A stretch of 64,000 nt of DNA from Ochromonas danica (Eukaryota > Sar > Chrysophyceae > Chromulinales > Chromulinaceae). The position numbers were made by a program, and so were the translations under genes. This document shows, piece by piece, positions 1 to 64,000 of the stretch (position 1 is its first letter; every line of letters begins with the position of its first letter). The notes beneath the pieces were generated by a model. That model did not search any database, was not told the DNA's origin, and was given only the letters and a program-made list of their open reading frames with translations. The stretch covers positions 24,653 to 88,652 of the forward strand of contig VKHL01000120.1 in assembly GCA_015146655.1 (NCBI GenBank), given 5' to 3'.

Positions 1-183
1 GTTTCTCTAAAGAAACTGAAAAGATACCATATCTTCAGCAGCCATCTTCCCTGTCTCTGTCCCCTGCCTGCTGACTGTTGACTGAGAGTCAAAGAAGTTT
101 GGCCATTCATCGTGTTCATAGAGTCGAAGAGTGACTCGGAGAGAAGAGAAGACATCAACTGAAAGGACAGCAGAGGAAGAGCG

Positions 184-723
184 ATGAGCACGCCAGTGAA
201 CACCCAACCTCCCTCCACGACGACCTCTCCGACCAGAGAAGCCACAGCTTATCCAGACTTCTATGATACCTTGCCCTGCTTGGGATGTGGATTTCTCTCA
301 GCGGGATGCTATGTGAGTGCCAACTGATTGCTGGTCTTGAACCAGCCCTCTCATGATGCTTCCTTGTGCACAGTTCCAATCGCCAGAGTGCTATGGCTGC
401 GCGACTGAGAACTTCCAGTGCTGCATCAGGACCAAGACAATCAGTTGTCGAGGGGGTGATGTGGGAGATGCTGTGTGCATCTGCTCTCGTACGGAATGTG
501 ATCTGACAGAATTCAAACCTCGCTGCAAGGTACCCATCCACTAAGCACTCCCTAGCATAAGACATCTACTGATATCATGTCTTCTGTATTATAGAGCTTC
601 ACGCAAACGTTTTGCACTGACTGCCGATGTGCGATTCCCCCAGAAAATCAGTCCCCTTTCATACTAAACCTGCTCTGCTTCACGGTAAGAAGCACACTAC
701 ACACGCATGGTTTGATGTGCTGA
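184..723 (+). CDS. Small cysteine-rich protein, three exons
   Basis: Proposed exons are 184-312, 374-529 and 595-723, giving 137 residues; both introns are GT-AG, phase 0 and about 60 bases. The first ATG follows a stretch with no upstream in-frame ATG that I can support. About 17 of 137 residues are cysteine, many in short pairs (CLGC, CYGC, CC, CIC, CTDC), after a Ser/Thr/Pro-rich N-terminus. I see no clear signal peptide or membrane segment and do not recognise the family. The Cys spacing suggests metal binding or many disulfides. A GTAAG at 683 could be a further donor, so the C-terminus is uncertain. Confidence 0.45.
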
Positions 724-944
724 CAATGTTTGCAACAACAGTTCTATTTTCGGGATCACTGGACATTCAAGTTTTGTGCCAAAGCTTCAGAGCTCTAAGT
801 TGGTCGAATTCTTCTGTTGTCAATATCTTACACGTCCAAAACATCAACTCTGTAATCTGCACAGTCTAACCACTACCACGGTTCACAATCAAATCAAGAT
901 AAGCTATTGCATATTATATTCACATAAAGAAGGCAAAAAAGTGG

Positions 945-2142
945 TTATACAGACAATCTAGAGACGACAGAGGGTCGGGAGGCGACGGAGGAGGCTGGGA
1001 ATGGTGCACCAAGCGATGAGGACATACTATTCTCTGCCGGGAGGGAGCTGGCAGACTTTGTGATGGCCGACAACCGAAAACTCTTCTTTTTCGATGGAGC
1101 ATTCCCAGAAGCAGCAACAGCTCTTCTACCTCCAGTCCGAATGACGGCCTCAGGCATGGGTGCGATGCGCGACCTCACCCCTCCGCCCCAGGCCTGCTCC
1201 ACATCCTCCGAGAGGAAGTAGTCCCGCTCTGTGCGTCTGACAGGGGAGCCACGACTCTGCAGCCTCTGCGCGACTTCTGTTGGATCATGTTCAGTAAGTC
1301 TAGCCCCAGGGCGGATCTTTCCCATAGAAGAGACTGTGGTTCTGCGCAGAGGATTTGTGGGTGAGTTTTGCTGCATGGCCATGGTGGCCGCCTCCAATAG
1401 CATCTCCACCACCTGGCCATCGTGATCTGCACTGGCTGCTGGGGTGTCAGACGAGTAGAGCAGTTTATTCATCTTCCATCGATCAAAAGGAGTGGCATCT
1501 TGTAAAACACGTCGAGGGACATTCTGCGGCACGGTCGCGGAGACCTCCCGGGCCAGCATGGCTTCCACCTCATGGTCCGCTTCAGCTGTCAAGGCCAGTT
1601 GGTTCTGAATCGACAAGCTGGACTCTGTTGAAAACTTCTCGCTCTCCACCACCTGCAGCCTGCGCTTCAAGGCGGCGACCTCGAGGTTGAGCTGGTTGAC
1701 AATAGAGGTGGCGTCCTCTGCTTTACTGCGAGCGAGCAGTTCTTTAGCCTTGGCTTCCTCAGCAATAGCCAGCAAACTGCTAATGGCCTGCTCGTCATCC
1801 TGAGACACTTTGATGGCAACCTGCAGCTGCAGCGCCACGGAGACGATGGACTCCTTCGTGCGCCTCAGCTAGTTGTCCACCAACAAGTCAAGTCTCTGAT
1901 TAGCACTGGGAGGCTGGGGGGTAGACGAGGAGGGCATGATGGGAGCGTACCTGTCTCTGCAATTCACTCTCTCGCTCCAAGCTGTCAGAGATAGCTCGCA
2001 TTAATCGCAGGAACTGCTCCAGTCCAGACAGAAGAAGCACAACAGTATTAGCATTAGTATTAGTATTAGTATTAGTATGAGAAGCAGAGAGGATTCATTC
2101 ACTCCTTACCTCTTCCTGCACAGGATTCAGCAGCGAGTCCAT
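945..2142 (-). CDS. Coiled-coil protein of unknown function
   Basis: Exons are 2110-2142, 1951-2013 and 945-1868 on the minus strand, giving about 339 residues. The short first exons encode MDSLLNPVQEE and a segment ending ERESELQRQ, and both splices keep the frame. Roughly residues 30-120 are rich in Glu, Lys, Leu and Ala with heptad-like spacing (EEAKAKELLARSKAED), so a coiled coil is likely. The rest is Ser/Arg-rich and probably disordered. No enzymatic domain is visible. Intron 1 contains an ATTAGT tandem repeat. I do not recognise the family. Confidence 0.6.
2044..2078. repeat. ATTAGT hexanucleotide repeat in an intron
   Basis: About five imperfect copies of the hexamer lie inside intron 1 of the coiled-coil gene (2014-2109). 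Confidence 0.8.
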
Positions 2143-2676
2143 TTAGGAAGTAATCAATCAATTAGACAATACCGCCTAACAAGCTAGCAAGGTGACTACT
2201 TGTACTGTGATCTTGATGATGACTACTGGGATTGTCTTGTTTCATTGTCTTCCCCTCATAAGTTAACAGCCGTTTCATGTACAGCACAACACACACCATG
2301 CATAGACTAGTCTAGGTCTAATGCAGAAAGTTGACTGAAGCTAATCAACAAGCTGGTTTCATCCCAATAGACAGCAAGGTAACATGTTTGTTCCCATGCA
2401 CACACACTTGCCCCTGGATGGATGGACTAGTACATCAACAACAAGATGAACACAGAACAGTAGGCGATGACAAGCTTAGACTTTGCTGTGGGCGATGGTG
2501 CTGTAGATTAAAGCAATTAGTTAATTGCGAGAAAGCATACAACACCAAAGAAAACAAAAGATTGACATAACATGAAAACTAACAAATCAACGACGACAAA
2601 CAACTAACTGATCCCTACACAGTGTTAATTAACTGCTCCACACCACTGCCTTTATAACGAGCAGGCAATGGGGCGA
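2143..2676. other. Intergenic region
   Basis: The region holds the upstream side of the coiled-coil gene and the 3' side of the exostosin-like gene. It is AT-rich; the only long frame (2331-2570) has no recognisable content. I see no RNA gene. Confidence 0.5.
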
Positions 2677-4170
2677 CTAGAGGAAGTCGCAGAAACGATG
2701 GCGGAAAGGATGCGGAGCGAGCATGTGGTCAGCAGAGGCCGTGCGCAGCGCCTCCTGCACCATACCCACCCAGTGGTCTTCACGCAGATGAGAATAGTTG
2801 AACTGCGACACCTGCTCTTGGAAACATGGGTAAGCCTTCTCCAAGAACGAGGGTGTGACTTCCTCGAAGGAGTGCACAATCAAGACAGGCAGACTGGCCA
2901 CAGCACGGTTCATGCCTGGATTAGACTCGATGATAGGCACGCTGCCCAGGAGCAGCACCTCCCAGAGGCGGTAGGTGTCCCAGCCTAGGCCTGAAGGACA
3001 GAGCACAAAGCGAGACTGCGCGATCTCGAGCATGTGGTCGTCAGCCACGGGCAGGGAGACTTCTTCGCTGCCTCTCAGAGGAAGACTGATGCGCTTCTTG
3101 CTGCCCCGCCGTTGGTGCATGGCATAAGTGTTCTGAACTGTGCCGTTGAATTGCTTCGCCACCATCTCATTGATCATCGTGCGCGGTCCCCAGCCAGAGT
3201 TGTTGATGGCGAGCAGCCTCGTCTTGGACCACACCAGTAGCAAGAGGTGGCGGGCTTTTGTCCAGACCTGTTGGCGGTACTTGATGCCCAGGGGCAGGGA
3301 GATGATCTTGCGGTGCATACCGATGCCCGGGTCAGTGTGGCTGTTGGCCAAGACCAGCACGATGCGGTCGCTGTCCAGCCAGTGCCGCGCAGTCTCATAG
3401 CTGCTGTAGTGCAGCCGCAGATGGTTAGTCATGTTCATCCACTTCGTCGTCCGATTGGTGATAGCTGTTAATCACAGGAGCAGGAGATCAATCAATCAAT
3501 CAATCAGTCAGACTAGCAGTAGTAGTAGCAGGAGGAGGAGGAGGAGGGAATGGTACCCACCGGTTGAGAGGAATCCCCAGTTCTCGTCCACGGCACTCGT
3601 GAAGACTGCAGGCGGCTGATGGTAGTTCATGACAGCATGGTATTCCTCCCTCGATATGGCGACCTCTCTCTCAGGGTGCGGATACTTCAAGCCTCTGCCT
3701 CGCAGGAAGTCCTCCACGATGAGGTGCAGCACATCGCCCAGGTTCATCTCGTTGTGCACGTGTGCAGCGCGGTAGTGCAGCAGAGAAGGGTCGGCCTGCT
3801 GCAGTGCGAAGGAAGCGTTGACTCTCTCAGCGACTGTTCGCCAGGACTTGAGGTTCATGCGGTGCTGCAGGAGGACATGCGGCCGAGCGTTGCCCTCGTC
3901 GAAGAGACTCTTCACCCTCCGCCCAGAGAAGAAGGCCAGATCGCTGTAGTTGGACACTGCCAGCAGCGCATGGAAGAGGAAGAGCTGGTCAGGGTGCAGC
4001 TGGGAGGGTGACAGCGAGGAGGTCTGCAGGCGGCGGGGAGGATCCTCCTGCTCTGATCGGAGGAGAAAAGAGGACAGAGAGCTGTCCGGATATCGCAGAT
4101 ACAGAGAGGAAAAGCAGAGGATCGACAGCAAGCAGACTGCTGCCACTTTCAGATAGACCAGCTTCTCCAT
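2677..4170 (-). CDS. Exostosin-like (GT47-type) Golgi glycosyltransferase
   Basis: Exons 3561-4170 and 2677-3464 give 465 residues. Residues 5-27 form one uncleaved hydrophobic segment after a short basic N-terminus (MEKLVYLK), typical of a type II Golgi membrane protein. The C-terminal half carries an exostosin-like nucleotide-sugar binding signature: a stretch with FVLCPSGLGWDTYRLWE, then VPIIESNPGMNRAV, matching the P-x-G...R-x-WE...G-x-x-P-I pattern of that superfamily. It likely transfers a sugar onto a glycan or glycoprotein in the Golgi lumen; donor and acceptor cannot be read. The intron contains simple ATCA, AGT and GGA repeats. The start lies only 66 bases from the divergent LEG1-like gene, suggesting a shared promoter region. 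Confidence 0.7.
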
Positions 4171-4236
4171 TCTCCTTGTGACCTCGTTTTAATTCTGGTG
4201 AGTGCTCAACAGAGAGGACTGCGAAATAGTATTACG

Positions 4237-5675
4237 ATGCGGTGGACAACATTGTTATTATTGTGTTGCGTGTTGTTAACCAAGCAAGTGGTTAACTTGT
4301 CAGGATCCCCCTCAACTCCTTCTTCTTCACTTGTTGTGAATCTGATGACTGCCATGCATCTCTTACTAGTACTTTTCATTTTAGCTGCTTTGTTGGGAGA
4401 GATAACAGGAGAAGTTGAAGAGGATGCTTTCTCTCTCTTCAAGGAATGGGCTGAAGGAGGAGACAGCCTGCAATCTGAATCTCATGGCCCACTGCTGGAC
4501 AAACTGCTCCCGCCCTATTACGACGAGGTCAAACCACTGCACCGCGGCTTCTACCCCGTGAACAAGAAGGGAGAGTTTGTAGTTGATGTCTGGGACTACA
4601 TGCAGCGCATGTCCCTATACAAGTACCTGCTGGACAACACGCGGCACTGCCTCTGGAGTGACACCACAGGCGCCAATCCTCTCGACCAGCGCTACGACTT
4701 CGGAAACATTGTCTGGGGCTTGCCTCTGCAGCATGGTTGGCAGCTCACCTCTGGCCGCCTGCTGAACGAGGCCAATAGCACCTACATGTCGCACAATTCC
4801 TGGTGGGCGGCCATGAACTACTACCTCTCAGTCATCCCCTACCTCGGCGCTGTGGAGGCTGGTATCGCTCCCCCCATTGAGATTGCCAACACCTCGGCGC
4901 CCTTCTGCACGAAGGCAGAGGACTGTGCGGACCTGGTGGCCCAGTGGACGTCCTTCTTCTCTTTGCTCAAGGCCACGGCCAATTCCTGTCCCATCGCCCC
5001 CGTTGCTGCCCTCGCGAAAGGAGACGCTGCTTGGCCAGATACTCCTATTGCAGACCGCTTCGATTTCAATTTGAGTCTCCCCATGGAGCAGCTGCTTCAG
5101 TCTCTTTGGACGGCTCACATTCGCTCCATCAACACGGCCGAGCCGCTCTTCGAAGACCTGCTCAAGTACCTTTCCGAGCCCGAGGCATTGTTTGGACAGA
5201 GCTGGGCGTCCTTTGTTGACCTCGTTGCTGACACGTGAGTCCTTTAATACTCTGATTGGAACTGATTTGGTTGTGGCTGACATACTTTACACTGTTTCTC
5301 AGGCTGTTCCCCTGCAACTTCACCATCACGAATGTTTTACAGTATGTCCTGCCACAGCGTATCTTCCATGAGGGAGATCAAGTGCCTTTCGTTAAGGATA
5401 TGCGAAGACTCGAGAATCGTGCCACTCTGCTATTGGAGCTCATTTACAAGTACAATGAAGCGAGAAATGGTAAATTCGAGCGCACGTGGGAGTTCGCCAT
5501 GTGCACGGAACCTGGCCGCGCTATTGGTAGGAAGATGTTTACTTTTGGTGTCTTCCGCCCAGTGTTGCTGGTGGAAGGCAGTCTGCAGCTTATCGAGATC
5601 ATGCGCAATACACCGTTGAAGACCCAATGCGGCGTACCTGTCCCCACCCCTGCCAACCACCGAAGAATGGATTGA
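4237..5675 (+). CDS. LEG1 (liver-enriched gene 1) family secreted protein
   Basis: Exons 4237-5234 and 5303-5675 give 456 residues; the phase-2 intron rejoins as ADTLFPCNF. Family hallmarks are WGLPLQHGW followed by SGRL, SWWAAMNYYLSVIPYL, a Cys pair in FCTKAEDCADLVAQW, and LWTAHIRSINTA followed by FGQSWASFVDLV. These align well with animal LEG1 proteins, which are secreted and whose biochemical role is unknown. The N-terminus has two hydrophobic stretches; the second (MTAMHLLLVLFILAALLG) looks like the better signal peptide, so the start could be the ATG near 4345. Several N-glycosylation sequons (NST, NTS, NLS) fit secretion. It is divergent from the exostosin-like gene. Confidence 0.85.
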
Positions 5676-5979
5676 AAGCTTTGGGTCCTTCTACCTACTA
5701 TTTGAATTTCTTTTCTTTTCTAGAGATACAGTAATCCTCTATTACACAATCTCCTTTTGTCCGAGACTTTAACTCTTCTGGCAGACATTGCAGTTCTCGT
5801 TGTATGAATTAATTGAATATACAATTAATTATTTTGATATTACTACGCATTTAGTTTGATTTCATCGTGAAAAGAAAGGTCGGTTCACTACAGCTGGCTA
5901 TCCTCTTCTTATTTAGATCGAGCACGTTCAAAGCGCATCACACATAAATCGACATAGTGCAATATTGTATCATAGACTA
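5676..5979. other. Intergenic region between converging genes
   Basis: AT-rich 3' flanks of the LEG1-like and Nudix genes, which converge here. Nothing else is visible. Confidence 0.5.
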
Positions 5980-7395
5980 CTATTGGTGTAAGGCTAACCA
6001 AAGGCCCCTCCCATACGCAACAAAACACGACATAGTGTGATAAACATGATGCTGCACTATCGACCAGTTCCATTCACTAGATGGGGAGGGAGGTTGACCA
6101 TTAATATGAGCCCCATACAAATCAAGTCCGATCTCTTCCTTCGTTTCTCGAATAGCACACTCTAAGGAAGTTTCGCCAAGCATGCGTTTTCCACCTGGTA
6201 GATCTAGAATCACACGCGATCGACCCACGCACACGGAGAACACTATTCCCACGCCATCATTTTCACTAATAGGTGCTCTTGCCAGATCACCTAAAAAGTC
6301 TAAGCCTGAATCCCTATTTCCTGCACTTTCCATGTTTTCTGTTGACAAATTCCCATCAACGGAAGAATGAGAAGGTAGAGGTGTTGCTGCAGACAAGTTT
6401 TCATCGGTGGGAGATTGAGAAGCAGAAGCTACCGATAACTTCCTCCATAACCGATTGATCCCAGGCCACAGCACATATTGGATATGAAAATGAACATGCA
6501 CCTTCTCTCTTAATAGCCATCCTCTCTCCTTCAAACTGTCTCTGAGGTAGGTCACAAAATCGTCATAGCTCAACGACGCCATCTTCTCAAGAGGTACCGC
6601 CAAGAGAGCATGGACACGATCTTCATCTTCAGCCGAACTTTTCTGTTCTTCTGGCTTCCTCCTGCGATTTAATGGCGGCACAATGGAGAGTGCAGTCGCA
6701 TCCTCTAAGCCTTTGTAGCTTTCTACCCACCCTCGCAAATCCTGCATGCGATCCACCAGGCAAATAAGACTATTCCTGAAGCCATGCCTTTCCTCCACCC
6801 CTCCCACGATGCGAAGGGTGTGTCGTGGGAGGTGAGTATTCAAGAGATGCTGCAGGCTGGTCTCGAGCTGCAGCATGGAAGCCTGTTGTGCGAAGCGCTC
6901 GTCAGCACTCTTTCCTTCAAGCAACGACTGCTCTCCATACAGCGCGTCTTTCTGAACACGCGCGATGTTATCTGGGGAGGAGCCCTGGGCTTCTTCTTCA
7001 AGCATCTGAGGTGGGAGCAGGAGGACTCTGGGGTTCTTGTTATTCTCCGGACTTAGGGTATAAACCTCTCTGGCACTATCCCAGGACAAGATCAGATGGG
7101 TCGTTCCCAGCTCCAAAGGAGAAGAGACCACATGACTATGTGATGGCGCTATTGTCCTCTTTTGGCGTGGGGCAGGATTCGCGGTCGCCAAGGTCACCAA
7201 GGCATCGCCCTCTTCTCCGGGTATTTGATTGTGACCCTCCGCCCGTGCCCGTCGCGGCCTCTTCTTCTTCTTCCTGTGCACTTCACAGGGGATCTCCTCA
7301 GAGCCAACAGCTTCACACTCTTCTTCAGTCCGGTCGCCCATTCGGAAACTGAAAGATACCGAACAATACAACTGGCGAAAATGAATTTCTTTCAC
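5980..7395 (-). CDS. Nudix hydrolase with long N-terminal extension
   Basis: A single uninterrupted frame of 471 residues. A complete Nudix box lies near residues 398-422 (GGKRMLGE, then RETKEEIG), matching GX5EX7REUXEEXGU with all metal-binding glutamates present, so it should hydrolyse a nucleoside diphosphate linked to another moiety. The preceding part has a Lys/Arg-rich segment (KKKKRPRRARAE) that could be a nuclear signal and a segment (YDDFVTYLRDSLKERGWLL) of unknown role. A second ATG at 7341 (MGDRTEEE) is a plausible start. The protein ends soon after the box, so either the fold is short or an exon is missing. Substrate cannot be predicted. Confidence 0.75.
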   Translation of the reverse strand: MKEIHFRQLYCSVSFSFRMGDRTEEECEAVGSEEIPCEVHRKKKKRPRRARAEGHNQIPGEEGDALVTLATANPAPRQKRTIAPSHSHVVSSPLELGTTHLILSWDSAREVYTLSPENNKNPRVLLLPPQMLEEEAQGSSPDNIARVQKDALYGEQSLLEGKSADERFAQQASMLQLETSLQHLLNTHLPRHTLRIVGGVEERHGFRNSLICLVDRMQDLRGWVESYKGLEDATALSIVPPLNRRRKPEEQKSSAEDEDRVHALLAVPLEKMASLSYDDFVTYLRDSLKERGWLLREKVHVHFHIQYVLWPGINRLWRKLSVASASQSPTDENLSAATPLPSHSSVDGNLSTENMESAGNRDSGLDFLGDLARAPISENDGVGIVFSVCVGRSRVILDLPGGKRMLGETSLECAIRETKEEIGLDLYGAHINGQPPSPSSEWNWSIVQHHVYHTMSCFVAYGRGLWLALHQ

Positions 7396-7533
7396 ATCAC
7401 AAAATCACATTTACGTAATTACCTTATTATAATGTAATTACTTAGTGATATTGTGTAATTGCACAGTAGTGGTATCAGAACTTCGTCAGCCAGAACAGAA
7501 AGCAAGGCAGTGGTCACTTTCTTTTCTGTTTGC

Positions 7534-8737
7534 ATGCTGTTCTACTCCACTGTTTTCCTTCTCTCCATGGTATTCCTACCTAGGGCTATCGCGAGATCGT
7601 GGAGGTCTCGCTCTCTGCTCTCCACTCTCTCCATGACTGCCACCTCCTCCTCCGCCTCTCTCTCCTCTGCCAGGAATCAGAAGCTTCCCGTTAAGCTGTT
7701 GGGAGCTGATGACTTGCTGAAGCTGAGTGACGTCTTCATGTTCGACTGCGATGGAGTCATTTGGTGGGTGACCCTCTGCGTGGCTCTCAGTCATCCCCCC
7801 CCCCCTCTTCCCCCTTTTAACTTCAACTGACCTTAACTTGTCCTTCCTCTCTCTTCATCTGATGCACAGGAAGGGTGATTCGGTAATACCAGGAGTGCCT
7901 CAAGTACTCGAGAAGCTCCGAGCGCTGGGCAAGAGGATCTTCTTCGTCACCAACAACTCCACCAAGTCCAGGAAGGTGGGACGGACCCCCTTTCTCCTCC
8001 CCTCACCTTGTCACCTCTCAGTGATTTGTGGTGAATAGGGATATCTGAAGAAGTTTGCTGAGCTGGGCGTGTCTGCCTCTCCTGAGGAGATCTTCTCCAG
8101 CAGCTTCGCGGCCGCCGCCTATCTGGAGCAACACCCCTTGCCCCCTGGCAAGAAGGTCTACATCGTCGGCCAGGAAGGTATCCTAGAAGAGCTTGATCTC
8201 CTTGGCATCCCTCATCTTGGAGGACCTGAAGACAATGGCAAGAAGATCCAGCTTGGCAAGGGAGGCAAAGTGGAGGTCGATCCAAACGTGGCCGCTGTCA
8301 TCGTGGGCTTGGATACGGGCATCAACTACTACAAGCTTCAGTATGCTCAGCTCTGTCTCTTGAACAACGAAGGTTGTCGCTTCATCGCCACGAATCAGGA
8401 CGCCCTGACTCATCTCACAGAGGAGCAGGAGTGGGTGGGTGCTGGGGGCATTGTGTCAGCCATCATGGGCTGTACCAATCGACAACCCTTAGTTGTGGGC
8501 AAGCCTTCCTCTTTGATGATTGATTACATCGCAGAGAAGTACTCGATTCCCAGGAATCGTATCTGCATGGTGGGGGATCGTCTGGACACCGATATTCTCT
8601 TCGGCAAAGACAACGGCTTGCATACTGTCCTCACTCTCTCAGGAGTGACCACAGCGGCACGTCTGCTCAGCGAGGACAATTCTATTCGCCCTGACTACTA
8701 TGTTGACAGCATTGCAGACTTCTTTCCATCCTCTTAG
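7534..8737 (+). CDS. HAD-superfamily phosphatase, phosphoglycolate/4-nitrophenyl phosphatase type
   Basis: Exons 7534-7763, 7870-7975 and 8039-8737 give 344 residues. HAD motif I is FDCDGVIW, motif II is FVTNNSTKS, and the C-terminal acidic motif is VGDRLDTDILFG, so all catalytic residues of the family are present. The C2 cap carries VGLDTGINYYKLQYA, as in eukaryotic phosphoglycolate phosphatase. It probably removes phosphate from 2-phosphoglycolate in photorespiration or metabolite repair. The N-terminus (MLFYSTVFLLSMVFLPRAIA, then Arg/Ser-rich) resembles a signal plus transit peptide, so an organellar location is likely. The first intron contains a C-run at 7797-7807. Confidence 0.87.
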
Positions 8738-8819
8738 ACTCCTCTTAAGTTAACACATCGGTTTTACCCCTCGCAACACAATAACTGTTCTTGTCGTTTT
8801 TTTTTCAGTCAGATAAGAG

Positions 8820-9371
8820 ATGGAAGGCCTGAATATTCACAATCTTTCTCAGCTACTGAGTGAAAGTCAGGAAGCTCAGAATGCCCGCTATGGAGAGCAA
8901 TACAGTCAGAAGCCAGTGCCCACTGTGCCCTCTGTGGTGCGTCGGCCGGGCAATGATCAGACCACATCGTCCTCCTCCGCCGAGAAAAAGAAGTCAGACT
9001 CCATCTGGGATGACAGCGAGATCCCCAGTGAAGAAGCACTTCTGAATGTGAAGGATGACCGGCCTGCACCTCGCTACGAGATCTCCTACAAGCAGGTTGT
9101 GGGCACAGAGGACACCTTCCTGGGCTTCTCAGACAAAACACCGCTCACCAACGACTGCACCCACCTCGTCATCAAGATCCACTTCCCCGGAGCTACTATG
9201 AAGGATCTGGATCTGGATGTGTCTGCCAATCGTATCATGGCCGCCTCCAGGAATCACCGTCTTTTCACCTACCTACCCGCCGATGTGGACGATGCGCGCG
9301 GCAAAGCGTCCTTTGACAGCAAGAAAGAAGTCCTCACGGTCACTCTTCCCATCATAGCTCAGGATCTTTGA
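8820..9371 (+). CDS. DNAAF6: PIH1D3/DNAAF6-like axonemal dynein assembly factor
   Basis: A single exon encoding 183 residues, close to the length of animal PIH1D3. After a disordered N-terminus come DSIWDDSEIPSEE and RPAPRYEISYKQVVGTEDTFLGF, a family signature. The C-terminus is a CS/alpha-crystallin-like fold (THLVIKIHFPGATMKDLDLDV, then FTYLPADVDD and KKEVLTVTLP). The family works with HSP90/R2TP-type complexes in the cytoplasm to pre-assemble dynein arms, so its presence implies motile flagella. It sits 82 bases downstream of the HAD phosphatase on the same strand. Confidence 0.88.
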   Translation: MEGLNIHNLSQLLSESQEAQNARYGEQYSQKPVPTVPSVVRRPGNDQTTSSSSAEKKKSDSIWDDSEIPSEEALLNVKDDRPAPRYEISYKQVVGTEDTFLGFSDKTPLTNDCTHLVIKIHFPGATMKDLDLDVSANRIMAASRNHRLFTYLPADVDDARGKASFDSKKEVLTVTLPIIAQDL

Positions 9372-9553
9372 CCAGATCTCGCGCAGTCCTGTGCATTTGT
9401 AAGATAATACAATTGGTAGTGAATATGTCGGAGGAAGTGAACCATCCTCCCGTGATGGGAGCCTGGGAGTAGATGGCTGAGTGGCGGAGTCTGTTGCTGG
9501 TGAAGATCTCACTCTGTGGGGGACTTTGCAAGAAATCGTGTATAGTAAGGCCA

Positions 9554-9567
9554 GGGGGGGGGGGGGG
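9554..9567. repeat. Homopolymer G run
   Basis: An uninterrupted run of 14 G in the 3' flank of the DNAAF6-like gene. Confidence 0.85.
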
Positions 9568-9638
9568 TCTGCTGTATGTACAAGGAAATGTTTATAACCA
9601 ATAAACAAGAACAAAAACTAGAGCATGCATGTCCCTAT

Positions 9639-10154
9639 CTAGACTGTGAGTTTGCTACCACTGGGCAGGCCTGCAGACGTCTGAGGCGCGAAGTCTGCCA
9701 AGGCCTTGTCCTTCTCGGTGCTCTTGTCCACCGGCCGCCAGCTCGCCTTGAGCGCGAAGTAGTTGAAGGCACCAGTGATCAGCATGGTGACGATCCAGGC
9801 CTCCTTGTGAGACAGACCACCCATGCTCACCAAGAGGCTATTGGCGAAGATCGAGAAGACGATGGAGGAGGAGTAGGCCAGGTAGGTGCGCGTGAGGGAG
9901 GCCCAGTACGTTCCCTCTGGCTCACCGAAGACGATGTACCGGTGAGAAGTGTGTCTCACAGAGATGGAGAGGATGTAGCTGACGGTCCAGCAGATGGTGG
10001 ACTTCTCCCACTCGAAGATATAGAGCAGGGAAATGAGGTAGTCCAGCATCGCCTGGATTATGTCGCAGATGGCGCCCGAGACCACGAACCAGAAATATTG
10101 GGGAAGGCGAAAGCCACAGATCTGGGCTCGTTCTTGATGAGGTAACAACGCCAT
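9639..10154 (-). CDS. GtrA-like four-helix membrane protein
   Basis: A single frame of 171 residues with about four hydrophobic segments near residues 20-40, 45-75, 95-115 and 120-140. The pattern LPQYFWFVVSGAICDIIQA, then KSTICWTVSYILSISVRHTSHRYIVFG, matches the GtrA/DPMS-like family (first helix, then helix 2 ending in a basic RH..HRY segment). Such proteins help move polyprenyl-linked sugars across membranes or serve as glycosyltransferase partners. The role here is inferred from topology only. The tail is short and polar. Confidence 0.6.
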   Translation of the reverse strand: MALLPHQERAQICGFRLPQYFWFVVSGAICDIIQAMLDYLISLLYIFEWEKSTICWTVSYILSISVRHTSHRYIVFGEPEGTYWASLTRTYLAYSSSIVFSIFANSLLVSMGGLSHKEAWIVTMLITGAFNYFALKASWRPVDKSTEKDKALADFAPQTSAGLPSGSKLTV

Positions 10155-10337
10155 AGGAAGGAGGAGGAGACCGTCCCAATCAAATCAACACGACCAGTCA
10201 ACTCTGCATCCTTCCTCCTCAATCTCCAGATCTAGGTATCTGGAGATTTCTGATTCCATCGAATAGAGATGTGACTGTTGTTGTGTTGCGTGGGGAATGG
10301 AAAAGTAACTGATGAAAAACAAACAAAATGATGGAAA

Positions 10338-13300
10338 ATGCTTTCTCCTACTAATCGAAGCTCATCGAAGAAGCGGCCTCGCAAGTTCGCCGTCTATCCT
10401 TCCTCATCCTCTGATCTTCCCTACCCCAACTACCTGTTACATTGTCGCCTGCACTACAACGACTGGGGAGAGAAGCTGGTGGCCGACCCCTCGCATGTCA
10501 TGGGGCAGCGCAACTGCCTGCTGGACCTTCGGCCGTGGTCAGGCTGCTCGGCCATCGTCGACCAGCTCTCGAAAGAAGGATTTCAAGTAGAGAAAGTGGT
10601 TCTCTCAGGCCATTCTGAGTGTGACGACCTGCTGGTGGAGAAAGTGGCGCAGCGCTGGCTCAAATCTCTGCGCAGCCTGTCGCTGTCCAGCTGCCCCTTG
10701 CTGTCCAACCCGGGCCTCGACCAGCTCTACACCATGACCAACCTGCTCTCTCTAGACCTCTCCAACAACTTCTTTGTCACGGACAGCTTCCTAACGCGAC
10801 TGGCTCAGAGCCTGCGCCTCTTGCAGCACCTCGACATCTCCCAGTGCATCAACGTCAGCGATGGTGGCGTCATCACAATAGCCAATACAATCAGTCCTCG
10901 TCTGTTGACCTTCCACTGCTCAGACAACCCCAAAGTGACATTCAAAGGCGCCAACGAACTTCTCATGCGCGCCGAGCAGCTCATCGATTTGGACTTTTCC
11001 AATTGCCCTCGCCTGGAATTCATCGGAATCGTCATCGAAACAGACAATCGCATTCAACAGTATCTGGGGCGTCGACTTCAGAAGCTTAAGCTGAACAACT
11101 GTGTTCGTCTGAGTCGCGTGGCTATGAAGTACATCACCACGGCGCTGCCCGACCTGCAGCACTTCTCAGGTGGAAACATCCTCTCCGTAGACAACGAGGT
11201 CCTCTACGACCTGCTTGAAGGTTGTAAGAATCTCGTTGAACTTCAACTCAATGGCTGCACGGGGTTGACGGAGAGGGCGCTGGAGATCGTGAAAACACAT
11301 TTGTCTCGTCTGAAGACACTCTCCTTGGGACACATCTTCCACGTGGACACTTCCGACGCGCTGTCTAATCATGTGGTCCGCGTGGATATCAAGTACGACC
11401 TCATCGATATCTTGGGAGAGTGCGAGAGGCTGGAGGTGCTGGACTTGAGCAATCACCTCTACCTGGTAGACCAACACCTCCTGCGACGCGGCCAGCCCTC
11501 GTCTATAAGAAACCACACCATTACGGAGATTTATCTAGCGAATTGTCCTCAGCTTACTTCGGTAGGCTTCATGTTGATTGGGAGGTACTGCCCATTGGTT
11601 CAGACCTTGGACCTCACAGGCAGTCTGCACCTCACAGACACGGGCATGCAAGGCCTCGCCACACAATGCCAGCAGCTGCGCAAACTCGTACTCAACAACT
11701 GCCACCACCTAACAGACCAGTCAGTGCAAACCGTCTGTATTCATATTCAACAGCTGGAGGAGCTCTACCTGTCCTATGACGAGATCGCCTTCTATCAGCA
11801 TTTGGACAAAAGCCGCAGACCACACAGTAACACTACCTCGGCTCTCACCTCAGAGGCGCTAACGTTCAGTCCACAGAGTGGTCGTCAATACAGTGACAAT
11901 ATCTGGCCAGCTGTGTTAAAGCATGGGAAGTGTCTGCAGGTGTTGGTAGTGAGCAATCAGTTGGACCTCAAGCTGGGCGGCAGCTTTCTGAGCAAAGCCT
12001 ATCACCTTATGGCTACACATACGCATGCCAATACACATACTACCCTGAAGAAGACAGCCTCGTCAGCTTCCACTGCTTCATTCCAGTCTGTCAATTCAAC
12101 TTCTTCTATGCCACAGGCGGGACTGCTGTTAGGGCATTACTCCTTGACCTATCTAGATCTGCGCGGCTGCTCCAACGTGGACGGCCAGAATGCGATCTCC
12201 TTCTTGCCTCTCTTCCATCGCCTTCAAACCTTAGCCCTGCCTAACCATCTCTCTGCCAACAAAACACTTCTCTCTCAAAAGTACTTTGTGCGTCATTTCT
12301 CACGATTGCCTTACGTGGAGGACTATGACAAGGACAACCTGACGAAGCAGATCGATGCCATCCAGAAGGCCATGGAAGTCAACGTGGACGCCAAGAAAGG
12401 TCTCGTGGCAAAGAACAATAAGAACTTCCTCGCAGCTAACAAGTGCATCCCGCTCTTCCTCTTACGTCCTCACCCTCTCTATGAGCGATGGTTTTATCGA
12501 GACTGCTTGGTGCGGAGAAGATTGCTGGAGCAGCGCGCTGTGAGAGTCATCCTGCAAGCCTATTGGACCTTTCGCATCTGGAAGAAGTTCAAACACATTC
12601 TCATGGGCAGACGCATCTTACAAGCTTATCGCCGCCACAAGATCGAACTAAAGAGACAGTTAGCACTCAAGAATTTCATCGAAAAGCGCAGCGTGCGTGT
12701 CATTGAACGATATTATTTCAAATATCGAATCGTGTATCGAAGATCAGCCGTGCGGATTCAACGCAAGTTTCGTTCTTTTCGGAAGATCATGAGGCAATGG
12801 CATCTTCGGCAGCAGACGAAGAAGATTGTTTTGATCCAGAAGATGATGCGAGGCTACTTGGCGAGGACTAGTCAGCGCCACATCATCGCCCAGCTCTACC
12901 TCAAGCTGCCTCCCTTCTGGAAACAAATTGCCAATCTACCTGCTCCCTTCGCCAAGCAGCAGATACGTGAACGACTCAACAAGGCTCGCTATTACACGAA
13001 GAAGACAGAAATGTACGAGGTGGACCAGCTGCAGACTACCACCCAAGACATCCTCTTCCACATCACACACAAAGAAGCCGATGACGATACCGATGTCGTA
13101 GTCACTGGTGACAAGAAGAAGAAACAAAAGAAGAGAAAGCTGGCTGCGCAGTTAGAAGAAGTGATTCCTCAGGCATTTGATCTCTCTCCTTATGTCTCTC
13201 TATCAGATGGGCGAAAGCTCTGCTTTTACAACTCTTCGATCAGTCTTTTCAATAACACTTTCCTCCGAGAAACTCGAAACACTGTCATGGAGACATTGTC

Positions 13301-16300
13301 AGTCTCTCAAATGCGCTTCCTTAGTGGCAATTTCACAAATAGTGTGGATGCACTTCGACAAAAACATGTCACAAGTGCTGAGGAACTGTCCGTGCACCTG
13401 CCCATGCACATCTACAACTATACCTATTGGCCTATCAGTCGAAAGCCTCCTTATCGGTCTGCTTACTCTGCAAACAGTGTTGGCACAGGCAATCGCACAG
13501 TCGTGCCTGATGATGACATCTACAATCCGTTGATCAACAACTTCGAGTTTGTCTTGAACAAGAAGCTTGTTCTCTATTGTGAGAAATGCAATCGTCGACT
13601 GCGGTTGATTCACTGTAAGGTGTGTAATAGAGGGTATTGCTTCCATTGCGCGTATTACGGACACAGTTCCTTGCTGACCAAATTCCATGAAATGCAATAC
13701 GTGGAGCCGCGAGTCTACAAGGTGCACACGGTCTCTCCCTCTCTCATCTACTACATCAACAACTCCCACGTCATGCTCTATGGCATCTCCTACATCTACA
13801 AGTATCTTTCCTCACAGGCTGAAGTGAAGCGTCTACAGAAAGAGAAAGAACTGATGCGTAACTTCGAGAAGGAACAAGAACGACTGCGTCTCATCTTCTT
13901 GCAAAGCCAAGAGAAGTACAAGACTGAGTATAACAAGGCCAATCAGATCATCCTATTGTATCGTGCTTTCCGTGCCAAGAAACTAGTGCAGGAGAAGCGC
14001 AGACAGAAGCAGATTGAAGACTACAACTCGACGATCAACAAGGCCATGAAGGGAATCCTCAAATGCCAAGTGCTTATCCGACGCTTTCTCACGAGAATGT
14101 GGTGGTATAAACGTGGTGTAGTTTATCATACCGTTCAAAAATACTATTACACAGTAACGATTGGTAACACGAAGAAGAGCGGCTCGATGTCAGATCTCTT
14201 CGCAGACAGACTGTTAGGTCGAGATGGAGGCGGCGGCGGCAAACTTGTGAGGAAGAAGTCGAAAGGAGTCAAGAAGGAAGAAGTCTATACCAAGAAGATA
14301 TTCCACACGTACCGCAAGATGAATCGTTCTGTAAAGGCACCCATCTCTCGGGTTGATCTGATGCAAAGATGTCAAGTAGAACTCACTCGCAGAGCATTCT
14401 ACCTGCGCAATGTCGTCTTTTGGGACCTCGAGCAACAGTTCATTGTGGCGAGACAGGTAGGTATATTATATCCCTGCGATATTGACCAATGAGAAGCTGT
14501 CATTTGATTTGCTTGTTGCTGTTGTTCTTGTTCGTGTTGTTAGTTTGTGGAGACGAATATTGACTATTGGACTGCAGAGTTTCACAAAACAACTCCGAAA
14601 ATTGATAATCTACGGAAAGAAAGAGAAAGTCTGTTTAACGCGTACAAAGAGGTGCAGAAGGAGAAGAACATGGCCAATCTGTCGGCGACGAGCGAGGCGG
14701 TCATCCAGTTGAACAACAAACACATCAAAGCCGCGCAAATGAAGTTTGAGAGCATGCAGAGTCGCTTGGAGATCATGGAGAACATCCAGTGGTGGATACA
14801 GCAAGTCTTGCGCATGCTCTACCGCAAGGAGAAGATCCTCACTGTGCGCTTTGAAGACCTCGTCAAGCGCATGCACTTCGTCAGTGTGGAGTTCTTTCTC
14901 TTGAATCGTATCCTCTCTTTCACTCGCAAGCGATCGGCTGCTGCTGGATCGAAACACAAACAAGCAGTTGACAATAGCAGCAGCCAGGCGAAGGCGAAGG
15001 CGATTGACAATAACGTTGATTGGCTCGTCCACTACGAAGAAGCACTTCTCCAGCAGATCATCTTGTTGGACTCTCAGCAGGAATCGTTATTGCGAGAGGA
15101 AAGCATCAGAACGGAGAAAGACCACCAGGAGATGAACATCTTCGCCAACCTGCTCACCGAGCTGATCAACAGCCAGCAGGTCAACATTCAGATCTTCTCT
15201 GAGAGAGTCAGCTTGGAGAAGCAGCTGCTCTTCTTAGAGAATGGCAGTGACGAGGGCATTCGCTCCAATGAACAACTAATCTTATTGAAGAACAAGCAGA
15301 AGATCCTCACGACACATTCTATTGACTCGTTGAAAGGCAAATTGCAGGAAATGCTCGATGCCTTCGACCAACACAACATCTCCCTCTACGCCTTCCCCAA
15401 TGACTCGCCCGACCTCGCCATTGATCAACTCCCCAAGATTGAAATCGTTCTACTCGAGCCCTATGAAGGAGGTCGACATCTCTTGGTGCAGACGTTTGTC
15501 TTGATCTATCTGCTGCAGCCGTGGATTGTGAGTCAATGTGTAGACGACATCCGCTACGAGGAGCGCATTAACAGCAAGACAGTGCGTTATCATGCTTACC
15601 AAGAAGAATACAAAGTGAAGCAAGGCAGCATTCGAGAGAGAAACGACGAGATCATTCGCCTCATGGAAGAGAACAAGCAGTTGGAAGCCTTGGTCATCGC
15701 CCACCTGGACCCCATCCCCGATGAAGACGATGGCGAGAAGATCCTACGAGAGAATAACCTTCTGCTCTATCAACAACGACTCCATGCCAAGCAGCTGGAG
15801 CTTGAGATATCTCGCAAAATGCTCTCGGAGGAAGAATCTGCTTTACGACCTCTCATTCAGAACATGGCCGAAGTCAACAAGGAAATCGCAGAGGTGAAGA
15901 AGCAATTAGCACAACGTGTTGCAGCGCGAAGTGCAGCGATTGACAAATTCCTGAGCACTGAGAAGGATTTGGTAGCTGGCGATCTATCCGATCTGCACAA
16001 CCTGCAGGTGAATCTAGAGGACCAACAAGCCGTCCTGATGCAAAGGAAGGAAGTGCTGCAGCAAAGTCTGGCAGTCTATGAGAACATGGAGAAGGAAGGA
16101 CGCAAGAACGAAGTGTCCTATCTGCATCTCCCAGCCTTTGTCAAGCTCTGCCCCGGCGCTCTGGAGTTGCAGGCACTCTATCATCAGATCCGCCCTGCCC
16201 TCTACTGCCCTAGCGCTACTGTCGTCAAGACGCTGCTTCATTATCAGCTGGAGACAGTTGTTTCGAAGCTCGCTTACCTCGAGACACTGCATGACCTGCT

Positions 16301-18192
16301 GCTGCAAGAGGCAAACTTCCTCTCTGACTTCGCAGCACAACTACCACTGTATCGCTCCCATGTAGACTCTTTCATCTCGCAATTGCAAGTAACACGCCGT
16401 CTGAAAGCATTGGATCTTGAGCTGACTATTCGTAAGAGCAACCTCGAAGCTTTTCGCGCTTCTCGTCTGCAGGCGCTACAGGCGGCAAAACAAGCGCAAC
16501 TGGAAGCTGAGATGGAAGAACAGAGAAAGCGTGAAGAAAAGCTGCGCAATCGCAAATCTCCATTGAAGAAGGCTATCAAAGGAACGATCCAGAAGAAGCG
16601 TCAACTGGAACGGGCGATAGAAGAGTTGCTGCAGCCCAGCCATGAGCTGGACGAGGAGGAGAAGCGGATGGTCAAAAACCTGCGAGAGCGCAACAAAGAA
16701 GGCGCTGGATCGCGTCCAGAATGCATCAAGGATATCTATATTACCTATACTTCCATGGATTACGCGCAGTTCTTGAAGCAGAATGATCACCTCAAGTCCA
16801 AAGGTCTGCCATATTACAGACCCATGGAGCGCACGCTAGGTGGACAGATCTATCTCTGGACACAGATCTCCTATGATGATACCTCTTTCATCACTGATAT
16901 CTATCTATCTCATAAGCAAGAGGATAGTGAATATCATCTGGACATGACGGCAAAGAATGCCTATGATGAGGTCATCAAACACGAAACATCTGACCTGCAG
17001 ATTTACTTGAAGAGAGACAAGCACAAAGCGAGGGCGATGAAAGCGCTTCACCTCGCTTACACGGAGAGCGAAGAGAATGACTTTGTCATCCGCAAGTATG
17101 TCAAGGTCGAGCCCAATCTTGGTGAGTGCCTGCCCGACTTGTTTCCCTCATTTCTGTCTCATTATTGCTGACTGCTGGCCTTTTGTTGTCTGTTGTCTAA
17201 TTGCTTCTTGTTGTCTGATTGAGATAGAGGTATTCGGACTGCCCAACATGTCCCTCTGGATTGAGCCACAAGACAAAGTGAAGCAATCCACACTCACTAA
17301 CACCAACGCTCTCATCGCAGAGATCACCAAAGTGCGTCACTTGCTGTCCGAGCAGCCCAAGAATGCCAACCTGCAGTCCCTTCTGCAGAGACTCAACGAT
17401 CGCTTGCGAGATGCTCACGAGAAGGAAGTGTCCAATCAAGTGTCTAACCCTCTGCAGTATGCAAAAGAGCTCTTGGCTTTGGATGACGAAGAGGTTCAGC
17501 GCTTTGTGCAGATCTTCGCCAGCATTGACAAGAAGAGGAACGGCGTCATCACTTTGGAGCAGTTCTTTGTCTTCCTACAGCAGCCGCTCAGTCCGCTGTC
17601 CAGAGAAGTCTTCGTCAGCGTTGACGCCCTTGACGGCAAGGGATACATCGAGTTCGGAGACTTCCTTCGCGCTGTCGCCACGTTCTGCTTCTTCGGCAAA
17701 GAGGAAGTGCTGCGATTCATTTATATCTTCGCTGATACAGATCGCACAGGATCCATCATGGGCTCAGAGTTCGCAGAGCTGATCGAGGCAATTAATCCAG
17801 TCGAAAAACTTCGTGCTCGTCGAGCGATGAAAGTGATGAATCTCTCCTCCAATCACACGATCAACTTCGACGACTTCCGCGTCCTCAACGAACAATTCCC
17901 CAGTCTTTTCCTGCCCGCCTTTCTCCTTCAGAATGCAATGAGAGAGAAGATTCTGGGCGTGGACTGGTGGTTCAAGAAGCTGTCCAAGTACAAAGAAGTG
18001 AGAGAGAAGATGGCCGAGGAAGGGCGCCATGCGGACAAGTTGGTCTCGAAAGAGATCGAGCGCTTCGAGAAGGAGGAGGACAGGAGGAAGCGCATGGCCG
18101 AGCGAGCCACTGCCATCGAGCAAGAGACTAATGATCTGCGCAAGACTGTGTTGAAAGCCCAGCAGTTCTGGGATGACGTGCAGGAACCATAA
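10338..18192 (+). CDS. Giant LRR-IQ-Cys/His-coiled coil-EF-hand protein
   Basis: Exons 10338-14456, 14544-17121 and 17228-18192 join in frame into 2,553 residues. From the N-terminus: AMN1/FBXL-type leucine-rich repeats (about residues 90-650, units such as LRSLSLSSCPLLSN and LLQHLDISQCINVSDGG); IQ-like motifs at about 735-850 (IQKMMRGYLAR is clearest), which would bind calmodulin; a Cys/His cluster near 1080 (CEKCNRRLRLIHCKVC, then YCFHC) resembling a B-box-like zinc site; another IQ-like basic region; long coiled coils through exon 2; and three EF-hand-like segments near 2320-2420, of which DTDRTGSIMGSE is canonical. Calcium sensing at a cytoskeletal or flagellar structure is an inference. 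No stop or good start separates the parts, so I read one gene. Confidence 0.75.
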
Positions 18193-18884
18193 GTGATGAC
18201 AAAGCAGTATGTTTTAAAACCAATGTTATTACATGCTAATGAGAGAAATGACTCCTTTAGCCAAACAAAACAAATCTACAAACTAGCAACCAGTTATCAG
18301 TCTTCTTTGTAAAGTCTACTCTACCACATCGAGAGGTCACAATGAAGTCACAATGAGGTCATGAGGGAAGAGGGTAGAGAGAAAGACGAATCTACAGTAT
18401 GCAGCGTATGAGGGAATGGACAGCAGGGAAAGCAGTCAAGTCTAGACTAGGATAAGAGAAGAAGGAAACGCTGACAACTCGCAGCAGGTCTCTTGCTCCT
18501 CGCAGGGGCAAAGGATAAGCCAAAATCAAAATAAAGAGGGAGAGTGTTGGTATAGCAAGGTATGGTATGGATACTACTTGTACTAGACTACTACTACTGA
18601 CTGGTCGAGCAGAGGAAAGAGTGAGCAGAGCGAAGGCTAGCTAGACTCACGAGCAAGTCAATGACTATATATAATAAAGAAGAAGAACAACAAGATAATA
18701 CAATTCCATTTCTCCCAACAGAACAATGACAACAACAATGACGACAACAATGACAATGACAATGGCAATGACAATGGCAATGGCAATGACAAGGCGAAGG
18801 AGAAGAAGGCGAGCTATGCTATAATACAATCTGATACAACCCCACCAACTCCAAGACAGGTAACCTGTGTTACTAGATACCCCA
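18193..18884. other. Intergenic region between converging genes
   Basis: 3' flanks of the giant LRR gene and the globin gene. Apart from a hexamer repeat at 18722-18792 I see no gene. Confidence 0.5.
18722..18792. repeat. ACAATG/GCAATG hexamer repeat
   Basis: About eleven imperfect copies of the hexamer (A/G)CAATG in a noncoding region. Confidence 0.85.
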
Positions 18885-19907
18885 TTAAGCGTCTTTCTGT
18901 CGATTAGAGTGTCGATCGGTCACACTGCTTTCGTCAGCAGCTTTGACTGGAGGCTGCGTGTTGTCAGCTTTCTGCTTGCCTTCCTCTCCGCCCTCCGCCG
19001 CGACCTTGCCGTCCAGATCGTCTACACTCTGTACACCCTCTCGACCTACAACATGTTGGTGTGCACCTAAGATCTCCTGCATGCGCTTGTGCTTCACTTC
19101 TCGCACTTCTGCCTTGTGCGACATCTCGTAGGGGATGACCATGGGCAGCACGATCTCGAGGATGCGAGAATACATCTTGATCCACGCTGCATGCGTCGCC
19201 TGGTCAAACTCTGGTCCTAGCGTCTTCTTTAGCGTATGGAAGAGAACTTCTCCCACTATGCCATCTGAAGGAACAACACAAACCAAGAGACAAACAGAGT
19301 GTGAGTGAGTGAGACAGAGTACCACTGACAACAACAAGAAGTGACATCACTAACATTCCGCAGCTTTGATTCCCATCTTGTTATGAGAGTTGATGAGAGT
19401 GGTGAGGTTGTTCCTCAGCTTGTCGCGGTCGTCCATCTCCGAAACCAAAAACGAAATCATTCGACCAAATGCCACGCCCAATTTGGATGTTCCTTTAGTG
19501 AAGAGAGCTCGGCAGGCTGGATGAACGTCGATAAAATGCGTCCAGAACTGATGGCCGAAGTACTCCAAGGGGGTCTTGGACGGCTCTTCCTCGCCCTTTT
19601 CTTTCTTAATTCGCCAGAATTCCGGCGCGCGCGCGTTGACAATCTGTTTCCACGACTTGATGACGAACTCTTTCTCATGGGGCAGCAGGGCTTGAGAAGT
19701 GTAATAGACGGGTAGCACGATGTAGAGCAGGTCTTCTTCGTGGCGGTGGCCGCCGCCCAAGACTGCCATGGACGGAATTCGAGTGCTAAAGTGTATATTT
19801 CCTGCTCCTCCTCCTCCTACCCCTCCTGCCCCTGCTTCCTTGCGGTCATCTTGATAGTGCCCTGTTGATGATCCTCCACCCATGCCTGGCTTTCTCTTTG
19901 AAATCAA
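18885..19907 (-). CDS. Globin-domain protein with N- and C-terminal extensions
   Basis: Exons 19355-19907 and 18885-19264 give 310 residues; the splice joins IKAAEYGIVGE. The globin core spans about residues 75-235: helix A begins LLPHEKEFVIKSWKQI, the B/C region contains FGHQFWTHFIDVHPACRALF, a His in LINSHNKMGIKAAEYGIVG is the expected proximal haem ligand, and helix H is AAWIKMYSRILEIVLP. This matches single-domain globins of the neuroglobin/flavohaemoglobin type rather than truncated globins. No reductase domain follows. The Gly-rich N-terminus and the charged C-terminus (about 75 residues) are probably disordered. Likely roles are oxygen or NO binding; membership is firmer than function. 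Confidence 0.8.
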
Positions 19908-20306
19908 TCACTGCCAAAGGAGAAGAAACGTGACGAATGCACACACTGCCCCGCCCATGACAGACCGACTCAAAAGTCTCTTTTATTGACTTATAACTCA
20001 CACTTCTGGCACTCAACTCTCTTCTACCGGAACAGTGGATCGCAATTCAATGCGTTAGCAACCTTTATCAAGCAACCTTTATAGCAAAGAGTAATCGACT
20101 TGGCTCTTTATCATTGTCCATGACGATCAAGTAACTGTGAAGGTAGACTCACTGTCATTGGTCTAACGGTGAACTTCAAGATTGCCTCAAGCGCTGAGAC
20201 AGATGTCCAGAATCTGGCAATCTGGGTTGTTAACTTCCCAGCACTGTGGTTTTCGACAGAAAAGCGATCACATCACATCCCATCAAGACATCATCATATC
20301 AATCAA

Positions 20307-20776
20307 ATGGAAAGCAGTGGACTGCCCGTGCTCACAGGTCCTGTGGACCACCTTCGCCAAGGCTTCCAAGGCCTTCAGCTTGAGGCCAGCCACCTCGGCC
20401 CACACCCCGTGGAACTCCTTCAAAAGAGGGAAGAGTTCGCGTACAGCCAGAAGCTGAACATGATCCGCCGGACATACGGCAGCCACATGGCCATGCGCTT
20501 GGCCACAGAGCAGATGATACACGATCGTGACCGCCGCCTGCCAGGCATGAAGTCATCGCACATCACCTGCGACACACTGAGCGGCCGCGACGAGGCCATA
20601 GACTTCCAGGACTTCCTCAACGGTCAGTCCCCTTGCCCTCCTCCTCCTCCTCCCCTGTCGCCACCACATGATAATCTCACCTCTCTCTGCCTCTCTACAT
20701 AGACCCTATGACTCGCCCTAATGTTCCTCGCCTGACTGTTCACGGACAGATTGAAGTGGAGTTTGGCCTGCTTTAG
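20307..20776 (+). CDS. UMP1: Proteasome maturation factor UMP1/POMP
   Basis: Exons 20307-20622 and 20703-20776 give 129 residues, the usual family length. Recognisable parts are DHLRQGFQGLQLEASHLGPH at the N-terminus, MRLATEQMIHDRDRRLPG, then SGRDEAIDFQDFLNDP across the splice, and the C-terminal VEFGLL, which matches the family's ending LGLL. UMP1 is a short-lived chaperone in the half-proteasome that is degraded when the 20S core matures. The ATG at 20307 is preferred over the upstream in-frame codons because family similarity begins there. The second exon has only 74 bases. Confidence 0.9.
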
Positions 20777-20804
20777 TCTCTACCCCCGCACACACTGTGT
20801 ACAG

Positions 20805-21046
20805 ATTATACCTCCCTACCACTACCTCTTAAAACAATGTCATCCCTTGCAGTCATCACTAACGTTTTACCCCACAAACACTGTCCTCCCTACCACCATT
20901 ACCACACATTACCGAACACAATGCCCCATCCCTCTCATTCATCTATCCCCCTCCCCCCACACACACGCACACAATGAAAAGATGATACCTCCATACCGTC
21001 ACAACCACCTCGAAGACAATGTCATCCTTTATAGTCATCACTAGCG
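20805..21046. repeat. Three degenerate copies of a ~60-base repeat
   Basis: Segments 20805-20864 and 20981-21046 share ATACCTCC and CAATGTCATCC(T/C)TT followed by AGTCATCACTA(A/G)CG. A weaker copy lies at 20883-20944. They lie just 3' of UMP1. No coding content is visible in 20777-21357. Confidence 0.65.
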
Positions 21047-21357
21047 TAGACGTCTTTGTTAATTGTTCTTACAAGGCGCGGGCCGCGCGTCACACTATCA
21101 ACAGGTCGACCGAAGGAAGGAATACCCTTTAGATACAAGAGGACAAAACTGCCTTCCCTCCTCCCTCGCAACAATCGCAGCAGTCTGATTCGCGACTGAT
21201 TCGTCAAGATCGACTGACTCGCGACCGACCGTCGAAGGAGAAATCGTCCATATTTATATAAATACAAAGGAAAGGAAAACACCACCGCATCCGCCTTGGG
21301 GAGGATCGCTGGATGGATGGACTTGAATGGGATGGGAGGGATGAAGTGCTTGCTATC

Positions 21358-23016
21358 TTACATGTGGATGGTCTTGACGGGCTTCATGAGCAGCGTCTCC
21401 CCAATGTCTCGGGCGATGGACATCGTGGCCTCAGGATGAGAAAGTTCTTTCGCGCGGAAGCTCATCTGCGTCAGCTTGTCTTCGTTCTGGAATAAAGACG
21501 ACACAGTGTCTGCGATCTTGCGAGGCTTCATGCCTGTGTAGACACCGAAGCCACCCTTGACTACATAGGGCACATTGCCATACTCCTGTGCATCACCAAA
21601 CAAAGACATCAGAATGAGTTATCAATCAATCAAGCATGCTACTGTTTCAGCACTCACCTGTCCTGGGAGATAAGAAGAGAGAATGAGAGGCAGGCCGCGG
21701 ATCATTGACTCGGCGATAGTGCCTGGTCCCGCCTTTGTGATGAGACAGTCACTGGCTGCCATGAACTCGTCGATGTTGTTGACAAATCCCTTGACCACCA
21801 CCTTGAGTTTGTCTTGTTGAGATCCCAGCTTGAGTTTGAGCGAGTCCGCCGTCTTCTTGTTATGTCCGCAGATGACGATCAGCTGTGCTGGCACATTCAA
21901 TTTACGCAATCTGCTCGCCAATGTCGAGGCAATGGAGCCCAAGCCTCCCACGCCATCTCCTCCACCCATTAGAAGCACCGTCTTGCCTGATTCATCAATT
22001 CCCAATGACTTTCGAATCTGAACCTTGGGCTTGGACTCCTTCCAGAAGGACGGGCGAATGGGCAGACCTTTGAGGATGATCTTCTGCTCGTCCACGCCGT
22101 TCTTCAAGGCCAAGTTGCGCACTGCATCAGATGGCACATAATAGGCATCTGCACGATTATCAAACCATGTGTTATGCGCACCACCTAAATCAGTGACGAT
22201 GGTGACGAAAGGGATCTTTGCCTTCTCCTTCACAGTTCGTTCTCGATTGATCTCTTCAATGATCGTGATCGGCATCAACTGGCAGAGTGGATGGACGGAC
22301 ACCACGAAGTCAGGATTAGCCGCACGAATAGCCTTAGCAAAGGGCTTGTAGCATGTGCGCCAACTCCACAATTCCGTGATGCGTCGAGTGAGTGGGAAGG
22401 TGCCGTAGGCATAGAATCCTCGCCACAGCATGGGGTGCTTGGCTAGGAAGCGGTAGGTCGGCACGAAGCGATTGAATGGCCAAGGCGCGTGATCTGTCCA
22501 GATGTCCATGATCTCCACGTCGATCTTGCCAGGGAACTGATCCTGTAGTGCTTGGTCCAGAGCCTGTGCTGAGGCGCGATGGCCTCCTCCCGTGTCACTC
22601 ATCAAGATGAGAATCTTTCGCTTATGATTGGACCCTCCTTTGAAGAAAGGTAAGCGAGAGAGGAGGCGACGACTGTGCTTAGAGGACCTGAAATCGACTT
22701 CCTTGACGGTCTTGAGAGAAGAGGATGACCTCAGCGGACTGACAGACGATCCCGCACGACTCAACGAGGAGGAGGAAGTCTTCACAAAGGTGCCCACGAA
22801 GGAGTCGATCCCATTGGAGACTGTCTCAGCGAAGGATCGCTTGTAGGAGGAGCGGGAGGAGGAGGCGGAGGAGGAGGTCTCTCCCCGATAGACAAGAGGC
22901 GCGAGATCATTCGCCCAGCAGGACGACAAGAGGAGACAGAGGAAGAGACTGAAGAGAGTGGGGACGAAGAAGAGCTTCATGCTACTTGTATAGCTAGACA
23001 GGATTTTTCTGAGCAA
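21358..23016 (-). CDS. MGD1: Monogalactosyldiacylglycerol synthase, plastid
   Basis: Exons 21658-23016 and 21358-21585 give 528 residues (a second ATG lies 13 codons in). The GT28-type N-terminal domain starts ILILMSDTGGGHRASAQAL, which binds diacylglycerol; further signatures are TDLGGAHNTWF, SDAVRNLAL, and the UDP-galactose site ITKAGPGTIAESMIRGLPLILS, then LPGQEYGNVPYVV across the splice. The enzyme makes the main galactolipid of plastid membranes from UDP-galactose and diacylglycerol. The N-terminus has a strong hydrophobic segment (KLFFVPTLFSLFLCLLLSSC) followed by about 80 Ser/Arg-rich residues, as expected for an ER signal plus transit peptide of a complex plastid. Confidence 0.92.
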
Positions 23017-23831
23017 GTTTGTCCAATGAAATGGAGGGACTAAGAGACGTGTTGGTGTATTGCAGCTGTTGAGTCAATCACCTTGCAAAGAGCATGCAAG
23101 GACGAGTTCAAAATTAGCTAATAGAGAGAGAGAGAGGATTGGAGAGCAATAGTGATTAGCAAATGGCCAAGCAACTGCTGAAGAAGTGGAAGCCAAGAGG
23201 AGACGAGCCAGACGAAGAAGACTGACGTGAAGCAGGCCAAGTTGAAAGGCGAAGCTACGTGGACGAGCAGCAGACACTCCAACCAACCTCTCCGCACTTC
23301 CTTGAGAGGGAAAGTGGAGATGAAAGTGCTGATTTCAGGGTTGGAGATGTGCGCCAAGGAAGGGAACCAAGTGCGCATGTCATCGTCTTGTTACGATGCG
23401 CGGGAACGGGCAAGTGAACAGCAAGTTATTCATACAGCAGCATTATGATAATTACAACTCCATGAGAGTTGACAACAAGTACGATTGTTACATTGTGTTA
23501 TTTCGCGTATTTCTAAAAGATAATTACGGGGATAACAGAATTGTCTTTTTAATGCAGAATTAAATCGTTTTTAAACATCATGCACCACAGCAGATTAAAG
23601 AAAGGCCTCATGACTGCATTTAATGACTATGCTATACAATATAGACTATGACTGTCAGAAGGTTCCACCATACGCCATTGAGCTCCATATATCGTGTTGT
23701 TCACGTGAAGTCTCCTCACTCCACCAACGTCATAAAACTGCAGTTATTGTAGTTATAAGTCGTATTTCTACTCGACAGGACAGACTGCCTGCCATTTCCT
23801 GTTAGAATATAGTCAATAGGCAATAGTTGAG
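23017..23831. other. Intergenic region
   Basis: Divergent upstream regions of MGDG synthase and the Tim9-like gene. A GA-rich run is at 23118-23135. Frames here look like chance, with no recognisable product or RNA. Confidence 0.5.
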
Positions 23832-24331
23832 ATGGACGCAGTTGCCAGCCTTCCTGAATACCAAAAGCAAGAGCTCATCAAGCACTTGGAGGAGCAGCAG
23901 ATCAAAGACTCTTTGAAGTGAGTCCCTCCTAACCACCCCTCAGCCTCTCCCTGTCATGGCACCCTTCTGACACACTCTCTCACTACATCTGACTCAATCT
24001 GACCCTCTCTGCTCTCTCACCTCCCTCTCTTTGTGTTGACAGGATGTACAATAAGCTAGTGGAAAGCTGCTTCGACAAGTGTGTCATGGTTGGCTGGGGC
24101 GGGGTGAGTGGTTTTTCCTCCTAACTCTCTGCCATAATAGACTACTAACAGACTAACTGTCTTATGTTATGTTAATATGATACGATGGGGTGACAGAACT
24201 TTAGCACGAAGAATCTGTCAGAAGGAGAGAACAAGTGCATCCATCAGTGCGCCGAGAAGTTCATGAAGCTGACTCAGAGAGTTGGCTTCCGCTTCGCCGA
24301 GTACCAGCAGCAGAAAGGCGGCGCTCCCTAA
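23832..24331 (+). CDS. TIM9: Small Tim chaperone, Tim9-like
   Basis: Three exons, 23832-23917, 24043-24103 and 24197-24331, encode 93 residues. The twin CX3C motif is complete (CFDKC and CIHQC), separated by 21 residues within the family range. The flanks MYNKLVESCFDKC and CAEKFMKLTQRVGFRFAEY match Tim9 better than Tim8, Tim10 or Tim13. It would act in the mitochondrial intermembrane space in a Tim9-Tim10 hexamer carrying hydrophobic precursors to the inner membrane. All splices are GT-AG and keep the frame. Confidence 0.88.
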
Positions 24332-24565
24332 TCCTCCTAATTTCACCTCCTTCACCCATAACTTCTTTGACTTATCTCTCACTAATTCTTTGCTAGCACG
24401 ACCCAGCAGGTCTGTCTTTTGAATAGGCTATACTGTAGTGTAGTTAGTGTTAGGGTCGAGGCAGAGCAGTTCGCAACGACTCGAGGGAAAGGTCTACAAA
24501 GGCAAGGGAGGACAAAAGGGTTCTTTGCTGACTGACTGACTGACTTTAACGAAGGAAAGCCTCGC

Positions 24566-25367
24566 TTAACCCACAATCAGCTTGCTGCCAGTCAAGGTGT
24601 AAGGAGGAATTTCCAGGTTGAGAGGAGCAGGACCCTTGCGCACGCGGCCGCTAATATCGTAGTGGGTACCATGGCAAGGGCAGAACCAGCCGCCGTACTC
24701 GCCGGCGTTGGCGAGAGGGACGCAACCCAAGTGGGTGCAGATGCCCAAGACAACGAGCCACTCAGGATCCTGAGCACGATCCTTGTCAGCCTGAGGATCC
24801 TTGAGGGAAGAGAGCTCAACAGCAGCCTCCTTCTCAATCTCATCAGCGGTTCTATGGCGGATGAAGACGGGCTTGCCTCTCCACTTGACGGTGATGCCAG
24901 TGCCCTCAGCGATGCCCGAGACGTCAAACTCGGCGGAGGCGAGGGCCAGCACATCCGCAGAAGCGCTCATGCTGGAGACGAACTAAGCATTATTCCAAAG
25001 CCAAGTCAGAACATTGGATGCGAAGAGGAGGGTGTAGAGGAGGGAGGGGTACCTTGATGAGAGCCAGTCTGGCGGTGGAGGCATAAATAAATCTAGCACC
25101 ACCCAGAGTGAAGTAAGTGAAGTCTCTGGTGTTCTCCTCACCAGCAGCCTTGTTGATGCGATCCTTCTCAAAGAGATGGTCGGGGCTGCCGTAGTTGACG
25201 GTAGTGGAGGCAGCAGCGGCAAAGCCTCTTGCCTGAGGGAAAGCTATTCATTCGGAAGCCATTCAAAGCGTAAGAAAAAAATTCTTAAACTCTTCGTAGA
25301 GCATGAAGAAGACCCAGGGGATCTTACCACGAGCAATATTAGCTGTCCTGACAAGGTTGCGGATCAT
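24566..25367 (-). CDS. UQCRFS1: Rieske iron-sulfur protein of complex III
   Basis: Exons 25328-25367, 25053-25243 and 24566-24982 give 215 residues. The [2Fe-2S] ligand boxes are CTHLGC and CPCHG, followed by [14 protein letters not shown]. The hinge and membrane anchor come from exon 2 and the start of exon 3 ([21 protein letters not shown], then [19 protein letters not shown]), typical of the mitochondrial bc1 Rieske protein and not the plastid b6f form. The N-terminus [21 protein letters not shown] is a mitochondrial presequence. The intron 1 acceptor was chosen at AATAG/CT because the nearer CTCAG gives the wrong frame. Confidence 0.92.
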
Positions 25368-25598
25368 CTTTTCGCTCACCAGTTCTCTGCACTGCCAAGG
25401 CAGCAAGCAGCAGAGCGAAGCAGTCGGTCAGTCACAAGCACCGCACCACACCAACACAGAGTGAGTGAATGGAAGGAAACGCGTTTCTTGAAGGAAAACA
25501 CCTCAAGTGGAAAAGCTGCTTTTTGTGGGAAAACGTGATGAAAAACGTGACGGTTATAATAGGGGGTTTGATGGGATGATTGAGAAGAAGGAGAAGAG

Positions 25599-27905
25599 AT
25601 GCAACCCCCAGCCCACACCCCAGCCCATATTCAATCTCAAGCGAAGCCTCTGGCACCGCCGAGACGATATTCCTCTCTAGCGACACCTCTGGGCTCATCT
25701 CATCAGCTGCTGTCGCCCAGGCCCTCCTTCACTCTGGCAGAGTTGGAGATCGAGGAGGGAGGAGAGGTGATGCGCCGTCTATCTGACGCACTGCAAGCCT
25801 CCTCCTCGCAAGCCAGGCCTCCGCGCACTCCTCCACCGAGCGGTCTGCCTCTCAACATCGCGGCGCTGCGGGGAGACCTTTCTCGCCTACGAGCAGTCCT
25901 CACTGCACAGCCTCATCGTGTCAACGATCGCTTCTCCTTCCTCACTCCACAGGGACCTCTGCTCTCTGCGGAGGAGGAGGGAGATCGCTTCTATCACCCT
26001 CCCCCTCTCTTCCCTCGCACTGTCAAAGCTGCGCTGGCTGTGGTGAGCGAGGGCAGGGAAGTGCTCTCCAGAGACCAGCGCTGGCTAATTGATCACGGCT
26101 TTGCTGGCTCTACCTTGCTCCACTATGCCTGTGTTGGAGATCAGGAAGAGGTGGTGCGCTACCTGGTGGATGACCTGCTGGCCGACACCTCCCTTGTCAA
26201 CGATGTGCGGCGACCCGCCGACTTCTACACCACAAATGATAACATCCGCCGCATGCTCTATGCCGCTGCAGACGACTCGTCATCCTCGCCTCCAGTGAGG
26301 GAGACCAAGAGCAAGGCTGCAATAGAAGCTCTGCTTGGCAGACAGCGAAGCACTTCGACTGAGCGGTCCAGCACTCCTCCTCCTGCTGCTCCTCCTCCCT
26401 CGTTATTAGCACCACCTTCGCAACAACCGCGATTGCTGCGTGCTGATCAGCCCGCCCCATTAGTCAGGGAGAATAGTGTCTCTGAGAGGGAGAAGGCGAC
26501 GAATCGAGTCTCCAGGAGACTCAGCCGAGTGATTAGTGCGCGGCGCTTGAGCTCCAACGCCTCTTCCGCTGCCACAATGACGTCTGGGAGTATGATTGAT
26601 AACGAGACACTCGATACCGCCACAGTCGCCTCCTCCGCGACAAGAACGAGTGCTGCAGCCTTCCTGGCTGCCACGCCTGTCTCGTCGGGCAGACCTCTTT
26701 CCCAGCGACTCACTCGTCGCTTCTCCAAGTACAGCGGCAGTGATCTCGAGGCTGTACGCGAGAAAGAAACAGAGAAAAGAAGCAATATGGCTGGTGAAGA
26801 GAGTGCAAAGGAGGAGGCCAGCGGTCCACAAGGCTATCTGTCTCAAGTGTTTTCCAATGCCAATGGTCGTCCACCTGTCGTTCTTCGCCGTCTCAGTGTA
26901 CAAGGTGGGACTCTAGAAAGTGCTTTTCTGCTTCCTAGCGGTGATGGGATAGTCAAAGCAGGCATCGACCTGGCAGATCACGAGACAGACCAAGCAGGTA
27001 ATGCGGAGGAGGAGGAGGAGGAGGTGGTGGCGACTAACAAGAGTCCTCCTTCTTCTCCTCCCGCCCGATCAACTCCGATAGTGGATGCTGCTCAGAAAGT
27101 ACGTCAGTCGCAGATACGCATGAAAGCACGAGAAGGTGACAGCAGGAAACTGAGTGAACTGCCTCCAGACGATCTCGACCGCATTGGCAACTTCTCCACT
27201 GCGCACTTTCGCTCTTTGCAAGAACTGGCCAATCAGATCCTGCATCAGAATAGTGAGGCCAGCCCTAATGAAGATCTGGTGGAGAAATATCTTCGCCATG
27301 AGCGGTTGCTTAAGATGGTGTCCACGACTGCTCCGCCCTCCTCCACTCATTCCTCCTCTGGGGAGGCCTGCTGGCAGCAGCAATCGCCGCCATCCCTCGA
27401 AGCTCTTCCTTATCGTGTGATGTTATGGCGCCGTGCAGGGCAGCGATTGAATGAAGGCCTCTATGATGGAGGAGATCCAGCTCGTCGTCGCCAACGCAAG
27501 CAGACCTTGCAGCAAGGAATCCAACTACTTCGTCAGGCCTTTCGCTCCTATGCCACACGCGATCGATGGGAAGCATTGGATGAGTGGCTAGAGAAGACTA
27601 ATCGGCAAATTCAGGAGGAAGAGGAGGCACAAAGAGTCGCTGAGCGACTGAGGGCGTCATCTGTGGAAACTCCTCCTCGAACATCATCTGCCACAGCGAG
27701 GAAGACTGTCAGCATCAAGGAGGATGGAGAAGAAGAACGAAAACAGAGGCATAATGGACAGCATTCTCCTGCTCCTCCTCGTCGACCCCCACCACCTCCA
27801 CAACCATTTGATAGCCGCTCGCTGTCCCTCAGTCACTACGAGCTGGATAGAGAAGTTGATGAGGTGGCAGATGAATTGAGTCGTATAATAGCTAGCAGTG
27901 ATTAG
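25599..27905 (+). CDS. Ser/Pro-rich protein with ankyrin-like repeats
   Basis: One long frame of 768 residues. Residues 85-230 contain ankyrin-like units (LPLNIAALRGDLSRLRAVL; STLLHYACVGDQEEVVRYLVDD). The rest is rich in Ser, Ala, Arg and Glu with repeated RRLSR-type basic stretches, probably disordered and phosphorylated. Near residues 600-670 a helical basic region (RVMLWRRAGQRLNEGLY, then LQQGIQLLRQAFRSYATRDRW) stands out. The tail has a proline run. No enzyme domain is visible and no ortholog is recognised. The gene is divergent from the Rieske gene, about 230 bases apart. Confidence 0.65.
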   Translation: MQPPAHTPAHIQSQAKPLAPPRRYSSLATPLGSSHQLLSPRPSFTLAELEIEEGGEVMRRLSDALQASSSQARPPRTPPPSGLPLNIAALRGDLSRLRAVLTAQPHRVNDRFSFLTPQGPLLSAEEEGDRFYHPPPLFPRTVKAALAVVSEGREVLSRDQRWLIDHGFAGSTLLHYACVGDQEEVVRYLVDDLLADTSLVNDVRRPADFYTTNDNIRRMLYAAADDSSSSPPVRETKSKAAIEALLGRQRSTSTERSSTPPPAAPPPSLLAPPSQQPRLLRADQPAPLVRENSVSEREKATNRVSRRLSRVISARRLSSNASSAATMTSGSMIDNETLDTATVASSATRTSAAAFLAATPVSSGRPLSQRLTRRFSKYSGSDLEAVREKETEKRSNMAGEESAKEEASGPQGYLSQVFSNANGRPPVVLRRLSVQGGTLESAFLLPSGDGIVKAGIDLADHETDQAGNAEEEEEEVVATNKSPPSSPPARSTPIVDAAQKVRQSQIRMKAREGDSRKLSELPPDDLDRIGNFSTAHFRSLQELANQILHQNSEASPNEDLVEKYLRHERLLKMVSTTAPPSSTHSSSGEACWQQQSPPSLEALPYRVMLWRRAGQRLNEGLYDGGDPARRRQRKQTLQQGIQLLRQAFRSYATRDRWEALDEWLEKTNRQIQEEEEAQRVAERLRASSVETPPRTSSATARKTVSIKEDGEEERKQRHNGQHSPAPPRRPPPPPQPFDSRSLSLSHYELDREVDEVADELSRIIASSD

Positions 27906-29083
27906 TTGCACATACATGTTCTTCATCATTTCACTATTACATTATAAGTAAAATTATATTTCACCATTCCATCACCACTAATGTTACTGTCCATGTCTAC
28001 AGACCTAACCTAGTCTATGGTCTTAAGTCCACTTTAGAATGTCTTTTGGTAACTACAACAGTAGAGATCTTCTGGATATGGTCTATAGTATCTCTGACAC
28101 AGGCAATAGACAACCTCTTTGTTGGGGAAGAAGTTGACCGGATCCGGGACATGGAGGGACGAACAGCACCCACCACACACACATTGACTGAAAACTTCCT
28201 TTCCACCCAAAGTGAAAGAGAAAAAGAATGCCATGCGTGTGGTCAAACTGCTGAAGATGAAGACTGAAGATGCTCCATGTTTTCACTATGGCTTCAACGA
28301 GCATATCATAGTTCGAGTCGTCAAACAACTGGAGTCTTTGTGTGTCCCCAGTAGCCTCGTTATGTTGTCCACTCGGGACGCACCAAGATTCAAGTTGGCG
28401 ACTCGAACTACGATATGCTGGTGGAAGCCATAGTGAAAACAAGCCAAGCGCACCGATCTATCAACTGCTCTGTTTCAGAACCTTCTGCAGGAGAGAATGG
28501 CACAAGAGTTTCAAATCTTGGCATTGATAAGCATCTCTGAGACATGCTAGAAGACGATCCAACATTCAAGCAGTTGCTGGAGCTCTAGAGCTGAGTTCGT
28601 TTGGTATCGCGTAGTGGGGAGTGGGTGTTCAACAAGTTCTTTGTCCGTGACAAAATAAAACAATATAATTCGGAATACCACATTACACTTCAAGCTCCAT
28701 CTGTTGACGGCATTGTGGCCATGCTAGGACGGATGTGTGGTATTATTCATTTGCGTATGGACAACCTGGATGCGATTGAAGCCCACAAACGTGAAGTCTC
28801 GCTTAAAGGAAGTCGAGAATAGAGGAGAATTGATAGTTAGAGGAGTCGAAGCGGACGACATCGCTACTATTGAGGATTCTGACTAGTAACTCATTAGCTT
28901 ATTCCTCAATCACCGCCATTGTCATAGACACTGCATGGCACAGACTCAAATAAACATCCCTATCTCAATGTTGATCACACCTTGCACGAAGATGGCTGGG
29001 AAAAGAAGAAACATACTTAAATACTATACGTACAACACCTATACTCACAATCAAATACACTCATATGGCAACTAAGCCCAAGA
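27906..29083. other. Gene-poor stretch with degenerate coding remnants
   Basis: No complete gene can be built. It holds a long inverted repeat (28279-28438). A minus-strand stretch at about 28034-28140 contains VVYCLCQRYYRPYPEDLYCC, weakly like the start of a PHD finger, but it ends in a stop. A plus-strand frame at 28601-28822 has no ATG start. I read the region as decayed coding sequence. Confidence 0.4.
28279..28438. repeat. Inverted repeat, ~45-base arms
   Basis: Arms 28279-28323 and 28394-28438 are reverse complements apart from about four mismatches, around a ~70-base centre. Both arms, read outward, encode DSNYDMLVEAIVKT, so this looks like an inverted duplication of a coding fragment. 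Confidence 0.8.
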
Positions 29084-30045
29084 CTACGGTTGCTTTGAAG
29101 AGAGTTCCTTGGCAAGACTGAGACGCCTGCCATACATTTCAATGCGATAAATACGTTGATCATTATCCAGCCTCAGAATCATCCATCCATCCATATAAAC
29201 TTGGTGAGTTTCCACAAATCCAGTGAGGCGTCGTGTTTGCACATCTGTTTCGCCAAGGAATGCCTGCAATTGATCTGCTGCTTTGAGAGCTTCGAGAGTG
29301 AAGAAGGGGAGCTGATAGGTAGATCCTTTCATAGGAAGTTCAACCAAATGCTCTTTTAGGATAGTGCCACGGAATGAAACCTTCGATATGATCGCACTAC
29401 CTGGCGCATTGAGCTTATGCTGAATCCACGACTTCTCCAAGCAACCCACAATATCCGGGATGGAGCCAATGCGTTTGGCCAAGACATCAATGACACTGGG
29501 TAGTCCTCGAATGGTGAGGGGTTTGACCTCACGAGGAGCTTGACTGAGAAAGCTGTCATCGACGTTGTCAATCATAGAGCAGCTGCCCATGCAGAAGTCC
29601 TGGAAGAATTGTCGGTAGAGCGACATGTCGGCTGAGTTGAGCACATTGAAGTACATCGTAGCCAGTTTTCGCCTAAGATCGCTCTTTAAGATGCGAGGAA
29701 AGGGGTGTTCATTGTTGCGATGTCTCTTGCGTCGCTTCTTGAGAGGCCGAAGGTTGACATCTGCTCCCACAGGTTCGTTGACAAACACTTCAAACAAAGG
29801 CGGAGAGGAAGAGATGGAGGAAGTGGAACACAATGATAAAGTGGAAGTAGAGGAGAGGAGCTGCTGCTCTCTTTCTCCCTGCCACAAATCGTTTTCGTGG
29901 ATTTCTTCTTCCAAGGGCCAGTCATCTGACAGACAAGACAGTTCAGGTCATCATAATTCCTGAAGTACACAAAGAAAAGATGGTGCTTACCTAAAGAGAA
30001 ATCATTTAGCAGCAATTCATCGGCGAAATCCAGAGCCATCATCAT
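29084..30045 (-). CDS. Cluster gene 1: acidic-basic-NTF2-like family protein
   Basis: Exons 29991-30045 and 29084-29925 give 298 residues. The short first exon encodes an acidic/hydrophobic start (MMMALDFADELLLNDFSL) and splices in phase 1 onto DDWPLEEE, the layout shared by most members. Then come a Ser-rich part, VNEPVGADVNL, a basic run (KKRRKRHRNN), and the motif PFPRILKSDLRRKL. The C-terminal ~200 residues fit an NTF2/SnoaL fold: YFNVLNSADMSLYRQFF, IGSIPDIV, VSFRGTI, and a final MILRLDNDQRIYRIEMYG. Function is unknown; the basic run suggests nuclear import or nucleic-acid binding. It is head to head with cluster gene 2, with 172 bases between the starts. Confidence 0.78.
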
Positions 30046-30217
30046 ACCATGTTATGTCATAACTTTAACTAACAGCATTGATTTAACATTTCACCATCGG
30101 ACATGTGGCAAGATGGTTGGTGGACGACTTATAGAACTCTAAGTTTTGGATTTATTAGTCACAATAAGCGACTGGGAGAACATCTGGGAGAATTTTGTTT
30201 CGTTTTGTTGTTTGAGA

Positions 30218-31282
30218 ATGAGCGACATGTTGGTCTCCGAAGAACCTGCTCATGATCAGCTCGTACTTGATAACTTTATTGAAGATTTCTCCTCAGGTGA
30301 GCACCTCTTCCACCACTTCCGAATGCTCTCGCAGCGGGGCTGCTGGTGACTCATACCATCTGTCTGACTGTTGCTGATCGTAATGACACGATTCTTCGCA
30401 GATGAGTGGTATATAGGTGCTATGGGCGAGACCAGCTTGTGGGATAGTGTGCAGGGGCAGTCCTCGCTAGGCAACTCCTCCCTCTCCCTCTCCCTCACCT
30501 GCTCCTCGACCTCCCTCTCCTCTTCATCATTATCGTCCTCGCCGCCCTCCGTTGAGCTCTTTGTGGATGAGCCTGTGGGTTCAGATGTCAATCTGCGGCT
30601 TACGAAGAAGCGGCGCAAGAGATATCGTCGCAATGAAAACCCATTTCCTCGCATCTTGAAGAGAGACTTGAGGCGACTGTTGCACGGCATGTACTTCAAT
30701 GTGGTCAACTCAGGCGACATGACTCTTTATCGACAGTTACTTCGTGACATCTGTGCGGATAGCTGCTGTTTAGTGGACAATCTCGATGACCGGTGCATGT
30801 CTCCTGGACTGCAAACTGTCAAGCCAATCAAAATTCGAAACCTAACGAATGTGGCAGATATTCTATCCAAGCGATTGGGTTCTCTGCCTGACCTTGTGGG
30901 TCACTTGGAGAAGTCTTTTATTCGACACCAGCTAAATACTCCTGGTTGTCTATTGATGGCGAAGACTCGCTTCCAAGGCACTTTTCCGAACAATAAATTA
31001 CTTCGACTAACCCTCGAAAATGGTGAGCAGCGTTACTTGCCCTACTTCATGGTGGATGCTTTGAATATATCTGGTCGATTCGATGCGTTTGTTGGCGGTG
31101 GGGATGTGAGAATCGAAGCTTTGGACGATATGACGTTTTGGCACATTGTGGAAATAGATGCGTGGATGATCTTCCACTTGGACAATGATAATCGCATTTA
31201 TCGCATTGAATTTCACGGGCAAATTTCCAGTCGCTGTGAGATGCTCTCTGATCTAGAAAGTAGGTCGTGTGTCCGAAGGTAG
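30218..31282 (+). CDS. Cluster gene 2 (A): acidic-basic-NTF2-like family protein
   Basis: Exons 30218-30296 and 30402-31282 give 319 residues. Exon 1 (MSDMLVSEEPAH, then LDNFIEDFSS) splices in phase 1 onto DEWYIGAM. A Ser/Leu-rich stretch, VDEPVGSDVNL, KKRRKRYRRN and PFPRILKRDLRRLL follow, then the NTF2-like region (YFNVVNSGDMTLYRQLL, LGSLPDLV, TRFQGTF, WMIFHLDNDNRIYRIEFHG). This is the only full-length copy of gene A: its 3' part, from base 30800 on, is copied twice more downstream as fragments lacking the acidic and basic parts. Confidence 0.78.
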
Positions 31283-31330
31283 CCTGCTGAGAAATGGTGT
31301 GTTTTGTTCATTATCGATCATTATATGTTC

Positions 31331-31374
31331 ATTATCGATAATTTGCTCCTCTTGGACTTTCTTGGTTATAAATA
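31331..31374 (+). promoter_or_regulatory. Candidate promoter of B1: ATTATCGATAAT palindrome and TATA-like box
   Basis: A perfect 12-base palindrome at 31331-31342 follows a partial copy (ATTATCGAT) at 31310-31318. TATAAATA lies at 31367-31374, about 140 bases before the B1 ATG. The block recurs at 33430-33473 and 35529-35572. Promoter function is an inference. Confidence 0.4.
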
Positions 31375-31515
31375 GATGTGCCTCGACGAGAGCGGCTGAG
31401 TGATGTGTATGTTTGGTATTGGATAATTATAAAAAGAAATGTAACAGTTCTCGTGGAGTTGTGTTTGTTCATTGAAAGCGCAGCTCAAACCCTCAAAATC
31501 AGAGTTGAAAATCGT

Positions 31516-32611
31516 ATGTTTCCCTCCAATTTCACTTCATTTACAACAACGAAAGGAATGACAAGTTCTGGAGACTACTCCTTTGACCTGACCAGCTTTG
31601 ATAGTGCCGCAAGGTCAGAAGACTTTCTTGATGATCTGCTGGAAGATTTCTCATCAGGTGAGCGCCTGGATTGTATTAATAGAGTAAAATCGATGTGATG
31701 GTTGTGATGGGTGATGAACGTGTCCTTTGTTGTGTGATCACATTGACAATGTGATTAATTGATGCTGTGGTTGCTAATCACTACTCTCCACTATGTGATC
31801 AGATGAATGGCCACTGATGCTAACTGAGGAGGATAAGGTGTGTGGGGAGGGCATGCAGCTGACCCCACAGAGAAACTTCTCCCTTTTTACTTCTTCACCA
31901 CCTACCCTCATTACCTTGATGATGGATCAGCCACAAGCTTCAGACGTCAACCTTCAACCCATAAAGAAGCGCCGCAAGCGCAATCGCCCCACTGCTCGCC
32001 CTTTTCCTCGCATCTTGAAGAGCGATCTGCGCCGCAAACTGCCTCTGATGTACATCAATGCTGTAAACTCTGGTGACATTGGGCTGCTAGAGAGCTTTTT
32101 CCGTGCGTTCTGTGTGGGTAGCTGTAGTTTGGTGGACAATCTGGACGACACTTCTATCTGTCAAGCGCTGAGAGAAGTCAAACCTCTCACTGTGCGGGGA
32201 CTGAACAAAGTAGCGGATGTTCTGACGAAGCGCATTGGTTCTGTCCCTGACATTGTTGCTCATATCGAGAAGTCTTGGATTCAGCATCGTCTGAATGCTC
32301 CAGGCAGTGTGGTTATCTCCAAGGTTCTCATCAAAGGCACACTTCTCGATAACCATTTGGTGGAGATACCTGTGAGTGGTTTCCCCAGCTATCGGTTGCC
32401 TTTCTTTATTTTGGAGTCTCTAAAGGCTGCAGGGCAATTAGAGGCTCTCACTCATGGTGCAATGGTACAGAGTCCTGGCAGTGTAGGTGTCTCTGTGAGC
32501 TGTCATCGACTGGAAATCAACGGTTGGGTCGCCTTTTACTTAGATAATGACAATCACATATATCGATTGGAAATAAATGGTCTATTATCCTTTCAGAGGG
32601 GTACACTCTAA
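31516..32611 (+). CDS. Cluster gene 3 (B1): acidic-basic-NTF2-like family protein
   Basis: Exons 31516-31657 and 31803-32611 give 316 residues. Exon 1 ends in an acidic stretch (SEDFLDDLLEDFSS) and splices in phase 1 onto DEWPLMLTEED. Then come DQPQASDVNL, the basic KKRRKRNR, PFPRILKSDLRRKL, and the NTF2-like region with YINAVNSGDIGLLESFF, IGSVPDIV, VLIKGTL and WVAFYLDNDNHIYRLEING. The frame stays open upstream without an ATG, so 31516 is the first real start. The protein is identical to B2 and differs from B3 only near the exon 2 start. Confidence 0.78.
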
Positions 32612-32667
32612 ATGCTGAGGCTCGCGGCCATCAATAAACTGGTGACCTCTATAAGAGGCAAAGTCTG

Positions 32668-32898
32668 TCATGAACAACTGTCGGGATGGATTCGCATGTC
32701 TCCTCGCATCTCGATGCGATATATATGATTGTTACTATCCAAGGAGAAGATGATCGTGGCCTCGATCTCTACCTTGGAACAGTTCCCTTCTATCCACGAC
32801 GAGTCGGGCTGGATATATTGTGAGGCAGTGATTTGAGGTGGCAAATAGCCAGACAACCTCAAAGCATCGAAGACAAAGCCAGGTACTGCAAAGCTAGG
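32668..32898 (-). pseudogene. Truncated copy of gene C (fragment C1')
   Basis: This keeps only the last ~75 codons of gene C (FVFDALRLSGYLPPQ to the same stop). The upstream part is replaced at about 32880-32898 by a short filler and then by antisense gene A sequence. It lacks the acidic start, the basic motif and most of the fold, so it is very unlikely to make a working family protein. Confidence 0.82.
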
Positions 32899-33381
32899 TC
32901 TCCTGGACTGCAAACTGTCAAGCCAATCAAAATTCGAAACCTAACGAATGTGGCAGATATTCTATCCAAGCGATTGGGTTCTCTGCCTGACCTTGTGGGT
33001 CACTTGGAGAAGTCTTTTATTCGACACCAGCTAAATACTCCTGGTTGTCTATTGATGGCGAAGACTCGCTTCCAAGGCACTTTTCCGAACAATAAATTAC
33101 TTCGACTAACCCTCGAAAATGGTGAGCAGCGTTACTTGCCCTACTTCATGGTGGATGCTTTGAATATATCTGGTCGATTCGATGCGTTTGTTGGCGGTGG
33201 GGATGTGAGAATCGAAGCTTTGGACGATATGACGTTTTGGCACATTGTGGAAATAGATGCGTGGATGATCTTCCACTTGGACAATGATAATCGCATTTAT
33301 CGCATTGAATTTCACGGGCAAATTTCCAGTCGCTGTGAGATGCTCTCTGATCTAGAAAGTAGGTCGTGTGTCCGAAGGTAG
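32899..33381 (+). pseudogene. 5'-truncated copy of gene A (fragment A2')
   Basis: Identical where compared to the 3' part of gene A (30800-31282), with the same stop. It lacks exon 1, the acidic part, the basic stretch and the PFPRILK motif. The open frame extends back into antisense gene C sequence from 32833 but has no ATG there; the first ATG is deep inside the fold. It is probably not a functional protein unless transcribed from an unseen promoter. Confidence 0.82.
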
Positions 33382-33614
33382 CCTGCTGAGAAATGGTGTG
33401 TTTTGTTCATTATCGATCATTATATGTTCATTATCGATAATTTGCTCCTCTTGGACTTTCTTGGTTATAAATAGATGTGCCTCGACGAGAGCGGCTGAGT
33501 GATGTGTATGTTTGGTATTGGATAATTATAAAAAGAAATGTAACAGTTCTCGTGGAGTTGTGTTTGTTCATTGAAAGCGCAGCTCAAACCCTCAAAATCA
33601 GAGTTGAAAATCGT

Positions 33615-34710
33615 ATGTTTCCCTCCAATTTCACTTCATTTACAACAACGAAAGGAATGACAAGTTCTGGAGACTACTCCTTTGACCTGACCAGCTTTGA
33701 TAGTGCCGCAAGGTCAGAAGACTTTCTTGATGATCTGCTGGAAGATTTCTCATCAGGTGAGCGCCTGGATTGTATTAATAGAGTAAAATCGATGTGATGG
33801 TTGTGATGGGTGATGAACGTGTCCTTTGTTGTGTGATCACATTGACAATGTGATTAATTGATGCTGTGGTTGCTAATCACTACTCTCCACTATGTGATCA
33901 GATGAATGGCCACTGATGCTAACTGAGGAGGATAAGGTGTGTGGGGAGGGCATGCAGCTGACCCCACAGAGAAACTTCTCCCTTTTTACTTCTTCACCAC
34001 CTACCCTCATTACCTTGATGATGGATCAGCCACAAGCTTCAGACGTCAACCTTCAACCCATAAAGAAGCGCCGCAAGCGCAATCGCCCCACTGCTCGCCC
34101 TTTTCCTCGCATCTTGAAGAGCGATCTGCGCCGCAAACTGCCTCTGATGTACATCAATGCTGTAAACTCTGGTGACATTGGGCTGCTAGAGAGCTTTTTC
34201 CGTGCGTTCTGTGTGGGTAGCTGTAGTTTGGTGGACAATCTGGACGACACTTCTATCTGTCAAGCGCTGAGAGAAGTCAAACCTCTCACTGTGCGGGGAC
34301 TGAACAAAGTAGCGGATGTTCTGACGAAGCGCATTGGTTCTGTCCCTGACATTGTTGCTCATATCGAGAAGTCTTGGATTCAGCATCGTCTGAATGCTCC
34401 AGGCAGTGTGGTTATCTCCAAGGTTCTCATCAAAGGCACACTTCTCGATAACCATTTGGTGGAGATACCTGTGAGTGGTTTCCCCAGCTATCGGTTGCCT
34501 TTCTTTATTTTGGAGTCTCTAAAGGCTGCAGGGCAATTAGAGGCTCTCACTCATGGTGCAATGGTACAGAGTCCTGGCAGTGTAGGTGTCTCTGTGAGCT
34601 GTCATCGACTGGAAATCAACGGTTGGGTCGCCTTTTACTTAGATAATGACAATCACATATATCGATTGGAAATAAATGGTCTATTATCCTTTCAGAGGGG
34701 TACACTCTAA
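33615..34710 (+). CDS. Cluster gene 4 (B2), identical copy of B1
   Basis: Exons 33615-33756 and 33902-34710 give the same 316 residues as B1, shifted by exactly 2,099 bases. The intron and upstream palindrome/TATA block are also the same. Lack of silent differences means the duplication is very recent, kept uniform by conversion, or an assembly artefact. Confidence 0.75.
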
Positions 34711-34766
34711 ATGCTGAGGCTCGCGGCCATCAATAAACTGGTGACCTCTATAAGAGGCAAAGTCTG

Positions 34767-34997
34767 TCATGAACAACTGTCGGGATGGATTCGCATGTCT
34801 CCTCGCATCTCGATGCGATATATATGATTGTTACTATCCAAGGAGAAGATGATCGTGGCCTCGATCTCTACCTTGGAACAGTTCCCTTCTATCCACGACG
34901 AGTCGGGCTGGATATATTGTGAGGCAGTGATTTGAGGTGGCAAATAGCCAGACAACCTCAAAGCATCGAAGACAAAGCCAGGTACTGCAAAGCTAGG
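34767..34997 (-). pseudogene. Truncated copy of gene C (fragment C2')
   Basis: Same content and same breakpoint as C1', 2,099 bases downstream. It keeps only the end of the NTF2-like region. Confidence 0.82.
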
Positions 34998-35480
34998 TCT
35001 CCTGGACTGCAAACTGTCAAGCCAATCAAAATTCGAAACCTAACGAATGTGGCAGATATTCTATCCAAGCGATTGGGTTCTCTGCCTGACCTTGTGGGTC
35101 ACTTGGAGAAGTCTTTTATTCGACACCAGCTAAATACTCCTGGTTGTCTATTGATGGCGAAGACTCGCTTCCAAGGCACTTTTCCGAACAATAAATTACT
35201 TCGACTAACCCTCGAAAATGGTGAGCAGCGTTACTTGCCCTACTTCATGGTGGATGCTTTGAATATATCTGGTCGATTCGATGCGTTTGTTGGCGGTGGG
35301 GATGTGAGAATCGAAGCTTTGGACGATATGACGTTTTGGCACATTGTGGAAATAGATGCGTGGATGATCTTCCACTTGGACAATGATAATCGCATTTATC
35401 GCATTGAATTTCACGGGCAAATTTCCAGTCGCTGTGAGATGCTCTCTGATCTAGAAAGTAGGTCGTGTGTCCGAAGGTAG
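34998..35480 (+). pseudogene. 5'-truncated copy of gene A (fragment A3')
   Basis: Same as A2', shifted by 2,099 bases. It lacks the start, acidic, basic and PFPRILK parts and ends at the same stop as gene A. Confidence 0.82.
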
Positions 35481-35713
35481 CCTGCTGAGAAATGGTGTGT
35501 TTTGTTCATTATCGATCATTATATGTTCATTATCGATAATTTGCTCCTCTTGGACTTTCTTGGTTATAAATAGATGTGCCTCGACGAGAGCGGCTGAGTG
35601 ATGTGTATGTTTGGTATTGGATAATTATAAAAAGAAATGTAACAGTTCTCGTGGAGTTGTGTTTGTTCATTGAAAGCGCAGCTCAAACCCTCAAAATCAG
35701 AGTTGAAAATCGT

Positions 35714-36783
35714 ATGTTTCCCTCCAATTTCACTTCATTTACAACAACGAAAGGAATGACAAGTTCTGGAGACTACTCCTTTGACCTGACCAGCTTTGAT
35801 AGTGCCGCAAGGTCAGAAGACTTTCTTGATGATCTGCTGGAAGATTTCTCTTCAGGTGAGCGCCTGGATTGTATTAATAGAGTAAAATCGATGTGATGGT
35901 TGTAATGGTGATGAACGTGTCCTTTGGTGGTGGTGGTGACAATGTGATTAATTGACTGCTCTCCACCATGTGATCAGATGAATGGCCACTGATGCTAACT
36001 GAGGAGGACAAGGTGTGTGGGGAGGGCATGCAGCTGACCCCGCAGAGAAACTTCTCCCTCACTTCTTCACCACCTACCCTCATTACCTTGATTGCGAATC
36101 AGCCACAGGCTTCCGATGTCAACCTCCAACCCATAAAGAAGCGCCGCAAGCGCAATCGCCCCACTGCTCGCCCTTTTCCTCGCATCTTGAAGAGCGATCT
36201 GCGCCGCAAACTGCCTCTGATGTACATCAATGCTGTAAACTCTGGTGACATTGGGCTGCTAGAGAGCTTTTTCCGTGCGTTCTGTGTGGGTAGCTGTAGT
36301 TTGGTGGACAATCTGGACGACACTTCTATCTGTCAAGCGCTGAGAGAAGTCAAACCTCTCACTGTGCGGGGACTGAACAAAGTAGCGGATGTTCTGACGA
36401 AGCGCATTGGTTCTGTCCCTGACATTGTTGCTCATATCGAGAAGTCTTGGATTCAGCATCGTCTGAATGCTCCAGGCAGTGTGGTTATCTCCAAGGTTCT
36501 CATCAAAGGCACACTTCTCGATAACCATTTGGTGGAGATACCTGTGAGTGGTTTCCCCAGCTATCGGTTGCCTTTCTTTATTTTGGAGTCTCTAAAGGCT
36601 GCAGGGCAATTAGAGGCTCTCACTCATGGTGCAATGGTACAGAGTCCTGGCAGTGTAGGTGTCTCTGTGAGCTGTCATCGACTGGAAATCAACGGTTGGG
36701 TCGCCTTTTACTTAGATAATGACAATCACATATATCGATTGGAAATAAATGGTCTATTATCCTTTCAGAGGGGTACACTCTAA
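35714..36783 (+). CDS. Cluster gene 5 (B3), diverged at the exon 1/2 region
   Basis: Exons 35714-35855 and 35978-36783 give 315 residues. It equals B1/B2 except for a 276-base patch covering the exon 1 end, the intron and the exon 2 start: the intron is 23 bases shorter, one codon is lost (FSLTSS for FSLFTSS), and LMMDQ is changed to LIANQ. The basic motif and NTF2-like region are the same. It converges on gene C with 56 bases between stops. Confidence 0.78.
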
Positions 36784-36839
36784 ATGCTGAGGCTCGCGGC
36801 CATCAATAAACTGGTGACCTCTATAAGAGGCAAAGTCTG

Positions 36840-37830
36840 TCATGAACAACTGTCGGGATGGATTCGCATGTCTCCTCGCATCTCGATGCGATATATATGA
36901 TTGTTACTATCCAAGGAGAAGATGATCGTGGCCTCGATCTCTACCTTGGAACAGTTCCCTTCTATCCACGACGAGTCGGGCTGGATATATTGTGAGGCAG
37001 TGATTTGAGGTGGCAAATAGCCAGACAACCTCAAAGCATCGAAGACAAAGCTAGGTACCACATGAGAGGCTCTTTCTGTGTCCAGAAAGTGGACAAATTC
37101 CTTGCTCAGCAAACTGCAGGCTATCTTCGCTTTCATGGCCACTTGACTCCCAGGAACCCGCAGCCGCTGGAGAATGCTGGCATGATTCAAGGTCAAGGCA
37201 AAGTCAGGAGAGGACCCAATGCGACTTGTGAGTAAATGAATTGTATCTCTTAGTCCTGTGATTACCCATGGCTTGCTGCTCTCTTTCCATTGGCCACAGA
37301 AATAGGAGTCTTGGATGTAGTCAACAACTTTCACACTGCCCAGGCAGAAGTCGTTCAGGAAGGACGCAATCAATGCCTTTTCCCCAGAGTTGACCACGTT
37401 AGCGTACATCGTAGGCAGACCGCGTCGCAAATCTCTCTTGAGGATACGAGGGAAGGGACTGACAGGTGGTCTTCGCCTCCGTCGCGGTTTGTAAGGGAGC
37501 AAGACGACGTCATCGCCCAGGGATGTGTCTTCAACGGCCAAAGCAGGAGACATTCCAGCTAAGGGAGAAGGGAGAAGTTCTGCGCTTCTCGCAAGCATGT
37601 GCCTCTGTCTCTTCTGGCTGGAAACAATGAAGTGAAGGGAGAAGTGACTGCAAGGAGAGTGGGTCTAACCTGGCCTCTTCTATGTCTTCTTCTATGCCAA
37701 GAAAGCATGCCTGTTCGCTTGACTCGCAGGGCCAAGTGCAAGAGTCAGAGGAAAGCGGTGGAGTGTCCAAGGAGTCCAATGCTTCACAAACCTCCATGGT
37801 GGTCGTTGCCAATGGAGTGTATCGATCCAT
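36840..37830 (-). CDS. Cluster gene 6 (C): acidic-basic-NTF2-like family protein
   Basis: Exons 37670-37830 and 36840-37617 give 312 residues with a 52-base intron (GTTAGA to TTTCCAG). Unlike its relatives the splice is phase 2 and the acidic part (LGIEEDIEEAS) precedes QKRQRH. The basic stretch is shorter and Arg-rich (KPRRRRRPP), followed by PFPRILKRDLRRGL. The NTF2-like region reads YANVVNSGEKALIASFL, IGSSPDFA, and ends IIFSLDSNNHIYRIEMRG. This is the intact parent of fragments C1' and C2'. The first intron is less certain than in other members. Confidence 0.7.
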
Positions 37831-38191
37831 CAGAGAAGTTTAAATTGATTTCTATTTGAGTGAAATGACTGCATCCTACCAGGCCCGGGAAGTGGAAGGT
37901 TGATCAAGGTCTCATTCTTCTGCTCTGCACGGAGTGGTGGCATCGCTTGTCAAGTTGCTGTAGTACACCTTGCGCGGGGATACACCGAAGAACAACACTT
38001 CCACGCATGACAGTAATAGTTGCACATGTTCTGTGTGGCTTGCTGTGTGCGTGTGCATCTTGCCGTTGGCGTTGGCGGGCTGGACATCTTGAGAATCTTA
38101 GCACTTGCACTGGCAATCATCTAATTCTTCCAGAATCTTCTTGACGTCTGCTGTCATAATTTAATTCCTTGCTTCTCTCTTCACAACAACC
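37831..38191. other. Intergenic region between divergent gene C and the GST gene
   Basis: Presumed promoters of both genes. No coding potential, RNA gene or clear TATA box is seen. Confidence 0.45.
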
Positions 38192-38812
38192 ATGCCTAAG
38201 CTTTATTACACACCAACCTCTTGCGGCGCTGCCTCTTTCATCTCTGCTTACGTCGCTGGCGTTCGCCTGGATACTGAAGAAGTCGATCTTGCTACTCACA
38301 AGACTGCCTCTGGTGCTGACTTCTATGCCATCAACCCTAAGGGTAATGTGCCTGCGATTGTCTTGGACAATGGCGTGGTGTTGAACGAGAACGCCGCCAC
38401 CTTGCTCTTCATCGCTGACCAAGCTCCTGGCAAGGTCGCTCCTGTGGCGGGCACCACTGAGCGCTATGAGCTCATTGTGGCCTTGAGCTACATCGCCTCT
38501 GAGTATCACGCCACTATTGGTGGTTTGTTCTATCCTGGCAGCGAGGAGGTGAAGAACTACCTGCGCGAGAAGCTGGCCAAGAAGTTGACCTACATCAACG
38601 ACTCCCTGCTGGGCACCAAGTCTTTCCTGGTGGGCAACAAGTTCTCTGTGGCTGATGCCTATCTCTCTGTCGCCCTCAGCTGGGCTGGTTACGTTGGCGT
38701 CAGCTTGGAGCCTTACCCTCATGTTCAGGCTTACTTGGAGCGTGTGGGTAACATCGAGGCTGTGAAGGCTGCTAAGGAGCGCATTGCCACCAAGCCTTCC
38801 ACTACCATTTAA
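38192..38812 (+). CDS. Beta-class-like glutathione S-transferase
   Basis: An intronless frame of 206 residues, the normal length. The N-terminal thioredoxin-like domain has LYYTPTSCGAASF, with a Cys near position 11 like the catalytic/glutathione-binding Cys of bacterial beta-class GSTs, then NPKGNVPAIVLDNG and LNENAATLLFIAD. The helical domain has EYHATIGGLFYP, FLVGNKFSVADAYLSVALSWA and LEPYPHVQAYLERV. It conjugates glutathione to electrophiles or reduces peroxides/disulfides. Strong similarity to bacterial GstA and absence of introns suggest transfer from bacteria. Codon use is strongly biased (GCT, GTC, AAG), suggesting high expression. Confidence 0.87.
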   Translation: MPKLYYTPTSCGAASFISAYVAGVRLDTEEVDLATHKTASGADFYAINPKGNVPAIVLDNGVVLNENAATLLFIADQAPGKVAPVAGTTERYELIVALSYIASEYHATIGGLFYPGSEEVKNYLREKLAKKLTYINDSLLGTKSFLVGNKFSVADAYLSVALSWAGYVGVSLEPYPHVQAYLERVGNIEAVKAAKERIATKPSTTI

Positions 38813-39015
38813 GTTTTAGAGCTAGATGTGTAAATACTCCAAGTTGTTAACTTGGTTTGTAAGCTCTTTAGTTTGATTTAAACGAGTCATAAATCTTCTT
38901 TCCTTGTCCATCATCATATCTACACAACCCAAGGGTTGACAAGTTAAAATATTCTCCACCGCACCACAATAATAGTTCTCACAGCGGAGAAGGATCCCCC
39001 GGGATTATTCAAGAA

Positions 39016-39900
39016 ATGGACAGAGGATTAACTTCTATTTCCAGAGACTCTTGTTTCTTGATAACAAACACAAACACTTCGAGTGTTCCTCTAACTGGGA
39101 GCATGGAGGAGAACTCTTGTGCTCCCTCTTCTTCCTCCTCCCAGCCAGTCGACCTGTCCAGCCGCCGCAGTGGACAAGTGCATCTTCTGTCCTGGTCCGA
39201 CCACTTCACACGACGCGATCTCGTGCGGAAGGGAAGCGATGACGTCAACTTGCAACTACCTCGCAAGCGGCAGAAGGTTCACCGGCTGGTCAGTCCCTTC
39301 CCTCGCATCCTCAAGAGAGACATGCGCCGCCTGCTGCCCCTCATGCTCGTCAACGTCGTCAACAGCAACGACATCTCCCTCTTCCACCGCCTCTTATCAG
39401 ACCTCTGTGTGAGCAGATGTCGCTGTGTGGACAATGTGGAAGAAGTTTTCTTCGGCGCGGCCATCCAGCATCTCCGACCTTTCGTCATCGACGGCTTGGC
39501 CAACATCGTCGAGGCCTTTGGCTTGAAGATCGTCAGCATTCCTGATTTGATCGTTCGTCTAGTAGACTCGTTCACTCAGCACCGACTCAACACAGCTGGA
39601 AGCAAGGTCTTCATGCAGTTGAGCTTGTCGGGCACGATTGGCAGCCAAGCACTAGTGCGCTGCTATAAAAACCAACACTGTGATGCCAGCTGGCTGCTGC
39701 CAGGCTTCCTGGTAGAGTCTTTGCGTCTCTCGGGACACACTTTCCACTCTCAAGTGGCAGGAGATGAGACCTTGTCATCGACCTATTCGATGAACAACTG
39801 CTCGTGGTGGATCGTCTTGCATTTGGACAATAATCATCGGGTTTATCAGATGAGTATCGATGGGAAAGTGTCTATTCAGCCTAATGTAGAGTCTGTCTGA
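39016..39900 (+). CDS. Cluster gene 7 (D): intronless NTF2-like family protein
   Basis: A single frame of 294 residues starting MDRGLTSISRD. It keeps DDVNL, a basic stretch (PRKRQKVHR) and PFPRILKRDMRRLL, then the NTF2-like region (VNVVNSNDISLFHRLL, IVSIPDLIV, LSLSGTI, WWIVLHLDNNHRVYQMSIDG). The clear acidic first exon is missing, so it may have been lost or may lie upstream beyond an intron I cannot place. It is the most diverged member and lies beyond the GST gene. Confidence 0.72.
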   Translation: MDRGLTSISRDSCFLITNTNTSSVPLTGSMEENSCAPSSSSSQPVDLSSRRSGQVHLLSWSDHFTRRDLVRKGSDDVNLQLPRKRQKVHRLVSPFPRILKRDMRRLLPLMLVNVVNSNDISLFHRLLSDLCVSRCRCVDNVEEVFFGAAIQHLRPFVIDGLANIVEAFGLKIVSIPDLIVRLVDSFTQHRLNTAGSKVFMQLSLSGTIGSQALVRCYKNQHCDASWLLPGFLVESLRLSGHTFHSQVAGDETLSSTYSMNNCSWWIVLHLDNNHRVYQMSIDGKVSIQPNVESV

Positions 39901-40249
39901 GATCATGCCAATACTACTGTGTGTGTGGTGTGTGTTTGTCATGTGTGTGTGTAATATAGTAAGCTGTGGCACAAACCTAACTGTGTGCCAAATGTGTAGA
40001 AGTTCGATAGTAATGTTGATCTACCATCTTCATTCTTGTAGTCCTAATGCTTCATTACATTCGCGAGTTTTCACTTTGTTGATAGTTCTCTTATTAAGTT
40101 AACTATCTTATTAAGTTAAATGTCTTGTTAAGTTAACTCTCCCCGAGGATGAGATCAGATTCTTCCATCTTGTTATATCCACCAGGCAGTATTCGCACTG
40201 CGAATCTGTCTTATTTGTGCTGGTGATATCTGAAGCAAGTTGATGAGTG

Positions 40250-40546
40250 ATGACTAGAATCGCCCGTGCAGCAGTTCTTCTTCTTCTCTCTTGCCTGGCG
40301 AGCCTCAGTCTCTCAGGAAGTGCTCCTCTGTTGCGCTCCTCTGCAGTCGACCTCTTCACTGGACAGACACTAGCCAACAAGTCCTCCATTGACTTCCTCT
40401 TCCATGGAGACTGGGGCTGGCCTGGTGAGAATCAGACTCTCGTGGCTCAACAGATGGCCACGTGGTCTCAGGCCAGGCAGGCTGACTTCCTCGTGGCCCT
40501 AGGAGACAACTTCTACCGTAAGCCTTAGCCCACCACTACCATCTAA

Positions 40547-40621
<75 letters not shown>

Positions 40622-41829
40622 TGACCCTGTCTATCTATGTCTTATGTCTTATAGATGATGGCGTGGATAATTCCAGTGACCCGCAGTGGGACAGCGCCTA
40701 TCGACAGGTCTACACCTTCCCAGGCCTCGCTCTGCCCTGGTATGCTGTCTTGGGCAATCATGACTATCACCGCAACCCACAAGCACAGATTGACTACTAC
40801 CATGAGCAGAGAGATAGACGTTGGATCATGCCCAGCCACCTGTTCCACGCTATCTATCTCCTGCCACAGTCCGAGGAGACGTTGGAGATCATCTTCCTTG
40901 ACACAGCCCTATTGGCCACAGAGGAGACCCAACAGACTGCTCCTGGGGGCATTCACGAAGTAAGTCCACACCAGAAAGCTGCCTACTTGCGCCAAGTGGA
41001 GAGTTTGTTGAAGCGGAGTCGAGCACGCTGGCTGTTGCTGGCTGGGCACTACACGCTCTTCTCCATGGCCTGGCACGGCGACAACGCTGCCCTCATAGAC
41101 TGCCTCTTACCTCTTATTCGGCGATATCGAGTGCAAGCGTATATGCACGGACATGATCATGTCTTGCAGCATATCGACTGGCAGGGAGTGACTGTTTTGA
41201 CTTCTGGCAGAGGCGCTCTGACCAACAACTGGCCGCCTGATGAATGGCAAGATGCTGCTCATAACTCACAAGCTAAAGCAGGGCTTCGCTTTGTGACTAG
41301 TCAGCCAGGCTTTGCTGGTGCCTCTGTGAGCGAGGATACCCTGGAAGTGACCTTCCTCAGTCAGCACGGGGAGATCTTGCATCAGCTGACATTGACCAAT
41401 CCTCGCACTCCAGCAGATCGACAGCAAATCCACGACAGCGACAAGTCCTATGATGACCTGCCATTCTTATACTTCAGCTGTGTTTTTGTTGGTCTTATTG
41501 TCGGATGTGTCTTGGGGCATTACTTTGGTCAGAAAGAGAATCAACTGTTTTGTCAGAGTTGCTGGAGAACGCTCTGGTTGAGTTGTGAGCAGCGATTCCT
41601 TGGAAGGAGAAGTCTCGCCAGTCAAGTAGACGAGGTAACTGAAGAGAAGAGCTACACGCTGAATAACTCCCGTACCCTCCAAGACAGCGAGGCAGAGGAT
41701 GGAGAGGTAAAGGAGGTGGAGCTGCAGGAAATGGTTCCTGTGAAGGTTCACCCTCGAGCTTCTCAATACTCTGCTGTAAGACAACCAGTGAACGAAGAGG
41801 ATGGGGATGAAGAGACTTTTGATCTCTGA
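40250..41829 (+). CDS. Purple acid phosphatase, TRAP/ACP5-like, membrane-anchored
   Basis: Exons 40250-40517 and 40655-41829 give 480 residues. All metallophosphatase blocks are present in order: FHGDWGWPG, LGDNFYHDGV (across the splice), GNHDYH, GHYTLFSMAWHG and MHGHDH. This is the TRAP-like small purple acid phosphatase arrangement with a two-metal site. The N-terminus (AAVLLLLSCLASLSLSGS) is a signal peptide, and near residues 350-380 a hydrophobic segment (FLYFSCVFVGLIVGCVLGHYF) anchors it, followed by a ~100-residue acidic tail. It likely hydrolyses phosphomonoesters at the cell surface or in vacuoles. The intron holds a long CA repeat. Confidence 0.9.
40549..40619. repeat. CA dinucleotide microsatellite
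   Basis: About 35 uninterrupted CA units inside the intron of the acid phosphatase gene. Confidence 0.95.
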
Positions 41830-42152
41830 TGGTAATTGTACTGTACTATGTATCTGTTATTTGCTGTTTGTGCTAGTTTTGTCTCTCCTGCATGTCAGCA
41901 TTGAATTGTGCTGGAGAAAGTGTTTGTAGATAATCAATTATTCATTTCCTTTTCGTATTAATGTGTCTCAGAGCTTCATTCTCAGGTTGACAAGAGAAGC
42001 AGAAGAAATCGGCTTGAATGGTTCACATCAATCTGAAACCAGTGCGAATTTTAGCACTTTTATCGCAACAATACAAAATACCTCACCAAGTGAGATAGAC
42101 TGGACAGGTAAACTGCTACATGCTAAACTGCGAGAGAGTCGTTCGATAAGAT
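41830..42152. other. Intergenic region between converging genes
   Basis: 3' flanks of the phosphatase and the SDR gene. The short open frame here has no recognisable content. Confidence 0.45.
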
Positions 42153-43068
42153 TTAAACGTCATAGAAGTCGACATGCTCGCCAGAGAAAGTGAGGCCAGA
42201 GGTCAGCAGACCCACTACCTTGTCAGCTGAGTCTTGTGGTTGCACCAGTTTGCCTAGATCCTTCATCTCCTGGTAGAAGGCTTTCGTCTCGCTATCAGCT
42301 TCGGGAGAGTTTCGAACGAGAGAATTCATTTCAGTATCCATGGGGCCTGGAGCATAGCTTAAGACAGAGACTGTCCGCCCTGCAGGAGGCGCTTTCTTGA
42401 CCTCTTCTGCGAGAGTCTTGTGGAACATGTCTCTAGCAGCCTTGGCAGCGCAATACAGACCCCAAGTAGTGAAGGCCTGGATAGCTGCCAACGAGGAGAT
42501 GTTGACCACATGCACTTTCTGCACGCCAGCAAGATATTTCTCATCCTTCAACCTGGGAGATCATCATGTCAACAACACATACAAACACAGTGAGCATGGT
42601 CAGTGTCTGGTATGGCGGTGGAAGCACTAACCTTTGGATAAAGTTGGAGGTAAGGAAGGAAGAAGAGGTCACATTCAGATTGAAGCAGTCGGTAAAGGTC
42701 GTCAAAGACAGCTGAGTGGATCCAATAGGAGCCAGCAGACCGAGACTTCCAGCATTGTGATAGAGGGCGACCTCGTCATAGGCACGGCCAGCAGGGAAGT
42801 TCTGCTCTCCAAACAGCGCAGCAGAGATCCCTTCGAGTTGATCAAGACTACCCAAATCAGCTGGGACAGTGAGGACTTCGATGGTGCTTGCATCTGGTCG
42901 ATGAGCCAAGACAGCTGCCCGCGTCTCCTCCAAACCTTTCACATCTCTGCCTGACAAAATCAATTGCAGTTTGCTCACTGCAGACTTGGCATAAGAGACT
43001 GCAAGGCATCGACCAAACCCACGACTCGCTCCAGTGATAATGATCGCTTTCCAGGCTTCTGTGGTCAT
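42153..43068 (-). CDS. SPR: Sepiapterin reductase-like short-chain dehydrogenase
   Basis: Exons 42632-43068 and 42153-42552 give 278 residues. The NADPH-binding motif is TGASRGFGR followed by SGRD, the structural motif is LYHNAGSLG, and the catalytic region is VVNISSLAA with YCAAKAARDMF (Ser and YxxxK). The C-terminal YAPGPMDTEM is typical of sepiapterin reductase and its yeast relatives. It would make the last NADPH-dependent steps of tetrahydrobiopterin formation or reduce a related dicarbonyl. No targeting sequence is seen, so it is probably cytosolic. Subfamily choice is a little less sure than the SDR call. Confidence 0.85.
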
Positions 43069-43470
43069 GATGGCTACTGTAGCTATTCTTTCTGATTCTG
43101 TCTGGTTCTTCGCTCTGCGTCACTCTTCTGCATCGCATCATTGCTATTGCGCGGGATAAGATCTCACTCACTGTGAGGGACTGGCTGTTGTTGGTGATGA
43201 TGATGGTGACTGACCACAGATTGACTGACTAACCTATAGATAGACTGTTGGTTGTTGTTATGGTTGTTGTTGTGGTTGTTGTCTAGTGCTAGGTTTTGTG
43301 TTGATAAAGAGGTGACGTGGTGATTATGAGGGATTGATTGACTGACTGACTGCTAGACTGTGACTGCTTGTCTTGTGGCGATGCAAAGACAAAGAGAGAT
43401 GATGCGAAGTAAGTTGCTTTGCTTTCATCAGATCTTATGCACAGGATACATTATATAGAAACAAGGTTGG
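43069..43470. other. Intergenic region with GTT and TGAC repeats
   Basis: Upstream of the SDR gene and 3' of the RNB gene. It holds GTTGTTGTT-type runs at 43248-43282 and TGACTGAC runs at 43335-43352; no gene is seen. Confidence 0.5.
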
Positions 43471-46002
43471 TTAAACAAGCTCCAGAGCGACTAACTTGTT
43501 CTCAGAGTTGATCTTCTTCACCCTGACTTGCACTTTCTGACCTTCATCTACGTTGCCATTCGTCACGATGCCTCGCACCATAAAAGGCAGAAGACGCACA
43601 TGACCGCCACGTCCTATTCCTTCAGCTTCCATCACCACATTTTCTACTGACCCTAGCGTACCAGCCATTGTCATGCAATAGGCCTCAAAATCCTCGAAGG
43701 ATTGATGTGCGCGTCCCTTCATTAACAGAGAGGCGATTTGCTTTCTCTTGCTATTGTGATAAGCCACAGCCAAGGCACATTCATCTTTCGTCAAGGGGAA
43801 ATCCATGTTCATAGCAGCTCGAATCTGCTTCTGTTGAAGCTGGGAGATCCAATTACGCAAAGGTTGAGTTGCAAATCGTCGAGGTAATGTAGAATCTTGT
43901 TTGTCACGATTCTCCCATGCCAATGGCACTGGAACATTTCTTTCAAGACAGAAATGATAGGAAGCATTCGAATAGAGGGAAAGACAGGTATTAATAATAT
44001 TGTGAGCTTCAGGAGCCGTTGATTCCTTTCGTTCGATCACTGCTCGGCGACGATTCAGACGATTCTCCACGTTTTTCTTTCCTTGCACATTAGCAAGAAG
44101 CCATGGTTGGCGTGTTGTCATTCTCTCTACCAAAATGTGAAGTGTTTGCAAATCGCTAATAGCTTGTGCTGGGAGGCCTTGGTAGCGATTGACGAGATCT
44201 CCTTCGCTAGACTCTGCCTGATCGTTGAGAATGTCATTGGCACGATCCAGCGAGATGGAAACCACTGGATTGATGACCGTGGCTAAGACACGACTACCAA
44301 GAATCTCCCCCGTATTGAAATCAACGGAGACCGCGACAGTGATAGCCTCGTTGGGTAGATTTGATGAGAGCTTGAGAGCTTCCAGAGCTTGTGGTGGAAG
44401 CATATGTGAGGACCCAGCAGGTAAGAAGGCTGTGGAAACTCTTTCCTTAGCCACTTTCATCAGCTCATCTCCACCTTTCCTCAAGGCACCCATAACATCA
44501 ACAACATGCACTAAGATCTCGCCAGTCTCAGGGGAAAGGGAGTATGCGTCATCGAAGAAGGTGGCGTACTTGGCATCAAGACAAAGCACAGGATGTCTTG
44601 AAGCACGAAGATCAGCGCGACCTTGCCACCCTTTCTTACCCAACTTACTCACAGGGAAGAGTCGAAGTTCTTCCTTGCGCTTGAAAACCCCTTGACGGAG
44701 AGCATTGGCCGCGTCGATCACTGCACTAGTCCAAGGAGTGAGATTGCGAATATAGGACAAGGAAGGAGAAGAAGAAGAGGCAGAGGAAGAGGCGACGTAT
44801 TGCTTGGAAATAGTAGTAGAGTATTTTCCGCGCCCCCTTTCTTCTTCTTCGTTAGTCAGTGTGCCCTGGTCAGTCAGTCGGCCATGCCCCAGCTGCATGA
44901 GCAACTCTCTCGCTGCCAGAGCTGACACTTCCTTCCCCAGCTTCTTCAAGAGAGGCTTGATAGGCTTGAGAGACACATCTGGGTGCAATGAAACCAGTTC
45001 AAGGGCTCTGAGTTGTCGGGTGATGCAGGCGGGGCGGGCGGCCAAGGGATCTTTGCCTTCAATCTGGCGGTGATAGTAGTCTGCAAAGGCTTCCGCTTCT
45101 TTGAAAGTGGTCACACTCTCCTCTAATACCTTATATCCTCCTTCCACAACAAAGGAGGCATTGACAAGAAGAGGGTCGTGGATATCAAGGGATGCCCCGA
45201 CGATGTCTTCTGGCCAAGCGACTTTGCTGGGCCTTCGCTTGAAATGCAGGTCATCACGAGATAGAATGATCGCCGCGACATAGCGCTGTGCAGCGCTTAG
45301 AGCGTAAATGGGTGTATTAGGCCCACCATCAGGATCCACCCATCGCTTGAATGCGCGCTCCTGGAAGATATAGACGGCGAGGTCCAGACTGTCCACGGGC
45401 AAGTCTGACGAGGTGAAGATTGAGTTCAGCCTCCAGAACTCTTGCAAGTCACTTTTACGGGGTGACATAGAGCGCAAGATGTCCACTGCCTCGGCAGTGA
45501 CTGCCGCCCAATCCTCTGGCGTCTGGGGCGGCTCGTCGTCGCTGAGGTCCTCCCAGACAGACACCACCTGCGCGACGTCGATGACCACCTCCTCTCCCGT
45601 GACCTGCTTGACCACGAGAGCGTTTGTATCTTTGCGATGGCTGAGATAATTTCCAAAAGAGATTTTCCCTTTGTTGATGAACTCTACGGGCACTCCCGCG
45701 GAGAGGATGGACGGTCTTTCCACCAGCCTGCGCTTCACAGATTTATCACTACCGAACCCTAAACCTCTCTCACTTTTCTCCTCAAGGTCTAGAGAGACAG
45801 CCTGTCGATAGAGCAGGTCCTGCACTGCCTGGTCGATGTCCTCGTCCACAAATCGTCCGCTAATAACGGGGCAGTTCGAAGACAAGCATAGCCTTGATGT
45901 GCAAGGAAGAAAACTTTTCGAAATATGAACCAATCGAAGTGGGAAGGTTATACTGAGAAAGGATAGCAAAATAGCGACTTCTAGTGCAACAAAGGACCTC
46001 AT
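43471..46002 (-). CDS. RNase II/R family (RNB) exoribonuclease, organellar
   Basis: One frame of 843 residues, similar in length to plant organellar RNR1. The RNB core starts near residue 470 (HPVLCLDAKYATFFDDAYSL) and includes HVVDVMGALRKGGDELM, FLPAGSSHMLP and MTTRQPWLL. The C-terminus resembles an S1-type OB fold (VRGIVTNGNVDEGQKVQVRV). The family degrades RNA 3' to 5' and matures organellar rRNA. The hydrophobic N-terminus (FVALEVAILLSFLSITFPL) suggests a signal for plastid import. One of the four usual catalytic Asp residues is absent: the expected D-x-D-D reads F-F-D-D, so activity is uncertain. Confidence 0.85.
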   Translation of the reverse strand: MRSFVALEVAILLSFLSITFPLRLVHISKSFLPCTSRLCLSSNCPVISGRFVDEDIDQAVQDLLYRQAVSLDLEEKSERGLGFGSDKSVKRRLVERPSILSAGVPVEFINKGKISFGNYLSHRKDTNALVVKQVTGEEVVIDVAQVVSVWEDLSDDEPPQTPEDWAAVTAEAVDILRSMSPRKSDLQEFWRLNSIFTSSDLPVDSLDLAVYIFQERAFKRWVDPDGGPNTPIYALSAAQRYVAAIILSRDDLHFKRRPSKVAWPEDIVGASLDIHDPLLVNASFVVEGGYKVLEESVTTFKEAEAFADYYHRQIEGKDPLAARPACITRQLRALELVSLHPDVSLKPIKPLLKKLGKEVSALAARELLMQLGHGRLTDQGTLTNEEEERGRGKYSTTISKQYVASSSASSSSPSLSYIRNLTPWTSAVIDAANALRQGVFKRKEELRLFPVSKLGKKGWQGRADLRASRHPVLCLDAKYATFFDDAYSLSPETGEILVHVVDVMGALRKGGDELMKVAKERVSTAFLPAGSSHMLPPQALEALKLSSNLPNEAITVAVSVDFNTGEILGSRVLATVINPVVSISLDRANDILNDQAESSEGDLVNRYQGLPAQAISDLQTLHILVERMTTRQPWLLANVQGKKNVENRLNRRRAVIERKESTAPEAHNIINTCLSLYSNASYHFCLERNVPVPLAWENRDKQDSTLPRRFATQPLRNWISQLQQKQIRAAMNMDFPLTKDECALAVAYHNSKRKQIASLLMKGRAHQSFEDFEAYCMTMAGTLGSVENVVMEAEGIGRGGHVRLLPFMVRGIVTNGNVDEGQKVQVRVKKINSENKLVALELV

Positions 46003-46172
46003 ATTTGATCAAGCCATTCAATATACTGCTGCCAGCTATTGCATCGTTCGCATGGGACGGTGAAGTTAAAGGTAGGCTTTAACTTACCCGACATGTTAAT
46101 CCCAGATTAAGTATTTCCTTTCTCTTAATTAGATAATTGCTTAATTTAGTTCTAATAGTCATCAATTGGTTG

Positions 46173-47387
46173 ATGAGGATGATAATAACAAAACAGCAAG
46201 GGCTTTCCCTATTCCTCCTCTCTATAGCTAGTTGGCATCTTTATGCTCTTCTTCTTCGAGACAGAAAGAAGAAGAGAGCTGGAGGAGCAGCAGGAGGAGG
46301 AGGGAAGAAAGGGTACGACCAGCTGGTGGGGCAGACGCCTCTAGTGGAGCTCTCGCACCTCTCAGCTCTGCTCAAGAGAAGAGTCCTCGCCAAGGTGGAG
46401 AGCACTAACCCAGGAGGGACTGGCAAAGACCGCGCAGTGCAGCACATGCTGGACGAGGCCGAGGCCAGGGGAGTGCTTCGCCCAGGCATGACAGTCTTCG
46501 AGGGGTCCTCGGGCAGCACTGGCATCGCCATTGCCTTCCAGTGCCTGGCTAGAGGCTATGCTTGCCATGTTGTCATGCCCGATGACCAGGCCGAGGAGAA
46601 GCGCCGCCTGCTGCACACGCTGGGTGCACATGTCACAGTGGTGCCCTGCTGCGCCATCGCCAACCAGGAGCACTACGTGAACACTGCGCGGCGTCTGGCT
46701 GAGGAGGAAAAAGGCTTCTTCGTCAACCAGTTCGAGAACGAAGCGAACTACCGCGTGCATTATGAGCACACGGGGCCAGAGATCTGGCAGCAGGTGGAAG
46801 GAGAGTTGCAGGCCTTTGTCATGAGCTCCGGCACTGGAGGGACCATCGCAGGAGTCTCACGGTTCCTCAAGGAGATGAACCCCTCGATACGAGTGGTCCT
46901 CGCTGACCCCACAGGCTCCAGTCTGTGCAACAAAGTGAGGCACAACGTCTGCTACACCTCGCAGCAGTCAGAGCGGCGGATTCGCAAGCATCGCTATGAC
47001 TCTATCGTGGAAGGGGTCGGACTTGATCGAATCACAGCCAACTTCTCCGCAGCTCAGATCGATGAAGCCTATTGCTCCTCTGACCAGGAGGTGGTGGAGG
47101 TGGCTCACGCTTTGCTGCGACTAGAGGGACTGTTCGTGGGCTCCTCCTCAGCGCTTAACTTGAGCGTGGCTTGTCGAGTGGCTGCGACTCTGCCCGAAGG
47201 TAGCACAGTAGTCACTGTCATTTGCGACAATGGGTCGCGCCATTTGTCCAGGTTTTGGTCAGAGGACTACATCGTGCAAGAGGCGGGGCTTCGATGGCCT
47301 CTTAGTGGTGGAGCAGAGCAAGACCAAGACCACTGGAGGAAGATCATCCTGCGCTATGTTGACGAGTCGAAGAGAGCCAATGAGTGA
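46173..47387 (+). CDS. Membrane-anchored cysteine synthase-like PLP enzyme (Mcy1-like)
   Basis: A 404-residue frame starting at the first ATG. An N-terminal hydrophobic segment (GLSLFLLSIASWHLYALLL) followed by RKKKR is a membrane anchor. The fold-type II PLP core has NPGGTGKDR with the Schiff-base Lys, EGSSGSTG as substrate loop, SGTGGTIAGV as phosphate cup, VEGVGLDRI, and CDNGSRHLSRFW at the end. The last two and the anchor match the fungal Mcy1/Cys-synthase-2 group of mitochondrial outer-membrane proteins better than plastid OAS-TL or CBS. It has no CBS tandem domain. The true substrate of this group is unsettled. Confidence 0.85.
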   Translation: MRMIITKQQGLSLFLLSIASWHLYALLLRDRKKKRAGGAAGGGGKKGYDQLVGQTPLVELSHLSALLKRRVLAKVESTNPGGTGKDRAVQHMLDEAEARGVLRPGMTVFEGSSGSTGIAIAFQCLARGYACHVVMPDDQAEEKRRLLHTLGAHVTVVPCCAIANQEHYVNTARRLAEEEKGFFVNQFENEANYRVHYEHTGPEIWQQVEGELQAFVMSSGTGGTIAGVSRFLKEMNPSIRVVLADPTGSSLCNKVRHNVCYTSQQSERRIRKHRYDSIVEGVGLDRITANFSAAQIDEAYCSSDQEVVEVAHALLRLEGLFVGSSSALNLSVACRVAATLPEGSTVVTVICDNGSRHLSRFWSEDYIVQEAGLRWPLSGGAEQDQDHWRKIILRYVDESKRANE

Positions 47388-47846
47388 TTAAAGTCAGCCC
47401 TATGCTCTGCCATATACTCTGCTTATCATCATGCCTGCTCTCTCTACCTCTATCTAACTATCTCTCTGAGAGCAGAACAATACTAAACACAATAACTAAC
47501 TCAGCATAACAACATATACACAAACCACCTAATTAACAGCTAGTTAGCTAGATATCTGGAAATCTGGCTTTAACTTCCCACTCTGTTGAATGTCTGTCTG
47601 TCTGCGTGGTGTGCTAAGATTCAGTGCCGAAGGATGAGAAGATTCGCCACTCTGCATGCAAGTGCTCTCTGTCTGTCTCTGTCTCTGTCTGGTGGCTCTT
47701 CTTGTCTCTGTCATGGCAGAGAGAGATTCGAATAACCCAGCAGCCGCCCTGCCCTGCCCTGTCCTGTCCTCACTCATCCATCGCCCTGCTGCTGTTCTGG
47801 ACAGACCTGTATCCAACTAACCTCCTGTTCCAGTCACTGACAGAAA
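47388..47846. other. Intergenic region with GTCT-rich simple sequence
   Basis: Holds CTGTCTGTCTCTGTCTCTGT-type low-complexity sequence at about 47668-47692. No gene is recognised. Confidence 0.5.
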
Positions 47847-48954
47847 ATGCGATTGTTGATATTTCTCTTCGTCTGGGCAAGTTTGGCAGTGAATCTCTCG
47901 GCCATGATTGACTGTGACGACGTCTTGGCAGACTCCACGACCTTCTCAGGCTCTTGCAACAACAAATGGAAGAATATCAAAGCTTCCCTTCGACGTAAGA
48001 AACACTCTTCCTTCTCTCTTCCTTCTCTCGTCTTCATGACCTCATCCTCTCTTCTTCATGCTGTCTGTTCTGTGTCTCGTAGCCACACAGCCTCAAGTAG
48101 GCTATGCATGGGTCCAACGGAAGATTGAGGATGACTTCACCTCGTCTAGTGATGCACAGACCACCATGGACGAGGGCGTCATCCCCGCCATACTAGGGCC
48201 TGGCCCTGCGATTTACATCGTTGATGACCATCACACCCTCTGCGCGCTTGACTACAGCGGCTACGACAGTACGACTGTCACGTTTGACATCCTCTGTGAT
48301 ATGCGCACTGTGAGTGAGGCAGACTTTTGGGATGAACTCGAAAACCAAAACCTGGCCTATCTTGTGGAGCACCCTAACAACAACAGCGCAGCTCTGCCTG
48401 TTAAGGTCTCCTACAAAGATCTGCCCACCTACTTCAGTTTCACAGAAAAGGACATGGTCTTCACGGACGATCCGTGGCGATCCCTCGCGGGATATTCCAG
48501 AAAGGTGAAGGACGCTGCTAGCCCTGCGCCGTCTTGCTCGGATGATAACAGCAAGTATTGTGAGCGATGCATGTATCGAGGATGTGTGGATGGTTACCAG
48601 AAGTCAGGCTCAGGCGTCGCCTACTTTGAGTTCCGATGGGCTTACTTCATGCAAGACGCCACCTATTACACCACCTCCTTGTGGCCCTCTGATGCGCAGA
48701 GACTCACCTTCTTGAAGTACTTTGAAGCTTTGCCATCGTCAACAGTGAGCAACGCGGACACCTCTGCGTGGCTTACAGCTGCTGACTATGTGGTCAGTTT
48801 GTGTCGATCTGATGGAGCAGGAGGATACACTCTCTCCACCGACCTCTACCCTGGCACTTCCACACTGCCAGGCTTTATTTCTGGTTATGTCAAGCTGGCA
48901 GATGATCCAGACTGCGCAGCTCCCACCTGTTCCACCGCCTTCATGGGGAAGTAG
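47847..48954 (+). CDS. Secreted ParB-like (ParBc_2-type) protein
   Basis: Exons 47847-47994 and 48083-48954 give 339 residues. The N-terminus MRLLIFLFVWASLAVNLSA is a signal peptide. Past the splice, PTQPQVGYAWVQRKI, VIPAILGPGPAIYIVDDHHT and LCALDYSGYD match the ParB-like putative nuclease family (PF08857 type): a VG..WV..K motif, then GPG..YI.D.HH. The C-terminal part is Cys-containing with CERCMYRGC and VDGYQKSGSG, also seen in relatives. The family is bacterial and eukaryotic, but its nuclease activity is not established. Secretion points to an extracellular or organellar role and not to chromosome partitioning. Confidence 0.78.
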
Positions 48955-49304
48955 AAGAGCTAACTGTGTCTGCGCTGCAGTGTCTATTCTGTTGGTTTAG
49001 TACAGCAGCTAGTAGCTAGCTATCCGTTGTTCCACTGTTGTACAGTATTTCAGTGCAGAGATGTTCCAATAGTTTTGATCATCCTGTGATCCAAGAATAG
49101 GTTTTAGTCTATTAGTTTCTCTATTTGTTGTTGTTGTTGTTGTTATTCCAGTGGTAGTCTATTGTAAAGTAATCTCATCTCGAAGATGGTCATCAAGTCA
49201 TTATGTTGTTATTATAATAATCATTTAATATCATTTATTATTAATATTTACCACATCCTTCTTGGAGACATCCTTCTTCTGCAACAATATGCACAACATC
49301 GAGA
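48955..49304. other. Intergenic region between converging genes
   Basis: 3' flanks of the ParB-like and PKA genes, AT-rich, with a GTT run at 49128-49144. No gene is seen. Confidence 0.5.
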
Positions 49305-50794
49305 CTAGATACTCTGAGTAGCGTAGCGAATATACTGATCCATGTTTCGCTTCATAATCTCTTCCATGGGGCCAAAGACACGAGTGAAGGTTGCTCGATC
49401 GATGGCCAGCACCGACAGCTTGCCCTTGGCCTTCACAGTCGCTTGACGAGGCTTTGTCGTCAACAGCGCAATCTCTCCGAAGTAATTACCTGCGCTTAGT
49501 GAAGCCACCAATCGCTCTTCACCCGCCGCATCTGTTTGGAAACAATCTGCATGACCTTCTTTGATAATGTAGAAGTAATTGCCTTCTTCGCCTTGCTGGC
49601 AGATGACAGCCCCATCGTCGTACTTCTCCTCAGCCAAGGAGTCAGCCAGAGTGAGCACTTCCATCTCTGTCAAAGACTCCAATATAGGAACCTACCAAAC
49701 ACACACACAGACACAAAGCATTTCCCAGATGACATAAGAAAGAGGGAAGGGAAAGGAAGTGTAGTGTGATAGTATAATACCTGAGCCAAGAAGTTGCGGT
49801 AGATTTCTCTCTTTTGCATGGCAGCAGCCACGACAATCACTTTAAACGAGACACGATCCAGCACCCACAGTGTACAGTCTGACTTCGCACGACACGTTGC
49901 AGCACGTGGTGCATTGTACAAGATGGCCAACTCTCCAAAGGAATCGCCTGGTTTGTACGTATGCACTCGAATCTCATCCGCTCCTCCTTTCTTAATCCAG
50001 ACATCTACCGCGCCACTCTCCAAGAGATAGAAAGTATCTCCAATATCTCCCTGCTTGATAATATCTTCTCCTTCTGTCTTGGTCACAGGGCCACTGAAGG
50101 CACGGACAATCATATCCTTCTGCTCGGCATCGAGAGTTCGTAACATAGGCGACTTAGCCAAGATAGACAAGAGCTTCTCGGTGACTTCAGGGGATTTGGG
50201 GATGTTGGTCACTTGAGACATCTGTGATTTGAGTTTGTTGGGGTCCATGGACTCGGCCGAGACGGAAGTGCGGCGATTGCCTGACTTGGCCTTGGCCTGC
50301 GCCACGACAGGGATGTCTGCCACGTCATCCTCCTCCTCTTCATCAGAGTCTTCTTCTTTCTCTTGCTTCTTCGCTGCGAGGGAAGCGCGAGAGTCAGAAG
50401 TCATGATCTGCTTCGCCCTACACAGAGAGAGACAGACAGACAGAGAGGACGTGAGACAGAGAGGGAAAGAGAGAGAGAGAGAGGGAGAATGAACTTACTC
50501 AGCGACAGGAGCACCAGCAGGCATGAGTGTCTCGAGTGCAGGCTTGGCCTGGTCGGGGTACTGCTTGTAGAGGTACTCGATCATGAAGGCGATGGGGTTG
50601 GCAGGCTTCTCGATCAAAAGGTTCTCCACGATGGAGATGAAGAGAGAGTTTATGTTCTTCGTGTTCAAGTACTGCTGGAGCTCTGCTTGAACTTCGGCAG
50701 CCTGTATATAGTGTGCGGAGGGTCAGCACAGCAGCTACAGCACAGGGCAGCAGATATTCAAAAAGTGAGAGAAGCTTACATGGTTGTCGGTCAT
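49305..50794 (-). CDS. cAMP-dependent protein kinase regulatory subunit
   Basis: Exons 50780-50794, 50499-50701, 49781-50417 and 49305-49691 give 413 residues; the first exon codes only MTDNH. Residues 20-60 (LFISIVENLLIEKPANPIAF, then MIEYLYKQYP) form a RII-alpha/Dpy-30-like dimerisation-docking domain. An acidic linker leads to the inhibitor site RRTS near residue 121, a phosphorylatable type II pseudosubstrate. Two cyclic-nucleotide-binding domains follow, with cassettes FGELAILYNAPRAAT and FGEIALLTTKPRQAT; both keep the Glu and Arg that bind cyclic phosphate and ribose. It should hold PKA catalytic subunits inactive until cAMP binds, perhaps at the flagellum through the docking domain. 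Confidence 0.9.
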
Positions 50795-51136
50795 GATCAA
50801 TGTGGACAACTAGTCCAAAGGTCGAAATGGCAAGGTATCTAGTGGATATGGGAGCGGGTCGACGGACTGCAGGACGACCTTCTCTTCTCCTTGCTTGGAT
50901 AGGGATGGGATCGCCTTCTTTGGCCTTGCTTGTCTCTTCTTGTTGGCTCACACACAGACAGCAGCACAGCACCGGGCAGCACTCACACAGAGAGCCAGGT
51001 CCCGCATCCGGGAAGAGATGAAACGGCTGGAATAACGGCCGGCAGACCTTGATTTCTAAATCGCCAAAATCTGTGCTGTTAACTTAAAAAGAAATCGTAT
51101 GACAATGAAGAACAAATCCGAAATTGATGACTGATC

Positions 51137-51988
51137 ATGTCGTTAGGATGGCAGACAGAGAGTGCCTTGTTGCCAAGTAAGGCCAAGCCGATTAAAGTTG
51201 GAGATCGATCCTTACTCAGTCTGAAGGCCATCGTCTTCGAGAAGGAACAGCAGCGACACACACAAGGAGCACAAGATGGCGAGACTCGACTGAAAGCTAT
51301 TCGAAAAGCTGCAGTGGCGAGTAAAGAGAAAGAATCCCATACCAGCTCAACCAAGTCAACCAAGTCTCGAGAGGTGACCGATGAGGAGGCTTTACGAGAA
51401 CAGCGAGCTGCCGCGGCCTTGGCGGCTAAAGCGCAGCTTTATGAGGACATCCTGGCTGGCAAAGTCCAAGGCGAGGCTTCTTTGATTGATTTCGGATCTA
51501 AGCGAAAGTTAGATAGAAGAGAAGAGGGTTCAGTTTCTGCGACCAAGGAGGTGGAGCAGGGTGCTCGGAAAGCAGCTAAAGTGGTGCAGGACTATGGGCC
51601 GCAGCAGTGGCAGTGGTCCCGCGGAGACGCCGCCACCCATGAGGTTGAGGGCGATAGTCATGATCCAGACGCTGTTGTGGCGGAGTGGAGGGCTTCTCAA
51701 CAGGCTGAGAAAGCTTTCAAACTGGAGGCGGAGCGCAGACTGCAGGACTTGCCTGTCTCGCTGTCTAAGGCAGCACGAGTGCAGACCCAGTGGGAGAAGA
51801 CTTTACAATCAAGTGCAAGAGAATACATTAAGGAGGTTCACCAGGAGGTGGTGGATGAACGCAATGGTAGCGGCACCCACCCTTTGGATCGACGGAGAGA
51901 TCGCTTGCTCGTGCTGCAAGCCCGCCGCAAAGAAGCTCAACAAGCTGAACCACACTCTCAATCCTACCACAGCAATACTTCTTCATGA
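51137..51988 (+). CDS. CCDC174-like nuclear protein
   Basis: One frame of 283 residues, charged throughout. The segments SLLSLKAIVFEKEQQR near residue 26 and AKAQLYEDILAGKV, then LIDFGSKRKLD near residue 120, resemble CCDC174, a coiled-coil protein linked to the exon junction complex and splicing. The C-terminus is rich in Arg, Glu and Ala with helical repeats. There is no membrane segment or enzyme motif. The assignment rests on short motifs. It is divergent from the PKA gene, about 340 bases apart. Confidence 0.5.
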   Translation: MSLGWQTESALLPSKAKPIKVGDRSLLSLKAIVFEKEQQRHTQGAQDGETRLKAIRKAAVASKEKESHTSSTKSTKSREVTDEEALREQRAAAALAAKAQLYEDILAGKVQGEASLIDFGSKRKLDRREEGSVSATKEVEQGARKAAKVVQDYGPQQWQWSRGDAATHEVEGDSHDPDAVVAEWRASQQAEKAFKLEAERRLQDLPVSLSKAARVQTQWEKTLQSSAREYIKEVHQEVVDERNGSGTHPLDRRRDRLLVLQARRKEAQQAEPHSQSYHSNTSS

Positions 51989-52168
51989 GTATCCTAATAA
52001 TCTACCTGTTTAAAGGAAATTATCTGGAGCAAGTCCCTACAGATTGTCTTCGGCTGTGCGCGCTGAATTAGGCATTGGATTGATCGATGTCATAAAAGCG
52101 TTGGAACGGTGGAGAGCGCTGTTCCACAAGTTATTTTTCTATCTAAATGTAATTACTTTCCTCCGCGA

Positions 52169-53977
52169 CTATTTTTTTGTTTTCATGGCACGCTTTTTGA
52201 CATGCTTGGGGATCTTGTGTTGTCTCTTCAACGCCTTTTCTGCTTTAGCCAGTTTACGAGCTTCTTTTCGATCAGCTTTTTCCTTGGCTCGTTCGTCTGG
52301 TTGGTCGCGACTAGGCAATTGCCGCCGGTATCTCTCCTCCCTGGCAGTCGAGGACTCATCAGAGTCATAATCCTCTGAATCATCAGAGTCGCTGCTATTG
52401 TCTTTGTCCTCTTCGCCATCTTCAACTTCTTGCTCTGCCTTCTGGGAAGTCATCTTATCTGTGTCCTGCGCCTCACCATCGGCTGGAGGAAGAGGTGGAG
52501 CAACTGCTCCAGACGTGTTTCCCAGACCTGGTTTGCGCAGTAAATCCAACAGCTCTTGGAGGTCCTCATCTTCGCTGTCTTCTTCCTTTTCTTGCTCTTC
52601 CTCTTCATTTCCCACTTCCTCTTGAGGAGCAATCATGCTTTCAATAGCTTCCCTGTAAACCTTCTCGCGACCGCCCTGCGCAATACGTTGTAACTCAGCA
52701 TAAGGATTCGCAATCTCTGACAACGATGTGGGAATATAGGCCTGCATGAAGACTGCCTCATCAATGTCAGCCTTGTTTTCGTCCTCAGCAGAAGTAGGAA
52801 GATTGTCAGCCTGCTTGCACATCTCTTCTTCCATCAACTCATCCAGCGCCTCTTCAGCTTTGGATCGGAAAAGGAAGAGTCTCTCTTCCTCATCGGAAAG
52901 GCCCTGGGGCACCGCTGGAGAGGATGAAGGATGCTTGATCGCCACCTCTTTGTCAACAATGTAATGAAAGAGAGCCATCTTGGAAAGCACTTGCAGACCT
53001 TTCCTCGAGAAGAAGTCCGTCACATTGCCTATATCCTTACGCAAAAACTCGATAGAGAATGGATGGCTATGCTCAACAGACTGGGAGACATCAATGATAC
53101 GTGCTGATCCACGATACCAAAGGAGGTTATACTCAGAGAGATCGCCATGCACCAGTCGGCACTCTTGGTACATAATGCGCATATTGACCACGATCTGCTT
53201 ATAGGCGAAGATCATTTCATCTACTGATAGTGCAGCATCCTTAAGACGAGGTGCGCACCATCCATTATCACCCAGAAAGTCCATGACAAGTAAATGGGAT
53301 TTGAGGAGATGAGGCTCAGGCACAGGTATGCCTGCACTGCGAAGGCGCTTCAAATTGCGCATTTCTTTCTCAGCCCATGTCTTTACCATCTTGCGTGGAT
53401 TGGATTTGCAATAACCATTGCGAAATCTGAACTCGCCGGAAACGTATTTATCGCGATCCTTGAAGACGAGGATGGAAGTCTTGAAGATCTTCACGGCGAG
53501 TTCTCGTCCATCACCTCCACGGGCATAATAGACATTGGCCTCTTTGCCCGTGCTCAAGCAACCTACACACAGAGACAAAATGAAAGATATGAAGTTTTCA
53601 GTTATTTGGCTTTGTGTGGAGGAGAGGGACTAATTTCACTCACCGTCAATCTCTGCGAGATAGCCATTACTCAACAGTTTGAACAAGATGAGTCTAGTGC
53701 GAGGGTCCAGCACCTGCTCTGAGGTGGCGCGATCATCCTTTCCCTGATAACTCACCCTCTTCTCACCCTTCTTCTCACTCCTGGTGATGTCATTCTGCAC
53801 CCTCGCAGAGAGATTGATCTTCTTGTCCAAATTAAGACCTTCTAGAGCTTGGAGTTTGTTTCCTGAGGATGAGATAGCATCTTTCAGTAGCGCTGCTTCG
53901 ATCTCATAGAAGCCGCCTTCCAATTCATCGTCATCAAGCGACGCCATTCCTTTTCCCTCTTCTCTCGTACCAAACAA
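52169..53977 (-). CDS. RIOK1: RIO1 atypical protein kinase
   Basis: Exons 53644-53977 and 52169-53562 give 575 residues; the splice joins EIDGCLSTGKEANVYYA. The kinase has the RIO ATP loop STGKEANVY, Lys in LAVKIFKTS, the flexible loop FRFRNGYCKSNPRKMVKTWAEKE, catalytic DLSEYNLLW and metal-binding IIDVSQSVEHSHP, so all active-site residues are present. RIO1 releases assembly factors during final cytoplasmic maturation of the 40S subunit. The C-terminal 200 residues are acidic with a Lys/Arg-rich end, usual for RIO1. Confidence 0.93.
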
Positions 53978-54052
53978 CGCGGAGAAAAGAAGCGCGTTTT
54001 TACGGTCGGCTTGAGGAGCAGCAGTGTTAACTTAAGCGAGTTCTTCAGAAGA

Positions 54053-54613
54053 ATGGCCGAGACCTTGAGTGAAGAAGAGCTACGAGAGGAGCTCTTAGAA
54101 TGTGCTCGCTATGGTGAAGAAGAAGATCTCAGAGCTATATTAGAGTCTGGGATCGATGCGAACTACCAGGACGAGAACGGTAACACGGCAATGCACCGAG
54201 CCGCTGCCAATGGCCAGGTCACTTGCATGGCTATCCTAAAGAACTTCGGAGCTGACCTGCGAGTCAACCAACAAGGAAATCTTCCTTTGCATTGGGCAGC
54301 TCAAAATGGCCAGGCAGAGGCTATCCGCTTCCTGCTGGACAACTTCCCTGAGGTGGATGTGCTGCGCAAGAACGAACAGGGCCGCTCAGTGCTCACAGAA
54401 GCCTTTCAGTCACAAAACACCGACGCTATACAACTCTGCCTTGCGCATCCCTCTGCTAGTGAGGAGCGGTTAGCTGATGGCGTACAGGCAGCGGAGGGGG
54501 AGACTGAGGAGCCAGCAGCCGCAGAGAAAGAGGAAGGTGATGATGATGCTCAAGCAAGCACAGGCAAGGAAGAACAGCAAAACCAGAAAGCACCACAAGA
54601 TTCTTCAGAATAG
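54053..54613 (+). CDS. Yar1-like ankyrin protein
   Basis: A 186-residue frame from the ATG at 54053. It has about three ankyrin repeats (AMHRAAANGQVTCMAIL, LPLHWAAQNGQAEAIRFLL, SVLTEAFQSQNTDAIQLCL) and an acidic, Gln/Glu-rich tail. Length, repeat number and tail resemble yeast Yar1, the dedicated chaperone of ribosomal protein uS3, but short ankyrin proteins are easily confused. Divergent position next to RIO1 (both 40S biogenesis, 75 bases between starts) fits a shared promoter and role. Confidence 0.65.
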   Translation: MAETLSEEELREELLECARYGEEEDLRAILESGIDANYQDENGNTAMHRAAANGQVTCMAILKNFGADLRVNQQGNLPLHWAAQNGQAEAIRFLLDNFPEVDVLRKNEQGRSVLTEAFQSQNTDAIQLCLAHPSASEERLADGVQAAEGETEEPAAAEKEEGDDDAQASTGKEEQQNQKAPQDSSE

Positions 54614-54791
54614 CTTTTCTATTGGTCCAGTCCTTCTCGCAGGGTTGGACAAGAGTTGGAATACTAGCTAATCCACACAATTGGATGGAACTGGGCCTGC
54701 CACTCTCTCTGTCGCAATAGTCTCCTTTATTGATTTACAACACACTAATAACAAACTAAACTTAGTTCTCGCCAACCGTCGATGGCTTAAT

Positions 54792-56528
54792 CTAGGCTTC
54801 TTTGCGCAATAGAGGGAAGGCCAGGACGTCTCGAATAGCCGGCGAGTTAGTGAGAAGCATGACCAAACGATCAATTCCTATGCCCAAGCCTGCTGTGGGA
54901 GGCATGCCTGTCTCCAGGGCCAGGAGGAAGTCCTCGTCCACTCCGCATGCCTCCTCATCACCACGAGCCTTCTTGTCAGCCTGGCGCTCAAAGCGCTGTC
55001 GTTGATCAACTGGATCCGTCAACTCAGAAAAGGCATTCGCATGCTCTCGTCCAACAATGAAGAGCTCAAATCGCTCCGTGAGTCCCTCTTTCGAACGATG
55101 GGGTTTGGCCAAAGGAGAAATATCAATGGGATGCTCAGTGATGAAGGTTGGTTGTTGAAGAGTTCTCTCACAAATCTCTTCAAAAACAACATTGAGAATT
55201 TCACCAGCAGTCTCCTTCTCCTGCACAAGAGCTTCAGGGAGACCACACTCTTTGACAGCTGCAGATCTCGCTCCCACCACATCGCGGCTTTTGATAAAAG
55301 GATAGAAGTCCACTTCAGTGGCCTCTTTGACAATATCTATCATGGAAATGCGTCTCCAAGGAGGAGAGAGATTGACAGTCTGGTTCTGGTAGGGAATGAC
55401 CAAACCTCCGGCCACCTCCTGGGCAATCGAACAAACAACCTTCTCTGTTAAAGCCATCATGTCGTTGTAGTCTGCATATGCCTGGTAGAGCTCCACAGTA
55501 GTAAACTCTGGATTGTGACGAGTAGACAGTCCTTCATTGCGGAAGATTCGTCCCACCTCGTAAACTCGATCAAAGCCACCCACCACCAGACGCTTCAAAT
55601 GCAGTTCTGTTGCAATGCGCAATGTAAGCGGCATATCAAGAGTGTTGTGGAAAGTGAGGAAAGGCTTGGCCTCAGCACCACCCGGCTGAACGTGGAGGAT
55701 TGGCGTCTCGATCTCCAAGAAGCCTTCGCTGTCCAACAACTGGCGCAATCGAGAGATAATCAATGCACGCTGACGCAAAGTCTGACGTACTTCAGGGTGA
55801 ACTATCATATCTAAATGTCTCTGTCTGTAGCGCTTATTGACATCAGTCAATCCATGGAACTTGTCTGGCAAGGGATGGAGGGACTTGGTGAGCATGGACC
55901 ATCGGGTAACATAGACCGACAGCTCGCCTTTCTCAGTGCGTTTCATCGTCCCCTCCACACCAATAATATCTCCAGCATCTGTCATCTCTTTAATAGAGTC
56001 AAAGGCATCCCCTAGGCGACTTTTCTCGAGGTACAGTTGGATGGTTCCGCTCTCATCTTGCAATTCGAAAAATGCCAACTTGCCGAAGACACGACGAATC
56101 ATAATTCTCCCGGCTATAGAAACTACAGCATTACTATCCTCAACACCATTCTCTAAATGCAGGTATTGCTTCTGTAGCGCACGTGTCTGATGGGTGACGG
56201 GGTAGGTGTAGGCGAATGGCGTCATGCCCTGCGAGCGCAGCGCATCGACCTTTCCCACACGAACTTGACGAATTTCTTCTATCGTCTGCTTGGGTTCTTC
56301 CGTGGCTTTCTTCTTCCCTCCTTTAGCTGGTTGGGTAGACATGGCCAAAAGGGTGCTGGACCGCCACTGAGGCGTCGAGGCGCTGCGGCTGCCACTGCGA
56401 AATGGCAATCGCCTGCACAGCTGGCGGCTATGTTGGATGCAATATTGGAAGCCCTTGGTTGATGTAAACATGACCAAGATAATGGTTAGCAATAAGATGC
56501 AATATTTGGATGGGAAATGAGGATGCAT
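54792..56528 (-). CDS. LysRS: Lysyl-tRNA synthetase, class II, plastid-targeted
   Basis: One frame of 578 residues. The N-terminal OB fold has [20 protein letters not shown]. Class II motif 1 is [10 protein letters not shown], motif 2 is [22 protein letters not shown], and motif 3 is [16 protein letters not shown], with FPLLR at the end; the lysine-specific pattern PGGAEAKPF is present. It charges tRNA-Lys. The leader has ER-signal character ([18 protein letters not shown]) then Arg/Ser-rich sequence. An internal Met ([16 protein letters not shown]) precedes a Lys-rich start, so a second cytosolic form by alternative initiation is possible. Confidence 0.92.
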
Positions 56529-56997
56529 TTGCTTCGTCTTTCAACCCTTCTCACCTCCCACTTCACAATTTGTGCCAACCAAAAGCCACGCTCTAAACCT
56601 ATGAATTTGTGATTTATAACTCCACTAGTGACTGTGAGGCAGGCAACATTCTCCTCCCCAAGTCCATCACCAGAGCGAAGGGTTTAACTACGCTACTGCA
56701 ACTATTTCGATCAATTTTGTATTGATTATCAGCGTTCTTTAAACAAAATATTCTAAGCCTATTATGTTGCTAATTGATAAACTCCGGGTGGTTCTGATTC
56801 CTATCATATAAAGCATATACATTGTATTAACCAATAAATGTATTAATTCTATTTCTTTATCATGATTTCAACCAAGCAGGAATTGTCTTCCTTGTTATTG
56901 ATTGTACAGTGCAGTGTATTGTATGTAGTTAGCGGAAGAGTGTTGGTTCAGTTGTTGTTGTTTTGCGTGGGATCCTCCACCAGGTCAGCAAGGCGAG
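56529..56997. other. Intergenic region between divergent genes
   Basis: Presumed promoters of LysRS and the S2P-like protease. AT-rich; no gene or clear motif is seen. Confidence 0.5.
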
Positions 56998-59842
56998 ATG
57001 ATGATGACAAGTGCCAGTACAATTCCTTCTTCTGACACAAGAATACACTTCACATCCATGATAATAGTCTTTCTTATCTTGTCTCTCTCTTCCTTGGCCT
57101 TCTCTTGGAGAACTGTCACCCTCCATCGGGCAAAGAGGTCATCGCATCCCTTTCCCTTTTCGGTGCATGACCTTGGCTCTCTACCTTCAACCAGAGGGAC
57201 GATACTTCAGTAAGTAGACTCTCCCTTGCTCTTGTGCTTCGCACTGAGCCTTTCTCTTTCTCCTCTTTTAGATCGGACAATGGCCGAGCAAGCGACCACG
57301 TCGATGGCTACCCTCCGCAGAGGAACAAGAGAGTGGAGAATGTCGACCTGTTCGCTGCAGGCGATCGAGCAGTCATCGATTTGGCGACCAAGCCTCTGGA
57401 GACAAAGTCTACTTCTCCGACGATTGCTACTCACTCTCCTTCCGTCTTGACTGCTCCTTCTCCTGCTGCCGTGGCTGTACCTACTGCTGCTTCTAGCATG
57501 GACACCAGAATTGATGATCTCCTTCGCAATGCCTCAGCGGCAATGGGACCTGCTCTAAGATCGAACACACATGAGCTCCATCAAGCAGAAGTAATGAGGC
57601 TGGAAGCCGAGCGAGAGATGCTGTTGCTTGACCAGCAGCGCCTGATTGAGCGAAAAGTGAGAATTATCTCGTCATTTTCTGTATTATCATTGTCATTGTT
57701 ACAGCTAAGCCTCACCTTGCTGTCACTGCTCAGAGACATCTGGCTAGTCTGGACAAACTTGTGCTCCAGCTATGGGAGGGTCATCTCACTCCTGCCCAAT
57801 TGCTTTCACAGCATAAGGACAGCGTGCAGAAAGATTTGCTCTTGCGTCTCGTGGAGCTTGCCAATGCTTCTCCACATGAAGCAGATCGCCAAAGACTGTT
57901 AGGCTTCTATGATGCGCTGCTGGATGGTCTCTTGAAAGTCGACGACGTGCAGCATGCGGCCGTGTTGGCTGCCATTCAGATGGAAGTTCGACAAGCACTC
58001 TCTCCTCCAGCTGTCTCTTCATCCACCAATGCTGCTACCACACCAACCGATGAATACAGTCGTGTGCTTGAAGGATGGCTTAAGCAGGTAGGCAACGCAA
58101 CGTCGGAATGGAGTGAAGGAGGTGAGAATGCGACAGCCTTTGAGACCTTCTCCTCCCTTCCTACAACACGCACTGTACGCTTTCCTTCTTCATTGCCGCT
58201 CTCTATGGTCCCTTTGCTATTGCAAGGAGAAGACTTTTCAAGTCAAGATTTGCAGTTTATTCGAAATGATCTGGTGGAAGGACTCTTCCATAAAGGAGCA
58301 GACTCATCATCATCGTCTTCTTCTTCTTCTTCATCTTCTTCTTCTGGGAATACCTTGGAAGTGCAGGAATCTGCTTATATCGTGACGATTCGCGGACTGC
58401 CTCGCCGCCTACCCCTTGCCTCTTCTGCTACCACTGCCTCGGTAGAGGAGCAAGAGGAAGCTGTTCGAGAAGTTTTCCAAGAAATGCAACGTCGACTCAA
58501 TCGCATGCCTGGGATTGGTCAACGAGCCCGTCTCTTCCTCTTACCCGATTACGATGGACCGCTGCCACCTTTCCTGCTCCCTTCCCCCTTGACTGGTGGC
58601 AAAGATATCAATGACAACATAGAAAACGATATCGGCACAAAGGGATACAATGAGATGCTCGCAGCCTATGAGAAGGAAAAGAACAAAAGCAAAGCAATGA
58701 AAGAGAAATACTCCGGCAGACCCTTCGACCCCATCTTCGTCTTGTTATCTAACGAGGCCTTGCCGCGCAACAATAACTGGGTTACGGGTATCACAGCAGT
58801 GGGCAGTTTGGTCGCTACTGTGATCAGTATCTTGCTGTTTGCCACCGATGTCAACTCTCTCAACCTATCATTCTTACAGCAGGTGGTTGCTGGACAAGAC
58901 AGTGTGCTCGTCACACGCTTGACGTACATTTTATTGGCTTGTATGGGGTTACAAGGAGTGCACGATGGAGCTCATTACCTCACTGCAAAGCTGCGCGGTG
59001 TTCGTCTCTCTTTTCCTTCCTTTCTCTTGCCTTCGTTACAGTTAGGTATCTTTGGTTCGATCACTCCACTCGCAAGCTATCCGAAAGATCGCCGGGCGCT
59101 CTTCGACGTGGCAATTGCTGGTCCCATGGCGGGCTTCCTTGTTTCGCTGGCACTGACCGGTTTAGGAGTCTATCTCACCGGTCACGCCTCGGTAGAAGAG
59201 GCTGCAACTTTTCCCGCCCTTCCCGTGCCCTTTGTGGATACTTCCTTCCTCTTACATAGTCTGGTCGAGGGACTACCCACTGTCACTCCCCCTTCGCTTC
59301 CTCCTCTTCCCACTGCAACGGATTCTACCGTAGCTGCTGCTAATGCCCTAGCTAGTACGGCGCGAGTACTTCCAGTTCATCCGCTATTTGTGGCGGGCGC
59401 TGTGGGGTTATTTAGCAGTGCATTGAACAGTTTACCTATCGGTCGGCTGGACGGTGGCAGAGTGTCTTCCGCCATTGCGGGGCGTAGGGCAGCTAGCTCA
59501 ATCTCTGTTGCTTTCTTGTTCTTGCAGGCAGCATCCTTCTTCACATCAAGCAACCCTATCACATTGTTTTGGGCAATTACAGTTATCTTATTACAGCGCG
59601 CAGTAGATCTACCGCCTGAAGATGATGTCACACCATTGGTCACCGCACGAGAAGAAAGTGCTGCTGGCAAGACTGCAGGCTATTGGGTTCGCATGGTGAG
59701 TATTCTATTCTGCTCTTTGATGACCTTGGCCGTGCTTTGGCCTGCGCCCACCTCCATGCTCAGTGCCAGCCTTCCCTCTCCTGAGGTTGTGCAAGGAAGC
59801 CTGCAATCTCTGTTTTCCAACCCCACCCCTCCTTCGCTCTAG
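56998..59842 (+). CDS. EGY-like site-2-type membrane protease, plastid
   Basis: Exons 56998-57209, 57272-57656 and 57734-59842 give 901 residues. The leader has a hydrophobic core (MIIVFLILSLSSLAFSW) ending with LAF-S, like secondary-plastid signal cleavage sites. The C-terminal 320 residues contain several membrane segments. The metal-binding motif reads GVHDGAHYL where plant EGY1/EGY2 have HExxH; then LGIFGSITPL, DVAIAGPMAGF, and SLPIGRLDGGR with the second Asp ligand. The N-terminal half has a coiled coil and a poly-Ser run (58302-58348). Because Glu is replaced by Asp, activity may be altered. It belongs in thylakoid or inner envelope membranes. Confidence 0.83.
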
Positions 59843-59956
59843 AAACTTCGCTCCTCACTGTAGATAGATTCTTCAAACAAGAAAAGTCATACTCCATGTT
59901 TTCATTGTTATGATTTGAATTAATTTATGCCTATTATGACCCACCACACTAATAAG

Positions 59957-61414
59957 TTAGAAGTCATCGATGGCCATCTCCGCCATGTCCTCCTCCTGAC
60001 CCACTTCTTCTCCCTCGGGTAAGGAAGATGTCGCTTCTTCTCCTCCACCACTTCCCCCTTTTAGAACTGTCTTGGTCTGTGTGGTAAGGGAGCGCATGTA
60101 ATCCTCCATCCGAGGAGTGACGACAACTTTGCGAGTGACTTGTCCCAGCAGATGAAGACTTCCTACTCCTGCTGTGGCTGTCGTTGAAACCCCTCCTGCA
60201 AGTCCTATTGGAGCAGGTGTTTCAGGTGGCAGTTCAATCTGAGCAATAGTCTGTTGAAAGGCAGTGACCATTCCCGGAGCAACTTCATAGATTTGTCCAT
60301 CTCTTGCAATCAGCCTCGCTTTACCTGAGCGAAGCAGTTGTATCTTGCCTAAAACCCCTGAAGAAATATTAGTCTCTGTTTGTGTGCTGTGAGAGGGGTG
60401 GTTGCTGCTGCTATTTGGGGTAGGACGACTGCCACTCTTGTTAGGCAAGGCCAGAGCAGCTGGGAGCTGCAGGAGAAGGAGTGTGGAGGCTTCTTCTGCC
60501 AGCAAGGCTGCTTCATCTTCAGGATTAGCAAGGAGAGGTTGGCTGGCCAACTGCTTGCGCAAAGCAACAGTCGGGGGGCCAAGGGGTAGTTGGACGGGGG
60601 CGGGTGGGTATGAGATGGGAACCGCGGGGGGCCAGAGTTCATTACCCGGCACAACCGCTTCCACTGATGCGTCACTATCTGAGTCTTCAAGAGTTTCCCT
60701 TTCGCTTCGCATCAACGCTGCGCTCTGTGCAGCATCCTATATGACATGGTGTCAGCTCAGCTCAGCTCATCTGTTTTGTAAGCAAGTTGAGAGTGAGAGC
60801 TGCTGCTTACCATCTCCTCCTCCAACAGACCAATGTCTTCATTGGGTCGCAAAACTCGAGGGGCAGCAGGTGCCTCACTCTTCGCGCTAGAACTACTACC
60901 AGGCCCTATAACAATATTGCGGGACTGTGTGGAGTATCAGCCAGGTCAGGTGGTCGCTCAGCTGCATTGCTATGCTTTACCTTGTTCAATAGTTGAGCAG
61001 TGGCATTACCAGAAAAGAAGGCAGAGCCCATAGGCATTGTCCATTGACCTCGACCACCTCTTCCGCCCGCTCCAGAGCTGCCACGGCCAGGTCTATTGTC
61101 CCCACCACTGCCACTACCACTGCCCCGCCCACGGTCAGAATTACGATGAAGCCTCCCACCCTTCTTCTCTCCTCGACCCTCCTGAGAACTATTAAGACCA
61201 TCATACAATGTCAGTTTGCTGTGCTCAATGGAAGAGGAGAGAGAGTGAGTGAGTGTGACCTTTTAGCAGGAGCTGCCTCTGGTGGTGGTGGAAGAGGAGC
61301 ATTCTCTGTCTTGACAGGGATTTTAGGTACGAACTTTGGCTTGAAAAGTGGCTTAGATGAGCTAGTTCCACCAGGCTCTGCCTTGACTTTGATATCAGAA
61401 GGATTGTCTGCCAT
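59957..61414 (-). CDS. POLR3D: RNA polymerase III subunit RPC4/RPC53
   Basis: Exons 61260-61414, 60981-61188, 60811-60924 and 59957-60736 give 418 residues. The conserved C-terminal domain is GVLGKIQLLRSGKARLIARD, then YEVAPGMVTAFQQTIAQI and LHLLGQVTRKVVVTP, which pairs with RPC37/RPC5 on Pol III. The N-terminus carries KPLFKPKFVPKIP and a Gly/Arg-rich RGRGSGSGSGG region, as in other RPC4 proteins, and QWTMPMGSAFFSG. It acts in the nucleus in initiation and termination of tRNA and 5S transcription. The start is divergent from the GT61 gene. Confidence 0.86.
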
Positions 61415-61460
61415 TGTTTAATTATCCACTCACCACGAGACAGACTCGCTAATAGTCTAT

Positions 61461-61508
61461 CCGCCAGACCGCCAGACCGCCAGACCGTCAGACCGCCAGA
61501 CCGCCAAA
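61461..61508. repeat. Six tandem copies of CCGCCAGA
   Basis: An 8-base unit repeated six times with two changes, between the divergent RPC4 and GT61 starts; it may lie in their shared promoter. Confidence 0.85.
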
Positions 61509-61578
61509 ACCAAAGCCAACGTTCTCATCCATGCCATCGTCAGCAAATTGCTGATAACAACAGGAAAGAAGAAAGTGG

Positions 61579-63555
61579 ATGATCTTACTGCTTGTATGGG
61601 TCCTGATTGAGTTACAAGGTCTAATCTATGGTCAAGTTGAGGATCCCTCTTTGATCTCCAACCTTTTCGGTCAGTGCAGCTATGAAGTAGTCAAGCATTA
61701 CCCAGCCTTAGCCTTTCCCTCACAGAAGAAAGAAAACATCTTCTCTGTCCATCTCACCACTCTAGAAGATCAAACTGAGGCTTGGAGGGAGTTTCTTCAC
61801 TTACCATCCACCTTGAGTCAAGTGAATGAGAAACTAGCTCTTGGTATCGTAAAGGGGCAATCTGTGGCGAAGCTGTGGGTCAGTCGCCAGGACAACAGCT
61901 GGCAATATCCTCTTCATCATCCGCGACGAAACAAAACGCAGTGCTTGGTTTGGAACAATGCATCTCTACTAAATCCTATCTCAGTCTATGACGACATGCG
62001 CAATCTCACGGTTGGCTTCTATCTGGTCATGCAACAACATGTGCTCATTCATGAAGCTGGCGTGGTTGCTCAGCACTGTGGGTATTTTCAGTGTCTAGAA
62101 GGTTGCGAGACAGTATTCAAGTTTATAGGACGCAAGTGGTATAACAAGTGCAAAGCCGATCTGAACAGGAATGGTATTTCTTGGAAGGTTGCCACTTCTC
62201 CCACTTCTCCCTTGCTTCCCTCACAGGCAACTACAGGCAGCAATCATACGATGAATCTGTGTCGAGGAGTGGGTTGGGAAGAGTGGAAGTATGCTGAGCA
62301 AGTGCTGATAGTATCCAGTTTATGGGACAACAATTACCATCATTTTCTTATCGATGGGCTAGCTCGTCTCATTCACTATCTCCCTCTTCTTGAAGCCAAT
62401 CCATTGATGAAGATCCATCTTCGAGCTTCAGAGCGGTCAATAAAGAGAGTATTGGTTCGTGAGAGGGCGGTGGAAATGAAGCTGCGAATTCTGGATCTGT
62501 TAGGAATAGACCCAAAGCGAGTCGTCACAGGGCCTGTTATCGCTCAACAAGTCTTCATTCCTCGTTGCTTGGTTTGTGGACTGCCTATTCGAAATGCTTT
62601 GGAAGTGCGTAAGTTGGCTCACTATATGCTGCAGCGAGCTGCAAACAAGGTGTTGGATCTGAGAACTCTACATGCTGAGAGATGGAGACCTTTCTTCCCC
62701 TTCACAGTTTGGCCTCCAGTGAAAGAGAGCAGCATGGTATCAAGCGCTGATAGGTCTTCTGTCAGTACATCTTCTTTGACGCTATCTCCAATTCTCACTC
62801 ATCCGAAGGTAAGAGTGTGTGTGTATTCGCTTGTTGACGCAGTCTGCATGTCCATGTTTCTGATGGGATAATGTGGTGTGTGGTGTGATTGCAGGTGATC
62901 GTGGTACAGGTTAGGCATTGTCAGGTTGGCATGAAATGTGGAAATGATTGGCGTACATGGGAGTTGTCCATATCACTTTCTCTGACGAATGCACTGCACG
63001 ATGCCTTTCCAACTTCTCAGGTTTGTGGTTATCGTATTTTGGTGATGCTTGCTTACCTTGCTTTCGTTCTTCATCTCTTTTGATCCCATACTCTGCTCGT
63101 CCTTCTTCTCCTTCTTATTGCTGTTGTATAGATATTGATAGCGAATGATAGTGTGACAGCAACAGCCAATTGTCTAGCCTGTGAGGTGGAGTTCTATCGT
63201 CAAACAGATCTGCTGATTGGCTTACATGGAGCGGGGATGACCAACATGATCTTCATGAAGCCGGAGAGTGTGGTAGTGGAGATCACTGGTCAATATGATG
63301 GTCGAATGGTAAGCTCATTGTTGTAGCATGATAAGAAGTAATATCATATGTTGGTTTGTAACATATGATGTTGTTTTGTGTTTGTGTTTTGTTCAGATGG
63401 TAGGATGTGGCTATCATGGCAATTTGGCTGCAATATTTGGTGTCCACCATTATCTCTATTATTATGATTGGCGTGGAGGAGAGATATTGGATGGTAAGGA
63501 CATTGCCCGCCGTGCGGAGGCTTTCTATTCCGTGACTCGGAGGCCAATAGTTTAG
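61579..63555 (+). CDS. GT61/DUF563-type secretory-pathway glycosyltransferase
   Basis: Exons 61579-62808, 62895-63020, 63132-63308 and 63397-63555 give 563 residues; all three introns are phase 0. The N-terminus MILLLVWVLIELQGLIYG is a signal peptide or anchor. The GT61 features are SSLWDNNYHHFLIDGLARL, the IDPKRVVTG region, and the C-terminal RQTDLLIGLHGAGMTNMIFM followed by VVVEI. This matches the EOGT/POMGNT2/plant xylosyltransferase fold, so it probably adds GlcNAc or a pentose to a glycoprotein in ER or Golgi. The acceptor is unknown. Several NxT/S sequons are present. Confidence 0.85.
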
Positions 63556-64000
63556 AGTCTTCATCTTCATTGGTTGCTGTGGTTTGTGATTCTCGAGTGT
63601 GGGATTTGCGTATAATTTGCGATTCTCTATGTCTATCAGTTTGTATGGTAGTTTGGAAGGAATGATGCATGGTTTTGTGGTCAGGAATGGAATTATTCGT
63701 CGTTAGTTAAGACATGCTAAAAGTGTGATTCGTTGAAAAGTGTTTCATTACAGATTTTGTAAAAGTCAGTACACATGATGATGCCAGTCCTCATCAGCGA
63801 CCATGCTGGCTAGCACAACAAGAGCATTGGGCGAAGGTCTTCTGCAGAAAACAAAAGAGACTAGCACGATCAATTTGTGTGCACCAACATGCACAATCAT
63901 TCGCGTAAATCTCAAATCTTTATTATAGCGCTGGGAGATTGGGTGACAAGAATCGGAGATAGGAACTATGCATTTCTTTATCTAGAAAGGAGAAGAGAAG
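63556..64000. other. Sequence after the GT61 gene
   Basis: 3' flank to the end of the window. No gene is seen. Confidence 0.45.

Follow-up and report, generated by a model that had tools for sequence, protein, structure and literature searches.

A large, clustered chrysophyte gene family that pairs a basic arm with a predicted NTF2-like domain in Ochromonas danica

The window analysed here (64,000 nucleotides of Ochromonas danica contig VKHL01000120.1, positions 24,653 to 88,652 of the forward strand) contains members of a large, clustered, still-duplicating and undescribed chrysophyte gene family, represented genome-wide by 131 profile matches and 148 merged places. The proteins carry a basic arm and a C-terminal domain for which an NTF2-like fold is confidently predicted; judging from sequence and structure models, its members may regulate genes in the nucleus, as a class specific to this lineage. 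Similarity among its members is far beyond chance (profile matches at E < 1e-4), and the entry to the NTF2-like domain is marked by the signature P-R-I-L-K-x-D-[ILV]-R-R.

Seven open frames of the family are found in the window: 29084-29914 (minus), 30371-31282 (plus), 31817-32611 (plus), 33916-34710 (plus), 35992-36783 (plus), 36840-37598 (minus) and 39016-39900 (plus). The preliminary description counted seven intact genes; the frames stand, but the clearly distinct sequences number five, as 31817 and 33916 lie in an identical copy and 35992 is a near-copy. That inventory also overlooked four truncated pieces, the putative 5' exons of five or more genes and the genome-wide family. The features are as follows.

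29084..29925, minus strand: gene A, exon 2, with the basic arm (KKRRKRHR), PFPRILKSDLRR and the NTF2-like domain (open frame, alignment, exon model)
29991..30045, minus strand: gene A, putative exon 1, acidic-hydrophobic, ...DELLLNDFSL^DDWPL (exon model)
30218..30296, plus strand: gene B, putative exon 1, ...FIEDFSS^DEWYI (exon model)
30402..31282, plus strand: gene B, exon 2, with the basic arm, PFPRILKRDLRR and the NTF2-like domain (open frame, alignment, exon model)
30799..35850: tandem duplication, unit of 2099 bases (self-comparison)
31516..31657, plus strand: gene C1, putative exon 1, ...DDLLEDFSS^DEWPL (exon model)
31803..32611, plus strand: gene C1, exon 2 (alignment, exon model, structure prediction)
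32695..32907, minus strand: truncated 3' piece of gene E (profile match C120:57347-57559)
32833..33381, plus strand: open frame with a truncated 3' piece of gene B, basic arm and start gone (open frame, duplication)
33615..33756, plus strand: gene C2, putative exon 1, protein as in C1 (exon model)
33902..34710, plus strand: gene C2, exon 2, protein as in C1 (alignment, duplication, exon model)
34794..35006, minus strand: second truncated piece of gene E (profile match C120:59446-59658)
34932..35480, plus strand: second open frame with a truncated gene B piece (open frame, duplication)
35714..35855, plus strand: gene C3, putative exon 1 (exon model)
35978..36783, plus strand: gene C3, exon 2, protein 99% identical to C1 (alignment, genome-wide matches, exon model)
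36840..37598, minus strand: gene E, diverged member, VVL for VNL and CS for GT (open frame, alignment)
39016..39900, plus strand: gene F, PFPRILKRDMRR member (open frame, alignment)

Three motifs that had been described as common to all window genes are present in 7/7: PFPRILK-[SR]-D-[LM]-RR, SxPD and the last-strand motif D-[NS]-[ND]-x-x-[IV]-Y-[RQ]. Two others, VNL and the strand GT, are each shared by six of the seven, the exception in both cases being the gene at 36840.

Positions 30799-33751 (2953 bases) are identical to the stretch 2099 bases downstream, with the genes at 31817 and 33916 inside, and the unit is 97.8% identical to the copy at 35992 over 2088 columns. The truncated pieces of genes B and E are present because this tandem duplication left them. 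Such perfect 2099-base copies and truncated pieces, together with stops in 4 of the 131 matches and in some matches of a further set, might indicate that the family consists of genome-turnover products with little organismal function, either locally duplicated gene fragments or a family derived from a mobile element. However, 122 of the 131 matches fall inside frames that stay open for 200-400 aa. Of 36 similar pairs, 33 reach a dS of 0.1, and all of these have a dN/dS below one, between 0.22 and 0.51. Near-orthologues (P0001, P0002, P0004 and P0008) are present in other data sets. With profile A1, the only one used for these searches, none of 17 pattern stretches in viral contigs and none of 14 in bacterial and archaeal genomes was confirmed as a relative, records near the window's genome possibly being omitted from both sets. 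Turnover products are a highly improbable account of the family.

Among the 501 distinct open frames of at least 100 aa in the loci retrieved, 93 were matched at E < 1e-4 in the first round by profile A1, which was built from nine sequences; these 93 include the window genes and, as loci overlap, some split pieces. In a protein database, a single-protein search gave 2 matches among 696 candidates, and two profile searches gave at least 6 among 7980 and 7 among 6100. As these searches required shared 5-residue words and recovered few O. danica copies, confinement to chrysophytes is not demonstrable from them. For comparison, the genome has 13 bZIP_1 matches (5 above cut-off), 10 HSF exon matches, 10 C2H2 finger matches (6 above cut-off) and at least 45-52 Myb groups (150 of 205 candidates scored). 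Set against these counts, 148 merged places is a size typical for regulator families; on the counts made, none of the four is as numerous, the one for Myb being a lower bound.

The Lys/Arg-rich run noted earlier is confirmed as a basic arm (e.g. KKRRKRHR in gene A), and in the alignment it directly adjoins the domain on its N-terminal side. At least five K/R within 8 residues, among the 35 residues preceding the core, are found in 59/71 members; in a control of 5000 stretches drawn at random from 83 non-member frames, which are stop-to-stop frames and not all genes, the same criterion selects 3.7%. Simple patterns resembling nuclear-localisation signals, defined by sequence only, are matched by 52/71 members. 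In the P0006 group, the net arm charge is just +1 to +4. Model confidence for the arm is low (AlphaFold2, C1; pLDDT 65 over residues 51-60).

Exon models were made for genes A, B and C1-C3 only, with splice signals picked by eye. In gene A, the predicted intron has donor GTAAGC and acceptor TGTCAG, and the reading frame is preserved. The predicted exon 1 has a net charge of -4 to -7 in the five models, so that the N-terminal tail of these window genes would be acidic, with many bulky hydrophobic residues. For gene E, an acidic exon 1 may lie upstream, near 37670-37800, with a donor candidate at 37669. An automated exon-1 pattern search over 72 members was too loose for use; genes A and C1 alone scored high, and the lower-scoring junctions of L005 and L010 likewise read DEWPL. 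N-terminal charge was measured in 12 third-party proteins (a thirteenth, P0011, is without a core match). The first 60 residues are negative in P0003 (-16), P0004 (-15) and P0005 (-6), weakly so in P0006 (-1), P0008 and P0013 (both -3), and non-negative in P0001, P0002, P0007, P0009, P0010 and P0012. The acidic tail is not general across the family.

The C-terminal domain was initially read as SnoaL/NTF2-like, and the AlphaFold2 model of C1 (query: the open frame starting at 31817) bears this out, being a cone-shaped alpha+beta fold with which the structural matches agree. In the predicted models of both C1 and P0006, a distant relative, helices lead into an antiparallel sheet with strong curvature. 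The top eight Foldseek matches of C1 include five chains from four LDB1/LDB2 entries (E-values 1.1e-5 to 2.0e-5), and the 50 matches listed include nine chains from six such entries. These structures superpose loosely, with an rmsd of 5.3-7.2 A and TM scores by target of 0.42-0.58. VIA-align listed no LDB chain among 50 matches for either the C1 or the P0006 model, and the highest Z scores listed for C1 belong to enzymes and designed binders. The VIA-align lists are filled by one fold; Foldseek placed LDB high.

Many of the best structural matches, among those listed, are ketosteroid isomerases, epoxide hydrolases and SnoaL-like proteins. Members could accordingly be enzymes or small-molecule sensors of the SnoaL/ketosteroid-isomerase type, with a ligand in the cone and a basic arm directing them to the nucleus, perhaps as ligand-gated regulators. 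Weak SnoaL_2 matches in two scanned proteins point the same way, both below the curated cut-off: E 0.041 in one of 58 members, the best value in that set, and E 0.012 for P0010 (16.6 bits against 27). Against this, the few near-invariant polar residues appear to sit at the signature, helix caps and turns: the strongly conserved columns beyond KxDxRR are N84, D145, T175 and D243, which we take to be caps and turns of the fold. This counterpoint is a weak one. An enzyme or sensor role appears doubtful.

Pfam gave weak matches only, varying between members, and no entry for the family was found among the members and third-party proteins scanned, in keeping with the earlier remark that no named family with this architecture is known. 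Matches to Antimicrobial25 (E 0.17) and, in P0006, NAM-associated (E 0.0084) were taken as chance, as were two matches in a sequence profile search of the PDB (E 1.1 and 6.5). No sequence relation to LDB was found by Pfam in 58 members or by that PDB search (E up to 10). The literature searched contained no mention of the PFPRILK motif and nothing on a stramenopile combination of bZIP and NTF2-like domains; nothing was found on the family among the papers listed, judged by titles and abstract starts, with subscription journals mostly outside the scope.

No known DNA-binding domain and no RNA-recognition domain was matched by Pfam in the members scanned. The latter bears on the idea that the proteins are RNA-binding adaptors, nuclear or cytoplasmic, using the NTF2-like domain as do NXF1/NXT1 or G3BP, which are examples of such adaptors, and binding RNA, not DNA, through the basic arm. 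An expansion to well over 100 copies, some of them clustered, would also be unusual for export or stress-granule adaptors. We regard this idea as unlikely.

Oomycete bZIPs may have a similar layout of basic region and C-terminal domain. The family might derive from stramenopile bZIP factors that kept the C-terminal domain and lost the zipper, and the basic run immediately preceding the domain would fit such an origin, as would the expanded, unusual bZIPs of oomycetes described in PMC4046829. On the other hand, the observation that no leucine zipper is present holds: no bZIP family was matched in 58 members and the C1 model has no long helix that could be a zipper, nor was a basic N-x7-R/K followed by a heptad leucine zipper seen in either. 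Open frames of at least 100 aa on both strands of the 13 bZIP loci gave no match to the family profile (introns might hide one), and the same survey reported no extra predicted domain in P. sojae bZIPs, one PAS excepted (PMC4046829). A bZIP derivation is very unlikely.

The model that we favour is of a protein, most likely located in the nucleus, that has three parts: a tail at the N-terminus, acidic and hydrophobic in the modelled window genes, then a strongly basic arm, and at the C-terminus the NTF2-like domain. The arm would serve as a nuclear-localisation signal and contact DNA or chromatin, the NTF2-like domain would dimerise or dock partners by analogy with LDB1/Chip, and the acidic tail would recruit the transcription machinery. 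That the proteins are lineage-specific transcription regulators of this kind has, in our estimate, an even chance of being correct. Its support comes from the predicted fold and the LDB1/LDB2 matches, the basic arm, the acidic tail of several proteins, the family's size and the dN/dS values. Weighing against it are the failure of the scanned members to match any known DNA-binding domain, the low model confidence of the arm, the restricted occurrence of the acidic tail, the low arm charge in the P0006 group, the looseness of the LDB superposition and the variety of roles of NTF2-like folds. A bolder version is possible if rather unlikely: O. danica's most numerous regulator family would be an undescribed DNA-binding class in which the basic arm on the NTF2-like domain recognises DNA and a domain dimer replaces the bZIP zipper, a chrysophyte radiation like that of oomycete bZIPs. 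If its members do regulate transcription, surveys of chrysophyte regulators that look for known domains would overlook a major class, one that outnumbers the classical transcription-factor families searched in a mixotrophic alga and for which no Pfam entry was found. The window offers compact, intact and testable genes.

NTF2-like folds serve many roles. NTF2 itself, to which C1 shows 12% identity, is a single protein, small and conserved, and does not form a large family with a basic arm. SnoaL-like cyclases, ketosteroid isomerase and MonBI/SalBIII are enzymes without a basic arm or acidic tail, and just weak SnoaL_2 sequence matches connect them with the family. For LDB, we know of no basic PFPRILK-like arm. 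The oomycete bZIPs are alike in being a stramenopile expansion of basic regulators (PMC4046829), but they have a bZIP domain, and none was found in this family. LDB differs in its loose superposition, the lack of a sequence match, the N-terminal position of its dimerisation domain and its reaching of DNA via partners, the last two according to PMC6800368. The same source calls the functional meaning of the LDB likeness to NTF2 and enzymes unclear and describes the fold's dimer modes as varying. The likeness to LDB1/LDB2 (Chip; 6tyd, 9bpo, 9ozv and 8hib among the top Foldseek matches) is that of an NTF2-like fold in a nuclear regulator, one whose self-association domain dimerises and serves enhancer-promoter contacts (PMC6800368).

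The seven window genes (A, B, C1, C2, C3, E and F) appear to represent NTF2-like proteins, by predicted fold, of new architecture, signature and expansion scale. The fold itself is already known. Pfam scans of members returned no entry for the architecture, signature or expansion scale, and no description of them was found in the literature searched.

The genes lie at 29084-39900, where seven open frames encode the signature PFPRILK-[SR]-D-[LM]-RR and, after it, some 190 conserved residues. The preliminary description counted seven intact genes; seven frames do carry the motif, but just five clearly distinct proteins are encoded, as C1-C3 are duplicates. Gene E also deviates in two of the features described as shared (VVL for VNL and CS for GT). 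The duplicated unit is 2099 bases long, the tandem region covering 30799-35850, and the C1 and C2 proteins are identical, with C3 99% identical to them. The duplication junction fuses the 3' parts of genes E and B, and each of the two genes is left with two truncated pieces. Perfect identity between the tandem copies spans 2953 bases. Such a length without a difference indicates either a very recent duplication (by unequal exchange) or an assembly duplicate. Other genes of the window are as follows.

21622-23016, - strand: MGDG synthase
38192-38812, + strand: glutathione S-transferase gene, inside the cluster between E and F (Pfam matches GST_C and GST_N)
54792-56528, - strand: class II (D, K, N) tRNA synthetase; its leader resembles a plastid targeting signal (by eye)
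57761-59842, + strand: M50 peptidase

The MGDG synthase, leader-bearing tRNA synthetase and M50 peptidase are signs of a plastid-bearing host.

We take C. danica to be the species O. danica under another genus name. The assembly searched comprises 31.19 Mb in 337 contigs; PMC7954800 gives 44 Mb for the published C. danica 933-7 assembly. The one searched therefore probably represents a different assembly or strain. Three queries matched the searched genome: C1 (131 matches), the diverged member L047 (110) and the distant relative P0006 (82). Merging matches within 300 bases on one strand gave 148 places on 67 contigs, an estimate because two truncated window pieces were absorbed into adjoining genes on merging, fragments are counted as places, and P0006-only matches are short (about 130-150 bases) and unproven as members. 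Eighty-three of the 148 places fall into 26 groups (neighbours less than 6 kb apart) and 65 are single. Among the 131 C1 matches, 122 have open frames of 200-400 aa, seven shorter and two longer; a stop is present in four. Of the 501 distinct frames in the fetched DNA, 93 scored E < 1e-4 against a nine-sequence profile in the first round. All 11 stretches concerned in 12 C1 matches with E-values of 8.9e-5 to 0.0055 (L064-L074) have a profile match. Two further stretches, L075 and L076, span the L026 and L028 places.

As a measure of scale, bZIP_1 in the same assembly gives 13 matches (5 over cut-off), C2H2 10 (6 over cut-off) and HSF 10 exon matches. For Myb, 150 of the 205 candidate repeats were scored, and these form at least 45-52 groups by distance. 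The repeats are packed into local arrays on four contigs (C23, C76, C182 and C227), with equal-score pairs on C23 and C76, which suggests another recently duplicating regulator-like family. An aureochrome-type bZIP is expected in an ochrophyte, and locus L035 (973-2175) encodes a bZIP followed by LOV/PAS-like sequence, judged by eye to be aureochrome-like.

Within the KxDxRR signature, D70 and R72 do not vary across 87-88 aligned rows, nor does N84, and a 58-row alignment shows the same. In the larger alignment, D243 is invariant in all 66 rows extending that far, and N81, D145, M78 and T175 are nearly so. A basic arm (five or more K/R within a stretch of eight) occurs in 59 of 71 members (72 minus L080, which has no core-pattern match; control 3.7%). 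Among 36 pairs picked by shared 4-residue words, dN/dS is 0.22-0.51 in 33 and 0.33-0.82 in three with dS below 0.1 (Nei-Gojobori counts without significance test). Overall, dN/dS in the family stays below one, and most of the members examined carry a basic arm.

Genes A, B, C1, C2 and C3 each have a predicted upstream exon, absent from the preliminary description, whose GTRAGC donor pairs in frame with a CAG acceptor at a common point and phase; the splice signals were picked by eye. Predicted junctions are LLNDFSL^DDWPL, FIEDFSS^DEWYI and LLEDFSS^DEWPL, and the predicted first exons carry net charges of -4 to -7. P0003, a third-party protein, has LLFESLPSDEEWNL at the place matching the junction. 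Acidic stretches interspersed with bulky hydrophobic residues are reminiscent of acidic activation domains. Among 12 third-party proteins (13 minus P0011, without core match; the P0001 N-terminus looks incomplete), the first 60 residues are clearly negative only in P0003 (-16), P0004 (-15) and P0005 (-6); the remaining nine range from -3 to +6. The acidic tail is not universal in the family.

In the tree, P0003 is separated from L008 by a distance close to zero, while no difference separates P0005 from L074; both proteins carry the source name Ochromonas danica. P0001, P0002, P0004 and P0008 each adjoin single O. danica members, so their subfamilies probably predate the split from the source strains or species. 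P0006, P0009, P0010, P0012 and P0013 (from ENA, NCBI and JGI) form their own clade, most with a long N-terminal region. All of these except P0010 share a YPSA[KT]S segment, and P0006 has a KRPRGRPRKK stretch resembling an AT-hook. For P0009 and P0010 alike the longest contig measures 8924 bases; it may be the same contig, in which case the two would be neighbours.

The NTF2-like domain first proposed from sequence is supported by structure prediction. In the proposed regulatory mechanism, the proteins would enter the nucleus, the NTF2-like domain would dimerise or dock partners, the basic arm would contact DNA or chromatin and the acidic tail would activate. Rival explanations are that the proteins are RNA adaptors, that the domains bind ligands or act as enzymes, that the family consists of derived bZIPs, or that the genes are products of genome turnover. 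We give a minority chance to the family being a new class of DNA-binding protein. A PDB-sequence profile search and Pfam scan of members revealed no membership of the LDB1/Chip family by sequence. LDB1/Chip, a nuclear regulator, dimerises through a domain of NTF2-like fold, and PMC6800368 leaves open whether the likeness of the LDB fold to NTF2 and enzymes bears on function. By analogy, LDB1/Chip serves as the nearest working model.
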